Source: Acanthochlamys bracteata (taxonomy: Eukaryota > Streptophyta > Magnoliopsida > Pandanales > Velloziaceae). From it: 64,000 nucleotides of DNA. A model generated the notes under the pieces. That model saw nothing but the letters and a program-made list of their open reading frames with translations. It ran no database searches and was not told the origin of the DNA. The position numbers and the translations under genes are program-made. The stretch covers positions 13,335,001 through 13,399,000 of the forward strand of contig CM034126.1 in NCBI GenBank assembly GCA_019914995.1. Reading direction: 5' to 3'. This document shows, in pieces, positions 1 through 64,000 of the stretch (positions within the stretch are counted from its first letter, which is position 1; the number at the start of each line of letters is the position of its first letter).

Positions 1-3000
1 AAGCATGGTTCTTCTTTTCTAGAAAAAAAAAATGCACTTTTAATTATAATTAGAAGATACTAATTTCCTCATGATCCCTAATCTTCCCAACTTAAGATGT
101 TTGTGAAGAGCCAGAACTTAACTGAAGCCTAAAAAACTAATCATTGAAACACAGCTCGACTTTCTTCCATGACACCTTAACTTTGATGCAAAACAACTTT
201 TTTCGTGAAGCATTGGATCCCAAATGTTCTCAGCACAGAAGCAAATGAGACCGCATTGAGAGTGATAGCAGCGAATAAAAACAAGTGTTGCTTTTTTTCA
301 ACTTTTTTGCAAAGCATTAGAATTTGGGAAGCTTAAAGCTTTTAATCCCCAAAGACCACACTTGTGTGTAGTTAAAAGTCTGCAAATTGCCTACATGAAT
401 GAGTTCATTTCAATCTTCCAAACTCCGGCGACCTACCCTCACATGAGATTTTTCATCACAAAACCAAAGAATCCGTAAATATTTAAATGATGATATAAAA
501 AAGAGGTGAAAAGAATTTTAAACTATATATATATATATATGAGAAGATATAGGCATTCTAATTTTTATGTATACTCCACGGTCGTTTGTGACCGTAAAAA
601 ATTTTCAAATTCAATCTCTACCGTTGGATATGAAGAATTACGAATCGTTAATATATTGATAAAATTTTATTTCGATCGGACTACGAATAGATCTTTATTA
701 GATCACTATAAATATTAGAATGTCCCTATCATTTTTCTATATATATAATGTTTTTAATTGAGCTTTTGAGTGAGGAGAAATTTGGAATTGTTTTTTAGAA
801 AGATCTTTTTGAACAAATTTTTAAAAATTTTATAAAACTGGCTTTATACTATTATCTAAAAATTAATAATAATAAATAATAATAAGATTATATATATATA
901 TATTTATTATATTTTTTAAAGTTTTAAATGTTTTTTGAAAATATATAATTAAATTCATTAAAAATATAAAAAATAAAAAATAGAAAGAATTGAAAAGTAC
1001 TTTCTAAATATATGAGTGTGCTTCTTTGTTCTAATTCTTTGGTTGCAATTCAATTGGAATTCACAACATGTCACATTGTGTTTGTGGATCCCCAACATGT
1101 TCACTCAAGCTCAGACCAACAACACAATTTTCGTTCCCTTCTTCATTATCATTAATTTTCATTTTCATTTTCTATTCCAATAAAAACACAAAAACCTTTT
1201 TAAGCCCTCTTTTTATAAGTAACAAGTCACTTTCCTTACTTACAGAAATTGAAAAGTCACAAAAAAATTAACAAGTCACTTTCGTTATTTAAATTTTTGT
1301 TCGGTCCTGTATGGAATATTTTTGCAACAAATTAATATAATAAACTTTATAGAGATTTTATTAGCTTAAAAAAATTGAAGTCGTCAAGATTATAATATAT
1401 TTATATTGTCCAGTCAAATGTAACACAGAAAGCTTTCCGCAGCGTTTGAGAGTGCATTTAAAAAAATTTAACTTTAATTTATTTTTTAAATATTTTTTTA
1501 AAATTTACCAGATTATTTAGAAAATATAAAAAATTTATATTCTAAAAACTTATTATTATTTATTTTAATATTTTTAGATAAAAAATAAAATTTATTTTTT
1601 GAAATAGAATAAAAATAATTTTTAAAAATTTTTTTTTTTATAAATACTCTTAAACGCCCCCAAGATCTTACATGAAATTTAAAAATTGTAACATGAATTT
1701 AAAATTATCAATAAAAATATTATTAATTCGTTTCTATGAAAGGAAAACTAAAATGCGCAGTTAATTTACTCTTGCAGCATGGAATATAATATCTACTCAG
1801 GATATAGATATATAGCCAACTTCATGAATTTTAGGGAATACTTTACTATTTACTTTGCAAAATTAATAGGTTATTTATAAGATTAGTGCTAAATCTTATT
1901 ATCATACCAGTTTTACTTCTTTGCTAAATCTTCGGAATTAAACTAAAAGTGGCAATTTCAAATAATTAAGAGTCAGATTTAGTAACAACTGAATAGTGAA
2001 TACTAAGATCATAAGAAAAGGTAGGAAATGAAGCTACCAAGAATTTAATAAATAACCATTTAGCTAATTTTGGGGTAATTTAAAATTGTTTAAATAAGAT
2101 ATTTTTTATAAAAAATTTTGATAAGTTTTTTGCTTACTTTAAAAATTTTAAAATTATAATATATAAATTTAAAAGATACAATTCATTATATTGTAAAACG
2201 TAAACAACTTTTTTTTATAAAATTTTTAGATATAAATACAATATATAATTTTTTATACTGTCCATTTTTTAAAAATATAAAATTTTAAAATAATGAGGTA
2301 ATTTTTTGAAATAAAAAATACCTTGTAAATTTTCCCAAACAACTCCTAAGTCCTAAACTCTCACTCCACACTTGATCTATAGTTTATTGAAAATAATAAA
2401 GAACCTTAAAATTGACTTTCAAAATATATGTATTTAAAAGTTAAAACAAAGTTTAATTAAAAAACTCTTTTGTTAAATTTTTGTAGGTACTAATTTTATC
2501 TAAACGGAGTAAGTATTTTTTGAGCTTCTCTTTTTTAGTAACCAAACAAGATTTTTAGTTTTGCTACTTTTTAAAATAAGTAAAAACGGATTTTAGTAAA
2601 CCTAATCTTAAAACTTTCTTTTTAAAAAAGAGAAATAATAGTGGCACTTTTTTTCTAATTTATGATCAAAATAATTTTCAAATATAATATCTATTATTAT
2701 ATATAAAAAATTATAAATTAAAAATATATTTAATAAAATTTTAATTCAATCGAATCACGATTTATTTTTTTCGATCACTTAATCAAAATAATACAATAAT
2801 ACAGTATATATTTTAAAATTTTTTAATTTTTTATCATCTTAATTAAATAATTAGATAAAGATAAATTAGTGATCTGATTTTAAAATTTTATAAATATAAT
2901 TTTAATTCATAATTTTTCATACTTAACTGTAAAAATTGAATTTAAGAATCATTATAATCATTAATTAAAAAATACCTAGAAATATTTTTAAAAAAAGAGT

Positions 3001-4260
3001 GTCTCTATCTTTTTTTTTTAAGAAAACTTATTATACAACTAGTTTTCATAAAATTACCTAGCAGCCAAACACCCTTAAGCCATTTAAGTTAGCTTGATTC
3101 TATATAAGCCATGAAATTATTAATAGTTATTTATGTGAGAAATCATCGTAAATCACTAAACTTTTGACGAAAATTACTTCTTTGGTGATGTACCACGTGG
3201 CAGTGTGTCTTTGTCCATTCTACAGCGTTACCCAAAAAATAATATGAGATATATAAATGTTTATATTTTTCAATATATTTGCAATTTCAGCCTTTAAATA
3301 ATATTTTAATATTATTGGGGGCAAAAAATCAAGGCAGCGGAGTTTGCAAGGTAAAGAACAACCAAAACGAAACAAAATTTTATGCGGACGAAAACAAAAC
3401 CGAAAACAAAACAACAAAATATGCAAATAAGAGAAGGTACCAGTAAAGATATAAAATCCAAAACTGGAATTTACAATTGCAACTCTGTACGAATATCATT
3501 ATCTAAAAAAAGGTCCCTGCTCCATTCCCTTTGTGGTATCTACGGACATGCAAACACAGCAGAGTACTTTTCTAGGAGATTGAAGAAAAAGGAAAAATTA
3601 TTTTTGGAATAAAGTTGTTAACTAATTTAGAATATTGAGTATTTAAATTAATATTAAAGAGTTCGATTGATGAAATAGATAATGGAAAATTTTTTATATT
3701 GAGGTGGTGTTTGAAATGCTCGTAATTGAATTTTGATAAAAATTTTGCAAAACTTGCTGCAAAATGTTGCAAAACTTGGGAAAAAAAATTTTTCAATGAA
3801 ACTTTTTCCTTTTCTTCTTAATAGCAAGTATATTAGAAAATTAATAGTTTTGATTAGTGTGTCGTATATAAAAGATGATTCATAAAATAGAAAATACTAA
3901 CAAAATTCATAATGTCTTTCTAAAAATAAAACTAAAAACTAATTTTTACTTATTATTTATTTTGTATTTTTCTTTTTCTTCAAATACTCCCCAAAAGATT
4001 TGTATGCATAATTAACAAGTAACAGTGATGTCTATCTATGTTGTTGCTTATAAAAACCACGCACATATTCTCCCCTCTCTAATCTCATCTCTATCCAATT
4101 ATTCATCAATGTCTAAAAATGGTTATAAACTCAAAATAATATATTTTTATTCTATTTTTAAAAATAAAAAAATAATATAAAATTTATGATTTAATTTTTT
4201 ATATTTAAAATTTTATAAAGAAATTTATAAATATTATAAATATTTAATATAACATAAAAA
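1..4260. other. AT-rich intergenic region
   Basis: No coding sequence can be supported here. The DNA is strongly AT-rich, with a short TA microsatellite near 524-541, and short open frames that are low complexity and resemble nothing recognised. One clear inverted-repeat element (1440-1660) and a further AT-rich block of similar style (about 2070-2335) are present. The right edge is the upstream flank of the GRF gene. Confidence 0.7.
1440..1660. mobile_element. AT-rich MITE with terminal inverted repeats
   Basis: The left end reads GCGTTTGAGAGTGCATTTA. The reverse complement of the right end reads GCGTTTAAGAGTATTTATA, so the two ends are imperfect terminal inverted repeats around an almost pure A/T core with no coding capacity. 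That is the structure of a miniature inverted-repeat transposable element. Similar AT cores with GYGTTTG-type ends occur elsewhere in the window (for example 36901-37157 and 50313-50517). Target-site duplications could not be fixed by eye. Confidence 0.6.
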
Positions 4261-4261
4261 G

Positions 4262-4566
4262 GCACTCTTCACACTCTTGCTCTCTCTTTCTTGTTCTCTC
4301 TCTATTTGGCGCTCTCCAATTATTTAACTCTTCCAGATAAAGCAAACCAGCCTTCTGAGCTCAAGCCAAACCCAAAACCTCCTATTCCTTCTCAAATGAA
4401 CCATAAAAATGCTATCTTTCTTTCTTCTCCACTTCTCTTCCCTTCTACCAAGCCATCTTTCTCATGAACCCAGCTCTCATTCTATTGTTCTTCTTCTCAC
4501 ACTGTAGTTATTGTACCTTTGTTCTTTGTGGAGGGTAATAATAAAAGCTTTTTGAGTACTGTGGCC
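4262..4566 (+). promoter_or_regulatory. Pyrimidine-rich 5' leader of the GRF gene
   Basis: The approximately 300 bases before the GRF start are rich in CT and TTC runs (for example about 4268-4310 and 4405-4500), typical of plant 5' untranslated leaders. No TATA box could be picked with confidence. The reading frame extends upstream of 4567 without an ATG, so 4567 is the first usable start. Confidence 0.4.
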
Positions 4567-7500
4567 ATGGAGATTGGTTGTGGGCTTGTGGGTATGGATG
4601 GTTTAGTTGGCCATATTGCTTCTTCTCAAGCTTTACCTTCTCCTTTCACTCGTCATGAACAGGTCACCAACAAGCAGCAGCAGCAACAAAGAGCTCTTCC
4701 TTATAGCTCTGTTTCTGCTGCTGCTTCTTTGAAACAGGGAAGAGTGACTGGCCAAGAAGAGCAAGATTGGAGATATCTGAAAATGGCTAGGACCTGTTCA
4801 ACCCCAGTAATCTTTCATGAGGGGGAACAGATGCTTAGCTTCTCTTCCTCTTCATCACCAACAAATGACTCCTCTGTAGCAACAACACTGCCTTACTACC
4901 AGCTCTCATCTGCCTCTCATTCTGCAGCAGCAGCAACAGCAGCTAGTTATTTGAAGACTGCAGGTTTAAAGATCAAACTTTTGGGTTTTTTTAATCTCAG
5001 TTGGTCTTGACCATTTTTCTGTTCCTTGCTTATCTTTTCTTTCTTGGTGAGATTTTAATGCTGCTTTTTTGTTGTTTTGGCTTAATGGTCCAACGTTGGA
5101 TCTCTGAGTTTTTTGGGGGATTGAAAGGGGTTTACAAACCATTGTTTCTTGACGGGTTTTCACTGTTGGATCTGTTGATGTTCTTTGTGGGGTGGGCTTT
5201 GAAAGGTTTTCTTCTAGATTACTTGGAAAATGGATATGGTCTGCTTGATTCCAGTAGTAACCGGTGAGTACGGTCTTTTCATGGTTTCTTTTTTTCTTTT
5301 CTGTTTTCTTCTTTGGGGTTTGGGGTCTTGTCAAGTAATAAAGTTGAGTTATTCTCTTTTGCTCCTCTCTGTGCAGTCTTGTCCGAAAAGTTGCTAGCTT
5401 CGACATAAGTCGGTTCGTTCTCTTATTTCTTATTGTCAAAAAGAAAAGTCTCTGAGGATCAAAACAGAACTTTGTTTCAGAACACATTTGATGCTAGTTC
5501 TGTTTGATCTTCGTTCTATTCAAGTGCTTTTTCCTATCTACGCAATGATTCTCTTACCAGTTTTTAATATAGCCTTTTTTCTCACGTTTGTACTACACTG
5601 TGTATGCTTGTTGCTGTCTTTTGTTTCTCTGATCTTGTATGGCTTCTGTTGCTATAGGAGTGAGTTCTGAGAGCACAAATGGGAACATGCATGGAGTTTT
5701 CTCAGGTGTGAGAGGACCTTTCACCCCATCACAGTGGATGGAGTTGGAGCATCAGGCCATGATCTACGGTTACATTGATGCAAATGCTCCAATACCGTCA
5801 AACTTGCTCATTCCATTCAGAAGAAGCCTCAGTGCTCCTGGCTTCTCCGCCTACTCCAATGGATCATTCAGATCCGGTGCATGTAAATCTCTCGCGCTTC
5901 TTTTTTAGTAATAGATTAGAATGATCAAGTTTGGTTTCCTGTTAAAATAATTTTCATGATTAGTACAAGTACATGCTTGTTTATTAACGGGCTTTTATCT
6001 GGATGGTTGTATTTGGACACTAGTTAACAATTTTCTTGATAAAAGAATCACAAATGATTTATCTAAATAGAATAGTTTGATATCTTGAACCACCTCCTAA
6101 GTTTGTCTAAAAATATTTTTAGTATTGTGTCTTAAACTGATATATTTTGGTATAGCTTCTTTGTTAAATATATTTTTAGAAAAGGGGAGAGTTTTGAGAA
6201 CTAGGGGCTCTGTAATCCAGTTTGTGGTTGTTAGACCGGAATAGAGACGGTTTATCCTGGAAACTTTGATTTTAGTATGGCTTATGTTGATTTTGGCATG
6301 GATGGGTGCAGTGGGGTGGGGATCTTTCCATCTGGGATTCTCTGGTAGTGCTGATCCAGAGCCCGGTAGATGCCGTCGAACAGACGGGAAAAAATGGCGG
6401 TGCTCAAGAGATGCAGTTGCCGATGGGAAGTACTGTGAGCGACACATGAACCGAGGCCGCCACCGTTCAAGAAAGCATGTGGAAGACCATACTGGCCATG
6501 CCGCGAAACCGATGCCTGTCATTGCACCTTCTCCATCAGCTTTGGCTGGCCCTGGCGGATCTTCTAACAATCCTACTATGTCACAACAGCAGGTGAAAAG
6601 CTTGCAGCTGAGTCATACTGATTGTTCCTCTCTTCAGTTCACCAGGTAAATTAATTCCATCTACTGCATACAAACAAGAATGATCTCTTGAACTGAAATT
6701 GTTCTTGAATTTGAATTGCTCATGAAGTTCAACATGTTGCGTCATTGAAGTATCTTATAATTTGTTATTATGTAGCTGGTAGAAGTTGCAAAAAGTTTCT
6801 GTTTGTCATCCACCAAGAAGATTGTTTTCTGCTATTTGGACCATGAAACAAGCCTACGGCTGTGTTCTTATCTAGCAATGAATTTGTTTGGTGACCTTTG
6901 CAGCATGTACTTCCTTGGTTGGTCAGTTTCCCGTAGTAAGTTCAGTTCTTAGATGGTCAATAAACTCATGCATGCTACGACAATATTATTTTGGATTGAT
7001 TTCTAATTTTTTCCAAAAAATAGCCAAAGTACTTTTCTATTCATCGAAGTTTTCACATAAATTGTCGTAAGAGGTTGTTGTCGTGATGTTGTTCCTTCAA
7101 AAACAAAAAAAAAAAAAAATGACGTAAAAAACTCTCTTTACTAAACTATGAAATAGTGACAGTTTAAGATTTCTCAAAATTGTTATTTTGGAGTGTGCTG
7201 TTGGCTGAAGAGAGGTGTTGATTAATTTGTGGGTTTGTATATTGAATCTTCACAAACATATGTATTTTGTAAGTTTGTAGTGCATCCTTTTCCTTATTAA
7301 GGTAGTTTGTCGGGTAATGTTAGAACTGAGCATTTACTACTTTGTCGTCAGTGAGACTGATTTCCTGCATTTATGTGCGTGCCTTTACCATGTACTATGT
7401 CGTCATAAGGATGCATCACTCGCTTAATAAAGTGTTTTGCAAGAAAGTCGTTACATGACATGTGTACTTGTTTTGTCTTCAACGTGATTCACTCTTAGAT

Positions 7501-9119
7501 TTGTTTACGTTTTTGTCCAAGTTTCTGATACTACCAACTTTTGACTTGCAATCTATTCTTGACACAAAATGTGTCAAGAGGACCAAAGGAAATTATAACA
7601 ATCTTCTGATTGTCTATTAGAGGAGGCGTAAAACAAAGTTAATGTTTAGGGTGGTATCTATTCAGTAATATACTTTCCAGTTTACTGCAACCATGCTGCT
7701 ATACATAGTAATTTCACTTGATTCGTGATATACCTTACCCCAAGTTTGTTTGGAAACTTAGAAGGAGTCCTTTTAATTTTTCCATGCTTTTACTTATGTA
7801 TTAGCTAGCATTCTGTTTGATTTTTGAGCATTCCTTGCATATTTATTGTTTGTGTGCAAATGAATGCGTAGAGGGGAATAAGATGTATTTCAATCATGAA
7901 TAAGTAAACCAATCAAGTAGAGGTGGCTGCCCATAGGGTATCTTTTGCAGCTTTCAGGTCATGGAGCAACCGTTTGAAGAAATAGCTCATGAACTGCTGA
8001 AAACATTTGCCTTGCTTCTTGTTGATGTTGTGCATTAAACCTTCTGAACTTTTGAGGATCACCTTTAATTAGTTATTCTTCGTGGGTTGAATTATTCAAA
8101 TGATTGAATTGTTTATTCCTGATTTTTTTTATAAGAGAAGCCTGATAATTAATTGTTCTCAGATATTTGCTTACATTTTAATTCAAGGTTTTCCTACATC
8201 TGCTACCTAAAATGCCAACTATTGAATTAACTTTTCATATTACTGCAAAGAGTATATATTCCATAAATATTCCAGGAGTATCTAATAGTAAATATATTAT
8301 AATTCTTTGTAAATGTCAAATGATTGGATTCTGTTTCTCCGTAGGTCCATCATGAGCAAAGATAATGTTGCCAACAACATGCAGGAATCTATGTGTCCAT
8401 CTGGACTGGCTAGTATCAGCTCTAAGTCAATGTTCCCGATCACCAAAGAGCAGCAAAGCATTACTTTACAGAGAAACACCGTACCAACTAATGTTGGTCT
8501 TATTTCTTCCAATTCCCTACTGAACACATCGAGAAACTCATACCATGAAAATATGAGCTTTGTTTCCTCTCTAGATGTCAATGACCGACGAATGCAATCC
8601 CATCATCTTCGTCATTTCATTGATGACTGGCCCAAAACCCTGGATCGTTCAACTATCAGCTGGCCTGACGATGGAACCCAGTCTGACCGAACACAACTCT
8701 CTATATCAATCCACATGGCCTCCTCCAATATCTCGTCCTCTTCATCCTCCGCGAATCAGGAGAAACTCACTCTTTCTCCACTCAAGCTATCCCGTGAATA
8801 TGACCCTATTCACATGGGTCTAGGAGTAGGGATTCTGAATGAAGGGGCAAGTAAGCAGGCAAGTTGGAATAATTATCCATGGGAAGGATCAATGGGTGGT
8901 CCTCTAGGAGAGGTTCTCAGTAATACTGCTAGCACTCCTAAAGACAATGGCAAGAACTGTTCATCATCATCACTGAACTTGTTAACTGATGGCTGGGATT
9001 TGAGTCCTCGTATGGAATCATCGCCTACTGGTGTTCTTCAAAAGACTGCGTTAGGTTCACTTTCTAGCAGCGCTGGAAGTAGCCCTAGAGCAGAACATTC
9101 GAAGGTGCATGAAATGTGA
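4567..9119 (+). CDS. GRF: Growth-regulating factor (GRF1/2-type transcription factor)
   Basis: Plant-specific transcription factor that promotes cell proliferation in leaves and meristems together with GIF co-activators. Exons: 4567-4963, 5658-5882, 6312-6645 and 8345-9119; they join in one frame of 576 residues. Exon 2 carries the QLQ domain ([20 protein letters not shown]), the GIF-binding module. Exon 3 carries the WRC domain, with its nuclear-signal/zinc pattern ([19 protein letters not shown], then [10 protein letters not shown]). Exon 4 has C-terminal motifs known from long GRFs: [18 protein letters not shown] and SSPTGVLQK. Exon 1 encodes a Gln run from CAG/CAA codons and Ser/Ala-rich stretches. 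The start is the first ATG of the frame. A miR396 site lies in exon 3. All introns are GT-AG; intron 3 is about 1.7 kb. Length and C-terminal motifs suggest the GRF1/GRF2 group, but the exact orthologue was not tested. Confidence 0.95.
6463..6484 (+). promoter_or_regulatory. miR396 target site in the GRF coding sequence
   Basis: The 22-base stretch encoding RSRKHVE just after the WRC domain pairs with miR396 along its length, with one unpaired target base (A at 6477) between miRNA positions 7 and 8. This single-base bulge is the known architecture of GRF sites. The bulged base here is A, giving a His codon, where Arabidopsis GRFs usually have C and a Pro codon. Pairing was done by hand against the remembered miR396 sequence. 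Confidence 0.85.
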
Positions 9120-10415
9120 TGACATACTTGGTTCAACAATTGTGAAACAGTCCACAATCCCCTTATTGTAGGTAATAACTGAGAGACTTGAAATTGCAAG
9201 CATGTTAAAGGCTTCCAACACTGTTGGGGGACAGAGTATGGTTTATGAAAACAACCAAATTCATGGTCAGTTTGAGTTCTTTGGTTTTAATTCATGTTTA
9301 TTTTGTGATATGTACTTGATAAGCCTGTGTCTATAGATTCTCATCTGTTAATTTTGCCGGTAGTCTGCTGCTTGTATTGGAGCAAACTCTTTGCATCCTT
9401 TTAATAAATAGACTTGTTAAATTACTATACTTTTGAATACTTTCCAATATGTTAAAATGCTTCCTCTGTTTTTCATTTTAGATTCGTGTCGAATCATCAG
9501 CGATATATATCTGGCCTATATAGTTTATATCATAAAATTCTTGAATGTGCTAATCTAGGCAAGTTTTTCAGTAGCACATGTACTATCAAAACTATGGCTT
9601 TCAGAATGTGGATGCATGTTATATATCTCATGTAGGTGAAACCTTCAACGCATAACTTGTTATCTCCCATTGCAATGTGTGCTACAGTTTCTGTTGTTCT
9701 ACTCGGAAACAAAAGCATCTTCTTCGTAATTGCCTGCAGTTGGTATTGAAACAGTTCTGCATGCTTGACTGTTACGACCGCTGTTAAAGTGCTGATCTCT
9801 TATTTTCTTGCAGAATGATAAACTGTTTGAAAGTTTTTGGATAGATTCCAACGTTTTTGGATTGATATCTAAATTCTATCACTCATAGAGGGAAGAGGAG
9901 TTTCTCTGACACGTCTATTAAGTTCTTTGACATTCGTATTCTTTGAATCTGTTATATGAAAAACACAAAAGGAAAATTATTTTCTCATTTATACATGATA
10001 CATAATGTACGTTCCAAGGGATTCACCAAATTTACATGCATCAAGCATCTTCAGTCGTTTTGCTGAGAATCTGTGCACGTGTATGATCCATCGGGCTATT
10101 ACAATCCAGTAATGATCGAGAAGAAGATTTACATATCCACAGTAGATTCCTGGCAAAAGTAGGGAAACGAGCAGCAAGTTATGTTTCGAACATTGAGTAT
10201 CTCGCGAGCCATTAAAGTTGGAGGTAGTTTCTGCCGAAAATTCTCAGGATAGTATAGAGCAGTATGGTAACAGATTGAAAGTAGGAAGTTGGGAAGCCAA
10301 AAATTTCGAAGAAGGATCCTATCAGCAGATAAACTCAATGCATGAATCTTTTATGCATGTATCTCCTACGACTGTGCCAAGAAGTGACACTGATAAGCGC
10401 ACACAACATACTCAC
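9120..10415. other. GRF 3' flank and intergenic spacer
   Basis: The first few hundred bases are presumably GRF 3' untranslated sequence; polyadenylation-like AATAAA variants occur near 9400-9410. The remainder has no supported coding exon. On the minus strand a short open stretch after an acceptor-like CTGATAG (about 10310) could be a last exon of the KIAA0930-like locus, but its product matches nothing recognised. Confidence 0.4.
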
Positions 10416-13400
10416 CTTAAATAGAAGGTCATGAGCAATATGCTCCCAGGGCAAAGATATGGACATCAAGCAGCACTTACGAGACAATTTCTGCATCAGA
10501 TTCTCGACGAGGAGATGTAGCAGAATAACTGTGCTTGGCTAACACTGAGGCAGTGGAAGCAGCTCTATGAGCTATTCTACCAAATCCCGTATCCCTCTTG
10601 GATGACAGCGGTGAAAGAGGACGTGACTTCTGATGGCTTTGGTCTAACAGGAAAAAATAAAAGATCAGCAGTGTAACTAATGTACTAGAGTGCACTCAAA
10701 TAGAGTCTAGCATGCGGGGGCAGAAAATTGGTATCCACTTGCAACATGAAGTTTTAGACATATAAGTGTTGAAAAAGAGCAATTAAAGATCAAGTGACTA
10801 ACATGTACCACCCAACAAAGATACTAGGTAGGAAAAACAGCATACAACAGAAATGATTCATCCAACACATAGAAGGAACATACTTAACTATCTATCTTGG
10901 CAAAAGGAAACAACTGAGAAACATACTGACTGGACCTCAAACAGTATAGGGGCTAATGATGACTTTTAAATGGCCATGCTTCTGGGAGTTTGGTTTATCA
11001 ACAGTTAATTGAGGACTCCTTTAAGAATAGCAAATGTTGCAACCATCCAACTTGGCCAAAGGAACACCACCAGTTCAATTGGCAATTGGCAATTGGCCAT
11101 CAACACAAAAGAAATAATACTATAGTTGTAGTTTAACACCCTTCATCCTAGCAAGAAAACCAAGACTTCGAGTTAAGAATGAGCGAACAGGGGATTACTA
11201 CCATAACAAAGCAAGAGCTTAAACATTCACAAAAAATAGATTACAGAAACACACCGGCAATTCCATATACAGCTACTTCAACTTCACCTCGTCCACCCGG
11301 GCCTCTCATGTGCAGCATGTCAGACTTATTATGAGCATTTCCAAGTGATAACAGACTACCAAATCTAGACTTTCCAGCTGCAGCAGAAGAGCACATGTAA
11401 GAAGTTGCTACATTTAGCATATCTTACAAAAGAAGAAAGCAAAAAATCTCAGATACTTTCTGGGAATTTCACTCTAAAATAAAATCATATTAATTCTCGC
11501 TTGAGTTTGAAACAAATAAACTGGCTACACTTTTGAGGCATCAATATAACTTCATGCAATTCACTAAAGAGCCTAAATTAAGGGATGATAAAACTTGCTG
11601 ATGTTTACTACATGAGGAGTTACCGAAATTAGCTGGTGCCACAAAAACAACACAGCACTAAAAGCTATTGTCGACATTGGACAAACCAAAATTTAAAGTA
11701 CTGCATTACTACATGAGTGAGAGACCAAAAACAGTCGAACTAGTCTCTCTAACTGGCCCTAAAATTAGAAACTGCAACATTCTCACAATTTGAAATTTAG
11801 CATTACCTTCAAAGGCCTCTCGAACCATCTGATAACTAACAAATCCTGAGAAAAGAGTCACCTGAAGATGACGTAAATGCGGATCTGATCAATCAATTCA
11901 ATTTTTTTACAGCATAAAACAGCAAACTAGCTGGTAACCCTTGCTTGATGATTCTAAAAAAGGAAACACAGCGATAAGATCAATTAGCAGTAATATATCA
12001 AAATAATGTGAATGTTAATGCAGATTGACCAGTGCAGTTTTTACAACTGTAAACGTAGCTTGTTTAAGTGATACATTATGAAAGAGAAATCAACAGCGAA
12101 CAAATAATTTGGTCAATCAACAGCAATATATCAGATAGTCAAAGTGCATGATCTCATAAAAAAGACCTTCTAAGTTGTTAACAATCAGTTTCTATTTAGC
12201 AATTTCTGAAGAGTACTGGTGTGATTAGATTCTCAGGAAGATAGTATAGGTTCATGATCAGGGAAATTTTGAAAATTTGAAATTCATGGATTGTAAAGTT
12301 GTAATAGTAAATTTCAAGACTTCCAACTAACCAGAAAATCCTTGAGCTGATTATAAGTAAGAAAAAGATTAAAAGTTACCATCCGTTAAATGATACAATA
12401 GTCTTGCATAGCTATAGCATTTTAAATATAAATATAATTATTAGATGTATAGGCACCACAAGTGCTGCCGAAGGACATTATAAGATTTTCAGGAAACACA
12501 TGCTTCATGGCAATCCGTAACATTTTCAATTGTCATAAAACTAGTCTTAACCGTTGGAGTTGGATGTAAGAAATTCATATTTGATGCTGAGGGAAAGCAT
12601 CTGCATGTAAACCAGATTTGCTCATCTCTTATTAAAGCAATTTAATTCAAGAAAGGGGAAAGAACAGACATATGAAGTTTGTACCTTTGGAAGATAAGCA
12701 GTCTTACGGAAATTATCATTTTTCAGGTTACCGGATGAACTACTAATCTTCTCCTGGAAAAGCTGCTCCACCATGTGCATTTAGAAGCACACAGTAGCAA
12801 TGATCTCTATCTGAAAGAACCTGTCAAAGTTGAAGACAGTATACATAGTATTACTATATGGCAGCATGTGCCAATAGTTGAAAGCAGACTGAGGAAGATT
12901 GACACACTAGCAACAACAAATGCATGCTAATGCAACTTAATGCATCAGAGACAGTAGAGGAAGCAGGAGAAAATTTTTTAGATAAGCATGTAGAAACAGA
13001 GTATAACTGATACATCAATATGTAGTAGTGTCTAAGGATGACAAGAACTTTACACAGCATTCAATTGTGTTGGTTCTTTCAGCCTACATTTGTTCTAAAA
13101 TGAAGTTGAAAGGATAAAGAATATGTAGAACAAAGTGCCTATACAGAAAGAAAGCCAAATTGTACTTACAACAGCACGAAAAGTATCATCGAAATCATCA
13201 ACCGCAAAACAAATATTTGGGTAGGAAGAAAGTGTCTCAACATCCTGTAGAGAATTTATAACTAAATAAGATTCATGACAATGACTAAACATCCAATTTC
13301 TATACCGCCAACCTTTTTGAAGTCCAGCTGAAAATTGACACGGTTAGGAGAGGCATAAACAGTCACTCAATATATAAACACATAAATTCTTCTTTTAGGC

Positions 13401-13867
13401 TAATTTCATATAAACAACCACCATGAACTCGTAAATATTAGCATCTAAAGCCCTTTTTTTCCCAGATATGCAATTAAGAATAAGATATTAGTAACATGGC
13501 CTTTCATATGACCGTATATGTATATGTAATATTATTAACAAAGACACTTCCGACTAAGATCGTGAGCCATAACAAGGTGCCACGAATTATGTCTGTTTAC
13601 TCATTAGAGCTAAATATACTTGCCTTACGAAATGCAACATACATGAATTCACAAGGAGCCTTGAAAAGTAAAAGGCAACTTCAATGGGCAAACACCAGCA
13701 ATGGACAAGAAAAGGGATCCAAGAACTATAACAAGCAAGTTTGGTATGCTAAATATTATGAGTTTTTTCATATAGCAGTTGGTGTAAGAAATTATAGTCA
13801 AGATACCTTGTAGATGGGAGAAAGTGAATTTTCTTCTCCAGTCTGATTTTTATAGAGGGCACTGGTG
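10416..13867 (-). pseudogene. KIAA0930/DUF2045-like gene with three one-base frame faults
   Basis: Seven exons can be read on the minus strand: 13807-13867, 13313-13365, 13170-13244, 12685-12820, 11807-11861, 11255-11377 and 10416-10643, all with AG acceptors and GT donors. The pieces are TSALYKNQTGEENSLSPIYK, VTVYASPNRVNFQLDFKK, YPNICFAVDDFDDTFRAV, VLSDRDHCYCVLLNAHGGAA, VTLFSGFVSYQMVREAFE, KSDMLHMRGPGGRGEVEVAV and CCLMSISLPWEHIAHDLLFK. They follow the order of human KIAA0930 (compare YPNIFFMIDSFEEVF and RMKGPQGKGHAEMAV). The frame breaks three times: at the first junction (one base short), in the 136-base exon 12685-12820 (one extra; an in-frame TAG follows AAFPGED), and in the last exon (one extra; TAA after AEIVS). 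The N-terminal third was not found. The family's function is unknown. An assembly error or unusual splicing remains possible. Confidence 0.6.
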
Positions 13868-16335
13868 CTACAGAATTTGTAAAAACAAAGGGAAAGGAGC
13901 AAAAGCAAAGGATTAGAATAGAAATAAATAGAGAGAAACAAGCAGCATACTCAACAACTAATCATCAGGAATAAAAGAAGCATCAGATAGGGATTATCAG
14001 ACAGGAAACAGTATCGAGTAACCTTATTGAGATGTAGTTTTTAACAGCTTTAACAGTTCTATGCATCTCAATATCCATAATTGCCAATAATGCTGAACTA
14101 TTCATGTTTGGTTTTATTGAACTAGGTAAGTTGTCCATCATCTAATTGAATTGACAATTCGTAATCTTCTGAAACAGAAAAAGTTATTGCAAGTTGCATT
14201 AATCCTTCCCTTCTCTTTCCAAGTTATCTTTATGGACTTAGCAATGAATTATAGCCAGTTGAACTTACATTTCTTAGCTTCTAGAACTGAAAGCACGTTA
14301 TAAATTTAGCAGATAATCCGCTGTGACGGCTAAGCTCTATTCCTTGCTATCTTCTGATAGATGTAGAAAGAAACATGACTTGTCGATTTCATGCCAAAAC
14401 TGTTCATGCCTAAGAAGTTGGAGTGCTTTTTCACCAAAATCAGTACTTCATGCCTAAACCATCAACAAATCCAGATTGATTAAAGAAAGAATATGAATTC
14501 AAAAAGACAAACATATAGTAAGGCTAACTTAAACAATTGAACTGCTCTTACAGAAAAGCCAGTATAGGAAAAAGTTTTAAAAATGAAGATCTATGAAGCA
14601 GCACAAATCCACACAGGACTAGATTCCCATGTTGAGGAGGAAAATACATGACACATTAGGAAAAAGGTAAAAGTCAGGCATAGATCACTCTCAAACATTC
14701 CATAAATACTTCAAACAGAAGAAAGTAAACAGTCAATTATGTCCATATCACGTTGATTTTAGAACAATCGACCTCCCTGATCTAAAACAATCAACTAGAA
14801 TTATTGTTCCTTTTGAGTTAGAAATGGCTCTTAATCAGGATTTAACATGTTGCATTACCTATGCATGATGATAAAATAATTGATAGAAATAGATCAAATC
14901 TCAAGTAACAATTCCTGACTTCCGATGCAGATTGTAGGTTTCATAGATGAAGCATTGCATTATACTCACTTAGCTACAATCAATTAGTAACAGAAACAGA
15001 CCAATACTAATTCACAGAGCACAAGTAGCTACACAAATTGAAATAAAAATCAAGCCAATATCTATACTTCTTTCTCAATATGCATACATGATCCATTATG
15101 CTCAAAGATAAAACTCGCAAAAAATGGGAGAAATTTCCTCTAAGCATCACTACCGTTGCTATATTGAAAATTTTCGACACTCATTACCACCAATAGCTAG
15201 CTATGTATATCATAGTAATAATAACAATAATAAAATTTAAAAAAAGCTTCCAGTGTTCTATAATTTATATGAACTTTTTTTTTTAATTTAGATTGAATTC
15301 ATAAGGAAAAGCTCTGGAAAAAATTAATAATAACAATATTAACGAGCCGATCATGACTCTTTTTTTTTAAGATTTTCTGGCATAATCTTGTTTTGTCGTT
15401 ATGAATTTGTTTGACTTTGTACATAATTTTTCAATTGAGAATGTATGAAATGATTATATAACTACAATGAATGTATTTACTATAGTTTAGAAGATTCATT
15501 ACATTTTCTTATATGCAAGTGGCTTGGTTTTAAATTAATTAGCATATACTAAAATATTTTTCCTTTTATATATTATAATGTATATGATTTAATAATTTTA
15601 TCGAAGATTAGTATTTGACTATTATAATTACACAAGAAAATTATTCTCTATTGATGAGGATGCCTTCATTATGAAGTCATGCAAGGTGGCGTATTTTTTA
15701 TAGTATAATGCAAGAGAATATAATGACTCAAGAAAAATCGTTTAGTCACCATAAAACTCATAAAATTTTGTTTATAATGGACTTAGTTGACATTAGTGTA
15801 GACAAAGTGAAAGTTTTTATAATGATATGTCCAACATGAATGAGGTAAAGAGTTCTCAAAGTACCTACAAATTTTGATTGAAGTAACACAAATAAATAAT
15901 AAGGAAGAATTTTACTACTTTTAAGGTGTGTTCATTTTATAGAAAGTAATTTTTGACAATCATGATTTTTAAAAAATGAGTTATAGAGAGTAGATCATTT
16001 GAAAAAAAAACAAAAAATTATTCGGAAGAAATCTTTTTATAAGAAAAACGTCACTTTTGGTGCAAAAGATCGCATCTTTAAAAAAAATAAAAAATTTTAT
16101 ATAAAGAAACGAAAAAAAGAACAAAAAAAAAAAATGCATAAGGGATTCAAACAAAAGGGAATTGAACCAAAAAATGTTATTAAATACTGTTTTAGTTTTT
16201 GGTCATTAATGGATGGCTCTTAAAGGTTACATAAAAATATAGCAAACAATGACTAGCCACATACAATTTGGTGGCTAAATATGAAAAACAATTATTTTTT
16301 TGTTGAGAATATTTCCATATATACTACTGCAAGTA
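13868..16335. other. Upstream flank of the KIAA0930-like locus and intergenic DNA
   Basis: No recognisable coding exon. A minus-strand open stretch at 14141-14023 begins with two ATGs, ends at an AAG|GT donor and would join in phase to the exon at 13867, but its product is not like the N-terminus of KIAA0930. 15.2-16.3 kb is very AT-rich, with Lys-rich spurious frames. Confidence 0.4.
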
Positions 16336-16612
16336 GGTGTTTGTAAACAATTTTCTCTCGCAAGATATTTAGTTACAAATAATTCATATATTTCGATTAC
16401 ATAAAAATATCAGAATTCTAATTTTATATACGGTACTGTTAATTTTTTTATTTGCACACTTTCCAATATAATTATATTTTTTAATTTTTAACTCATTTCT
16501 AAAAATTATTAAAACACAAATACTGAACTTCACTTCTATTTTATTTTTTAAAAAACTCTATGTCTTATTTTTTAACTTTACGAAACTCAGTTACGGACAT
16601 TTAAAACATGCT
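16336..16612. repeat. Dispersed inverted-repeat element, copy 1
   Basis: This segment matches 44467-44739 over most of its length, in the same orientation. Shared blocks include TTTCRATTACATAAAA, TTCCAATATAATTATATYTTT-like sequence and TTYACGAAACTCAG. The right end, reverse-complemented (GCATGTTTTAAATGTCCGTAA), resembles the left end of the other copy (GCGTGTTTCAAACATCCGTAA), which indicates terminal inverted repeats and hence a MITE-like element without coding capacity. Confidence 0.6.
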
Positions 16613-16992
16613 TTAATTATTATCAAAACCTTGACTTTGTTAACTATTAAAATATAAAATGTATGAAGAAAGAACATATTTTAATTATAAAAATTTCTAT
16701 TTACTTATTTCAAATTAATTATTATTATTTTATATATTTTAATTATTATTCAGAATTTTATTTTTACATTCATATCAAATTATAGTTTCATCAAAATTTA
16801 ACTCTAAAATTTACTTAATGCGTTTCAGTTACACTCCGAACTCTATTTCTATCGAATTTTATTTTTCACCAAATTTTATTTTTAAAAAAATTTACTTTGA
16901 TAAAAATTAATTTTATATAATTAAAATACAATTAGCTCTATATAATATTTGATTCATTTTGAGTAGACTTTCCTAAGTTCCAACACAACAGC

Positions 16993-17001
16993 TATTTAAA
17001 T
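16993..17001 (+). promoter_or_regulatory. Putative TATA box of the phytosulfokine gene
   Basis: TATTTAAAT lies 85 bases before the PSK start codon, leaving room for a leader of roughly 55-60 bases. It precedes a C-rich then TTCTTC-rich leader typical of small plant genes. Position and sequence are the only evidence. Confidence 0.45.
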
Positions 17002-17085
17002 CCCCCCTACAACTCAACATTCCCACACGTCTCCTTCTTTTTATCAGAACTCTTTTCTTCTTCGTTCCGTTTCTTCTCAACAAAA

Positions 17086-17439
17086 ATGTCCAAGAAAAGT
17101 GTTGCCTTTGTTCTTGCTCTTCTTCTCTTCATCTCACTCGCTCGTTCCGCTCGTCCGCCGCCGGCGAGCTCAAACCCAGCTGATGTAAGCAATATAAATT
17201 AACTCACGCAGCTTTTGATGAGTTTAATTAAGCTTTTGAATAAAAAAACATCTATTTGAGAGATTTTAGTCAGTTTTTTTGTTTTTTTGTTTGTTTGATA
17301 GGTGGTAGAGGAAGCAATGGATAATACTGATGAAATGGAAGAGAAGTGTGGAGAAGGTGATGAAGAGTGTTTCATGAGAAGAGAACTCAAGCAAGCTCAT
17401 ACTGATTATATCTACACAAACAATAAAACAAATCCATGA
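17086..17439 (+). CDS. PSK: Phytosulfokine precursor with variant core YIYTN
   Basis: Encodes a 78-residue secreted prepropeptide from two exons, 17086-17184 and 17302-17439, with a GT-AG intron in phase 0. Residues 1-22 form a signal peptide (MSKKSVAFVLALLLFISLAR). An acidic linker follows, then the PSK-family signature CGEGDEECFMRRELKQAHTD and the peptide core YIYTN, ending NKTNP. In the family, both tyrosines are sulfated by TPST in the Golgi, the preceding Asp being favourable, and subtilases release the pentapeptide, which binds PSKR-type LRR receptor kinases. The usual core is YIYTQ; here the fifth residue is Asn. Length, intron position, Cys pair and HTD context are all normal, so the gene looks functional. 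Family membership is secure; activity of the variant is inference. Confidence 0.92.
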
Positions 17440-20400
17440 AATTAAATCCATCTTCTGCTAGCTGCTCGCAGAAGACAATTACGAATGTTCAGAAACTCCC
17501 GTTTGTTAATTTGCTCGAGAACGTCCATCTATATATATATATATATATATATATATGATCAGAGAGTGCTTATGAGTGCTTTATAGAATATGAATACCTA
17601 TATATATGTTTGTTTTCATATATTTGTTCTTGTGTTTATCTACCAATCAATCTATCTATGAATGTATATGAGTAAGAGATGTTTGAAAGTATTAGAAACT
17701 TTTTTTAAATAAAATATATTTAAAAGATTTTTTTTAAAAATAAATAGATTTAAAAATAATAAAATTTTAAGATATAAAAATCGCACGCTAAATTCATTAG
17801 TTAAACTATAGTCACTCATTTGTAATGATCTCATCTAATACTCTATAGTCGGTTCACTAGAAAACAACAAGAGCACAATTAAAAAAGAATGCAATCACCA
17901 TCTTCCTCTTTCTCACTATTATCAGTTGACTTTTTCGCAATTTAATTAGACTTATTAGTTTATTGAGTGGTTTATCCGAGTCTAATTACAATTATTAAAT
18001 AAAGAAACATTTTTATTGTTGGACGTATTCATTTTGTAGATATGGAATGGATCATTGCACATTTAATCTTCTAGAGCAGAATTAATTTAATTTATTTTAC
18101 GCCCTTTCTAGTGAAATGTAGCATTATTTGGCAACGTATTTCGCAATAAATTATTTATTACAATTTTTTTATATTTTTCATGAAATTTTTACAATAACAT
18201 TAAAAAATTCAAAATTACAAACTATAATTAATTAGAAATTTTCTTTAAAATTTTAAAATAATTATATTCCAATTTTTTTATAAAGCACTTTCAAAGGTGT
18301 TTATATTGCACGCGTGTCTAGTTGCTTTTACCTGTATCTCGAAGTTCATACATGTATAATGACCGTAGTTCAACATATAATAGAACAAAATAGATTCTCA
18401 TGATCACATTAGTTGATAGTGAATGAAGTCAAATTTTGTTGTTTCGTTGTAGCATATCTATTTGTTCCTCAAGGTGGTTCTTACTAGTTCTTGGAGGTTC
18501 TAAGGCTGACTTCTTATTATAATTTATATATTTATTTGGCCAATTTACAAGATTTTTTTACTTTTTCAGCAAACTCATGTTTACTAGATAGAATTCCTTT
18601 GCTATAAGTTACCTTCTTTTATCAAAAAATTACTTTCAAATACAATTAAATACAAATTCTACTTTAGTATTTATCTCTAAATATTTTAAACATAAAAAAA
18701 TCAATCTATTTTTCAAGTTAGTTTTTAAACAATTACTTATTTAAAAATTTATCTTTCAAGAACTCACTTTACTACGACCGTATTATCGAATTAGGCTTAT
18801 GTTTGTCTTTTAATTATTGAAACATAAAGGTAGATCATATCAGAAATTTACAAGTGCGTGCTTGATGTTGACTTGTATGGGCTTGTGTCAATGCATTTGC
18901 ATTATATTAGAAAAAGTTAACAAAAGACACTTAACTCATTTGTGTAATTAAGATTAATTAACAATAACAACCATGATGAATCAATCATATTCATATGTTT
19001 GCAGTAGACAGAGCTAAGAAAGGGTTGCTAGTTTTCAATTATTAAAATCAGTAGTAAAATTTTGAAGTAAAGCTTTTGAAAAGTTGAGCCAACATTGATT
19101 CAAGAAATAGAAATATAGCATATAAACAAAAATAGAAATTGGAGGATTATGAATGTTTTGGTAGGGACTGGGTATGATATGAGTACAGATATGTCTACAC
19201 ATAATAATTCTGTTGTTTGATATAATAGTGGAAGTGCCACAAGCATCACTAAGAATTAGGCAATTTCAACTTTTTATTGACTTGCATGGGTGATGCTAAT
19301 AAAGGAATTGAACCAAAACAAAGGAAGCACAACACTCTTTGAACTCAACAAAAGTGATCGTGACAAGCACACAACTCGTTGGAAAAAAGAATGAAAAGAG
19401 TTTTTGAGAGACCTTGTGTTCTTCAAGTCTTTCAGGTCAATGTTTAAGAATCCACTGCAGTCTGCAATATGCAAGCACTGTTTTGTCAAAAGGTCATCTA
19501 AGCTAAAAACATGAAGCAAGAATCGACTCACCTGAGCTGACAGTTGCCAAACCTGGAACTAGTAATGTAAATTTGCATCTTTGATTTCTCTTGCCATTCG
19601 TAACACTTATTATTGCCAGGGCAACAGAGAACTCCTGCTACCGTGGTTCAATTCTTTGAGGTAGGAGATTCATGTTCTTCAACAAAAAGACTGACAAATT
19701 CTAGACACATATAGCATGGAACAATATACTCTTTCAAAAGGACCCGGCATGAAGTTGTAAGCCTGAGCACAATCAGGTACATGTTAACAATTCAAGCACA
19801 TAGACAGGCTGAGTACTAAATACATCAACAAGAAATTACAGTAAAGCACTTATACCCAAAAACATCGCATGTGCATATCAGAAGCCAAAGAAGCACCAGG
19901 AACAAGAGAGGAAATTTTGTACCAAAATTGAGAGCCAAGTAAATTACAAACGAATCTGCAAAACAGTCGCACAGATATCCCGCATGCGGGATTCTCTCAC
20001 AACAAACAGATAACAGATATTGCATATAGTAGTATCAGCTATCGTGCACAATAAACACATTCTCCCAGCATCATGCCAAAAATCGCTGAGTTGATATAAT
20101 TTTTAGTAAACTTCTGACTTTTGATACAGAGCAAGAGACAACAAAATGAGACCAAATGTTTGATAGAGGGAGGATGGAAGAGGAATTCCTTAAAGCAGAA
20201 ATTAAATTAAATCAGTAAACTCTCTGACCACATGAAATTTGATCAAGACTTGACATTTACAAGGCTCACATATGCTTTCTTGTAGCCAAGGATGCCTACT
20301 CTACTGTTGGAACGATGTTCCCCTCTTGGAAAAACATTTTAGAGATAAACCCTTGTGAAATAGAACAGAAAAAGAAAAGAAAGCTTCGAGATATCACAAT

Positions 20401-21519
20401 TCTAGCACACAAGCATGTTTATATAAAGAACATGCAAAAAAACACTGGCACATAAGGCGAATGCATAAATGCTTGGCTACTACTTTCTCAAGGTCTTGGA
20501 AAATCTAATAACAGGACGGATGCTAGAAGCTGCTGGCTTCCCACATTGATGGAATAGAACTCTCTAAGAAAAAATTGAATCGAAACTATAGAACTTAAAG
20601 CACAAGACTATTACTTATAGAAGTATATGAGCACGTGGTAGTTGGTACCATTAGAAACCACAGACATAGAAAACAGCTCGCATCAAATCTGTGTTTGTGT
20701 TTATGTGTATATGCATAATAAAAATTGATTTGAGAATTTGGTTGAACTATCCACATGAATATGCAAGAACAACAAAGGATTTGAGCTAGCTTTGACACTA
20801 CCCCAAAGATCCATTACATCTACATACACAGGATCACAAAACTTAAGATAGTTCAGAAAACTCCACTGTGAAATCTTTTTTAATTTCATAAAGTTTCATG
20901 GACACAATTTGCAGTTTAGTCAAATAGTAAATAGAGGTTGTTGCTTGGTTCTGCAATTCAGGGTTTAGAATCAATTGCACAAACAGTCAAGTAGCTATTT
21001 TTGTCTTGAAGTCATTGCCAACTGTTTCAAATGGGATTAGCTTTCTTATAATTCAGCAGCACAAACATAACACGCTTTGGAAAGTAATGGAAACCTTGAC
21101 TATGCAATGAATTAAAGCAAGAATATTAATATCGATTGAAGGTAATGAAGAGATCCTTCGCGGGGAACTTGAAGAATTACTATTTGTTAAAATGTTTTTC
21201 TGTATCATGCCACTTTTCCTTTAACAATTTGATCACAATTCTACAAGTATAGCAACTAATAATCATCCAAAAATGCAACTTTTAAGAAAATGTTTCTCCT
21301 CCGACTATCATCTGAATAAATAGCTCACAACAACATATCACACAAAAAAGAATTGATCTTTTTTTTTTATGTCGTATTGTTTAAATAGTATGTAGACACA
21401 CATCAACACATTCAAGAAGATTCTTTCCCTTTTGACTATCACATATGCAAGCACTAGGAGTAAGAAATCTTACACAATCCCGTGGAACAAATTCGTTTTG
21501 CAGGAATACCAAACCAAAC
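17440..21519. other. Intergenic region, possibly with non-coding transcript exons
   Basis: Just after the PSK stop there is a TA microsatellite (17529-17556). A block with MITE-like AT core lies at about 17680-17800. From 19.2 to 21.5 kb the DNA is less AT-rich and shows minus-strand splice-like signals (a CAG|GTGAGT-type donor at about 19532-19535). These could be 3' untranslated exons of the gene at 21520-22701 or a non-coding RNA. No protein in the region is recognisable. Confidence 0.35.
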
Positions 21520-22701
21520 CTAAGCTGGAATCAGAAACCTCGTCCCAACCAACACATGCATGCACAATGTCAAACACATTGTAACAATCACCCTTGACTT
21601 TGCACTAACATATCGTAAGAGATCCAAGCCCCTCTCCAGCACTTCCTTGTGAACAACCTTGACACTACTGCTTGCTCCATCATAAAGCCTTGACAGCAGG
21701 AATTGTAGGAACGACCTCACTGTCTCAAAAGTCACTCTCCCTGTCACATCTAAGACAAACTTTCTATTGCTAGGAACAGCCAATGTGGATGACACATGCC
21801 TGACCCAACCACCACAAGCACAAACCTTCCTAGCAAGTAAGCTCGCATCTTGCCTATTATCTGCTTCCTCTCCCTTATCATCCTCACCAACATCATTTAC
21901 TTTGTTCATGGAGGAACCCGAACGGGAAGTAGAGATCACAGAATGGGAAGTCTTCACCAATGTCTCAATTGCCCCATTGCAAACTGAAACAAGGATCTCC
22001 TTCATTTTCTCCTCGTGTTTCGGGTTAGTCAGCCCCTCAAACAGCTCACTGTACCCATTAAACCCTCTAGTCCTCTCAAGAAAGACAGTGACTGCAGCGG
22101 TAGTGAACCTCTGTGTGCAGTCACCTATAAGCTGTCTGCAGTCATCAGCACAAATTACCCGCACCCACTTTGGCACAACCTCATCAGGCGATTGAGCTGC
22201 AGCCTTCAAGTAGAAACCAATTACTAAACTCCTAGCAAAGCTGCCTACAACAACAGAGGCAAACCCAGTGCCTTGTTCAGAGAAAAACTTATCAATAACC
22301 ATCTCTGCAAACGAGCCAGGATCCGACCCAGAATTGCAGAGAGCTTGAGAGACCCCAACTACGATCGATTCAGAAAGCTTGGAAGCTGAATTTTGGATTT
22401 CGGATGAAGCAGCCAGCTTAGCAAGCTGCTTGAGGGATCGGGGAATGTCATCGCTATCAGAACGAAGGAATGCAGCCAAATCAGACGACACTAGAGCAAA
22501 AGCATCCGCAGAAACCACAACAGCAGAAGAGAGGGAAGAGAGTGCTCGGAGGACAGAAATAACACAACGACGACGATTTACGTAAGGATGTTGGTAGAAA
22601 CGGTAGACGGAGTACCCAGTAGCAGCAGCACCGGCGGCGGCGAAGAGAAAGAACCAACGGCGACGGCGGCGCCTGAGGAAGAGAGGTAAATCCATGATCA
22701 T
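21520..22701 (-). CDS. Unrecognised 393-residue membrane-anchored plant protein
   Basis: Single uninterrupted frame, here started at the first ATG (22701); a second ATG two codons later is equally possible. The N-terminus is MDLPLF, then a basic run (RRRRRR), then a hydrophobic segment FFLFAAAGAAATGYSVYRFY (about 17-36) that should span a membrane or act as an anchor. The middle is helical and Ser/Ala-rich, with FFSEQGTGFASVVVGSFARS (about 139-158). A second hydrophobic stretch, VIVTMCLTLCMHVLVGTRFL (about 371-390), ends at IPA, like a C-terminal anchor. No catalytic motif was seen. Codon use and length are those of a real gene. The layout suggests a plant-specific family of unknown function, but I cannot name it. 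A GA repeat sits in the leader and two E2F-like sites lie upstream. Confidence 0.85.
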   Translation of the reverse strand: MIMDLPLFLRRRRRRWFFLFAAAGAAATGYSVYRFYQHPYVNRRRCVISVLRALSSLSSAVVVSADAFALVSSDLAAFLRSDSDDIPRSLKQLAKLAASSEIQNSASKLSESIVVGVSQALCNSGSDPGSFAEMVIDKFFSEQGTGFASVVVGSFARSLVIGFYLKAAAQSPDEVVPKWVRVICADDCRQLIGDCTQRFTTAAVTVFLERTRGFNGYSELFEGLTNPKHEEKMKEILVSVCNGAIETLVKTSHSVISTSRSGSSMNKVNDVGEDDKGEEADNRQDASLLARKVCACGGWVRHVSSTLAVPSNRKFVLDVTGRVTFETVRSFLQFLLSRLYDGASSSVKVVHKEVLERGLDLLRYVSAKSRVIVTMCLTLCMHVLVGTRFLIPA

Positions 22702-22729
22702 CTAGAGGGTTGCTAGAGTTTGGGGCATG

Positions 22730-22749
22730 AGAGAGAGAGAGAGAGAGAA
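22730..22749. repeat. GA dinucleotide repeat in the 5' leader
   Basis: A pure GA/CT run lies 30-50 bases upstream of the minus-strand start at 22701, so it is probably in the untranslated leader or core promoter. GA repeats of this kind are known binding sites for plant BBR/BPC proteins. Similar runs occur before the starts at 49038 and 55431. Confidence 0.6.
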
Positions 22750-22860
22750 GGCGTGAAGGTTTTAAGAATGGGGGTGGTGATAGCGATTTTGAAGATATAG
22801 AATCGAATGTTCTTTGAATAGAGAGAATTTATAACGGTGGAGTGCGGACGGTTGAGGTGG

Positions 22861-22910
22861 CACGCGGGAACAACAAGACGATGACTGTCTAGTTCTTCTC
22901 TTCCCGCGAA
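22861..22910 (-). promoter_or_regulatory. Two E2F-like sites upstream of the 393-residue gene
   Basis: TTCCCGCGAA at 22901-22910 is a near-palindrome of the E2F type, and TTCCCGCGTG occurs on the opposite strand at 22861-22870. Both match the TTSSCGC core but not the full TTTSSCGC consensus at the first base. They are 160-210 bases upstream of the start codon, a position typical for E2F sites in plant cell-cycle and replication genes. Confidence 0.4.
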
Positions 22911-24376
22911 GATGGATAAAGTTTCCTACAGAAGAGCTACAGGGGTATTCTGGGAATTAAATAAGGGTACTTTACAAATATCAACGTATCAATTTTTCTA
23001 GGTTTCTTGAATATAGTAATTCACACAAAATAAAAGATTATATGATCTAGCTAAAAAACAGAAAATGTCAATCTTGGTTTCTGATTTATTGAATTGAACT
23101 GATCAAACTCAATATTTACAAGGCCTGGTGGAAGGTGAAATTGTATTCCTTCCAAGTTGACCAGATCATCACCACCAGACCGGCCCTGTCATGTACTCAT
23201 TATATTCATTTTCTTTTGGAACGACATACATGATTGAAGCAGACAGATCCAGTTTACCAGAAATATGACCAAATGCTTTGACACATATTATAATTGTAGT
23301 TGAATTCAAGTAGAAAACAACCTACCTAAAATGATGATGCCTTACCGAAGATATTATTTGCGACTTCAATCGAAGTGGCATCAAGCATGAAGAGGACTTT
23401 AGATAACAATGTTTTTAACTTAGAATTATCTGTCAACTTTAGACTATCAGAGAAAAGATTAAAAGCATGGGGATTTTGAATTTCTAAAGAATAGTTTTCT
23501 TGAAGACAACTGAAGGTTTCCGATAAGTAGGTAGAGCATATTTAAAATCAAACCTGAGTTCTTAATAAACATAATAGACTAATAGCAAATAGCGACGTGA
23601 TTAGAGTCAACCAGATTCTGATTAAAGTCAATCGAGCTAAATTATATGCACAAATAACAAATTAACTTTTCACTTCTTTTAATGGATACTAAGGTGGTTG
23701 TTATAATTTTATTATTTTGTATCAAAAGATTGCTATAAACTATCAGCTTACGGTCTTTACCTACTCAGTTTCTTCTCAGCAGTTCTCGTGTATATAATGA
23801 GAGGAAGAAAGTAGGTATGGCATATAATCAATAATAGAAAATTCTGGGAAGCAGGTTTCTCGCTACGATATAGAGGTGGTTGAGAGTGCTTATTGAAAAT
23901 ATAGTTTTTTTTAAAAATAAAATATTTTAAAAATTTTTTAAATATAAATTTTATTTACAAAAATAATAAAAATAATTAATAAAAAAATTTTATGATATAA
24001 AATATTTTTGTATTTTTAAAATTTTTTAAAAAATTTTGTAGAATATTCTAAAAGTTTTATTAAAAAATATAAAATAAAAAATTGAAAGAAAAAAGCTCCT
24101 CCACCACATGCTCATAATCATTCTTTTCATTAGTTGTAATCCTTTACCGACTATGAATAATGAAATTCCGCATTGTGCCTCTAACAAAAATGGACATAAA
24201 AGATGGTCAATGATTAATGTCATCTACATACGAAATCAGCTTTGTTGAAACAATTATATATTGAAATGCACGGCACAGGTAATCACACTGTAGAATGTAA
24301 GAAACATTTTGACAAATTGTATAATATACACAACAGGAAATTGTTGGATGAGTTCTGCTATAAAAATTGGTAAATG
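22911..24376. other. Intergenic spacer between two minus-strand genes
   Basis: No coding exon is supported. It contains the 3' flank of the RsmE gene (right part) and an AT-rich inverted-repeat element at about 23873-24105. Confidence 0.5.
23873..24105. mobile_element. AT-rich MITE-like element
   Basis: The left end reads GAGGTGGTTGAGAGTGCTTA. The reverse complement of the right end reads GTGGAGGAGCTTTTTTCTTT, a loose inverted match around an A/T core of the same style as 1440-1660 and 50313-50517. The GAGAGTGCTTA block is shared with the left end at 1440. The ends are degenerate, so boundaries are approximate. Confidence 0.4.
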
Positions 24377-26743
24377 TTACCGACTTTTAATATCTTGCGC
24401 ATCAGACCACATCATAACAGTAGAAAGGAGGGCAACAATTGCTGTTTCCACGCGCAATCTGCAAGGGCCAAGGCCAACAGGGGTTGCTCCGGCCCCTTTC
24501 ATCAGCATCACCTCCTTCTCAGTGAAGTCTGAAATCATTCACATAAACTTGTAATTTATTTGTACTTGTAACAGAACGTGCACAGTCACTACAATTTGAA
24601 GACCTTTTTGTCCAAATATCTTTTCCCACTTCTGATATTTGTTTGAAAAAAAGGATTGAAAAACTACTTGATCATTTAGAGTATGTTGTAGACCAGTAGC
24701 TGAAACACATGAACGAGATAAACTTGTCATAATTTGCACTCGATCTTGTATTAAAGCTTGAGTAACTGCCTTTCCAGTTTTGAAAAATTAGGTGCCCTAA
24801 CTTTCCTAGAGCTGGACTTGGTGTACATAAGCAAATTCATTCTCTTCCTACAGAAGTGGTCATACTACTAGAGAATGCATAAAGTGCAACTAGAGCAATA
24901 AATCTAGACTCTAAATACAAGTGAAATTGAATGTGTTAAACTTCTCTGTTTGTGACAAATGAAACACCGAGAACCAACATTGATAGAAAATAAAGCCTAG
25001 AATTATATATGTACACAGTTCAAGCAACCAAGTGTTTTTGAGAAGAAATGCAACTCAGGTTCATTGTTGAGGAAGTCTTTTAAGGGGCCTTTCTTCTTGA
25101 TGATGGTTACTAAACATCTGCATATATACTATGTATTAAGGAAAAACCCACTTTCTGATGAGGTAAAAAGGAGATAACTAACCCCCTTCTGGTCCAACAA
25201 TAAGAAGCCCATTGGCATCTGGAGTGGATGAGGACAGTATCCTTATAAGAGGAACGCCCTCAGCCATTGCTAGGAAAGAGATATTAGACCGTTCAACCTA
25301 CATGTATAACATACACGAACTTTGAATTAGGAATTAAAAATTACATTGGTGCAGTGCATAAAGACCTAATGACGTGCTTAGCAATAATAACATATAATCA
25401 CTTCAGAAAAAGCACGCCGGTTTATGAATATCTGAATCCAACTGCATTGAGTTATAAAAAGAACATCCAGTTTCATGGGCTTCTGCGATATACTTCAGTA
25501 TGGCATCTTGTACCAGACATCTTACTCTACATCATGATCAAATGGCAAGATGATAGAAGTTTGTTTCAGAATTCTGCATAGATGAATCTTATTTCACCAA
25601 TGAGAAAAAGGATATCAAAACTTACAATGGGCAAAAAACTGTTGAATTTGATAGGAGGCTTCAAAATCATCTCATGCAACCGCTGACCTAAGTAGATTGT
25701 CATGATTAAGTACCGATTCATTAATCAGAGTAGAATCTAAATTTCAATTATTTACCACAAACCACGTGTACAATGATAGAACAGCAGGTGTAAAGTACTA
25801 ACATTGTTTAATGGCAGCTAACACAACACGTTGTAATCTGTCCAAGCGATTTTCCGTGATTGAAGGAGATCGTTCAGTCAAGAGAGGTGTTAAACTGCTA
25901 GCTCCCAATTCCTTTCAAAAAAATAAAGAGACTTATTAAGAACAAATTACAAGGAAAGCTACAGAAGATTAAACATTAAATTGATTATAAACATACAGTA
26001 CACTTCTCTACGAGCCAATCTGCGCGGCCGCCTTTTAGAGAACCTGGAAAGGATAGCATTCAGCATACACATTTTGCAAAAGGTATTAAAATTCTTTGGA
26101 CTTACCATAAGCAACATAAGCATGCCATTGTACAGCATTCGCTGCCACAGAATTTGGGTCTTCTGTTGCAATTATATCCACTCCGGTTCGGTCAACCTGC
26201 TGAATACAGCCTTCAACCACAGCCCCTGCCCCATTGAAGAGCTCAACTCTTACAGAAATGCAAGGCAATGCAAAATTGTAAGACGTATGAAATGTAGATG
26301 AAATCATAGGTGAAGTATCAAAAGTGTATTTATAAGAAAAGACCTGTCATTGACGCCAAGCCGCAAAACTCTAGTCATATGCCAGAACTCATCGCCTTGC
26401 AAACGCACCACACTTCCCTGCATGTAATAAAAGAACCAAAACAGAAGAAGAAGAAGAAGAAGAAGAAGAAGAAGAAGAAGACAACTCTACAACTAAGTTC
26501 GATTCAGTTGTAAAGAACACCGCCGTCAAGGTGTTCAAGAAAATGTCCAAGAGAGAAATGAGAAAACTAAGCAGGGAGCCTTGCCTTGGAGGGAGGAAGA
26601 GAATGACTGTGAAATCGAGGAAGCCCTCCACGCGCCGATGATGTCTCTGGAGCTCCGCACGAAAGAGCTCTGTAGCAGCGGCCGCGGCGGAGATTCCCGG
26701 CAAAGAGCGCGGGAATTTGGATTCTGAAAGCTATGATTCGCAT
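24377..26743 (-). CDS. RsmE-type 16S rRNA (uracil-N3) methyltransferase, organellar
   Basis: SPOUT-family enzyme; the bacterial member methylates U1498 of 16S rRNA. Exons on the minus strand: 26585-26743, 26344-26417, 26106-26248, 25997-26043, 25803-25911, 25626-25687, 25183-25297 and 24377-24528, joining in one frame of 286 residues. The N-terminal PUA-like part reads GDEFWHMTRVLRLGVNDRVE and ELFNGAGAVVEGCI. The catalytic part has LKGGRADWLVEKCTELG, LLTERS, the SAM-binding knot loop LLIVGPEGDFTEKEV (GPEGD about 232-237) and LGPCRLRVETA (about 255-266). Residues 1-50 are basic, Arg/Ala/Ser-rich and poor in acids, as expected of a chloroplast or mitochondrial transit peptide. Intron 1 appears to use a GC donor (AAG|GCAAGG); all others are GT-AG. 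The start is the only ATG in the frame of exon 1. The gene is divergent from the E2F gene. Confidence 0.9.
26443..26481. repeat. AAG trinucleotide microsatellite
   Basis: About 13 tandem AAG units (CTT on the RsmE strand) lie in RsmE intron 1, 26 bases upstream of exon 2. On the transcript it supplies much of the polypyrimidine tract before the acceptor CATGCAG. Open frames read through it are low-complexity shadows. Confidence 0.85.
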
Positions 26744-27735
26744 TTTCGGTTCGAGCGGGAATGAAATTCAATGCCCGCGCTTTTTTATATAAAGGAAGTT
26801 TTATAATATCAGTCTCCTAATACTAAGTTGGGTAAATAAAGACCCTCTTCTTAGCTCTATCGTTGCATCCATTGTGAAACAATTGCATCACAAGTCCCTA
26901 ACTTCTGAAATATTTACATTTCGGTTAGAAATTTATGATTTCATCACATTTGCAGTGCATGTATTACATTCAATCATGTACTGTCATATTAATTGTGATT
27001 TATAGAGTCAAAATGGTCTTAATATATAACTCAAGGTATGTACAAGCAAATGTTATGACTTCTCTAGAGAACATGCTACACAATTCGAACTAGGTTGGTA
27101 CAAATTGCAGTCGCATACGCGTACGCTAACAATTAAGTAGAGAAGTTTAGTGTAATGATCTTTACAGCAAGCTGTACGAGAACAACATCGCAGACATTGT
27201 ACATACTGTTCAATTATTAATAGCCCAAAAATCATTCACAATTTCAAATTACCCCCAACAAAAACAAAAAGTACTCTCAAGTCAATTATTATTAATATTT
27301 TGTTACATAAATATTAATAATAATAAATGTACTTTCAACCCCTTAACACAATTCTGATACACACGGATCAATTTTATAGAATCAGACACACACGGAAGAA
27401 CAGTGTACACTAGAAATATTCATACATGTTACCACAGTGTGGAAGCGACACACAACGTATCCTTTTTTGCTTCCCTCCAATCCATCCGAAAATATAATTT
27501 CCCTCGCTTCCCCCGTTTTCCCTCTTCTCTCTCTCTTACCCGCTCAATCTTTATTTTCTCAAACCCTAATCCCCATTCATTATCTCCTCCCAGATTCAAT
27601 CAAATCCTTTCATTCCCGTTCTAGATCCACCATTTCATTGAGATCACCACTCACTGACGATCGTAATAAGCTCCGCATCGCCGGAAGCGATCTATTCTAT
27701 TCCGAGATTTGTTCATGATTTGAGAGTCAAGCCGT
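26744..27735. promoter_or_regulatory. Shared divergent promoter region of RsmE and E2F genes
   Basis: The two start codons are 992 bases apart and point away from each other. On the RsmE side a TATA-like TTATATAA lies at 26785-26793 and an E2F-like ATTCCCGCTC at about 26753-26763 (minus strand); a second, AATTCCCGCGC, is inside the RsmE coding start (26707-26717). On the E2F side the 5' leader is rich in CCCTCT/TCTTC runs (27480-27640). The centre is AT-rich with no coding content. Confidence 0.5.
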
Positions 27736-30700
27736 ATGTCGGCCGTCAGCCCTCCGTCGGACCGGATATTTGGACAGAATGGTCGTCCTGTTGAGTCCCG
27801 ATCGCAACTTCTGCTTTCAGCTAAGCCGCCCTTTGCGTCGCCGGATGAGTACCACCGGTTTGATGGCGAGAGCTCGAGGACTACGGAGGCAGAGTTGATA
27901 GTGATCAGAACTCCGGTAATTTTGGAATCAGTCTATTTTTGTTGGAATTGTTTTAATTGTTGTCTGCAGTAAATTGGATAATGAAATGGTTAATTTTTGC
28001 GGAAAATTGGTGTCTTTAGATTTTAGATCGGAATACTAACTGTACTGGCTACTTACCATCAACATTATTGACTGCTGTCAAGTAACTTAGCAAATTACGT
28101 GTGGGTCAAGTAAGCTCTTACATAGGAACTCTATCTAGTTGTTTGCTCTATTAAATTGTCTCTGTTCCAGATTGTTGTACTGATCTCGCCTAGAAAAGTG
28201 TCGAAGACTCTTCTACTAGTGTACTTGTTTCTTTGAGCTTCTTGTCATTTTCCATGGTCAGTAAAGTTTGTGTATCACGCTTGCAGAACTTGATCTGTTA
28301 GGAAGTAGATGGTCAGACTGTGGTGCTCTTGGGTTAAAAATTTTAATCGGAAACTACTTATGAGTTTCACTTGAGATCATTCGAATGCAAAGATACTGGC
28401 TTTAGCATCCTTATATTCAGGGCAGGTGGTCTTTAAACTGAGAACAAGCTGCAGGCACCATGACTGTTAACATAATGATTCTTAAAGATCAAGTGTGCAC
28501 AGCCAAGTGACTCTATGAAATCATTATATTTTAACTCTTACTTTATCGTTAACTCAAATCTATGTGCATGTGCTTATGGTAATTTATCCCCCTTTTTTTC
28601 TGTTCCCTTTTTTGTATATGCATTTTGATGCTTTATGACCAAGCACTTGTTAATTCATGTAATGGTATGCTAAATGCTAATAGCATACATGTATATAGTT
28701 GCTGCCCACTGGTTGCGTACGTAATAGACATGGAAGACAACTTGAGGTTTTTACCGTAATACAAATATGCGGTGGTTTTCTTTCTAAGATGCATGCATGC
28801 TTTCCTTATCAACTTTTGCTATAAAGGGAAATCCTAGATAAATCATTTTAACAGTGAAGTCATTACACCTTTCTAGCTGAGGAGAAAAGCTGAAGCAATT
28901 GAAGCAGCTGAATCCAGTGAGTGGGCAAGCAATCCTGGACATGTTGAAGCTTTAAGCAGCCCTCTTCAGACTCCATTGTCTAAAAAATGTAAGACTTATG
29001 GCAAGTCGAAGCCTGCATACCATAATAAATATGGGCCTCAAACTCCCATTTCAAATGCTGGTATGAATCAACATGGCATTCTAGCAATTAATTTCATGTT
29101 ATTGTGTTTGCTTTCCCCTTCATTATATCTGTATGTGTTCTAAAGCGGGCAGTATAAGCTTCACCACTAGGTTCATAGTCCAACTTATAATACTTTAGCC
29201 TTGTAGTGCAATTACCTAAAGCTACATTAGTGAGAAACGATATTTTTAATGTTTGACTATTGTCATACTTCTTCTTCAGGTTCTCCTTCAAGTGAACCTG
29301 CCACTCCAGTTGGTCCTTGCAGATTCGACAACTCTCTGGGTAACAAGGATTGCACCTAAAGTTATTTACTTTTAAATTTGTGAAGCAAGCACATAGATTG
29401 TTGCACATATGGACAAATATCTCTTTCTGATTTTGCCAGTTTGCTTTTGTGTTTTTAGGAGTTCTGACCAGAAAGTTCATTGATTTGCTCAAAGAGGCAC
29501 CAGATGGGATCCTTGATCTGAATAAGGCTGCAGAAGCATTGGATGTAAGCTCAGGAATTCCACAAACCTTCTTACTAGCCTCTAAAGTGAATTTGCAGTC
29601 ATTAGCATCTTGCATCTTACTTTGGTAAACAATTTCATGATTAATGATGAAAACAAATTGTTATGCAGGTGCAAAAGAGACGTATGTATGACATCACAAA
29701 TGTGTTGGAAGGGATTGGGCTTATTGAGAAGATAATAAAGAACCGAATACGTTGGAAGTAATGCACTCACTACCTTTTTAGGACTTCTCATTCTTCTCTT
29801 CTTTTTATCTGCATGCTCTAATTAGCATTTTTTTGGTATGTTGATACAAAGCATGATGTAGACATAACTAAGTGGCAGGAATATGATCTTGTAAGTTTGT
29901 TAGGCAAGGAACTTAATGCATAACGTTCTTTTAGGGGTCTTGAAATGTTGAGCCGAGGAGGTTTTGGTGATGACCTTTCAACTTTACAGGTACTTGCAAC
30001 CTTTTTTTCAAACATCTCACTCATGAGCATGCATTATGTTTCTCTTATCTCTCAGATTCATTATTCAGGTTTACAAATTTCTTGATCTAAAATGAGATTT
30101 CTTTTCAAGACAGTAATTGCTTTGTTCATAAGTTACTTGTGGGCGGAGTAAAGTAACTTCCATTTTAATTTTTTCTTGTAATTTTTAACCAGGCTGATGT
30201 CAGAAGTCTTTCTTCTAAGGAGCAAAGCTTAGACCAAGACATCAGGTTGCCTATCTGACAAATGAGCTTTTTACATATAGTTCTACATATATGCACATCC
30301 TGAAATCCTTCGCTTTTGTTTAGTTTAATGCAAGAACGACTAAAGGCCTTCAGTGATGATGAGAACAATCAAAAGTATGTCTGTTTTTTTTTTTCCCTCC
30401 TGTAGTAGGTTGTCATCAAGTGGTTTACTTGCCCACTTTGTTTCAGCATTAGCTTCTGTTCTCATGGCTTCTTTCTGGGACAGGTGGCTTTATGTAACTG
30501 AAGATGACATCAAGAACCTACCATGCTTTCAGGTCATCTTGTCTTCTTTATATTCTTTAATTACATTGGCTTCAAGTGATCATTGATTAACATTGGTATT
30601 GATGGCTATATCTTGTACCAGAATGAGACCCTAATTGCAATCAAAGCACCTCATGGTACGACTTTGGAAGTCCCAGATCCTGACGAGGTTAGGAGAGGCA

Positions 30701-32051
30701 ACAAAATGCTTGAGGAGAATATTCGTCTGATTTCTGTGCTTCATCTCCTAATAACAGTTTGAATTCTATTATTGACTAGGCTGGTGACTATACCAAGAGA
30801 TACAGAATTGTCTTGAGAAGCACCATGGGGCCTATAGATGTTTACCTTGTTAGGTAATCTTTTCTTATCAAGGCTCTGTTGTATGATACTAAACTGCCCT
30901 CTGAATGGAAATTAGCGTCTCGCTAATCTTCAATGATGCTAGACTCTAAATGTTAAATGTGCATCTTATCTGGTTGGCTAGCCAATTTGAGAAGTTTGAG
31001 GAGCCGCCCAATGAAAATCCACAAAATTGTCAGCAAGTGCTGGATTCTGTTCCGGGGCATTCATTATCCTTGCCTGCTGAAGAAAACAAGAGGAAAGCCA
31101 CAAGATCCACTGCTACATGTGCTCTGAATTCCTGCGTAGATATAGATTCTTCACAGGATATTGGGATTACAAAGATTGTGCCTTCAGATATTGATGTAAG
31201 TGTGCTTTTCGTCAAGATGCAAGACTCAAGATTGTCTGTCCGACATAGTCAGGTTCTTGTATGATTGGTGTAAAATGCATCATACACAAACAGTATGCTA
31301 ATTGAGTCTTTTTCCATCTACTTTTTATGATTCATAAATTCACTTTATATGTAGGTGATACTTTAGTTGAAGTCTTTTTGGAAGTTGAACTTCATTTTAG
31401 CTTGAAAATTAGGGAGGAAGGACTTTACGCATTTAAATAGTACTTGTTTAGGGGCTTTTCTTAGTTAGGATCCCTTGAACTGCTGTAGCATGACTTTTTG
31501 GTTAAGCTTTTCCTCGACATTTCGATAAGTACTGGATTGGATACATGATATGAAACTCTCTTGCTTTAATTCTTTCCTGATTGTATTTTAGAGCATTTCA
31601 TGGTTGTCTCCTATTTTCCTATTGGAATTGTTTTTAAGACGTTGGCCAGCTAGGAAAAGTTAATTATTCTTTAATTTAACTTTTAGAATCGTCTTTTCTG
31701 ATTAACATTTTAAGCTGGAAAAAGTATTAAATATTAAGATGCTCCTCTATTTTTTGCTGCAGACAGATGCAGATTATTGGCTTCTGTCAGATGCCGAGTT
31801 CAGCATCACAGACATTTGGAGTACTGCACGTATCCTTTATACCATAATAGACCTGCTCCCTTATGCTTTCTAGTTTTAGTGATCTTGCAAAATGTTGAAA
31901 CTTTGAAGTCTAAATCCTTTGACTCTATGAAGCTGATGTGCCTTGGGATGATGCTGATGAGGATTTTGTAATGAGAACCATTAGCACTCCTCGTGCACAA
32001 ACTCCCCCCTCTGGTGTCTCAGAAGCTTCCTCTAGTATTGCCCCCACCTGA
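27736..32051 (+). CDS. E2F: E2F transcription factor (E2FA/E2FB-like)
   Basis: Cell-cycle regulator that dimerises with DP and is held by the retinoblastoma-related protein. Exons: 27736-27915, 28877-29060, 29280-29339, 29459-29544, 29669-29757, 29935-29989, 30193-30245, 30324-30374, 30484-30532, 30622-30687, 30780-30853, 30982-31195, 31763-31829 and 31933-32051; one frame, 448 residues. In order: N-terminal [14 protein letters not shown] typical of plant E2Fs; winged-helix DNA-binding domain (about 138-202; [20 protein letters not shown], then [20 protein letters not shown]); dimerisation coiled coil ([11 protein letters not shown] to ENNQKWLYV); marked box ([31 protein letters not shown]); and C-terminal RBR-binding motif [16 protein letters not shown] (about 391-406) followed by an acidic patch. 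The DNA-contact motif has RRMYD for the usual RRIYD. A transactivation/RBR motif argues for the activator group, not DEL proteins. Paralogue assignment is uncertain. Confidence 0.95.
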
Positions 32052-33435
32052 TGATAGCAGGTTCCTTGAAGCTGAGGTGTTTTTCTTTTTGGTTGAACAA
32101 TGTGATTGTCATTTAACCCAGCAACTCTCCTAGTGTATTTTCTGAGGCAGAACAAGTGCACCAGCGCATGCAGAAGTCTGGGTTAATGAAAATTCTCAGC
32201 ATGGAGGCATTCATAAATATTCTGATGTACAGTTTTTTCTATGAGCTTGTCTGAAAATCACATTGAGAAGATAAGCTTGATTATTGGGCAAACAGAGTAC
32301 CCTGTGAGGTCCATTGCTCCTGCATCCAAATCGTCACATGAAGCTTCTCACAAGTCTACCTACACTTCTGTAAGTATAACAAGCTCTTTTGGTGTATATT
32401 CAATCAAGTGAGAATTGTCTGTTCAGTTCTATGGATTAGATGTGACCTAATACCTGTATACATAATTTGTTCTCCACACAGGTCTTACTAAATAAGATTT
32501 CGTCTGTTTTGCCCTAATCTGATATTGCAATAGATGAAAATTGCTTTTCCTAAGCAAACCTAGCATTGGTTACTAAACAGTAGTTTCTTTAAGGATCGCC
32601 AAGGGTGCAGTCTATGAATTTCTAGTATAATATCATTAATAATATGTTCTGTTGTATACTATATGCCACAGATGGCAGCAAGAGTGGAGAGCATCATGAA
32701 TCCTGATGTATTGATATGGGGTTCAATAACAAAATTGTGGTATCGTATTGGTGATTATTACATCTCCTAGTGTTAGGCAGGCCATTCTGGATCTGACTGT
32801 TTGTGTTTGGAATCTTCTACACGTATTGCACCTTTACATCCATGTTACTCGGTACTGTCTGGCTTTGAAACTTATAAACTTGCATCACTAATGGCGTTGT
32901 TTGCCGTTGTGGCTTGAGATGTGGTTATTTCAGAGTAAGCAGTTAATGCATGTGACTGAGGCTGACTGATGTTTGTTGCTATATGTGGCTTGTAATGCTT
33001 GCAGTCCTGTTAAGACAACTAGTTTGTCATTCATGTACAAGGGACTCTTTGTTAGATATGTTATTATGATATTAGCTTATAAGAATGATTGTTCTGTCAT
33101 CAGTATCTTCTATTTCCTCGAAGTAGAGGTATACTAAACTCATAATTGGTGAAATTTGACAATATTTCTTGTCGCTGCTCAATGATTGAAGTTGTCTAAT
33201 TCCTTGATTGGTGTTTATATTTCTCAAGTCTAAATTTCTCAAGTCAGAGTTTATATTACTGCTGCTGGTGTTTGTTGGTGGCCAATTTCTTTCAATATAT
33301 CCATGCCCTCTTGAAAAACAGGAAATTTTAGTTATTTTTCCACCAAACAGGTTTGCGCAGGTTGACTATTGGAAGACTCTTTTCGCAAATGATGAGTGCC
33401 AGATTGCTGATGCCGGTAGGTGCATGTGCCACGTT

Positions 33436-33496
33436 AGCACATTGTGTTGGCGCAAACATTCTGGTAAGCATATTGTGCTGGGCAAACATTTTCGTA
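33436..33496. repeat. Imperfect tandem duplication, about 30-base unit
   Basis: Two adjacent copies start AGCACATTGTGTTGGCGC and AGCATATTGTGCTGGGC and both continue CAAACATTYTSGTA. They differ at a few positions and by one base in length. No role is evident. Confidence 0.6.
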
Positions 33497-33740
33497 ACCG
33501 AGCAGCTTTCCAGTTTCCATCCATCCATCAACAAATTTCTGTCGAAATTTGTTGGCCTGCAAAAGCGCTTAAACCAAATATGGTTTCAGCAACACAACTT
33601 TTCCATCATGGCTTGATCGGACTTTTTTTAGTTTTTCTTTACTTAAAAGACTCTTTGCCAACCCAACATGTCCTAAAGTAGCCATACCACCGGTATGCAG
33701 CCAGACAAAGTTCGCCGGGTTTCTCATTGATCTCACGTGC

Positions 33741-33758
33741 TTCTGAGTTCTGATACCA
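33741..33758 (-). mobile_element. Primer-binding-site-like motif of a decayed LTR retroelement
   Basis: On the minus strand the sequence reads TGGTATCAGAACTCAGAA. TGGTATCAGA is the usual tRNA-iMet primer-binding site just inside the 5' LTR of many plant copia elements. The flanks (33770-34100) could be LTR remnant, but no second LTR, polypurine tract or gag/pol coding sequence was seen. Confidence 0.35.
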
Positions 33759-34560
33759 TATGATCCGTTCAAAAGAGTAGGCACACAAATCATAGTCGCG
33801 CTTTTCAATTAGAATTAGCTTGCTCGCACTATGCTTATATTAAATATTAGCCAATGATGAATAGTTAACTTTGTATGCACGGGATAAGCATACGGTTGCT
33901 TTTATAATAGGATGTGCGTAAATAAGCCAGTGGTGACGGCTTAGTCTCAAGATGATTTTTATAGTAGTTTAATAAAACTAACTAATTGCTTCCTCGGTGT
34001 CGAACCCAGTAGTATTAATAAAGATTTTCTGAAGTTAAGCATTACTTATAGCTAGTCTTGCAAAATATTGATACATGTATGATAAGCAAAAATGGAAGCC
34101 CTTGGGACATGTTATACTGAATCAATCAATCCTCTTCATGAACAATTTTATTTGTTAAAATTGAGATCGTAGGTCTGAAGAAAAGCAAATTGTTCACGGT
34201 TTCAAAGAGTAGCAGTGAAGATGGGGGCCGCCGCATTAGACGGTCGCGGAGAATCGAAGCAACGGCGACACGAGCGCAATACGTGTCAAATGGATCCCAT
34301 CGACATTCTGCTGTCAGGATCTTCAGATGATAACGGTTCTTGGATGGCTTAGCTAAGCAACAACTGAATAATTTGTTATTATTTTGATGAGCCTGCTTTT
34401 CGTCTTCCTCAGTTCCTCGTGTGCATCTAACAGAAACACGCTCATTACCAGAAATATTCCCCACCCGAGAAGTTGGAAGAGATCGATGAAAGCTCACACG
34501 TGAGATTTACTTCTCTAAAGAAAAGAAATAAAAAGGTGGCTTTTTTAGTAGTCCGCAACA

Positions 34561-35631
34561 TAGAGAGAGAGAGTGAGGGACAGAGAAGTCCTAACATAAC
34601 TCCGTCTTCTTCTCCCCCTTATCTTCGGTCTACCTTTCTTTTTTTCCTCTTCTTCTTCTTCTAAAATTTGTTGTTTCCATTTAGAAAAGTAAAGCAAAGC
34701 AAAAGCAACTTTGTTCGTTTTCTGTTTTTATCTCTTAACAAAACGATTCTGACGTTTGCTATCAGCTGGTCGTTTCTTCTACCTGGCTATAGCAGGGTAA
34801 CCCAAGCAACTTTGTTTTTATCAGTACAGAGTCGTCCTGGTTGTTCTTGAGGTCTGATTTGATTTCAAAGATTCAACTTTTTTCCTTTGTTTTCTCATTG
34901 TATTGAATGATTCTGGTGAGTGCTTTTTGTTCCTTTGTAAAAATCTTGTTCCTGTATCGTATTCTCTCTAATTTTGATCAACTTTCCCTTTTCTTGAGTG
35001 TTTCAATTTATAATTTCTTGCACTGTATTTGACAAGTTAAGGAATGGCGAGAGCTTCTGTATCGGATTTTTGTATTGAATTTGTGTTCTAGCAGATTTCG
35101 GTTAAAAGAATCATATACTTCTTTTTTAATTAGTTTTTTTATAAAATGGTTCTTCGTTTCGGGGCAAAAGTTTTAAATTCAGTATTGAAAGAATTGATAA
35201 TTCTTTTCTGATTCATATATTGTTAATATGTAAATTTGATTCTTAGTCTAGAAGGTTGATTGTCTCAATAAGTCCTCTATATATGTAAGTTGAAAGAGAG
35301 TTCTATTGAAAATAAAACTATACTACCAAGGGCTTAATAACTAATCAATTACTTTTTTTTCTTAAATAACTTTTAACAATTGAAATTATTTCTATCTTTT
35401 ATTTATCTTGTCTATCTCCGTTTGCTGAGATATCTTTCTCCAGCCTAGATTTTTCTCATCTTTAAACTTTTTTTCTTAAAGTTTCATGTGGTTTATTCTT
35501 TTGTTCCTATAATACAGAGTAGGACAGTTTTCTGTTCCACAAAATTCTGGTTTTGATGATTGATTGATTTCTATCTACTACTATAAATATGGAGCTGTAA
35601 TTATCAATTGGGTGATTTGGTTGATGCAGTG
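34561..35631 (+). promoter_or_regulatory. 5' leader of the ACR gene with a leader intron
   Basis: A TCTTCT-rich leader (about 34600-34860) precedes a good donor, TTCTG|GTGAGT. Intron 34916-35629 ends at TTGATGCAG, two bases before the ATG at 35632. A first intron in the 5' untranslated region is common in plants and often raises expression. The assignment rests on splice signals only. Confidence 0.6.
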
Positions 35632-38600
35632 ATGAGGATGATGGGAAACAAGTTTGGCCCATACTTCGATCCTGAGTTTGAGAATGATAGAATCTATTCT
35701 CCAAGGTATACTAGTACTAAGAATCACTTATTTTATCAGTGATTCTTTCGCTAATAATGCTTATTCATTAACTCCGATGTGTTGTTGCTTTCAATGATTG
35801 ATACGATGATCATGATGATAGTGATGTTTTTTATATGTCGCTGTTTATGCAGAGTTTGCATTGATAATGAAACGTGTGAAGACTGCACCCTTGTCAAGGT
35901 AAGAATAAACTCGCGGCTTTCTTATTTTTTAAGAAAATTTTCTTTCACAAAAATTGCCTTCTTTTAAAAATTTCTTCCAAAGAGAAAGTAGAAGATTCTT
36001 CTCTGCTTCAAGTTAAATGAACCAAGACAAGAAAATTGAGAGCAGGGGATTCGTTTTGAAGAAAGAAAGTAGGGAAATCTAAGCCTTTTTGTTTCTGATC
36101 TGTGATATTAGATTATGGGGTCGAAGAAAGTGACCGATGGATCTATTTGTCCCTCTGGTTTTGAAAATTTTCATCAAGGGTCTGTTTGATTAAGAGTGAA
36201 TGAGAATAGAGAGGAGTAATAAAATTAATTACTCTCTTTAATTCTTGTTTGGTAACTCTTTCGTAAGAGTAACGAAGAGTACAAATTCTCTTCATTATAT
36301 TTTATACGGAGAGTATAATTCGAAAGTAAGAATAATTCAAAGCTATACAATATTTTCTATTAAGTTAAAAAATTAAGATATTTATATATATTTCTATCCT
36401 TTTTATACTTGCAGTAAATAAACTATTTCAGTTTTTTTCCCTAACAAACCAACTAAATTTAATTAATAAAAATTATAAAATATAACTCTCTTTTTTTTTC
36501 AGTAAACTCTATTCTTCATAATATGATTATAAAATTTTCAATATTTAGGAGACCTAATAAGAACCTTTTCAGACTTTTTACAAAAGATTATTTTATTTGA
36601 ACAAAAATAATTATTTACTATTTATTATTCTTATTAATATATTCAAATAAAATAAAAATAAATATTACTTTTATTATTTTTTTATATTAATATTTTATTT
36701 GTTACTTTGATTTTTACTTGCTCTTATTTATTATTCTCTTATTCAAACAGACCTTAAGATATTGATATTAGATAAATGCATTTCCATTGTTGATTATTAA
36801 GCTAAGAGGTAGTAATACAAAACAAATGTCTGGGGGAAGCCTAGGATCTGTTATTATATGCAATTGACTGGCTCAGTGACTTTAGCTATATGCGTTGCTC
36901 GGGACGTTTGGAATTACTTATGAAATAGAATTTTTTTAAAATAAAAAATATTTTTATCTTTTTTAAAAAATAAGTTTTATTTTTTTACTTTTAAAAAAAA
37001 TAAAAATATGCAATAAAAAGATCTCATTACGTAAAATTTTTCTATACTTTCTAAATTTTTAAATAAATTTTCTAAATACTTATAAAATATGTATTGAAAA
37101 ACATGAAATAAAAAAAAATTAAAAAATAGCTTTTTATAAGTTGGGCCAAACGCACCCTAAATTAATTAGCACAAATTGTTTCCTTGGTTAATCATTCTCG
37201 CCATAATCTTTATCTCAGATCTGAGTGCTGTTGATGTCAATGTGTACCGGTTGAACTCATGCTTAAGTCGGGGAATTTCGTAGTGTATGTTAAAATTCGA
37301 TTGATAAAGATTTGAAGTTGGCTTTGTTCATTTATGTAGGTGGACAGTGAAAATCGTCATGGGATACTGTTGGAGATGGTCCAGGTGCTGACAGACCTTG
37401 ATCTTATCATCTACAAATCCTACATTTCATCAGATGGTGGATGGCTCATGGATGGTATCTGTTCTTGCTTTTCACTTCAATTACAGGTATTAGTTTACAG
37501 GAGTGCTTTCAGTGGATCACTAAGAATTGCTTTCTGTTAAATGGTGCAGTGTTTCATGTCACTGATCAGCTTGGAAAGAAGCTTACAGATCTTACTCTCG
37601 TCGAATTCATTCAGCAAGTATGTACGTTCGATCTTGTATACAAAACCGCATGTCTAATAGTCTATCTGATTTTTCATTTAAATTGTTGTCGCAGTCTCTT
37701 GTCAATGGTCGCTGGAATCGAGGATTACAAGGAGAGGTGAGAACGTGTCTGGGAAACCTAGTAGGCTCTGCTAATAGTCCTTCAGATTGCACAGTGCTGG
37801 AGATATCAGTTTCAGATCAGCCCGGGTTGCTATCAGAAATCTCTGCTGTTCTTGCTGAGTTGGATTGCTGTGTGGTATCAGCACAAGCTTGGACACACAA
37901 CTCTCATGCTGCATGTATCTTTCACCTTGTAGACAAGCCATCTTATCAGCCCATTTCTGATCCTTCCCGACTTGCTCACATCGAGGAGCAAGTTAGGAGT
38001 GTTATCGGAGCACATGATGGATCAAGCATGCGGGGTTTAGTAGAACTGTCAGGTCCTATGCCTGGCAGGATTCATACAGAGAGAAGGTTGCATCAGCTCA
38101 TGTGCGAGGACCGTGACTATGAGGTTGGTCCAGCCCCAGCACCGGTGGACGATGGGAACCAGCTTACTTTTGCAGGCATTGCTAAAAGGAACAATAGCGG
38201 CAGGATGACGACACAGGTGACTATAGAGAGTTGGAAGGAGAAGGGGTACTCTGTAGTGACCATCAGGAGCAAGGATCGGCCAAAGCTCTTCTTCGACACG
38301 GTTTGCACCTTAACAGACATGCAGTATGTTGTCTTCCATGCTATTGTTGAGTCCCGTGAATCACTTGCCATACAGGTTTGTCTAAGAAGCCTCTTTATCT
38401 AAGCAAGTTTTGCTCATCCGCTTGTCTCAGAAGCTTTAACTTTTGTTCATCCCAATACAGGAGTACTATATCCGACATAAGGATGGCTACACGCTGGATT
38501 CAGACAGCGAAAGGAGAAGGCTCACCCGATGTCTGGTAGCAGCTGTAGAGCGGAGGGCTCCACATGTCAGTATCATGTGACGTTAGACATTGATTTCCGA

Positions 38601-39034
38601 GCATGTATTTGATTCTTGAACTGATTGCATTCTTGTGAAAATTTCAGGGATTAAGGTTGGACCTCTGCACAAGGGATTACCCAGGGCTGCTACGTGACGT
38701 GACGAGAGTGATCAGAGAGAACAGCATGTCGTTGGTGATGGCAGATTGCATAACTCGAGGCGAGAAGGCGATCGGTACATTCTACGTGAGGGATTCATCC
38801 AGTGGAGAAGTTAGTCTTAGTAGAGTTGAAGTACTGAAGCAGGAAATCCCCGGGCTGCAGGTAACTACTACATCAAAAGGGCAGTTCACTGCCGTCTATG
38901 AGAAGGTTGGTGCGGCAATGCATGTCAGAAAAGATGCAAACAAGGTTGAACATTGGCCGAAGTTCTCGTTGGGAAGTATTCTTTGGTCGCAGATTGAACG
39001 TCTGTCCGGCAACTTGGGATCAATCAGATCATGA
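35632..39034 (+). CDS. ACR: ACT-domain repeat protein (ACR1/ACR2-like)
   Basis: Member of the plant ACR family, made almost wholly of ACT domains related to the GlnD C-terminus and thought to sense amino acids. Exons: 35632-35705, 35853-35898, 37340-37454, 37550-37617, 37695-38375, 38461-38565 and 38648-39034; one frame, 491 residues. The N-terminus is [20 protein letters not shown], typical of ACR1/ACR2. Four ACT units are visible: [60 protein letters not shown]; and [20 protein letters not shown]. Each has the (D/N)-(R/Q/Y)-(P/H)-G(K)-L turn that forms the ligand-side loop; unit 3 has Lys for the usual Gly, as is common in the family. All borders are GT-AG. The start follows directly after the leader intron. 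Intron 2 (1.44 kb) holds two MITE-like insertions. No catalytic nucleotidyltransferase part is present, as expected for plants. Confidence 0.93.
36178..36754. mobile_element. MITE in ACR intron 2, GGTCTGTTTGA ends
   Basis: The left end reads GGGTCTGTTTGATTAAGAGT. The reverse complement of the right end reads AAGGTCTGTTTGAATAAGAG, giving inverted termini of about 19 bases around a 540-base AT-rich core with internal ACTCTTTCGTAAGAGTAACG-type palindromic sequence. No transposase frame is present. The target-site duplication could not be fixed. Confidence 0.7.
36901..37157. mobile_element. MITE in ACR intron 2, GGGnCGTTTGG ends
   Basis: The left end reads GGGACGTTTGGAATTACTTA. The reverse complement of the right end reads GGGTGCGTTTGGCCCAACTT, followed on both sides by TAT(A/G)AAA and T-rich runs. 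The core (AAATAAGTTTTATTTTTTTA) is shared with 50313-50517 and similar AT blocks, so this is one member of a dispersed family. Confidence 0.65.
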
Positions 39035-39580
39035 ACTGATCATGTTGCTGCTGTGTATGGAGTGATGAGCAGTGATAGAAGAACTCTCTCTCTCTCTCTC
39101 AAGTCTCAAGGGTCAGGCATCATTAGAACATGTAAAAAAATGTCTGTAAATATTATGATATGGAGAAAGCGCTCCAATGGTGAGTGAATAAATCGAGTAG
39201 AATAATAACTGGGATGCCTAAGCTCGGTAACCTTGTAATTATCTTAATTGAAATAATAATTGTTCATTTTCAGCTAATTATAGAGACACTTGCTATTGTT
39301 CTTCACCGTTTCTGCCTATAAGTTATATCACTAATGTGCCATAAGCTCTGTTCTGTACATGAGATTTAAATTAGAATTGAGAACTTTGAGGTTCTTGCAT
39401 TTATCAGTTGCCTTATTTCTATAGCAACAACATACAGATTTTAATTAACTTGGTAGACTAGTTTTGTCTATTCATTAAATTAGGGGACTGAAGAAAAAAC
39501 CATAAAGTCTACCGCTCGTAAACCCAACTCTTTTACTTTATCTCCGAAGGCATTACCCTGCGCCGCCGATCGCCGCAGGC
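39035..39580. other. ACR 3' flank and EngB promoter region
   Basis: A CT microsatellite follows the ACR stop at about 39084-39101. The rest is AT-rich and has no coding exon. ACR and EngB genes are in tandem with only 546 bases between stop and start, so the EngB promoter must be short. Confidence 0.5.
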
Positions 39581-42165
39581 ATGCATCTCCGCTCTCTTTC
39601 TCTCCCTCTCAACTCTTCTCCTCTCCTGCTCCACCACAAGTGTCGCCGCTTTTCCTTCTCTGTGACTGCTGCCGCTCGTTCTCGATCTGCTCCATCTGAT
39701 GATCTCGTTCGCACGGCTCTGTTCGTGCCGCCGGGAATCGAACGGTCTGATATCGAACCTTCGATGGTTTTGCCGGGATCTAACATCGTGGTGGGGCCTT
39801 ACGCCGGACACGCTCAGATTAAGACGGTTGAGTTCGTGAAGAGCAGCCCTCGCGCGAGAGATTGCCCGAAAGATTTGAACCGGCCCGAGTTTGCTGTTCT
39901 TGGCAGGTCTAATGTTGGCAAGTCTTCGCTAATTAATACACTAGTTCGAAAAAAGGATTTTGCTCTTACTTCTAAGAAACCAGGTGATTGTTAGTTTTTT
40001 TCACCAATTTCTGATACAAGCTGTTGAGTGAAAATATGTGTTTTTTTTTTTTCAAGTAGATTAGAGCTACTGTTGATTGAAAATATGCTTTTGAGATAAG
40101 GCAGTATTGGAAGATCTGATTTTTAGTAGAGCAACAGTTGAAGGCTTCATTGTTGTTGCTGTTGTTGGAGATTGGATATGCTTGCTTCATGATGATTTTG
40201 AAGTCTGGATCGTGTACTTTACTTATGATTCTGAGATAAGGCATTGTTCGGGTGTGATTTGTGTAGACCTTAGTTCAGTTGTGTAGGTGAGCCTACAAAT
40301 CCGGATGAGACCTAGAGAGTCGAAGGCTTCACTGTTATTTTTTGTTGTTTTCATTGAGTGGAGGCGGAGATATTTTCTTCTAGTTGATTTTGGATTATGT
40401 GTCATTCTGTTCTCATAAGACTTTTGTCTCTCCCGAGTCATTGTTTTGTTGTTAAAGTCTATATGCATTATTTTGTATTAATTATTGGATCCTTGGTTTC
40501 TGTTTTGCAGGGAAGACACAGCTTCTAAACCATTTTCTGGTGAACAAGAGCTGGTATCTTGTGGACTTACCAGGATATGGGTATAAAATCTCTTTGTGTG
40601 ATTAAGACCACCACAGTTCTATGCTTGCTTGTTTGCATCAGGAAATGGATGCTTGATTTTAAGCCTTCCACGTATTTGATTATGGCTTAGTTTGTTTATG
40701 AGGATTCGGTGACTGTTTGAGGAAGTTAATTTGAATGCTTTTTTCATTTATTACACCCATTTATGTAGCATGGAGGTAAATTGCATCTTGCATTATTGTG
40801 GGTTTCCACTTTTTTCAACTCTTACATTTTTGTCATTGTGGTATGTCAATAGGTTGTACAAATGAGCACTGATGTTGCTTTAGAATAGGAAAGGTTCTGG
40901 AAATGCTATCTTATGTGATACTCTTTCTTTCTGGTTCTGATTTTGGATTCATGAAACAAGTTGCCAACTTTTTGCAATTGTTGTATGTCATAAGAAGGTG
41001 GTATCTCCAAATTATGCCTTCCAACCCTATAACATGTGGATGTTTGTCAATATATGTATGTTAAAAGTTTCCACTATTCCTTAATGGCCACTAATTTCTC
41101 CTCTTCTACTTATGCACATATACTTTGTTTCTACAAACATATTTTCTCTTCCTTATCGCATCTTTTTGTTTTGATTATCTTGAATTTGAGAAGTGAACTT
41201 AATAGCTGGGAGCGGAACTGGAGAAAAGAAGTATTGGGAGAGCCTGTTTCTCATGAATTTCAAGTTCATGTTTGCCTATGGTTTTGTTTAATCTCAATCC
41301 ATCCCTAGAATACAATAAAAAAATAGTACATTAGTAGGTGTATAAAGGTGTTACACAGTATTACCATTGAGGTAGTCACCATCAACAGGAATTCCTTTTC
41401 TTCATTATTTTTGTTAGAAAATATTGGAGCAACTTCTGAACCAGTGGGGGATTTGGCATATATCTGCTAGTATTTTGGAAACAAAATAATATATCAATTG
41501 GAAGACCCATACTAGTGTTTTGGAGAATAGAATAGTCTATTCAATCGGAAGGCTCAAGTTGTATATTGAACTCCTTGGTAGTGGCCACCTTTTCCAAAAA
41601 GACATTTTGCTTCTGAGAATGTAGAAGAACATTTTCGTTTCAAACTTTCAATTCCCTAGATGTCAAACACATTTTTGTTTACTAATTCTAGGTTTGCAAA
41701 TGCTCCTGAATCAACTCGGATGGATTGGTCTGCATTTACAAAAGGATACTTTCTCAACCGTGACTCGTTGGTCTCCGTTCTACTTCTGGTTGATGCAAGC
41801 ATTCCTCCTCAACAAATTGACCTTGACTGTGCTAACTGGCTTGGACGTAATAACGTATGCCATTTGCATTTAGTTAATGTTTGTCCACTATTCTAGGTAG
41901 ATGGATGGTCTTTTGATTTTTAAAATTTGTCTTCTTCTGATGTTTACTTCAGATCGGTTTGACCTTTGTTTTCACCAAGTGTGACAAAACAAAAGGCGGG
42001 AAAGGGTCTCGGCCTGCTGATAACATTCAACAATTCCAACAGTTGATCAGAAAATACTACGAGGAACCTCCCCCTTGGATTATGACAAGCAGTATAACAG
42101 GCTTGGGAAGGGATGGTCTGTTACTTCACATGTCACAGCTAAGAAACTACTGGGAAAACTACTAA
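39581..42165 (+). CDS. EngB/YihA-type GTP-binding protein, organellar
   Basis: TRAFAC-class GTPase; the bacterial EngB/YsxC acts in large-subunit ribosome assembly and plant homologues are organellar and needed for embryo development. Exons: 39581-39983, 40511-40580, 41692-41854 and 41953-42165; one frame, 282 residues. Residues 1-40 are Ser/Leu/Arg-rich and acid-poor, a transit peptide ([17 protein letters not shown]). GTPase motifs in order: G1 GRSNVGKSS (about 108-116), G2 region TSKKPGKTQ, G3 DLPGYG (about 153-158), G4 TKCDK (about 220-224) and G5 TSSITG (about 257-262). EngB-specific features include [20 protein letters not shown] and [12 protein letters not shown] after G3. The start is the first ATG of the frame; all introns are GT-AG. 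The gene is convergent with the VQ gene. Confidence 0.94.
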
Positions 42166-42788
42166 AACTAGTGCAGATATACACCATGGAATTCAGAACA
42201 ACCGCAGGTATCCTATGTAAATGGAGCTTTAGGATATCTGAAGCATTACTGCATGTAACATCTAAGTTTTTAGGTGTGTGACATATTACACATTCCAGTG
42301 AGTAATACCACTTCAGAAATGTAGTTATTCTTTTACTTAAACAAGCAAAAGCAATGTTTCAGTTGTAAGATTTTGGCATCCTTCATGATATATGAATATC
42401 TTTTCCTGGGATTCTGTGATATACACGTGTGTGCTTATCCTCTCATTCAGTTATTTACACGAGCTTGTTAGACTGCAAGCGTTAGGTAGGCAAGGTTTGG
42501 TTGTTCAACTGTTGCATAAGTCAACATATTACGTTGTCTGGACATGAAATGGTGACATTTTGTTACCCAGAGTTTCTTTCCGTTTTTTTTCTTTGCTTTG
42601 AATTTCAAAGCATATCACTAGCATTCCATTGCTAGACTCAAAATCTTCTCATGAAGGACTTTTCCTTTGAAACACCAACTTTTTGAAAAGGACGGTACAG
42701 AAATTAACATTATGTTGAACTTGGACTGTTTTTCTATTGCAAGTGCTAAGCTGACTACCTGCAGTAACTTCTTTTACATTGCAGGTTT
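42166..42788. other. Convergent 3' region between EngB and VQ genes
   Basis: The 623 bases between the two stop codons must hold both 3' untranslated regions. A short plus-strand open frame crosses the EngB stop but has no support. Nothing else was seen. Confidence 0.5.
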
Positions 42789-43307
42789 TTACCTGAGCTC
42801 TGAAGCAGCCATTGATCCTGGACTATGAAGAGGAAGTGAATTCAGATTTGAGAAGAACGAAGGCGACAACAAACTCATGATATCAATCGGACTGTTATCA
42901 CCGGACACCTTAGATCCGTTACTACTATCCGTGGGGAACTGTGGCCAACTAGTTTGAGCATATGCAACAGTTGGCAGCATCATCTGACGAGAAGCAACCT
43001 CAATTTTCGGTGGTGGTGTTATGCTTTGCCTCAGTGAGGACCGTTGAGAATCAGCAGTAGCTTCAGAAGAATGCATTCCTGTAAGACTCTGCACTAGCCT
43101 GCGGAATCCATGGGGATCAACACGGTAAATCTTTGGAGGTGGCGGCTCAGGCTTTTTCCATGGCTTCGTAGGTGGCTTACGGACGGAACGGAGGGATGCC
43201 ATGTATGGTTGCGTTTCCCCACGAGGTTTCTCATCCTGTGACATCCCTGCTGCTGCTGCTTGTGCTTGTGCTTGGGAAGGCATGGTAGGACGGAAATGGT
43301 CTTCCAT
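42789..43307 (-). CDS. VQ-motif protein
   Basis: Intronless gene for a 172-residue protein. The VQ signature FRRLVQSLTG (about 68-77, pattern FxxxVQxxTG) sits after the basic/proline run KPWKKPEPPPPKIYRVDPHG. VQ proteins are plant cofactors that bind WRKY transcription factors, mainly in nuclei, in defence and development. The C-terminus is Ser/Pro-rich and ends LHSPGSMAASELR. The frame is open upstream to 43454, but the first MED codon at 43307 is chosen: the extra N-terminus would be hydrophobic and atypical, whereas MEDHFRPTMPSQ fits VQ proteins. Intronlessness is usual for the family. The WRKY partner cannot be predicted. Confidence 0.9.
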   Translation of the reverse strand: MEDHFRPTMPSQAQAQAAAAGMSQDEKPRGETQPYMASLRSVRKPPTKPWKKPEPPPPKIYRVDPHGFRRLVQSLTGMHSSEATADSQRSSLRQSITPPPKIEVASRQMMLPTVAYAQTSWPQFPTDSSNGSKVSGDNSPIDIMSLLSPSFFSNLNSLPLHSPGSMAASELR

Positions 43308-44908
43308 GGCATGCAATATGCAACAGAGTTGTTCGTTAGAACTTGTCAGAGTGTTTTGGTTAATATATAGAAGAAAAACATATGCAACGCAAAGTTTGGA
43401 TTTGGAGACGCCGACACTGACGGTGGGGCGGCTGCAGAGTTTAGAGACGCCCACGTTTGTTAAATTTATGATGTGGTCAAAGATTGATAGCTACGTTTTA
43501 AGGTCCCGTTCTCACTAGGCCGACTAATATCTACTTAGCATGAGTTTGAAATTTTTGGAAGATCCTTTACTTTGTGGATCTTCCAAATTGATAATTTTCT
43601 AATTACTTTGTAGCTGATTAGCGGTGCATTTTATAATATTTTTTCATAAATTCTTGTAATATTTTAAACAAAGAGCGGGCTAGAAAAGGTTAATTGGGCT
43701 TGAGCCCAGCTTGAGGAATTCAGTGGACAGAAATCCAAACTTAATGGTTTCTAAGCCTCTCTTCCTCTGCCGATAAAAGGAAGGCCTTTTAAAGCATCAG
43801 CCCTTTATAGTTTATAGTGGTTTAGTTCACGTATCATTTTTTCACTTTTTAAAGAAACTCGTCACTCATAAGCATCTAATTATAAATAAGAGGTCTTTTA
43901 GAATGCTTAAAATAAAATGATTTTTTGAAAATCTGCTTTTGGTAGAACTATTTTAGAAACTTATTCCCTTTTAATTTTTTAAAAAATAAAAATTATATAT
44001 ATATATATATATATATAAAGTTTATGAGGTAAAATTTATTCAATTAAATTTAAAAAATTAAAATAATACAATTTTTTTAAAAAGTAAGTAACATGCAAAG
44101 TCAAACTATCCTTAAGTGCTAGGTGAAGTGAAATTGCTGTGGCGTCTACACTAGAATTCAAAGTTCAATTTCGAATGCAGCTTTAATTACACAAAATTTA
44201 TTTTTTTTTGGCCAAATTTAAAGTTCAGATTAACTTTCTGAATTTCATTTTATCTCCAATTCACTTATCTTAATTTAATTTATGTTTTACTGAACGCAGC
44301 TTTACGAAACTCAGCTTTTAACGATTAAAACACATCTTAAAATTCTCTGAGATCTTTCTTATGCAAAATTGCTTCAAATTGGGAAAAAAAAAAGGACACT
44401 GTTGGGGTTTGAGTTCAAATCAACTCGACCATGACAGTAAGCATCTCTTACATTCTTACTATTAGAGCGTGTTTCAAACATCCGTAATTTCACTTTCGCC
44501 AAATTTTGAATTTCGAACGGTTCATATGTTTCAATTACATAAAAGATTCAGAACTCTACTTTCACATGCGGAACTTCAGTTTTAACTTTTTTATTTATAC
44601 ATTTTTCAATACAATTATATCTTTTAACTTTCAACACACTTTCAAAACTTATTGAAACATAAATACTGAACTCCACTTTTACTTTATTTTTTAACAAATT
44701 CTACTTTATATTTTTCACTTTCACGAAACTCAGCACGCCTTTAGTGAATACTAGAGGACCTTGCACCAATTTTCAACAGTCCAAAAAAAAAAAAAAAATG
44801 AAAGCTAGAGGAGTGTCTTTAACATTTTGTTTATTGTTTCAAACTAAAAAACCATCTCACAGAACAGACCCCATATACCAGAGAGGCAGAGAGAGCACTA
44901 TCATGCCC
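43308..44908. other. Intergenic region with repeats
   Basis: Left part is the VQ promoter. A TA microsatellite lies at about 43993-44018 in an AT-rich block, and two related repeat segments at about 44200-44340 and 44467-44739. No coding exon was seen. Confidence 0.5.
44467..44739. repeat. Dispersed inverted-repeat element, copy 2
   Basis: Homologous to 16336-16612 along its length, in the same orientation. The left end is GCGTGTTTCAAACATCCGTAA and the right end runs through TTCACGAAACTCAGCACGCC, whose reverse complement again starts GGCGTG. A further partial copy of the right end (TTTACGAAACTCAGC, then AAAACACATCTT) lies at about 44295-44340. This is a non-coding MITE-like family. Confidence 0.6.
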
Positions 44909-46783
44909 TCATTGCTTCTCTGAAGACAACCCAGGTGACTTGGTGACCCCATCCCCATTCACTACACTGGTCCACTCAATGTGAGAAAGATTGATTGTCC
45001 CTGTGACCACCTGATCAATCAACCAAAGCAGCAGGAATATAAAAACAAAACCTCAATAATAAGCTCAGAAAAGTAATCATGTAGATATATTTAGATTGCG
45101 AAAAACAATTGAACTCAAACAAAATCTTAAAAGAGTTACGGCATTCTTCAGTCGTATGAAATTAAACGAAGTGAGTTTTGCGGATGCAGATTCGAGGTAA
45201 AATAAATTTTAACAAAAATAGAATTCTGAAACACAAAAATAGTTTTAAAATAAAGTTTTAATAAAAATAAAATTCGAGCATGTAAGTGAAATTTAAAAAG
45301 TTCGATGTAAATTGAAATTTTATGCTCTGTTATACATAAGATGAAGAGAAAATAATACAAGTAACGGTGTACGACAATCACTAATAAATGGTCCAGTTAT
45401 GCATGTGTGTGGGCACTGCTGGTGCATTGCAGTGGTGAATAATGAACTCTCACAATCACAACCATCCATACAAGGGCTCTCCTACTTTTATTAGTCTCAA
45501 ACAAGCTTCGTGAATTTCGGTACAGCTTCTCGAATTAACTTCAAACTCAAATAAGTATTTTACAGCCATTTTTCTAACTTCTGTATTGTCACAGCTCTTT
45601 AAAAAGATCCTCAACTTAAGTGCATGAGATCACATTTGATCTTCTAACCAAGACTGACAAAGAGCTCAATGTCCGTATCCCTCAGTACTAAAATTAGTTC
45701 TCAAACAGTGGTAAGTTAGAGATCTCATATAATTTCACACTGCACTGACACTGTTTAAATCCAAATAAGGAGCAGTGCCAAAGCAAAGCAAAGCCTACAC
45801 ATCTCTTTCTGTCCCTAGCTTTGTTCATCACACCCCTCCGCCCTACCCTACGCCTTTTAATCTGTCTTCTCTTTCTTCTCCCCTGATAGAGATGTGTCCT
45901 TTCATTGAATCAATGGTGTTGCATGGTATTGTAAAAGGTACAGAGAAAGAGTGACATAGGCTGGTCTTGTCAACAGATCTTCCAAAAGCCAGATGTGTTA
46001 TTTGATGAAAGACTTGCCTGCCCTGCCTTGCCATCCCTGTAGGCCAACACTGTTTCGCTCCAAATTTGGAAATAACCATGCATCTACAGTAACTGAAGCT
46101 CTCTAGTTAAAAAGTAGTAAAATGTTTATGAACTCAAAAAACTATCAACCAATTCATAAAATAAAAGGGTTTCTTTTCTTGACGGAAAGCAAACCTGTTG
46201 TAGTTTTGAAGTCCTGCTCTACTGCTGCTGTTGCTTGGTCATTGCTTCTTGCCTTTGGTCAATTCACTTCCGTCACCAACCAAGCTGGGGGAATTGAACT
46301 TCAATAAAAGACAACATCTCAGGCAATAACTTCAACTTGCTTTTTTGGTAATTTGGATTTTGAAGATGACTTGAAACTTGAAGGAGGGAAGGAATAAATG
46401 CAAAGCCAGTTCGAATTTATGAGTTTGAAGTGGAAATAGGAGTTATAAAACATCATGGTAAATTCATGGTTACAAAAAGAGGGAAAAAAGCAAATAATAT
46501 AATCTTACTTTTGCTTCAGTTCTACTTTGGGAAAATATATGAAATCCGCAAGTGTAATAATAGATGCAAAGTTGGCAGATAGAATACATACAAGCTGTAA
46601 GGTTTCTAAGTCAAACTTCCTAGATATGGCATATTCTAACTGAACAGCATTAGAAGTTGGACATATAAACTAACAAGTCGTTATCATTACTAGAGTTTAA
46701 CAGAAACCTGGAACATACCTCGTAGTGGCTAGTGAGATCCCTTTCAGCAGCTGTTGTTCGGTCTAAAGATTGTTGCACCAATT
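44909..46783 (-). CDS. Possible gene, last exons only; unrecognised
   Basis: Low-confidence gene model. A minus-strand exon ending at 46719 reads LKLVQQSLDRTTAAERDLTS then HYE, and stops at a good GAG|GTATGT donor; its 5' border (about 46783) is uncertain. In phase 0 it can join 44909-45010, which starts after TGATCAG and reads VVTGTINLSHIEWTSVVNGD, ending SSEKQ and TGA. It can also join an internal exon at 46195-46298 (AAG acceptor, CAG|GTTTGC donor) reading FNSPSLVGDGSELTKGKKQ and TGA, which would give a different C-terminus. No start exon or family was recognised. The coding look of the fragments and matching phases are the only support; a spliced 3' untranslated region or non-coding RNA is also possible. 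Confidence 0.3.
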
Positions 46784-47589
46784 TCAGTGGTCTCAGATGA
46801 ACAAATCAAAGGCAATTATCATGAGAAACTAACAACTTCAAAAACCAACTATATATAGAATGCAACAGCAAGGAGGCTCTGTGGAGCTCTTTCTCGCAAG
46901 AAATAAGAAAATGATGGGACATGCGAGAAAGATCATATACAGAAATCAGAAAATTTTCACTTAAACATTTGTCCAGACAAAAATTTACTATTGCAATTAC
47001 ATGGAAATTGCATGAAAATTTACTGCTATTGTTCAGACAAAAATTTATCAGTTACATGGAAATTTACAAGCTCTACAATACCCACATTCTCAAAAGCAGT
47101 TACAAGACAAGCACAAAATCCTCTTGCAAGACAGCAAAATTGACTACTCTGATATTGGATTACGTATTCTTGCTTATCAGTTTATTGAGGAACTTCATCC
47201 AAGCCCACCGGATCTTATCCAATCTTGCCTCCACTTAGGAGAAGAGATCCACATTCCATATTCCTATGCTTCTTCTACTTGTATCAAGAATCGATGAAAC
47301 ATAGAATTTTAGGTATATGCATATTATACACAGGAGGGCAGCAATTATATACCTCATTGCAAATAAATCATTCATCTCCATGGTGCCAAGCAGGCAATCC
47401 GGATCATCTCTGTGTTTATTCTCCCATTAATTCTTCTATTCCCTTTCTTGCATTCTCTAAAGTCCACTTTCCACTATAACGAGTTGCAACCATCTCAATG
47501 TTTTATGCCTCAAACTCTTGACGTAGAAACAGCAAGGGTGGCCACACCAATCAAAAAGACAATTCATCAACCAACTATCACCTTTGCTT
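46784..47589. other. 3' flank of the PUB gene
   Basis: No coding exon is supported. It includes a local direct duplication at about 46972-47070, where CAGACAAAAATTTA and ACATGGAAATT each occur twice. Probably PUB 3' untranslated and spacer DNA. Confidence 0.4.
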
Positions 47590-49038
47590 TCACTGAATGG
47601 TTCTAGTGAGCTTGCACTTGGAGATGAAGAGTGTAGCCGTATAATTCAAGCTGCAGAGCTTAAGAAGCTCGACAGCCTTTTGCTTTACTGCAGGGGAGCA
47701 TCCACTCTGAATAACAAGCAACAGCTTTGCAGCCAATCCAGCCTCAACTGCAATGGAAGCACACTCATCCGGCGCAATCTTACAAACAGTCCACAAAACA
47801 GACAACGCCCGCTGTGTGCAAACTTCTGAAACCCTCATCAACAATCTCACCATGTTCGGTATTGTCTGTGGGCATTCCCTTAGTGCTGCCCTGCCTTCCG
47901 GCAAACCCGATAAATCATCCAAAACATGTAATGCAGACTCGATACATTCCGGTGCGGAAACAGAATGCACCAGCTCAACAATCTGCGGCACTGCACCAAC
48001 ACTTATAGCAACAGGTCTTACCTGCTCATATACGCATAGTTTCCGGAGCAAGTCAAGCCCTGCGGCAGCTCCATGGGTTAAATACTTCTTATCCTTAGCT
48101 AGTCTGAGCAATGCAGCAAAGAGGCTTAGGCTAGAGAAGGATTCTGGCCTGAAATTAGTATCCCCCGCGGTGGCAGATATCATCGATTCAATCAATTGCA
48201 CACAACAGAGTTTGGTCTCTATACTTCCATCATTCAACAAATCGACCAACAACGATACCCTTGCCGGTTCCATCAAGCACCGTATTGATTCCGAATCCAG
48301 AGGACAGACGGCTGCAAGAACTGCGGCGGCTTCCGATCCAAGAGCGTGAGAAGTAAACGGTCCAAGAAGTGAAACCAAAAACTTTCCGGCGCCAGCGCCT
48401 GCAAGGGGTTTGGAGATCGAAGGTTGGGAAGAGAGAAGCCGCCGGAGTTCGCGAAGCGTAGAAAGACGAGATTGTCCTTTAGAACACTTGAGAGAAGAAA
48501 GCAACGACTGAGCACGGCCATGAACATCAACAGAACGTTTCCGAAGAGCGGAGAATCGGCGAGAGAACCAAGCAGAAATCAAATGCTGCAACGTGGCGTT
48601 AGGAGTAAGCGTTGGATCCCATAACTCCTGCATTGTTGTCGGACAAGTTGAACGGCCGAGACTTAACCATTTCAGAATATTCCGGCGATCATAGGTCTGT
48701 CCAGTGCAAAGTGTTACCGGATCGATCATCGGCTCGAGAGATATCGGGCAGATGAAGACCCCAGGCACTTCTTCGCCTGCTGATTCAACTTCTTCGATCA
48801 TTTTTCGAAGATCAAAAACAACAACAGGTTGGAAATTATCTCCTTCGTCGTTGTTGTTCTTGAAACTTTCTTCAGAATTTTGTAGTCGGAAATTTAGATC
48901 AACGTGGTTGATATTGTTGTACCCGCCGCCGGTGGAGAGAATGCCGTCTTTGACGGCAGTCTCTACATCGAGAACCTGAGCGCCGCCGGGTTGGTGATCG
49001 AACTGCGGCGGCATTGGAAATCGTCGCCGTTGTATCAC
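47590..49038 (-). CDS. U-box E3 ubiquitin ligase (PUB30/PUB31-like)
   Basis: Intronless 482-residue protein. The U-box (about 91-165) reads [20 protein letters not shown], then [16 protein letters not shown] and [16 protein letters not shown], which fold without zinc and bind the ubiquitin-conjugating enzyme. The remainder (about 180-470) is helical and Leu/Ala-rich, with armadillo-type repeats such as [19 protein letters not shown] and [20 protein letters not shown], used for substrate binding. The sequence TTMQELWD after the U-box points to the PUB30/31 subgroup, known for roles in salt stress and signalling. The first ATG (49038) is used; a Met at residue 9 is an alternative start. The leader has a GA repeat at about 49348-49370. 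The C-terminus ends in a basic tail, KCKLTRTIQ. Confidence 0.92.
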
Positions 49039-49346
49039 AAATCGAAATAATTGTTAATTAAAAAGGAAAATAATAGAAATTAAGTGCTTTGGATTTGGAT
49101 TGGATTCAACTGAGACTGAGTAGACAGTCAGAGAGACGAATGGATTGGTCTTATCACCATGTTGAAAATGATAATAATAATAATAATTTGTGTTCAAATT
49201 CAATCATAGAAAACAAAAGAAAAAGAGAACAATTTGGAAACCCCACAAGCAACAAGTGATAGAAACAGAGCCCACCACCACGAAAGAAGAAAGCATTGGA
49301 ATGAAAGAACAGATAGAAAAAAATCAATGGTGAGTGAGATCTAGAA

Positions 49347-49370
49347 AGCGAGAGAGAGAGAGAGAGAAGA
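49347..49370. repeat. GA repeat in the PUB 5' region
   Basis: GA/CT-rich run about 310 bases upstream of the PUB start on the minus strand, inside probable leader or promoter DNA. It is comparable to the GA runs before 22701 and 55431. Confidence 0.55.
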
Positions 49371-52300
49371 GAGCTCAGTGAAGGAGGAGATGAATATAAA
49401 AAGAGAAAGAGTAGAGACAATGGTTTTGGTTTAAGTTTTTTTTAGAGATTAACTGGATGAATTTATTAGAGTTGGGAGGAAAGAATGAGTTGTGTAGTTG
49501 TAGACTGTGCTTTGAGCAGGGGACCGTTTTTTCTTCTATCTTCCCCTCTTAATTCATTAATAATTAACTAATTATATTTATGAAAGTTTAATTGTTGTCA
49601 GACTTTACGTTTGTCTTTATCTTAATTGCAAAAAAATTACAAACTTAGCAAATTTTCTTTTCAGTTATTATAGTCACCAGTTTTATCACTTAATTAATCA
49701 GTTAAGCAAGAATACCAATTAATAATTATGTTTATTTCGTTGGGAGTTTGGGTTAAAAGTAAGCAGTGAGCGGTAGTGACGAAGGTAGTGTACGTGCGGT
49801 CATGTCAGTCAAGGTCAGAGAACCTGAGAACGGGTGCCGTAGCACGCCCTGGTTTGTGTTGAGGTCAGCACCAACATGTTCGCGTTGGCTTTTGGAGTCG
49901 AATCGAATCGTAATCGAATCGACGCAAAATGCAAACGCAATGGCGTGAGCTTCAACTTTTTTTACCCTCTTATTTCTTTCCACCCTCTCACACTTGACCC
50001 GACCTGACCCGCTCAATTCGAGCAAATGTTCATTTTAACCCTGCTTTATTTTTCTTTGGCATATCCTTTTAAATGCTTTCCTTACGATCAAATCAATATA
50101 GCACAAAATCCTGGCTGTGTTCAAGAATAATTTAGAGAGCTACTATAGCTCCTATTATTAAGGATGAAGTCCGTAATATTCGAAAATTATTTGAATAAAA
50201 AGTTTTAATTTAGATTATAACATAATTAGGTAATAGTTCGATAGACTACTTAATAAAAGTTGTTCGTCTGCAGATATCCATCTACCTGTTCTTGGCATCG
50301 GGCGGAAATTCGTCCGTTTGAAATTATTTATAAAATAAAATTTTTTAAAATATAAAATATTTTTTTAAAAAATAAGTTTTATTTTTTTATTTTTAAAAAT
50401 AATAAAAATATATAATAAAAAATTTTATTATATTATTTAAATTTTTAAATTTTTATAAAATATATATTGAAAAATATATAATTAAAAAATTATTTTTGTC
50501 ATGCACTAACAAACGCTTGCTCACTTTCATGTAATGCTTATGAAGTAACAAAAGCAAAAATAAAAATGAAGTACGTGTGTGATGCAGCATTGTGTTATCA
50601 CAAATCGCTTTCAAAATGGACTCATCGTAGGAATTTAAAAAGAATGAGAGACAGTTGTTCAAACTGACACTATCTTGATATTGATATTTAGAAATATTTA
50701 TTTAAAACAAAGGCTTTATAAATAAAACTATTTTAAAATTTTTTTAAAATAATTTTTCAAAAATATTATTTAAAACATTTAAATAATAAAATAACTAATA
50801 GTATTTTTTTATAATATAAAATATCTTTAAAATTTTATTAAAAAATAAAATTAAATATTAATAAGCACTTTTAAATAGGCACTAGATATTATTGTAAATA
50901 CAAACCCATAATAATAGTAGTACTACGAAATATGTGTTTCAGTGAGATGATATTATTGTTTCTTCTAGCTAGGTTTAACTATATACATAAACACTTCTCA
51001 TAAGCTGTAAGCACTTGGTTCTTAAGGGCCTGTGCCTATGAACACCAAAAACCAAACCAGTTTTTGAGAATAATATATTTTAATGTTTAAAATTTATTTA
51101 TTTTGCTCAAAATTAAAATTAGAAGTTTTTATTAATATGTAATTTATTTTGAAAGCAACAAACTCATATTAGAAACTTCTTATAGAAAAAAATACGCTCC
51201 AAATATTTTTATTATTATAATGAATGAATGAGTTCTTAAGGACTAGTCTCGTTCATAATGCGAGTGGATGTGTACACACATTACTCGACTCTTTCATCTT
51301 TTGACTTGAAAAATTGGGTATTAATGGCTTTTAATTTCTGAAAATTAAATAAAACAACAAGGGCATTAATGCCTTCTCATAGAAGTACAGAATTGGGTAT
51401 AAAAAAAACTGTTAATTTAACACTTTACTCTAACACGCACGGTGTACGAGATAAAAAAAAAAGCTCACATCTTTAAAAAAATTAAAAATATTACATAAAA
51501 ACCAATAAGATAAAACCATTTGCTTAGTTAATTAACTAATTTAATTAAGTGATTTTATAATTAAGTCTGGTGGGACCTAGAGACAGCGTCACAGTTCTCT
51601 AAATAGTTACAGCACGGCTTTTGACTAAACTCGTTTGACTGGTCTGGGTTCTCGTTATTCAGAGTTAACTGGAAGTCAGTTTTTTATTTTAAGCCGCTCA
51701 AAAAAAAAAAACTGGCGCTGTGGGTCTCACGAAGGAGTGCCACCGATCTGCGCAAATCATAGCTCGAAACGTAGATGATTCTTTCTATTTTGTTTTTTCC
51801 TTTTTTGGATGAACAGGTTCTTGATTATCCGTTATTATTTTGTTCTGATAATGTACGTAAATGTCATTTTTTCTTAGATTTTCAATTTAAGTTTTTCCTC
51901 AAAAATTTACATAATTCAGTTTTTGCATCAAAATTTTAATTTAACAATCATATATTAAAACTATTTATTTCTAAACTTTAAAAAACAAAATACACAATTA
52001 ATTTTTTTATAAATTCATTTTTTAGAATTTATTTAAAGTAAATAAATACTTCAGAATATTGGTCGCTATATAGTAGGAAGCATTTTTTTTTTTTTTTCTT
52101 ATAGCCAAAAAATTGTGAGTCTAAATTCTCTTTGGAATAGCTGCTGTGCTGATATGTTATGTACGGATAATATCTCAATGAGTCAATAAAAAGTTATTCG
52201 AGTTCAACGCAAAGATTTCTGAGAGAAAAAAATTGTTTATTTATTTTATAATTTATCCAATATATCGCATAAATCGATTCATATTTTAATTACCAAGAAG

Positions 52301-53455
52301 TCTCTATTGGGGCTCTATAAATGCTTCTAAAGGTTGAAGCCTTATCTAAAAAAATATATAAAAAATTTCGTGATATTATCTTCACTGTTCAACCAAACTT
52401 AACAGTGAGCTAGGGTGTTTAAGGTTCCATTGACCAAATGACGTCAAAAAAATACGCTTTTGATTTTTTTTTTTTTTTTCAAAAGTATTCCATGCATGAT
52501 ATGCTATAGTGCATATAAAAACATTTGGTATTATTCTATGATATGTCATGATAGAAAAGCAAAACGAAAAAAAGAAACATTTGAAACAGATCAGATGAGG
52601 AGAAAGAGATTATGAAATTGATCGGAATTTATCTAAAGTTTGATCCGAATTTGAATTTTTTGAATTGATCTTAAATCGGATGTGTGTTTGAGTTCACGAA
52701 TCGGTTCGAAAATTGCTGTCCAAAATAGACTGCATATGAGATCTTCCTGAAATTGGGTTTGCTGTGTAGGTAGGGAACTAGTTGAGTTGCTGGGTTCCCA
52801 CCATAACATCCATGATCTTGCTTTAAATACAAAGAGGTAAAACTTATTATTGTTTATAACAAAACATGAAATCATTCATATCCAATTGTAGTTTTAGAAC
52901 TACGAAGTCAGTTTCGATTTGAACCATTCCCGTCAAAGTATTAGCTCGTAGTCAAATAACAAACTTGTTCCATTGCAATTTAATCAAACCATTTACATAT
53001 GCGCACTGAATTAATCAGACCAAACCCAAAAAGTATTTCTTTAATTTTTCATATCATATTTTTTAATATATTTTTTATAAATATTAAAAGTTTTTATTTA
53101 AAAATATAAAAAATATAAAAAAATTATACGTAATGAAATTTAGATTATATATTTTTTAAATTAAAAAATAAAACTTCATTTATTAAAAAATAAAAATATT
53201 TTCTATTTTATAAAATTTTATTTTAAAAATACTTTGAAATAAGGAGATTATCTTTTTACTTCTCTTATGTTTAAGATAAAGACTGCAATTGGTTTCTCTT
53301 CATTAAATTATGAACCAAAAAAAGTAAACGGAAGATTTCATACTTTGCAATAATCAATCGAAAGATTGTCGCTAAACTAACAGAATCAGTCCACGACGAT
53401 CACCTCTTCGCATTAAAAACCATTCAATCCCTTCTTCCTGATTATTTTTCCAACA
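49371..53455. other. Long AT-rich intergenic region
   Basis: About 4 kb without a supportable gene. A GC-richer patch at about 49750-50010 (with short GAATC iterations near 49898) probably belongs to the PUB promoter. Several AT-rich MITE-like blocks occur (50313-50517, about 50690-50880, about 53050-53240). TTGAC W-box cores are clustered at about 51298, 51620 and 51634. Confidence 0.5.
50313..50517. mobile_element. AT-rich MITE-like element
   Basis: The left end reads GTCCGTTTGAAATTATTTAT. The reverse complement of the right end reads GCGTTTGTTAGTGCATGACA. The core contains AAATAAGTTTTATTTTTTTA and TATATTGAAAAATATATAAT, close to the core of the ACR-intron element at 36901-37157. The inverted termini are weak, so boundaries are approximate. 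Confidence 0.5.
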
Positions 53456-53464
53456 TATAAAATA
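53456..53464 (+). promoter_or_regulatory. Putative TATA box for the gene at 53556
   Basis: TATAAAATA lies 100 bases before the ATG at 53556, followed by a leader with CATCTTC and AGAAAGAAAGA stretches. Sequence and spacing are the only evidence. Confidence 0.5.
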
Positions 53465-53555
53465 CTATACAACAACCACCATCTTCGTCATGAGCCCCAT
53501 TCATTTCAATCTTCTTCAGAGAAAGAAAGAAAGACTAGAGAGATTGAATTGAACC

Positions 53556-54056
53556 ATGAACAATCCCACAGGCATGATCAGCAAGTCTTCAAGCAGCAGT
53601 AGCAGCAACAACAACAGCAGCACAAAATCATCATCATCGTCAAAACTCCGGTACTACATCCGTGCACCGATACGAGCACTAGCAAAAGCAAGAGATCTCT
53701 ATGTCAGTGGGTTAACAAGTTGCGCGCGCAGAGGGCAAGTAGGCCAACTAATGGCCTACTCAGCTTATGCGGCACCGAGAAATAACAGATTTCACTTTCG
53801 TACAAACAGCAGCAGCAGCGGCAGCAGCGAAGATGATATAAGTGAACTTATAAGAATAGCTTCCGTTTCTCGCATGAGTAGTACTACTGCTATGGGTACA
53901 TCTTCTGCGGTTCCGAGGAGTCACAGTGTTGCTGTAGGAAGGATAGATGAAGATAAGGCGTACGATGATTTTGCCGATGATATTGGGCTGAAATTTGTCC
54001 CAAAGGTTTATTCTAGGAGCAGGAGTACTGCCTATGCAATGAAGTTTGCTAAATGA
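53556..54056 (+). CDS. Small Ser-rich plant protein, Avr9/Cf-9 rapidly-elicited-like
   Basis: Intronless frame of 166 residues. The N-terminus (about 1-30) is nearly all Ser, Asn and Lys from AGC/TCA/AAC repeats. A conserved-looking block follows: KLRYYIRAPIRALAKARDLY (about 30-49) then VSGLTSCARRGQ. A second low-complexity Ser segment (about 84-92) precedes DDISELIRIASVSR and a C-terminal part ending SRSTAYAMKFAK. The IRAPIRALAKARDLYVSGLT block resembles a small plant family annotated as Avr9/Cf-9 rapidly elicited proteins; I recall that similarity and could not test it. No membrane segment or enzyme motif is present. The function is unknown, perhaps stress-induced. A TATA box and W-box cores lie upstream. 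Confidence 0.75.
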   Translation: MNNPTGMISKSSSSSSSNNNSSTKSSSSSKLRYYIRAPIRALAKARDLYVSGLTSCARRGQVGQLMAYSAYAAPRNNRFHFRTNSSSSGSSEDDISELIRIASVSRMSSTTAMGTSSAVPRSHSVAVGRIDEDKAYDDFADDIGLKFVPKVYSRSRSTAYAMKFAK

Positions 54057-55412
54057 AATACGGGGTCGTTTGGGAATGATTATAATAGACAGGTTTTTTA
54101 GAAAAAAATTTATTTTGAATTTTTATTTTTATAAAATTAGTTTAGTAAAATAAATTAATATTTTAGGATACTGTTAAAAGTTATTAGAAAAAAAAAAATT
54201 AAAATAAAATAATGAAATATAAAAAAAGCAGTGATGCCATGAAAACGTTTCGAAGTTCATCTTGATTAAAATTTCATGCACTTGGAAAAAAACACTGCAT
54301 CTTTAGTTTGTTCTCGTTGATTTTATCATATGTTGTTAACTATGACAAGTTATATGTACACATTTTATTTTATTTATGTTTTTTTGTAACTTGTAGATTT
54401 GCTGAATTGTTTAAGTGTTCAATGTTTCTTTCGTGATGAGCAAGTGAAGATTATATTTTCTGTATGATTGTATTGAAAACGCTGAGAATTTTTTCCCCCA
54501 ACATATTGGAAGAAAAAATCAAGAGAGGAAAAAGATAGTTGATTGTAATATTGGGAAACTATAAGGAACTAAAAGTAAGGACGTGTTTTAGTTGCTAAAA
54601 AATAAGTTTTGAAAAAAACGTAGTTATAAAAAATAAAGTTAAAAAAAATAAATTAGAAATAAGTTTTTATTTTATATTTATTTGTATTTAAAAGTAAATG
54701 TTTGAATAAAGTTTTGAATTGTATTAAGTAAAAGTCAAATTTAAGAGTAGAGCATAGAATAATAAATGAGATGAATGATGCACTCCAAATTTGAAATTTG
54801 GCGGAGAAAAATAAGTTGGGTGACATTTAGCCCGTTTAACATTATTTATTAGAAAAATAGTTTTAAATTTTAAAATTTTAAATTTTAAAAATATTATAAA
54901 TATAAAAAAAATTTATTTAAAAAATGTAAAAAATTTTATAATATAAAATTATTTTATTATATATTTTTATTATTTTATATAGAGTTTATTTTTTAAACAA
55001 GACAAAAATATATTTTATTTTAAAAATTCTATTTTATAAACATTTTAAATATTCTCTAAAAACGTGTTTACTAATTTTTTAAAACTTATTGTTTTAAAAT
55101 TTATTTTTAATATAAATAAAAATTTCAAAATAATTTTTTAATTTTTCAAAATTTACTGTTAATATAAAATTTATATAAAATATTATTTTTTATAAATAAT
55201 ATTTTTATTTAATTTTTAAATTCGATTTAAAAAAAGTTTTATTTCAAGATAACACAACTAAAACAACGTCCTAAGTAAACTCGGTTAATAAAAAACTGAA
55301 TTTAGAAATTTTATAATGACGAAATGACTAAATTGCATAAACACTATATTCTTAGCACGTAAGTAGAAGAATTAAAAGATTTTCACAGTGAAGATTGAAG
55401 AAGCAGTGAGCT
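54057..55412. other. AT-rich intergenic region with MITE-like blocks
   Basis: No coding exon. The stretch just after the stop (about 54062-54230) and a longer one (about 54830-55085) share the CGTTTGG/CCCGTTTAA-type left ends and AT cores of the dispersed MITE family, but inverted right ends are not clear. Confidence 0.4.
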
Positions 55413-55430
55413 GTAGAGAGAGAGAGAGAG
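55413..55430. repeat. GA repeat directly before the FKBP start codon
   Basis: GAGAGAGAGAGAGAGAG-type run ending at the base before ATG 55431, hence within the 5' leader. It is the closest of three GA repeats that precede start codons in this window. Confidence 0.7.
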
Positions 55431-58400
55431 ATGCCGAGGTCTCGCCTCACGTTCACATCGGCGGCGGAAGCAAGGGCGGCGGTGGCGGGGACGGACGCCG
55501 GCGAGATCAACGACTCTTCATCATCATCTGATGAGGAACCGGGAGAGGTGATCGAATCTGCGCCGCCGATGCGAGTCGGAGAAGAGCGTGAAATTGCCGC
55601 CGGTGGACTCCGTAAGAAACTTCTGCGATCCGGCAGTGGATGGCAAACTCCAGCCTTTGGCGATGAGGTTACAGGTTAGTCAATTCTTGATTAGTTTGAT
55701 TGATTCCGGAATCTAGTAGTTAATCTTCGGTAAAATTTAATTCTTTTCAGTTGGTTTGTAATGTAGCGCCATTGCAAGTGTAGAGAATATTGGATTGCTA
55801 CCTAAAGTCTGGTTTGTTTGATCACTTAGAAGAGTTTCAAGGTGCATTGTCTCTGAATATATTTGAACCCCTTTCCGTCTTAGAATCTGCAAAATTAAAT
55901 CTTTACGTTCTAAACATATTCTGTCGTGCTTTTTGTCCACTTTCATCTGTGCAACTAGTCTGTATTCATAAATTCGTAGTTAATTGTGTGGAGGAACTCT
56001 ATTGTGTTACTTCTCAGTTGGTTTATTATCCTTAGGTAAAGTCTTCATTTTTCAGCTTTCAACCAATTAGCATGTTTTGATTATGTTTAAGTACTTATCC
56101 CTCTTGTAAAGGACGTTTGTAATTAGGTCTACTTTGTGTTCTTTAGTGCATTATGTGGGCGTGCTTATGGATGGAAGCAAATTTGATTCAACCAGGGATA
56201 AAGGCAGGCCGCTTACCTTCAAACTTGGACATGGTGAGTTTGTCTTCTCTCTTTCCTCTTGACTTTAATTTATTATTATAGTTGGAAAAAACACCCACCC
56301 CTCCCATTAATTCTGATGTAACATGGGCCTAATTCAATTAGAATTGCTATTATTATTTACTAAATGTTTTTATTTGTTAGAGATAATCTGGAATGCCTTG
56401 GTTTTGGGTCCATGTAGTTCTCATGCACTCAACATGTGTCTTACATTCTCGATGGAGCCTTTGCCTATCTCTTGTAACCATTTGTCAAGAACTCGTGACT
56501 CATTGAAAAACCTTCTTTTTTTGCTGAATCTGTTAATTTGACTAGGAGAGGTGGCATATGGTTTGAGTCATGGGTTGCTCACTATGACAAAGGGAGAGCT
56601 GTCATTGTTTACGATACCTGCGTCTGTGGGCCCTGGAGGCTCTGGTGCTCATGCTGTCCCACCTGGTGCTGATATTCAGTTTGAGGTGGAGCTCATATCA
56701 TGGCTGACTGTCGTTGACATCTGCAAGGATGGTGGAATAGTTAAGAAAATTCTCAAGGGTGGTGATGATATACAGACAGGCGATTTGGATGAAGTCACCG
56801 GTACCTTCTATCTTTATTGCAATAAAATTGCAGTGCTATGAATAGTTCACGACCTTGTTTTGGCTTATATAGTTTTATTGGTATTCTCCTTCTTTATACC
56901 AGTGAAGTACCAAATCAGACTAATTGATGGATCCATAGTTGGCGAAAGCTCTGATGGAGGGGTTGAATTTTGTATAAGCATTGGTAGTGTGCACTAACTT
57001 CTCTGTATCTTTGGGTCATGTCTTGTTGTTGCTGTTGTCAATATTATTAGGCCTATTACCATTTTTTCTTGTATCATGATTATCAATAATTGTTAGGTCC
57101 TTCCAACTAATCTTCTATTATGGACAATTGATCCAAAACATCTACTGACTGATGTACCTCGTATAAGATAAATATGTAAATACAATTTTTAGGAGATTAG
57201 ACAAGGGCAACAATTTGATTTGTGGCTTATTGCAAGGGAATTCTTAGTGATCTGTATGTTGCAGGCTACCTATGCCCAGCATTTTCGAAGATTGTGAAAA
57301 CGATGAGAAGAGGAGAGAAGGCTGTTGTGACTGTCCAACCTCAATGTATGCATTTTACTCATATATCAATTTAATGGCTTAAGATTACACACCCCCTTAT
57401 GCGTCAATAGTATTAGTTTCTGCGATGAACTCTTTTGATGTTGTACACGCCAATTAGTTTTATGTTCAGGAAGTATTCATTCAACTTGTTTTGTTCAGTG
57501 AAAATCTTGGCTTTTTTTTTCATGCTTTTGTAAAATATCAATTTAGTATATGCATCTATATATTTTTTTCAACATCTCAAGATCCACGTAACTTCTCGGC
57601 TTCTCCTATTACTTTTGCGTCCATTTTGATAAAATTATGACGTCGGAGATTTAGGATTTTTTTGGCTGTATTTACACCCTGGAGGAAACTGTAGGCTGCA
57701 GCAGAAAGTACTTGTTGGTTGGACAGGATTGATCATTCATTATGTAGTGGATTCTTAGCACGGAAACTTACTGGATTGTTTAGCTGACTAATAAAATTGG
57801 CCACTGTCAAACATGCTTTTCTAATTGGTCTACTCGGTGGTTGTTCGGTGATGTTTCAACATGCAGTCTTACATGTTGAAACATTTGACTCTCTTTATAC
57901 ACCTTTCATCTTGGAATTTACGTGAGGTCCTTTTGGGTTTTGAGTAGTGATTTACGTGTCAAGAAAGTTTTGAGGTCCTTCTAGGTTTTGTGTTGTTTCT
58001 CATCAAGAGTTGGTATATGGGAGGTTTTGATAGGTTGATTGATAACATATGATTAGCATCAACCATCTTTTGAATTTTTCAACCAATGGGTAACCATGAT
58101 GTTTTTGTCAAGTAGGTGATAAGCTATGTAGTTTTCACTGATTTCATTCTTGTTTTTGCCTGTTTTATTTTCTTAACTGTGTCTTTGTTCATCGTTGCTT
58201 TCTGATTTAGAATTTGGAGTTCCAAATAATTGGTAAATTGCTTTGTCCTCTCAGGAGCTTCTGATTAGTTCCGTAACTTACCTGCTTATATTCTTGGATA
58301 ATTTCCTTACCTACTTATTGGTAAAAGAACTACGTTATCTATAGATGCCTTTCGTGAAGAGGGAAGGGGTGCTAATGATAGTTATCCTGCTATTCCACCA

Positions 58401-61400
58401 AATGCTACCCTAAATATGGATATCGAGTTAGTCTCGTTGAAGCATGTACTTGATGTAACTGGTGATGTCAAAGTGCTGAAGAAGATTATTAAAGCAGGTG
58501 AAGGGCTCCGTAGGCCAAAAGATGGAGAAGCTGTTCATGGTAAATATCCCATTTCTTTGCTGCTGACTTCAAATTCCAGTGTAACAGGACCTTTCTTGAA
58601 AATCCTTAATTTTGTAGTCAACTCCAAGCAGGGTTGCTTTTCCTTACAAAAGTCAAGTGAGTATGAATGCTAATTTGAAGATTTTACCATTTCAGTCAGG
58701 TATACTGCTTTTCTGGAAGATGGAACTGTTTTCGAAAAATTGGGCTATGATGGAGGATCTTTTGAGTTTATTATTGATGAAGGTCTGTAGAATTGGTATC
58801 TCCATGTTATCTTGTTAAGCACAATTAATTGCTGTTTATGTCATAGATTGTTGTATTTTGCAATGATATCAGAGCAGGTGGTTACTGGATTAGATCGAGC
58901 TGTAGCAACAATGCTAAAAGGTGAAGTTTCTCAAGTGACAGTCAAGTCGGAATATGGTTATGGCGGTGAGGAGGTCAAGCGAGATCTTGCAGTTATTCCT
59001 CCATCGTCAACTTTGATATATGAGGTGGAACTCATAGACTTTAACAAGGTGATGATTCTCAATCTAAAATACGTATTGGCATATTAATCAAGTAGAACTT
59101 GCAAAAGGAAGCTCGGTCAAAGCATATTTGAATACCTGACAGGAAAAGGAAGTTTGGGAGATGAGTGTTACAGAGAAGATTGAATCTGCAGAAAGGACAA
59201 AAAAGATGGGTAATGACTTATATAAGATTGGAAAGTTTATGCGTGCTGCAAAAAAATATGATAAGGTACCTACATCATATTCAACGCCCTTGATTAAGAT
59301 ACGTATTTCGAGAGGCTTGTGATGTTCCTTTCTTTTTCATTGTGTAACTATTTACAGGCCATCAGTTATGTTGCTGGTGAAGGTCCTTTTGATGGTGTTG
59401 ATGAGAAACTATTAAGAAATTTAAGAGCATCTTGCTGGCTGAATCATGCTGCTTGCAGCCTGAAATTGAATGATTTTCAGGAAACAATCTCATTGTGCTC
59501 AAAGGTAAGAGCAAATATTGTGCAGTTATGTGCATGGACAAACCTGATTAATGTAAGCAGTCTATTCCAGGTGCTAGATATTGAATCCCAGAATGTAAAA
59601 GCTTTGTATAGGCGGGCACAAGCTTATATAGAAACATCTGACTTGAACTTGGCTAGACTAGATATCAAGAAGGCTCTAGAGGTTGAGCCACAAAATAGGT
59701 AAGGCGATAGTACACAGTACTAATTTACATTGCTGCTTTCCCTCGAGTATGTAATAAGCTTGTGTAGTGAATATATAAATCCATTTACTCGTAGGGAGGT
59801 GAAGTCTCTCCAAGCAATATTGAAGCAGCTTCAGGCAGAGAGCAATAAAAGAGACGCAAAGCTTTATGCTAATATGTTCGATCGGATGAGAAAGGATGCC
59901 AATTTTGCATTAAAGGTGATACCTCAACTTAACGGTGGTTTCTTATAGTAGTTTCTATTCTTTTTCTTATAGTAGTTTCTTTCAAGTTCTATGTGCTAGT
60001 AGTCAATTACCTGATTTTGTAGTATATCAGGTGGTGACCTTTTAGGCAATCACCATTGTTGCTCTGGAGCTAATGCCGTCAATGTACTTGGTGTTGACAA
60101 TCATAATAACTACTGTGATCTTTGAAGGGCGAACACTTCTAACAAGGTGCCAGTCATGTCAGATAGCTATCAGACATAACATTTATCAGGCACCCTGCAC
60201 GTATCAGAGCCGTGTCCAATGACGGACACTTTAAGGACATTTTAAACTCACGTGTTAGTGTTCAAAATACCTAGAAACATATTTTAACTTTAATATTGAA
60301 TCAAAATATTGATGGTAGTTATTCATTTACTATGACTTGTTAAAACATCTAGAATAATTAGGTAAAATGTCTTGCTGGTAGGCAACTCTAGTTTTACATG
60401 TTTAATTGTAATATCTAATGCGTAATCTATTTTTTATTTGATCACGTATTGCTTTATCTATGTTTGTTAGCATATACGCTATTGTGCATATTTATATACA
60501 TAAAGATAAGAGTCGTATTCTAACCATGTCATGTCCTCATAATTTTAGACATTACCGTGTCGGCTTGTCCATATCATGTCATGTCACATCCACGTAGCCG
60601 TGTCTGTGTGTCATAAACTGTTATCATTTCCTTTGAAGATAAATGCTCATCGTCTGTGGTCATTCTTCAGTTCTTTACCTTTCTGCATTCATTAACACTA
60701 TGTTTGCTCTTCTTCCTCTATCTCCTTTTTATCCTACCTATTTTCGTCATCCTTCCGAGGAGATAATATGTATCATGATTCAAGATGCTACCACCTGTGC
60801 CATCTGTCATTATGGAGATGCTAATTTATGATTGGTAGATATTGAACTTGAGTAGTATGTTTAGAAATGGGTACCAGCATCCAACTTTAGCATGTCTATA
60901 CTAGACTTGCGTTTATGGTCCTCAAGTCTGTTTCAATTACTTGCTCTTACTCTGTTCATGATCTTTTTGCTTCATGCATATATGTTCTTTCCTTGATTGG
61001 TATCCTCGCCCAACAACCACTTACAAACTGCTGAATTTTTACTTATATGCTTATTTCTTGTTTCTGAAGCCATCTTGCCTTCTTCTCAGTTGACCCTAGT
61101 TCTTAGTTGACAGCAAGCAAGCTTGCATCTTTTACGTGTTCCCAGCTAAGATGCAGCGAGCAGTCATAGTCCAACAACCATTTTACGTTTCTAAAACCAA
61201 ACTTTTGTTTTGCAGTGAAGTGTCATGTTATGCATTGCATTCTAATTGGTGATGCAACTTCCTACTATACATGCTTTAGCTTTGTTGAATGTTGTTTCGC
61301 ATGTAGAAACTGAAGGTTGAGAAGTCCCAGGAGGAGCAAGGCCATACAGAGGTTCAAGACATGGATGTTGAAAATTCAGTTAGTGAAGCCAAGTACATCC

Positions 61401-61529
61401 AATTTAGTAAAATAGCACTTTGTGTTTCTTATTAACTCGAAACTGTCTTATGTTTTGTAGGGAAATATGGTTCGGAATCCAAATCAGAATGATGATGTAG
61501 ATACAAAGCGTGACCCAGTTGAAGTATAA
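55431..61529 (+). CDS. FKBP-TPR co-chaperone (ROF1/FKBP62-like)
   Basis: Multidomain immunophilin of the ROF1/ROF2 type, which in plants binds HSP90 and works in heat and stress responses. Exons: 55431-55674, 56147-56233, 56546-56800, 56903-56983, 57265-57345, 58345-58539, 58696-58782, 58873-59048, 59143-59265, 59358-59504, 59571-59698, 59795-59915, 61307-61378 and 61461-61529; one frame, 621 residues. After an acidic N-terminus (SSSSSDEEPGE) come three FKBP domains beginning VHYVGVLMDGSKFDST, VKYQIRLIDGSIVGES and VRYTAFLEDGTVFEK. TPRs follow (KKMGNDLYKIGKF, LNHAACSLKLNDF, VKALYRRAQAYIE), with Lys, Asn, Asn, Lys and Arg placed as in the HSP90 carboxylate clamp. Domain 1 lacks key active-site residues: the FKBP12 Trp59 position is Leu (EVAYGLSHG) and Tyr82 is Val. 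Domains 2 and 3 are also diverged, as in ROF1. A basic stretch in the last TPR helix may bind calmodulin. All introns are GT-AG. Confidence 0.93.
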
Positions 61530-62732
61530 ATAACTTGAGCTTTTTTTGGCACCATGAGTTACAAGTATAGACACTTGTAGAAAGATGTTTCATGTTGGAA
61601 CGGATCCACATAGGCTGTTGTACACTATAACAAAAACAGATAAGCGAGTTCCTATTGAATTACCATTCTTCTACGTGAAGCAAGTTATGTCTGCACTTTG
61701 AGAATTTTGGGCAGAAGTGAACTATGGAATAAGTTTCTTGTACCGTTGCAAAGGAATCAGCAAGGAAAGTGCAGAAGCCGTATTTTAGACATATTTCTCC
61801 TGGCTGCTTTAGACTAAGGTATCTTGGTTCCTGTGCCCTTTAGCTATTTGAAGACGCTTCAGTTCTGTTGTATGTTTGTATATGAATTACTGTATACTGT
61901 ATGCAAAATTTGAACTTGAAGACCAATATTTCAGAAACAGAAGTGTTTCCAAACTGGTTCTTAGCGTACGGTATTTCTGAATCCATTGATGTCGTCTTCC
62001 AATTACCTACAGTTGAAAATGTCCATTCTGTAAAGGTATGTATCTTTCTTTTGCTTTAGAAAAAACAATGAGTTGCTTTTTTTTTTCTTCCCGTGCTTGC
62101 AAACTAATATGCTAACTATACCACTTGCTACCGCCGGACGATTTCGGCCATTCCCATACCAACTACTTCTATTTTATTTTTGAATTTTTTTTTCAAAATA
62201 AATTTCTGACAGTATAGAAAATATTTACTGACTGATGAAAATTCCTGTTCCTCAAGGTGGAATGTTTATCTTGTAATGATTCTAGAAAAATAATTCAATT
62301 TTGTTTTGGATTAGATGCAATGTTTGGAATGCTTTTCGTATAATGAAATGTATAAATGAATGCTTGATGCTGTTCAATTCAAGTGATCACATTATCATGA
62401 TTCATGACATGTATGTTTCTTACCAGTTACCAATAATAATGAATTGAGAGCAGATAATTCTATTAAACCATTTCGAAATTCACAATGATTTTTCTGGTAA
62501 TAAATTCTTCAGTTGTTTTAAGAAAATTTAAAATTTGATCGGTTAAAGGTTTGTTAGTCTGTACATATCAGAAAACCTTTTTCTTAGAAAAAAATAAGAA
62601 AGTAAAATATTATTTAATAAAAACTTTTTATTTTATCGATCTTAGACCCAAACAAAACGGACGTACGACGAAGAAAAAAGTTTTTCTTTTTTTCCGGATT
62701 TATACGCAACAATGACAGATCACAGTGATCTC
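61530..62732. other. FKBP 3' flank and intergenic spacer
   Basis: Probably FKBP 3' untranslated sequence up to about 62.0 kb, then AT-rich spacer. No coding exon was seen on either strand. Confidence 0.5.
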
Positions 62733-62739
62733 TATATAT
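62733..62739 (+). promoter_or_regulatory. Putative TATA box of the SCPL gene
   Basis: TATATAT lies 68 bases before the ATG at 62801, a suitable spacing for a leader of about 35 bases. Confidence 0.5.
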
Positions 62740-62800
62740 GGTTTGTTTCTTATACAAAGAATAAATCTTTGCTTCTTTTACTTTTCTACTCTCTTCCATC

Positions 62801-63306
62801 ATGGCTTCTTCTTACTCCTCAGTTCCTCTTGTTCTTTCGCTAGTGATAGTGGTTAAATTGTTTTCGTTTTGCTCTCAAAGTGTTTGTGGAAATGTTGTCA
62901 CTCATCTTCCAGGCTTCAATGGGCGATTGCCCTTCCACTTCGAAACTGGGTAGCTTGCTTTCTTTTGTTTTATGTTTATTTACTTGAGAAATTTGATATT
63001 TTGGATGGTTTTTTTCTTGCTATGAATTACCTGTTTCTTGGTTTCTTTGTTTTTCTTTATCTACTTAAGAAACTTGGTAATTTAAATCTTTGTGCTTACT
63101 ATGATCTATCTATTTCTTGGTTTCTGAATTTTGTAATCATATGCATTAATGTATATTCAGGTATGTAAGTGTTGATGAGAGCAACGATACACAGTTGTTC
63201 TACTACTTCATTGAGTCTGAAGGTAACCCCAAAGAGGACCCTTTGCTCCTCTGGCTCACAGGCGGCCCTGGCTGCTCCGCATTCAGCGGTCTTGTCTTCG
63301 AGATAG
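62801..63306 (+). CDS. Serine carboxypeptidase-like protein, 5' part
   Basis: First two exons (62801-62949 and 63161-63306, GT-AG intron in phase 2) of an SCPL gene that continues beyond 64000. Residues 1-30 form a signal peptide ([20 protein letters not shown]), so the product enters the secretory pathway, usually to vacuole or apoplast. After it come [40 protein letters not shown] and [18 protein letters not shown], the conserved N-terminal substrate-binding and oxyanion region of the family. The intact LPGF(N/x)G and GGPGCS blocks and the FYYFIES form are characteristic of clade IA SCPLs, many of which act as acyltransferases in plant secondary metabolism. The catalytic Ser (GDSYSG), Asp and His lie in exons not in this window. 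The next exon, expected to start near GPL, was not found before 64000, so intron 2 exceeds 690 bases. Confidence 0.9.
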
Positions 63307-64000
63307 GTATGTTTTGAATTCTTTGTTTCGGATTTTGCTTGTGAAGTGGCATTGACAACTAAGAACTTTGGCTTTTTTCCCCTACTTTTGTATTTACATA
63401 AGGGTATGATCAGAAAACTAGGGTTTGTGTCTTACTAAATAAAGAAATATGGAGTCATGATAGGTTTTCTGATATGGATGGTGTTCTTATAGTTGCAAAC
63501 TCTTAACTTGAATATCTGTTTTAGGAGATGAGCATTGTTGTAAGAAGGTTGGTTTCTACATTTTGACAATAATGGTAATGAAACTTCAGTTGCCTCTATG
63601 TTGCAAATCTAGTTAAGTTTACCGTTCTTAGTTATTTTCCAAAACGGCTTGTTGTCTACAGATATGGTTTCTCGTTGGTTTCGTTCATCAATAATTCCAC
63701 AAATGCAGTTATTCTTCATAGTACCTGAAGGTAACTCTTGATGTGGAACTAATAACAGAAAAGAAAAAAGATCCTCCTCCTATAACTATGAAATTACTTG
63801 TTCATTTTTGTCCTTGAAGTTCTAAAGATATGCTTTTTAGTTGCACAACTTAGATAATCCTGATAATATTCATATTTCATCGTCTCTGTGATCATTTTGG
63901 TAACTTGTCCTCTTTCGACTTTAATACTTGAAAGTCAGCTGCTTGTTTAACATGAAGGAGGAAGAGCTGTTTAAGGATGAGAAAAAGTTGTCGGAATTAG

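Follow-up and report, generated by a model that had tools for sequence, protein, structure and literature searches.

The window, a stretch of 64,000 nucleotides on contig C1 of the assembly, carries a two-exon phytosulfokine (PSK) precursor gene, whose coding parts (17086–17184 and 17302–17439) encode a spliced product of 78 residues. The coding part of exon 1 starts with the ATG at 17086, stops short of the GT donor at 17185 and translates to MSKKSVAFVLALLLFISLARSARPPPASSNPAD, giving the precursor an N-terminus that is hydrophobic as judged by eye. Exon 2 forms an open frame of 45 codons followed by the stop codon TGA, with the translation VVEEAMDNTDEMEEKCGEGDEECFMRRELKQAHTDYIYTNNKTNP, and ends in HTD-YIYTN-NKTNP, placing the pentapeptide YIYTN five residues ahead of the stop, with an aspartate at position -1, in the C-terminal location characteristic of the PSK family. 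The spliced protein matches the Pfam PSK profile (PF06404) at 55.9 bits, against a cut-off of 25. Together, translation, two-exon structure and family match bear out the preliminary description of a PSK precursor that is ordinary apart from its YIYTN core, and the translation of 17302–17439 likewise confirms the residues that it had placed before (HTD) and after (NKTNP) this core. The positions of the individual features are listed in Table 1.

Table 1. Features of the PSK precursor gene, in window coordinates.
Feature	Position	Strand	Basis
TATA-like box TATTTAAA, conserved in the C2 copy	16993–17000	+	Reading and alignment of the two upstream stretches; putative function
Coding part of exon 1 (33 residues), with start codon and signal-peptide-like N-terminus	17086–17184	+	Translation; donor site
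Intron: 117 bases, phase 0, GT...AG; intron at the same place in the C2 copy	17185–17301	+	Splice-site reading
Coding part of exon 2, including the stop codon	17302–17439	+	Translation; Pfam match; gene structure
Asp at -1 of the pentapeptide: conserved residue, described in tomato as needed for cleavage by SlPhyt2 (phytaspase)	17404–17406	+	Sequence; role as described in PMC10796568
Pentapeptide YIYTN, TATATCTACACAAAC	17407–17421	+	Sequence, common to the C2 copy

In this AT-rich genome, a 15-base degenerate motif for YIYTN yields 376 + 345 matches (721), compared with 211 + 218 (429) for the same pattern written backwards. Because the bare motif is so common, it was not used as evidence; what counts for the gene is instead its structure, its match to the PSK family and the existence of a conserved second copy, which together allow a chance motif to be set aside. 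On these sequence grounds, the window holds a genuine PSK gene that is conserved and whose pentapeptide, though known, is unusual. A weak Pfam match to conotoxin (15.1 bits, cut-off 25.1) was disregarded, an Rfam search of the window gave no match, and a repeat search near the gene returned mostly AT repeats.

The second YIYTN gene lies on contig C2, with exon 2 at 12832455–12832586 and the same TATATCTACACAAAC core. The two proteins are identical at 62 of 76 aligned residues, including the ten residues immediately ahead of the core, LKQAHTDYIYTN. After the core, the window copy (NNKTNP) displays an N-glycosylation-type sequon, N-K-T (17422–17433), that is absent from the C2 copy (NSKNP). Divergence between the pair amounts to dN 0.086 and dS 0.336 by the NG86 method and to dN 0.091 and dS 0.309 by YN00, corresponding to a dN/dS of about 0.26–0.29, a value that, for a single pair of such short genes, speaks for constraint only moderately. 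Both copies have undamaged reading frames and splice sites, and dN/dS stays below 0.3, so a pseudogene is not supported.

The similarity extends well beyond the gene itself. A 23 kb segment of C2 (12817000–12840000) is collinear with window positions 4700–21650 over coding and non-coding sequence alike, the non-coding identity being about 67–86%, and a few extra C2 matches to window positions 36–50 kb, together with out-of-order ones near 16.4 kb, are suggestive of dispersed repeats. The upstream neighbour of the PSK gene (5633–6646, with open reading frames to 9116) contains QLQ (52.7 bits) and WRC (74.1 bits) Pfam domains, which suggests a transcription factor gene of the growth-regulating-factor (GRF) type; this GRF-like neighbour also has a copy in the C2 block. 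The C1/C2 block, together with a dS of about 0.3 for the PSK pair, suggests a whole-genome duplication of fairly recent date. The event is taken as genome-wide because further paired copies accompany the block, namely PSK genes on C4/C6 and C5/C3 and receptor genes on C5/C3 and C1/C2. The window and C2 genes are accordingly read as a probable whole-genome-duplication pair, in which the YIYTN form would have been fixed before the duplication.

The assembly searched comprises 195,520,810 bases in 557 contigs. The first twenty contigs span 6.4–14.9 Mb, the ten contigs read among the 537 later ones measure 10,260–64,070 bases, and C426 reaches at least 66,620; since C1–C20 are chromosome-sized and the later contigs read are tiny, n = 20 is likely. 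The family search of the genome reveals seven PSK loci, all seven first-look candidates having been scored, of which six exceed the Pfam cut-off and the seventh (C3:6897515) falls just below it at 22.3 bits. The YIYTN core occurs at two loci, C1 (the window) and C2, whereas the remaining five (C4, C6, C5 and two on C3) encode YIYTQ, that is, PSK-alpha. YIYTN is a minority form within this genome; the preliminary description had envisaged that it might be the common form across the whole family. The two kinds of gene are alike in family, in the C-terminal position of the core and in the Asp preceding it, which is present at all seven loci; the two-exon layout, as a further likeness to PSK-alpha precursors, was checked in the window and C2 genes. 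They differ in the fifth residue, Gln against Asn, and the YIYTN pair shares 27–31 of 74–76 aligned residues with the C4/C6 YIYTQ pair. Between themselves, the C4 and C6 proteins are identical at 54 of 76 residues, and the C5 and first C3 proteins at 21 of 31, the latter count covering exon 2 pieces trimmed by eye.

YIYTN is known as PSK-delta, a peptide from Medicago nodules that is termed legume-specific in PMC9662189 and PMC10796568; the latter describes its detection in nodules by LC-MS and its promotion of nodulation. The preliminary description mentioned variant PSKs from legumes and was unsure whether this exact pentapeptide had been described; it is in fact a described legume variant (PMC9662189, PMC10796568). 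By published description, legume PSK-delta and the window gene share the pentapeptide, a precursor of about 80 residues and the Asp before the core, and the window gene thus has the core by which PSK-delta is defined (PMC10796568, PMC9662189). They differ in setting, PSK-delta being reported as legume-specific and nodule-associated whereas the window gene resides in a probably monocot genome; this discrepancy counts against the published distribution, not against the core. Legume PSK-epsilon (YVYTN) likewise has Asn at the fifth residue, with Val in place of the Ile found at the second residue of the window core, and is described in PMC9662189 from legumes only. As summarized in PMC11942274, gamma, delta and epsilon PSK genes are known mostly in legumes, maize genes belong mainly to the alpha clade, and all tea PSK genes surveyed are YIYTQ or alpha-clade; the motif in Arabidopsis is given as YIYTQ/H in PMC10489974. 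No report of YIYTN outside legumes was found in the open-access literature searched.

The lineage of the genome was assessed from plastid-like stretches and from protein comparisons. Four stretches on small contigs (L081, L082, L083 and L085) were examined, drawn from the five best of 42 ribosomal S19 matches, with L084 on chromosome C6 left out. In all four, trnH-GUG adjoins rps19; L081 displays the order rpl2–trnH–rps19–rpl22, its L2 and L22 proteins being confirmed by Pfam. Plastid rpl22 is lost in legumes, and the gene is kept in all four stretches (Pfam L22 in L081, L083 and L085; by eye in L082). Monocot inverted repeats generally hold the trnH–rps19 cluster, unlike those of most non-monocots, with Winteraceae described as an exception (Wang et al. 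2008, PMC2275221), and trnH duplication is named for Elaeagnaceae too (PMC4579063). Across the whole assembly, S19 matches, some of them on chromosomes, are accompanied by 44 RuBisCO large-subunit matches, and unplaced contigs (C220, C350, C304, C172, C277, C324 and C426 among them) contain numerous plastid-like gene copies that are partly broken.

The protein comparisons consist of similarity scores, not trees, against PDB chains. For an rbcL fragment, rice (552.4 bits) and wheat (549.3) precede Arabidopsis (537.1) and pea (536.8), and for the C-terminal half of an 11S globulin, coconut (280.8 and 277.2) precedes amaranth (254.1), almond prunin (233.3), pumpkin (219.2) and the glycinins (at most 188.2). 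Chalcone synthase (sorghum 647.7, Arabidopsis 640.0, rice 638.2, soybean 634.8, alfalfa 607.2) does not separate monocots from dicots, while for Lhca3 and Lhca4 dicot chains (pea 427.9 and 334.8) stand ahead of maize (418.3 and 322.1) or barley, and for CP24 pea is highest (382.0), followed by Arabidopsis (373.1) and spinach (370.6); grass chains may score low because grass proteins are divergent. The comparison of the 51-kDa complex I protein (crucifer chain 1051.7, mung bean 1022.6) is weak because the matched stretches differ in length. A globin search of the genome gave no match, an uninformative outcome given that plant globin genes are split into short exons, and a squash-inhibitor search gave none either, a weak result in that control genomes also returned none. 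Collectively, rpl22, the rpl2–trnH–rps19 order, rbcL and the 11S globulin indicate that the genome is very probably not that of a legume and is probably that of a monocot, CHS, Lhca3, Lhca4 and CP24 being undecided or opposed on the latter point.

The novelty at this locus is the occurrence of a known pentapeptide outside legumes, where the searched literature excludes it. With the same pentapeptide in legumes and in a probable monocot, the earlier suggestion of a lineage-specific peptide hormone loses its support as worded. The presence of a conserved pair of YIYTN genes in what is probably a monocot implies that the pentapeptide is bound neither to legumes nor to nodules. A PSK-delta role therefore merits testing outside symbiosis, and the legume-only statement merits rechecking across flowering plants. 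The finding corrects a claim of distribution, but neither the peptide nor its likely mode of action is new.

With regard to function, the gene quite probably is a functional PSK precursor gene encoding a PSK-delta-type YIYTN peptide in a non-legume, probably monocot genome. The precursor would enter the secretory pathway, TPST would sulfate both tyrosines of YIYTN, a phytaspase-like subtilase would cut after Asp(-1), and other proteases would trim the tail that follows the core. A cut of the AtSBT3.8 type is described for a single Arabidopsis precursor with Asp after the core (PMC10796568) and is not expected here, where Asn or Ser follows the core. Cleavage by an asparaginyl endopeptidase after the new Asn is a speculation. 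The disulfated peptide would signal through PSKR1-type receptors together with SERK co-receptors and act mostly like PSK-alpha; similar activity of YIYTN and YIYTQ is expected given that a redundancy between PSK-alpha and PSK-delta has been described for Medicago, which has a single known receptor gene (PMC10796568).

Candidate receptors are encoded in the same genome. Within the loci retrieved by a PSKR1 query there are five intact open reading frames, L088–L092 (on C6, C5, C1, C2 and C3, respectively), each a long frame without an intron, encoding 1058–1073 residues at 55–61% identity, while the next match drops to 41%. Comparison with the PDB, covering L090 and L088, gives phytosulfokine receptor 1 as the best match for both, at 374.1 bits (against 319.1 for GSO1) and 392.3 bits (against 346.3), respectively. 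L089 and L092 are 85.7% identical and L090 and L091 82.7%, and both pairs keep an EFPFF/DFPFF-(S/I)(K/R)RN island segment. L088 is about 50–52% identical to the other four, with the island segment SVPLYVKRN; it is perhaps a PSKR2- or PSY1R-type receptor, neither type being among the PDB matches listed.

Alternatively, YIYTN could be merely tolerated and have no distinct role, with two drifting copies that duplicate the action of the five YIYTQ genes or act more weakly than they do. The prevalence of YIYTQ (five of seven loci) and the redundancy described in Medicago (PMC10796568) favour such a view, but both YIYTN copies are intact, share the core and the ten residues preceding it, retain identical core codons and show the low dN/dS given above, making mere tolerance somewhat unlikely. 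A greater age of YIYTN, with PSK-delta-type precursors dating back to the common ancestor of legumes and monocots and lost or overlooked elsewhere, is more doubtful still. The legume-only statement apparently derives from searches of legume genomes and a tree of Arabidopsis and three legumes, described in PMC9662189 for PSK-epsilon, which leaves room for overlooked genes; against this, the surveys cited above give YIYTQ or alpha-clade genes in tea and maize (PMC11942274) and YIYTQ/H in Arabidopsis (PMC10489974). A further, equally improbable extension of the preferred reading, a functional PSK-delta-type gene, would have PSK-delta arise in parallel in a non-nodulating monocot lineage, become fixed before the whole-genome duplication and be kept in both copies by selection. 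The change from Gln to Asn would then be the functional point, acting through asparaginyl endopeptidase release of the C-terminus or through tuning to one of the two duplicated PSKR-type receptor pairs, and the common role of PSK-delta would lie in growth, not symbiosis. The natural Gln/Asn swap makes it possible to ask cleanly what the fifth residue contributes to receptor binding and to processing at the C-terminus, the two properties that the preliminary description thought it could alter.

An error of sequencing or assembly in the fifth codon, raised in the preliminary description, is hardly credible, because two positions separate the Gln codons (CAA, CAG) from the Asn codons (AAC, AAT), more than a single wrong base could change, and because the separate C2 locus, with 14 of 76 residues different, has identical core codons including AAC at the fifth. 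Deletion of a codon as a route to Asn was likewise rejected and is not required, since the tails after the core are similar in length in YIYTN and YIYTQ genes, measuring four to five residues at all seven loci.
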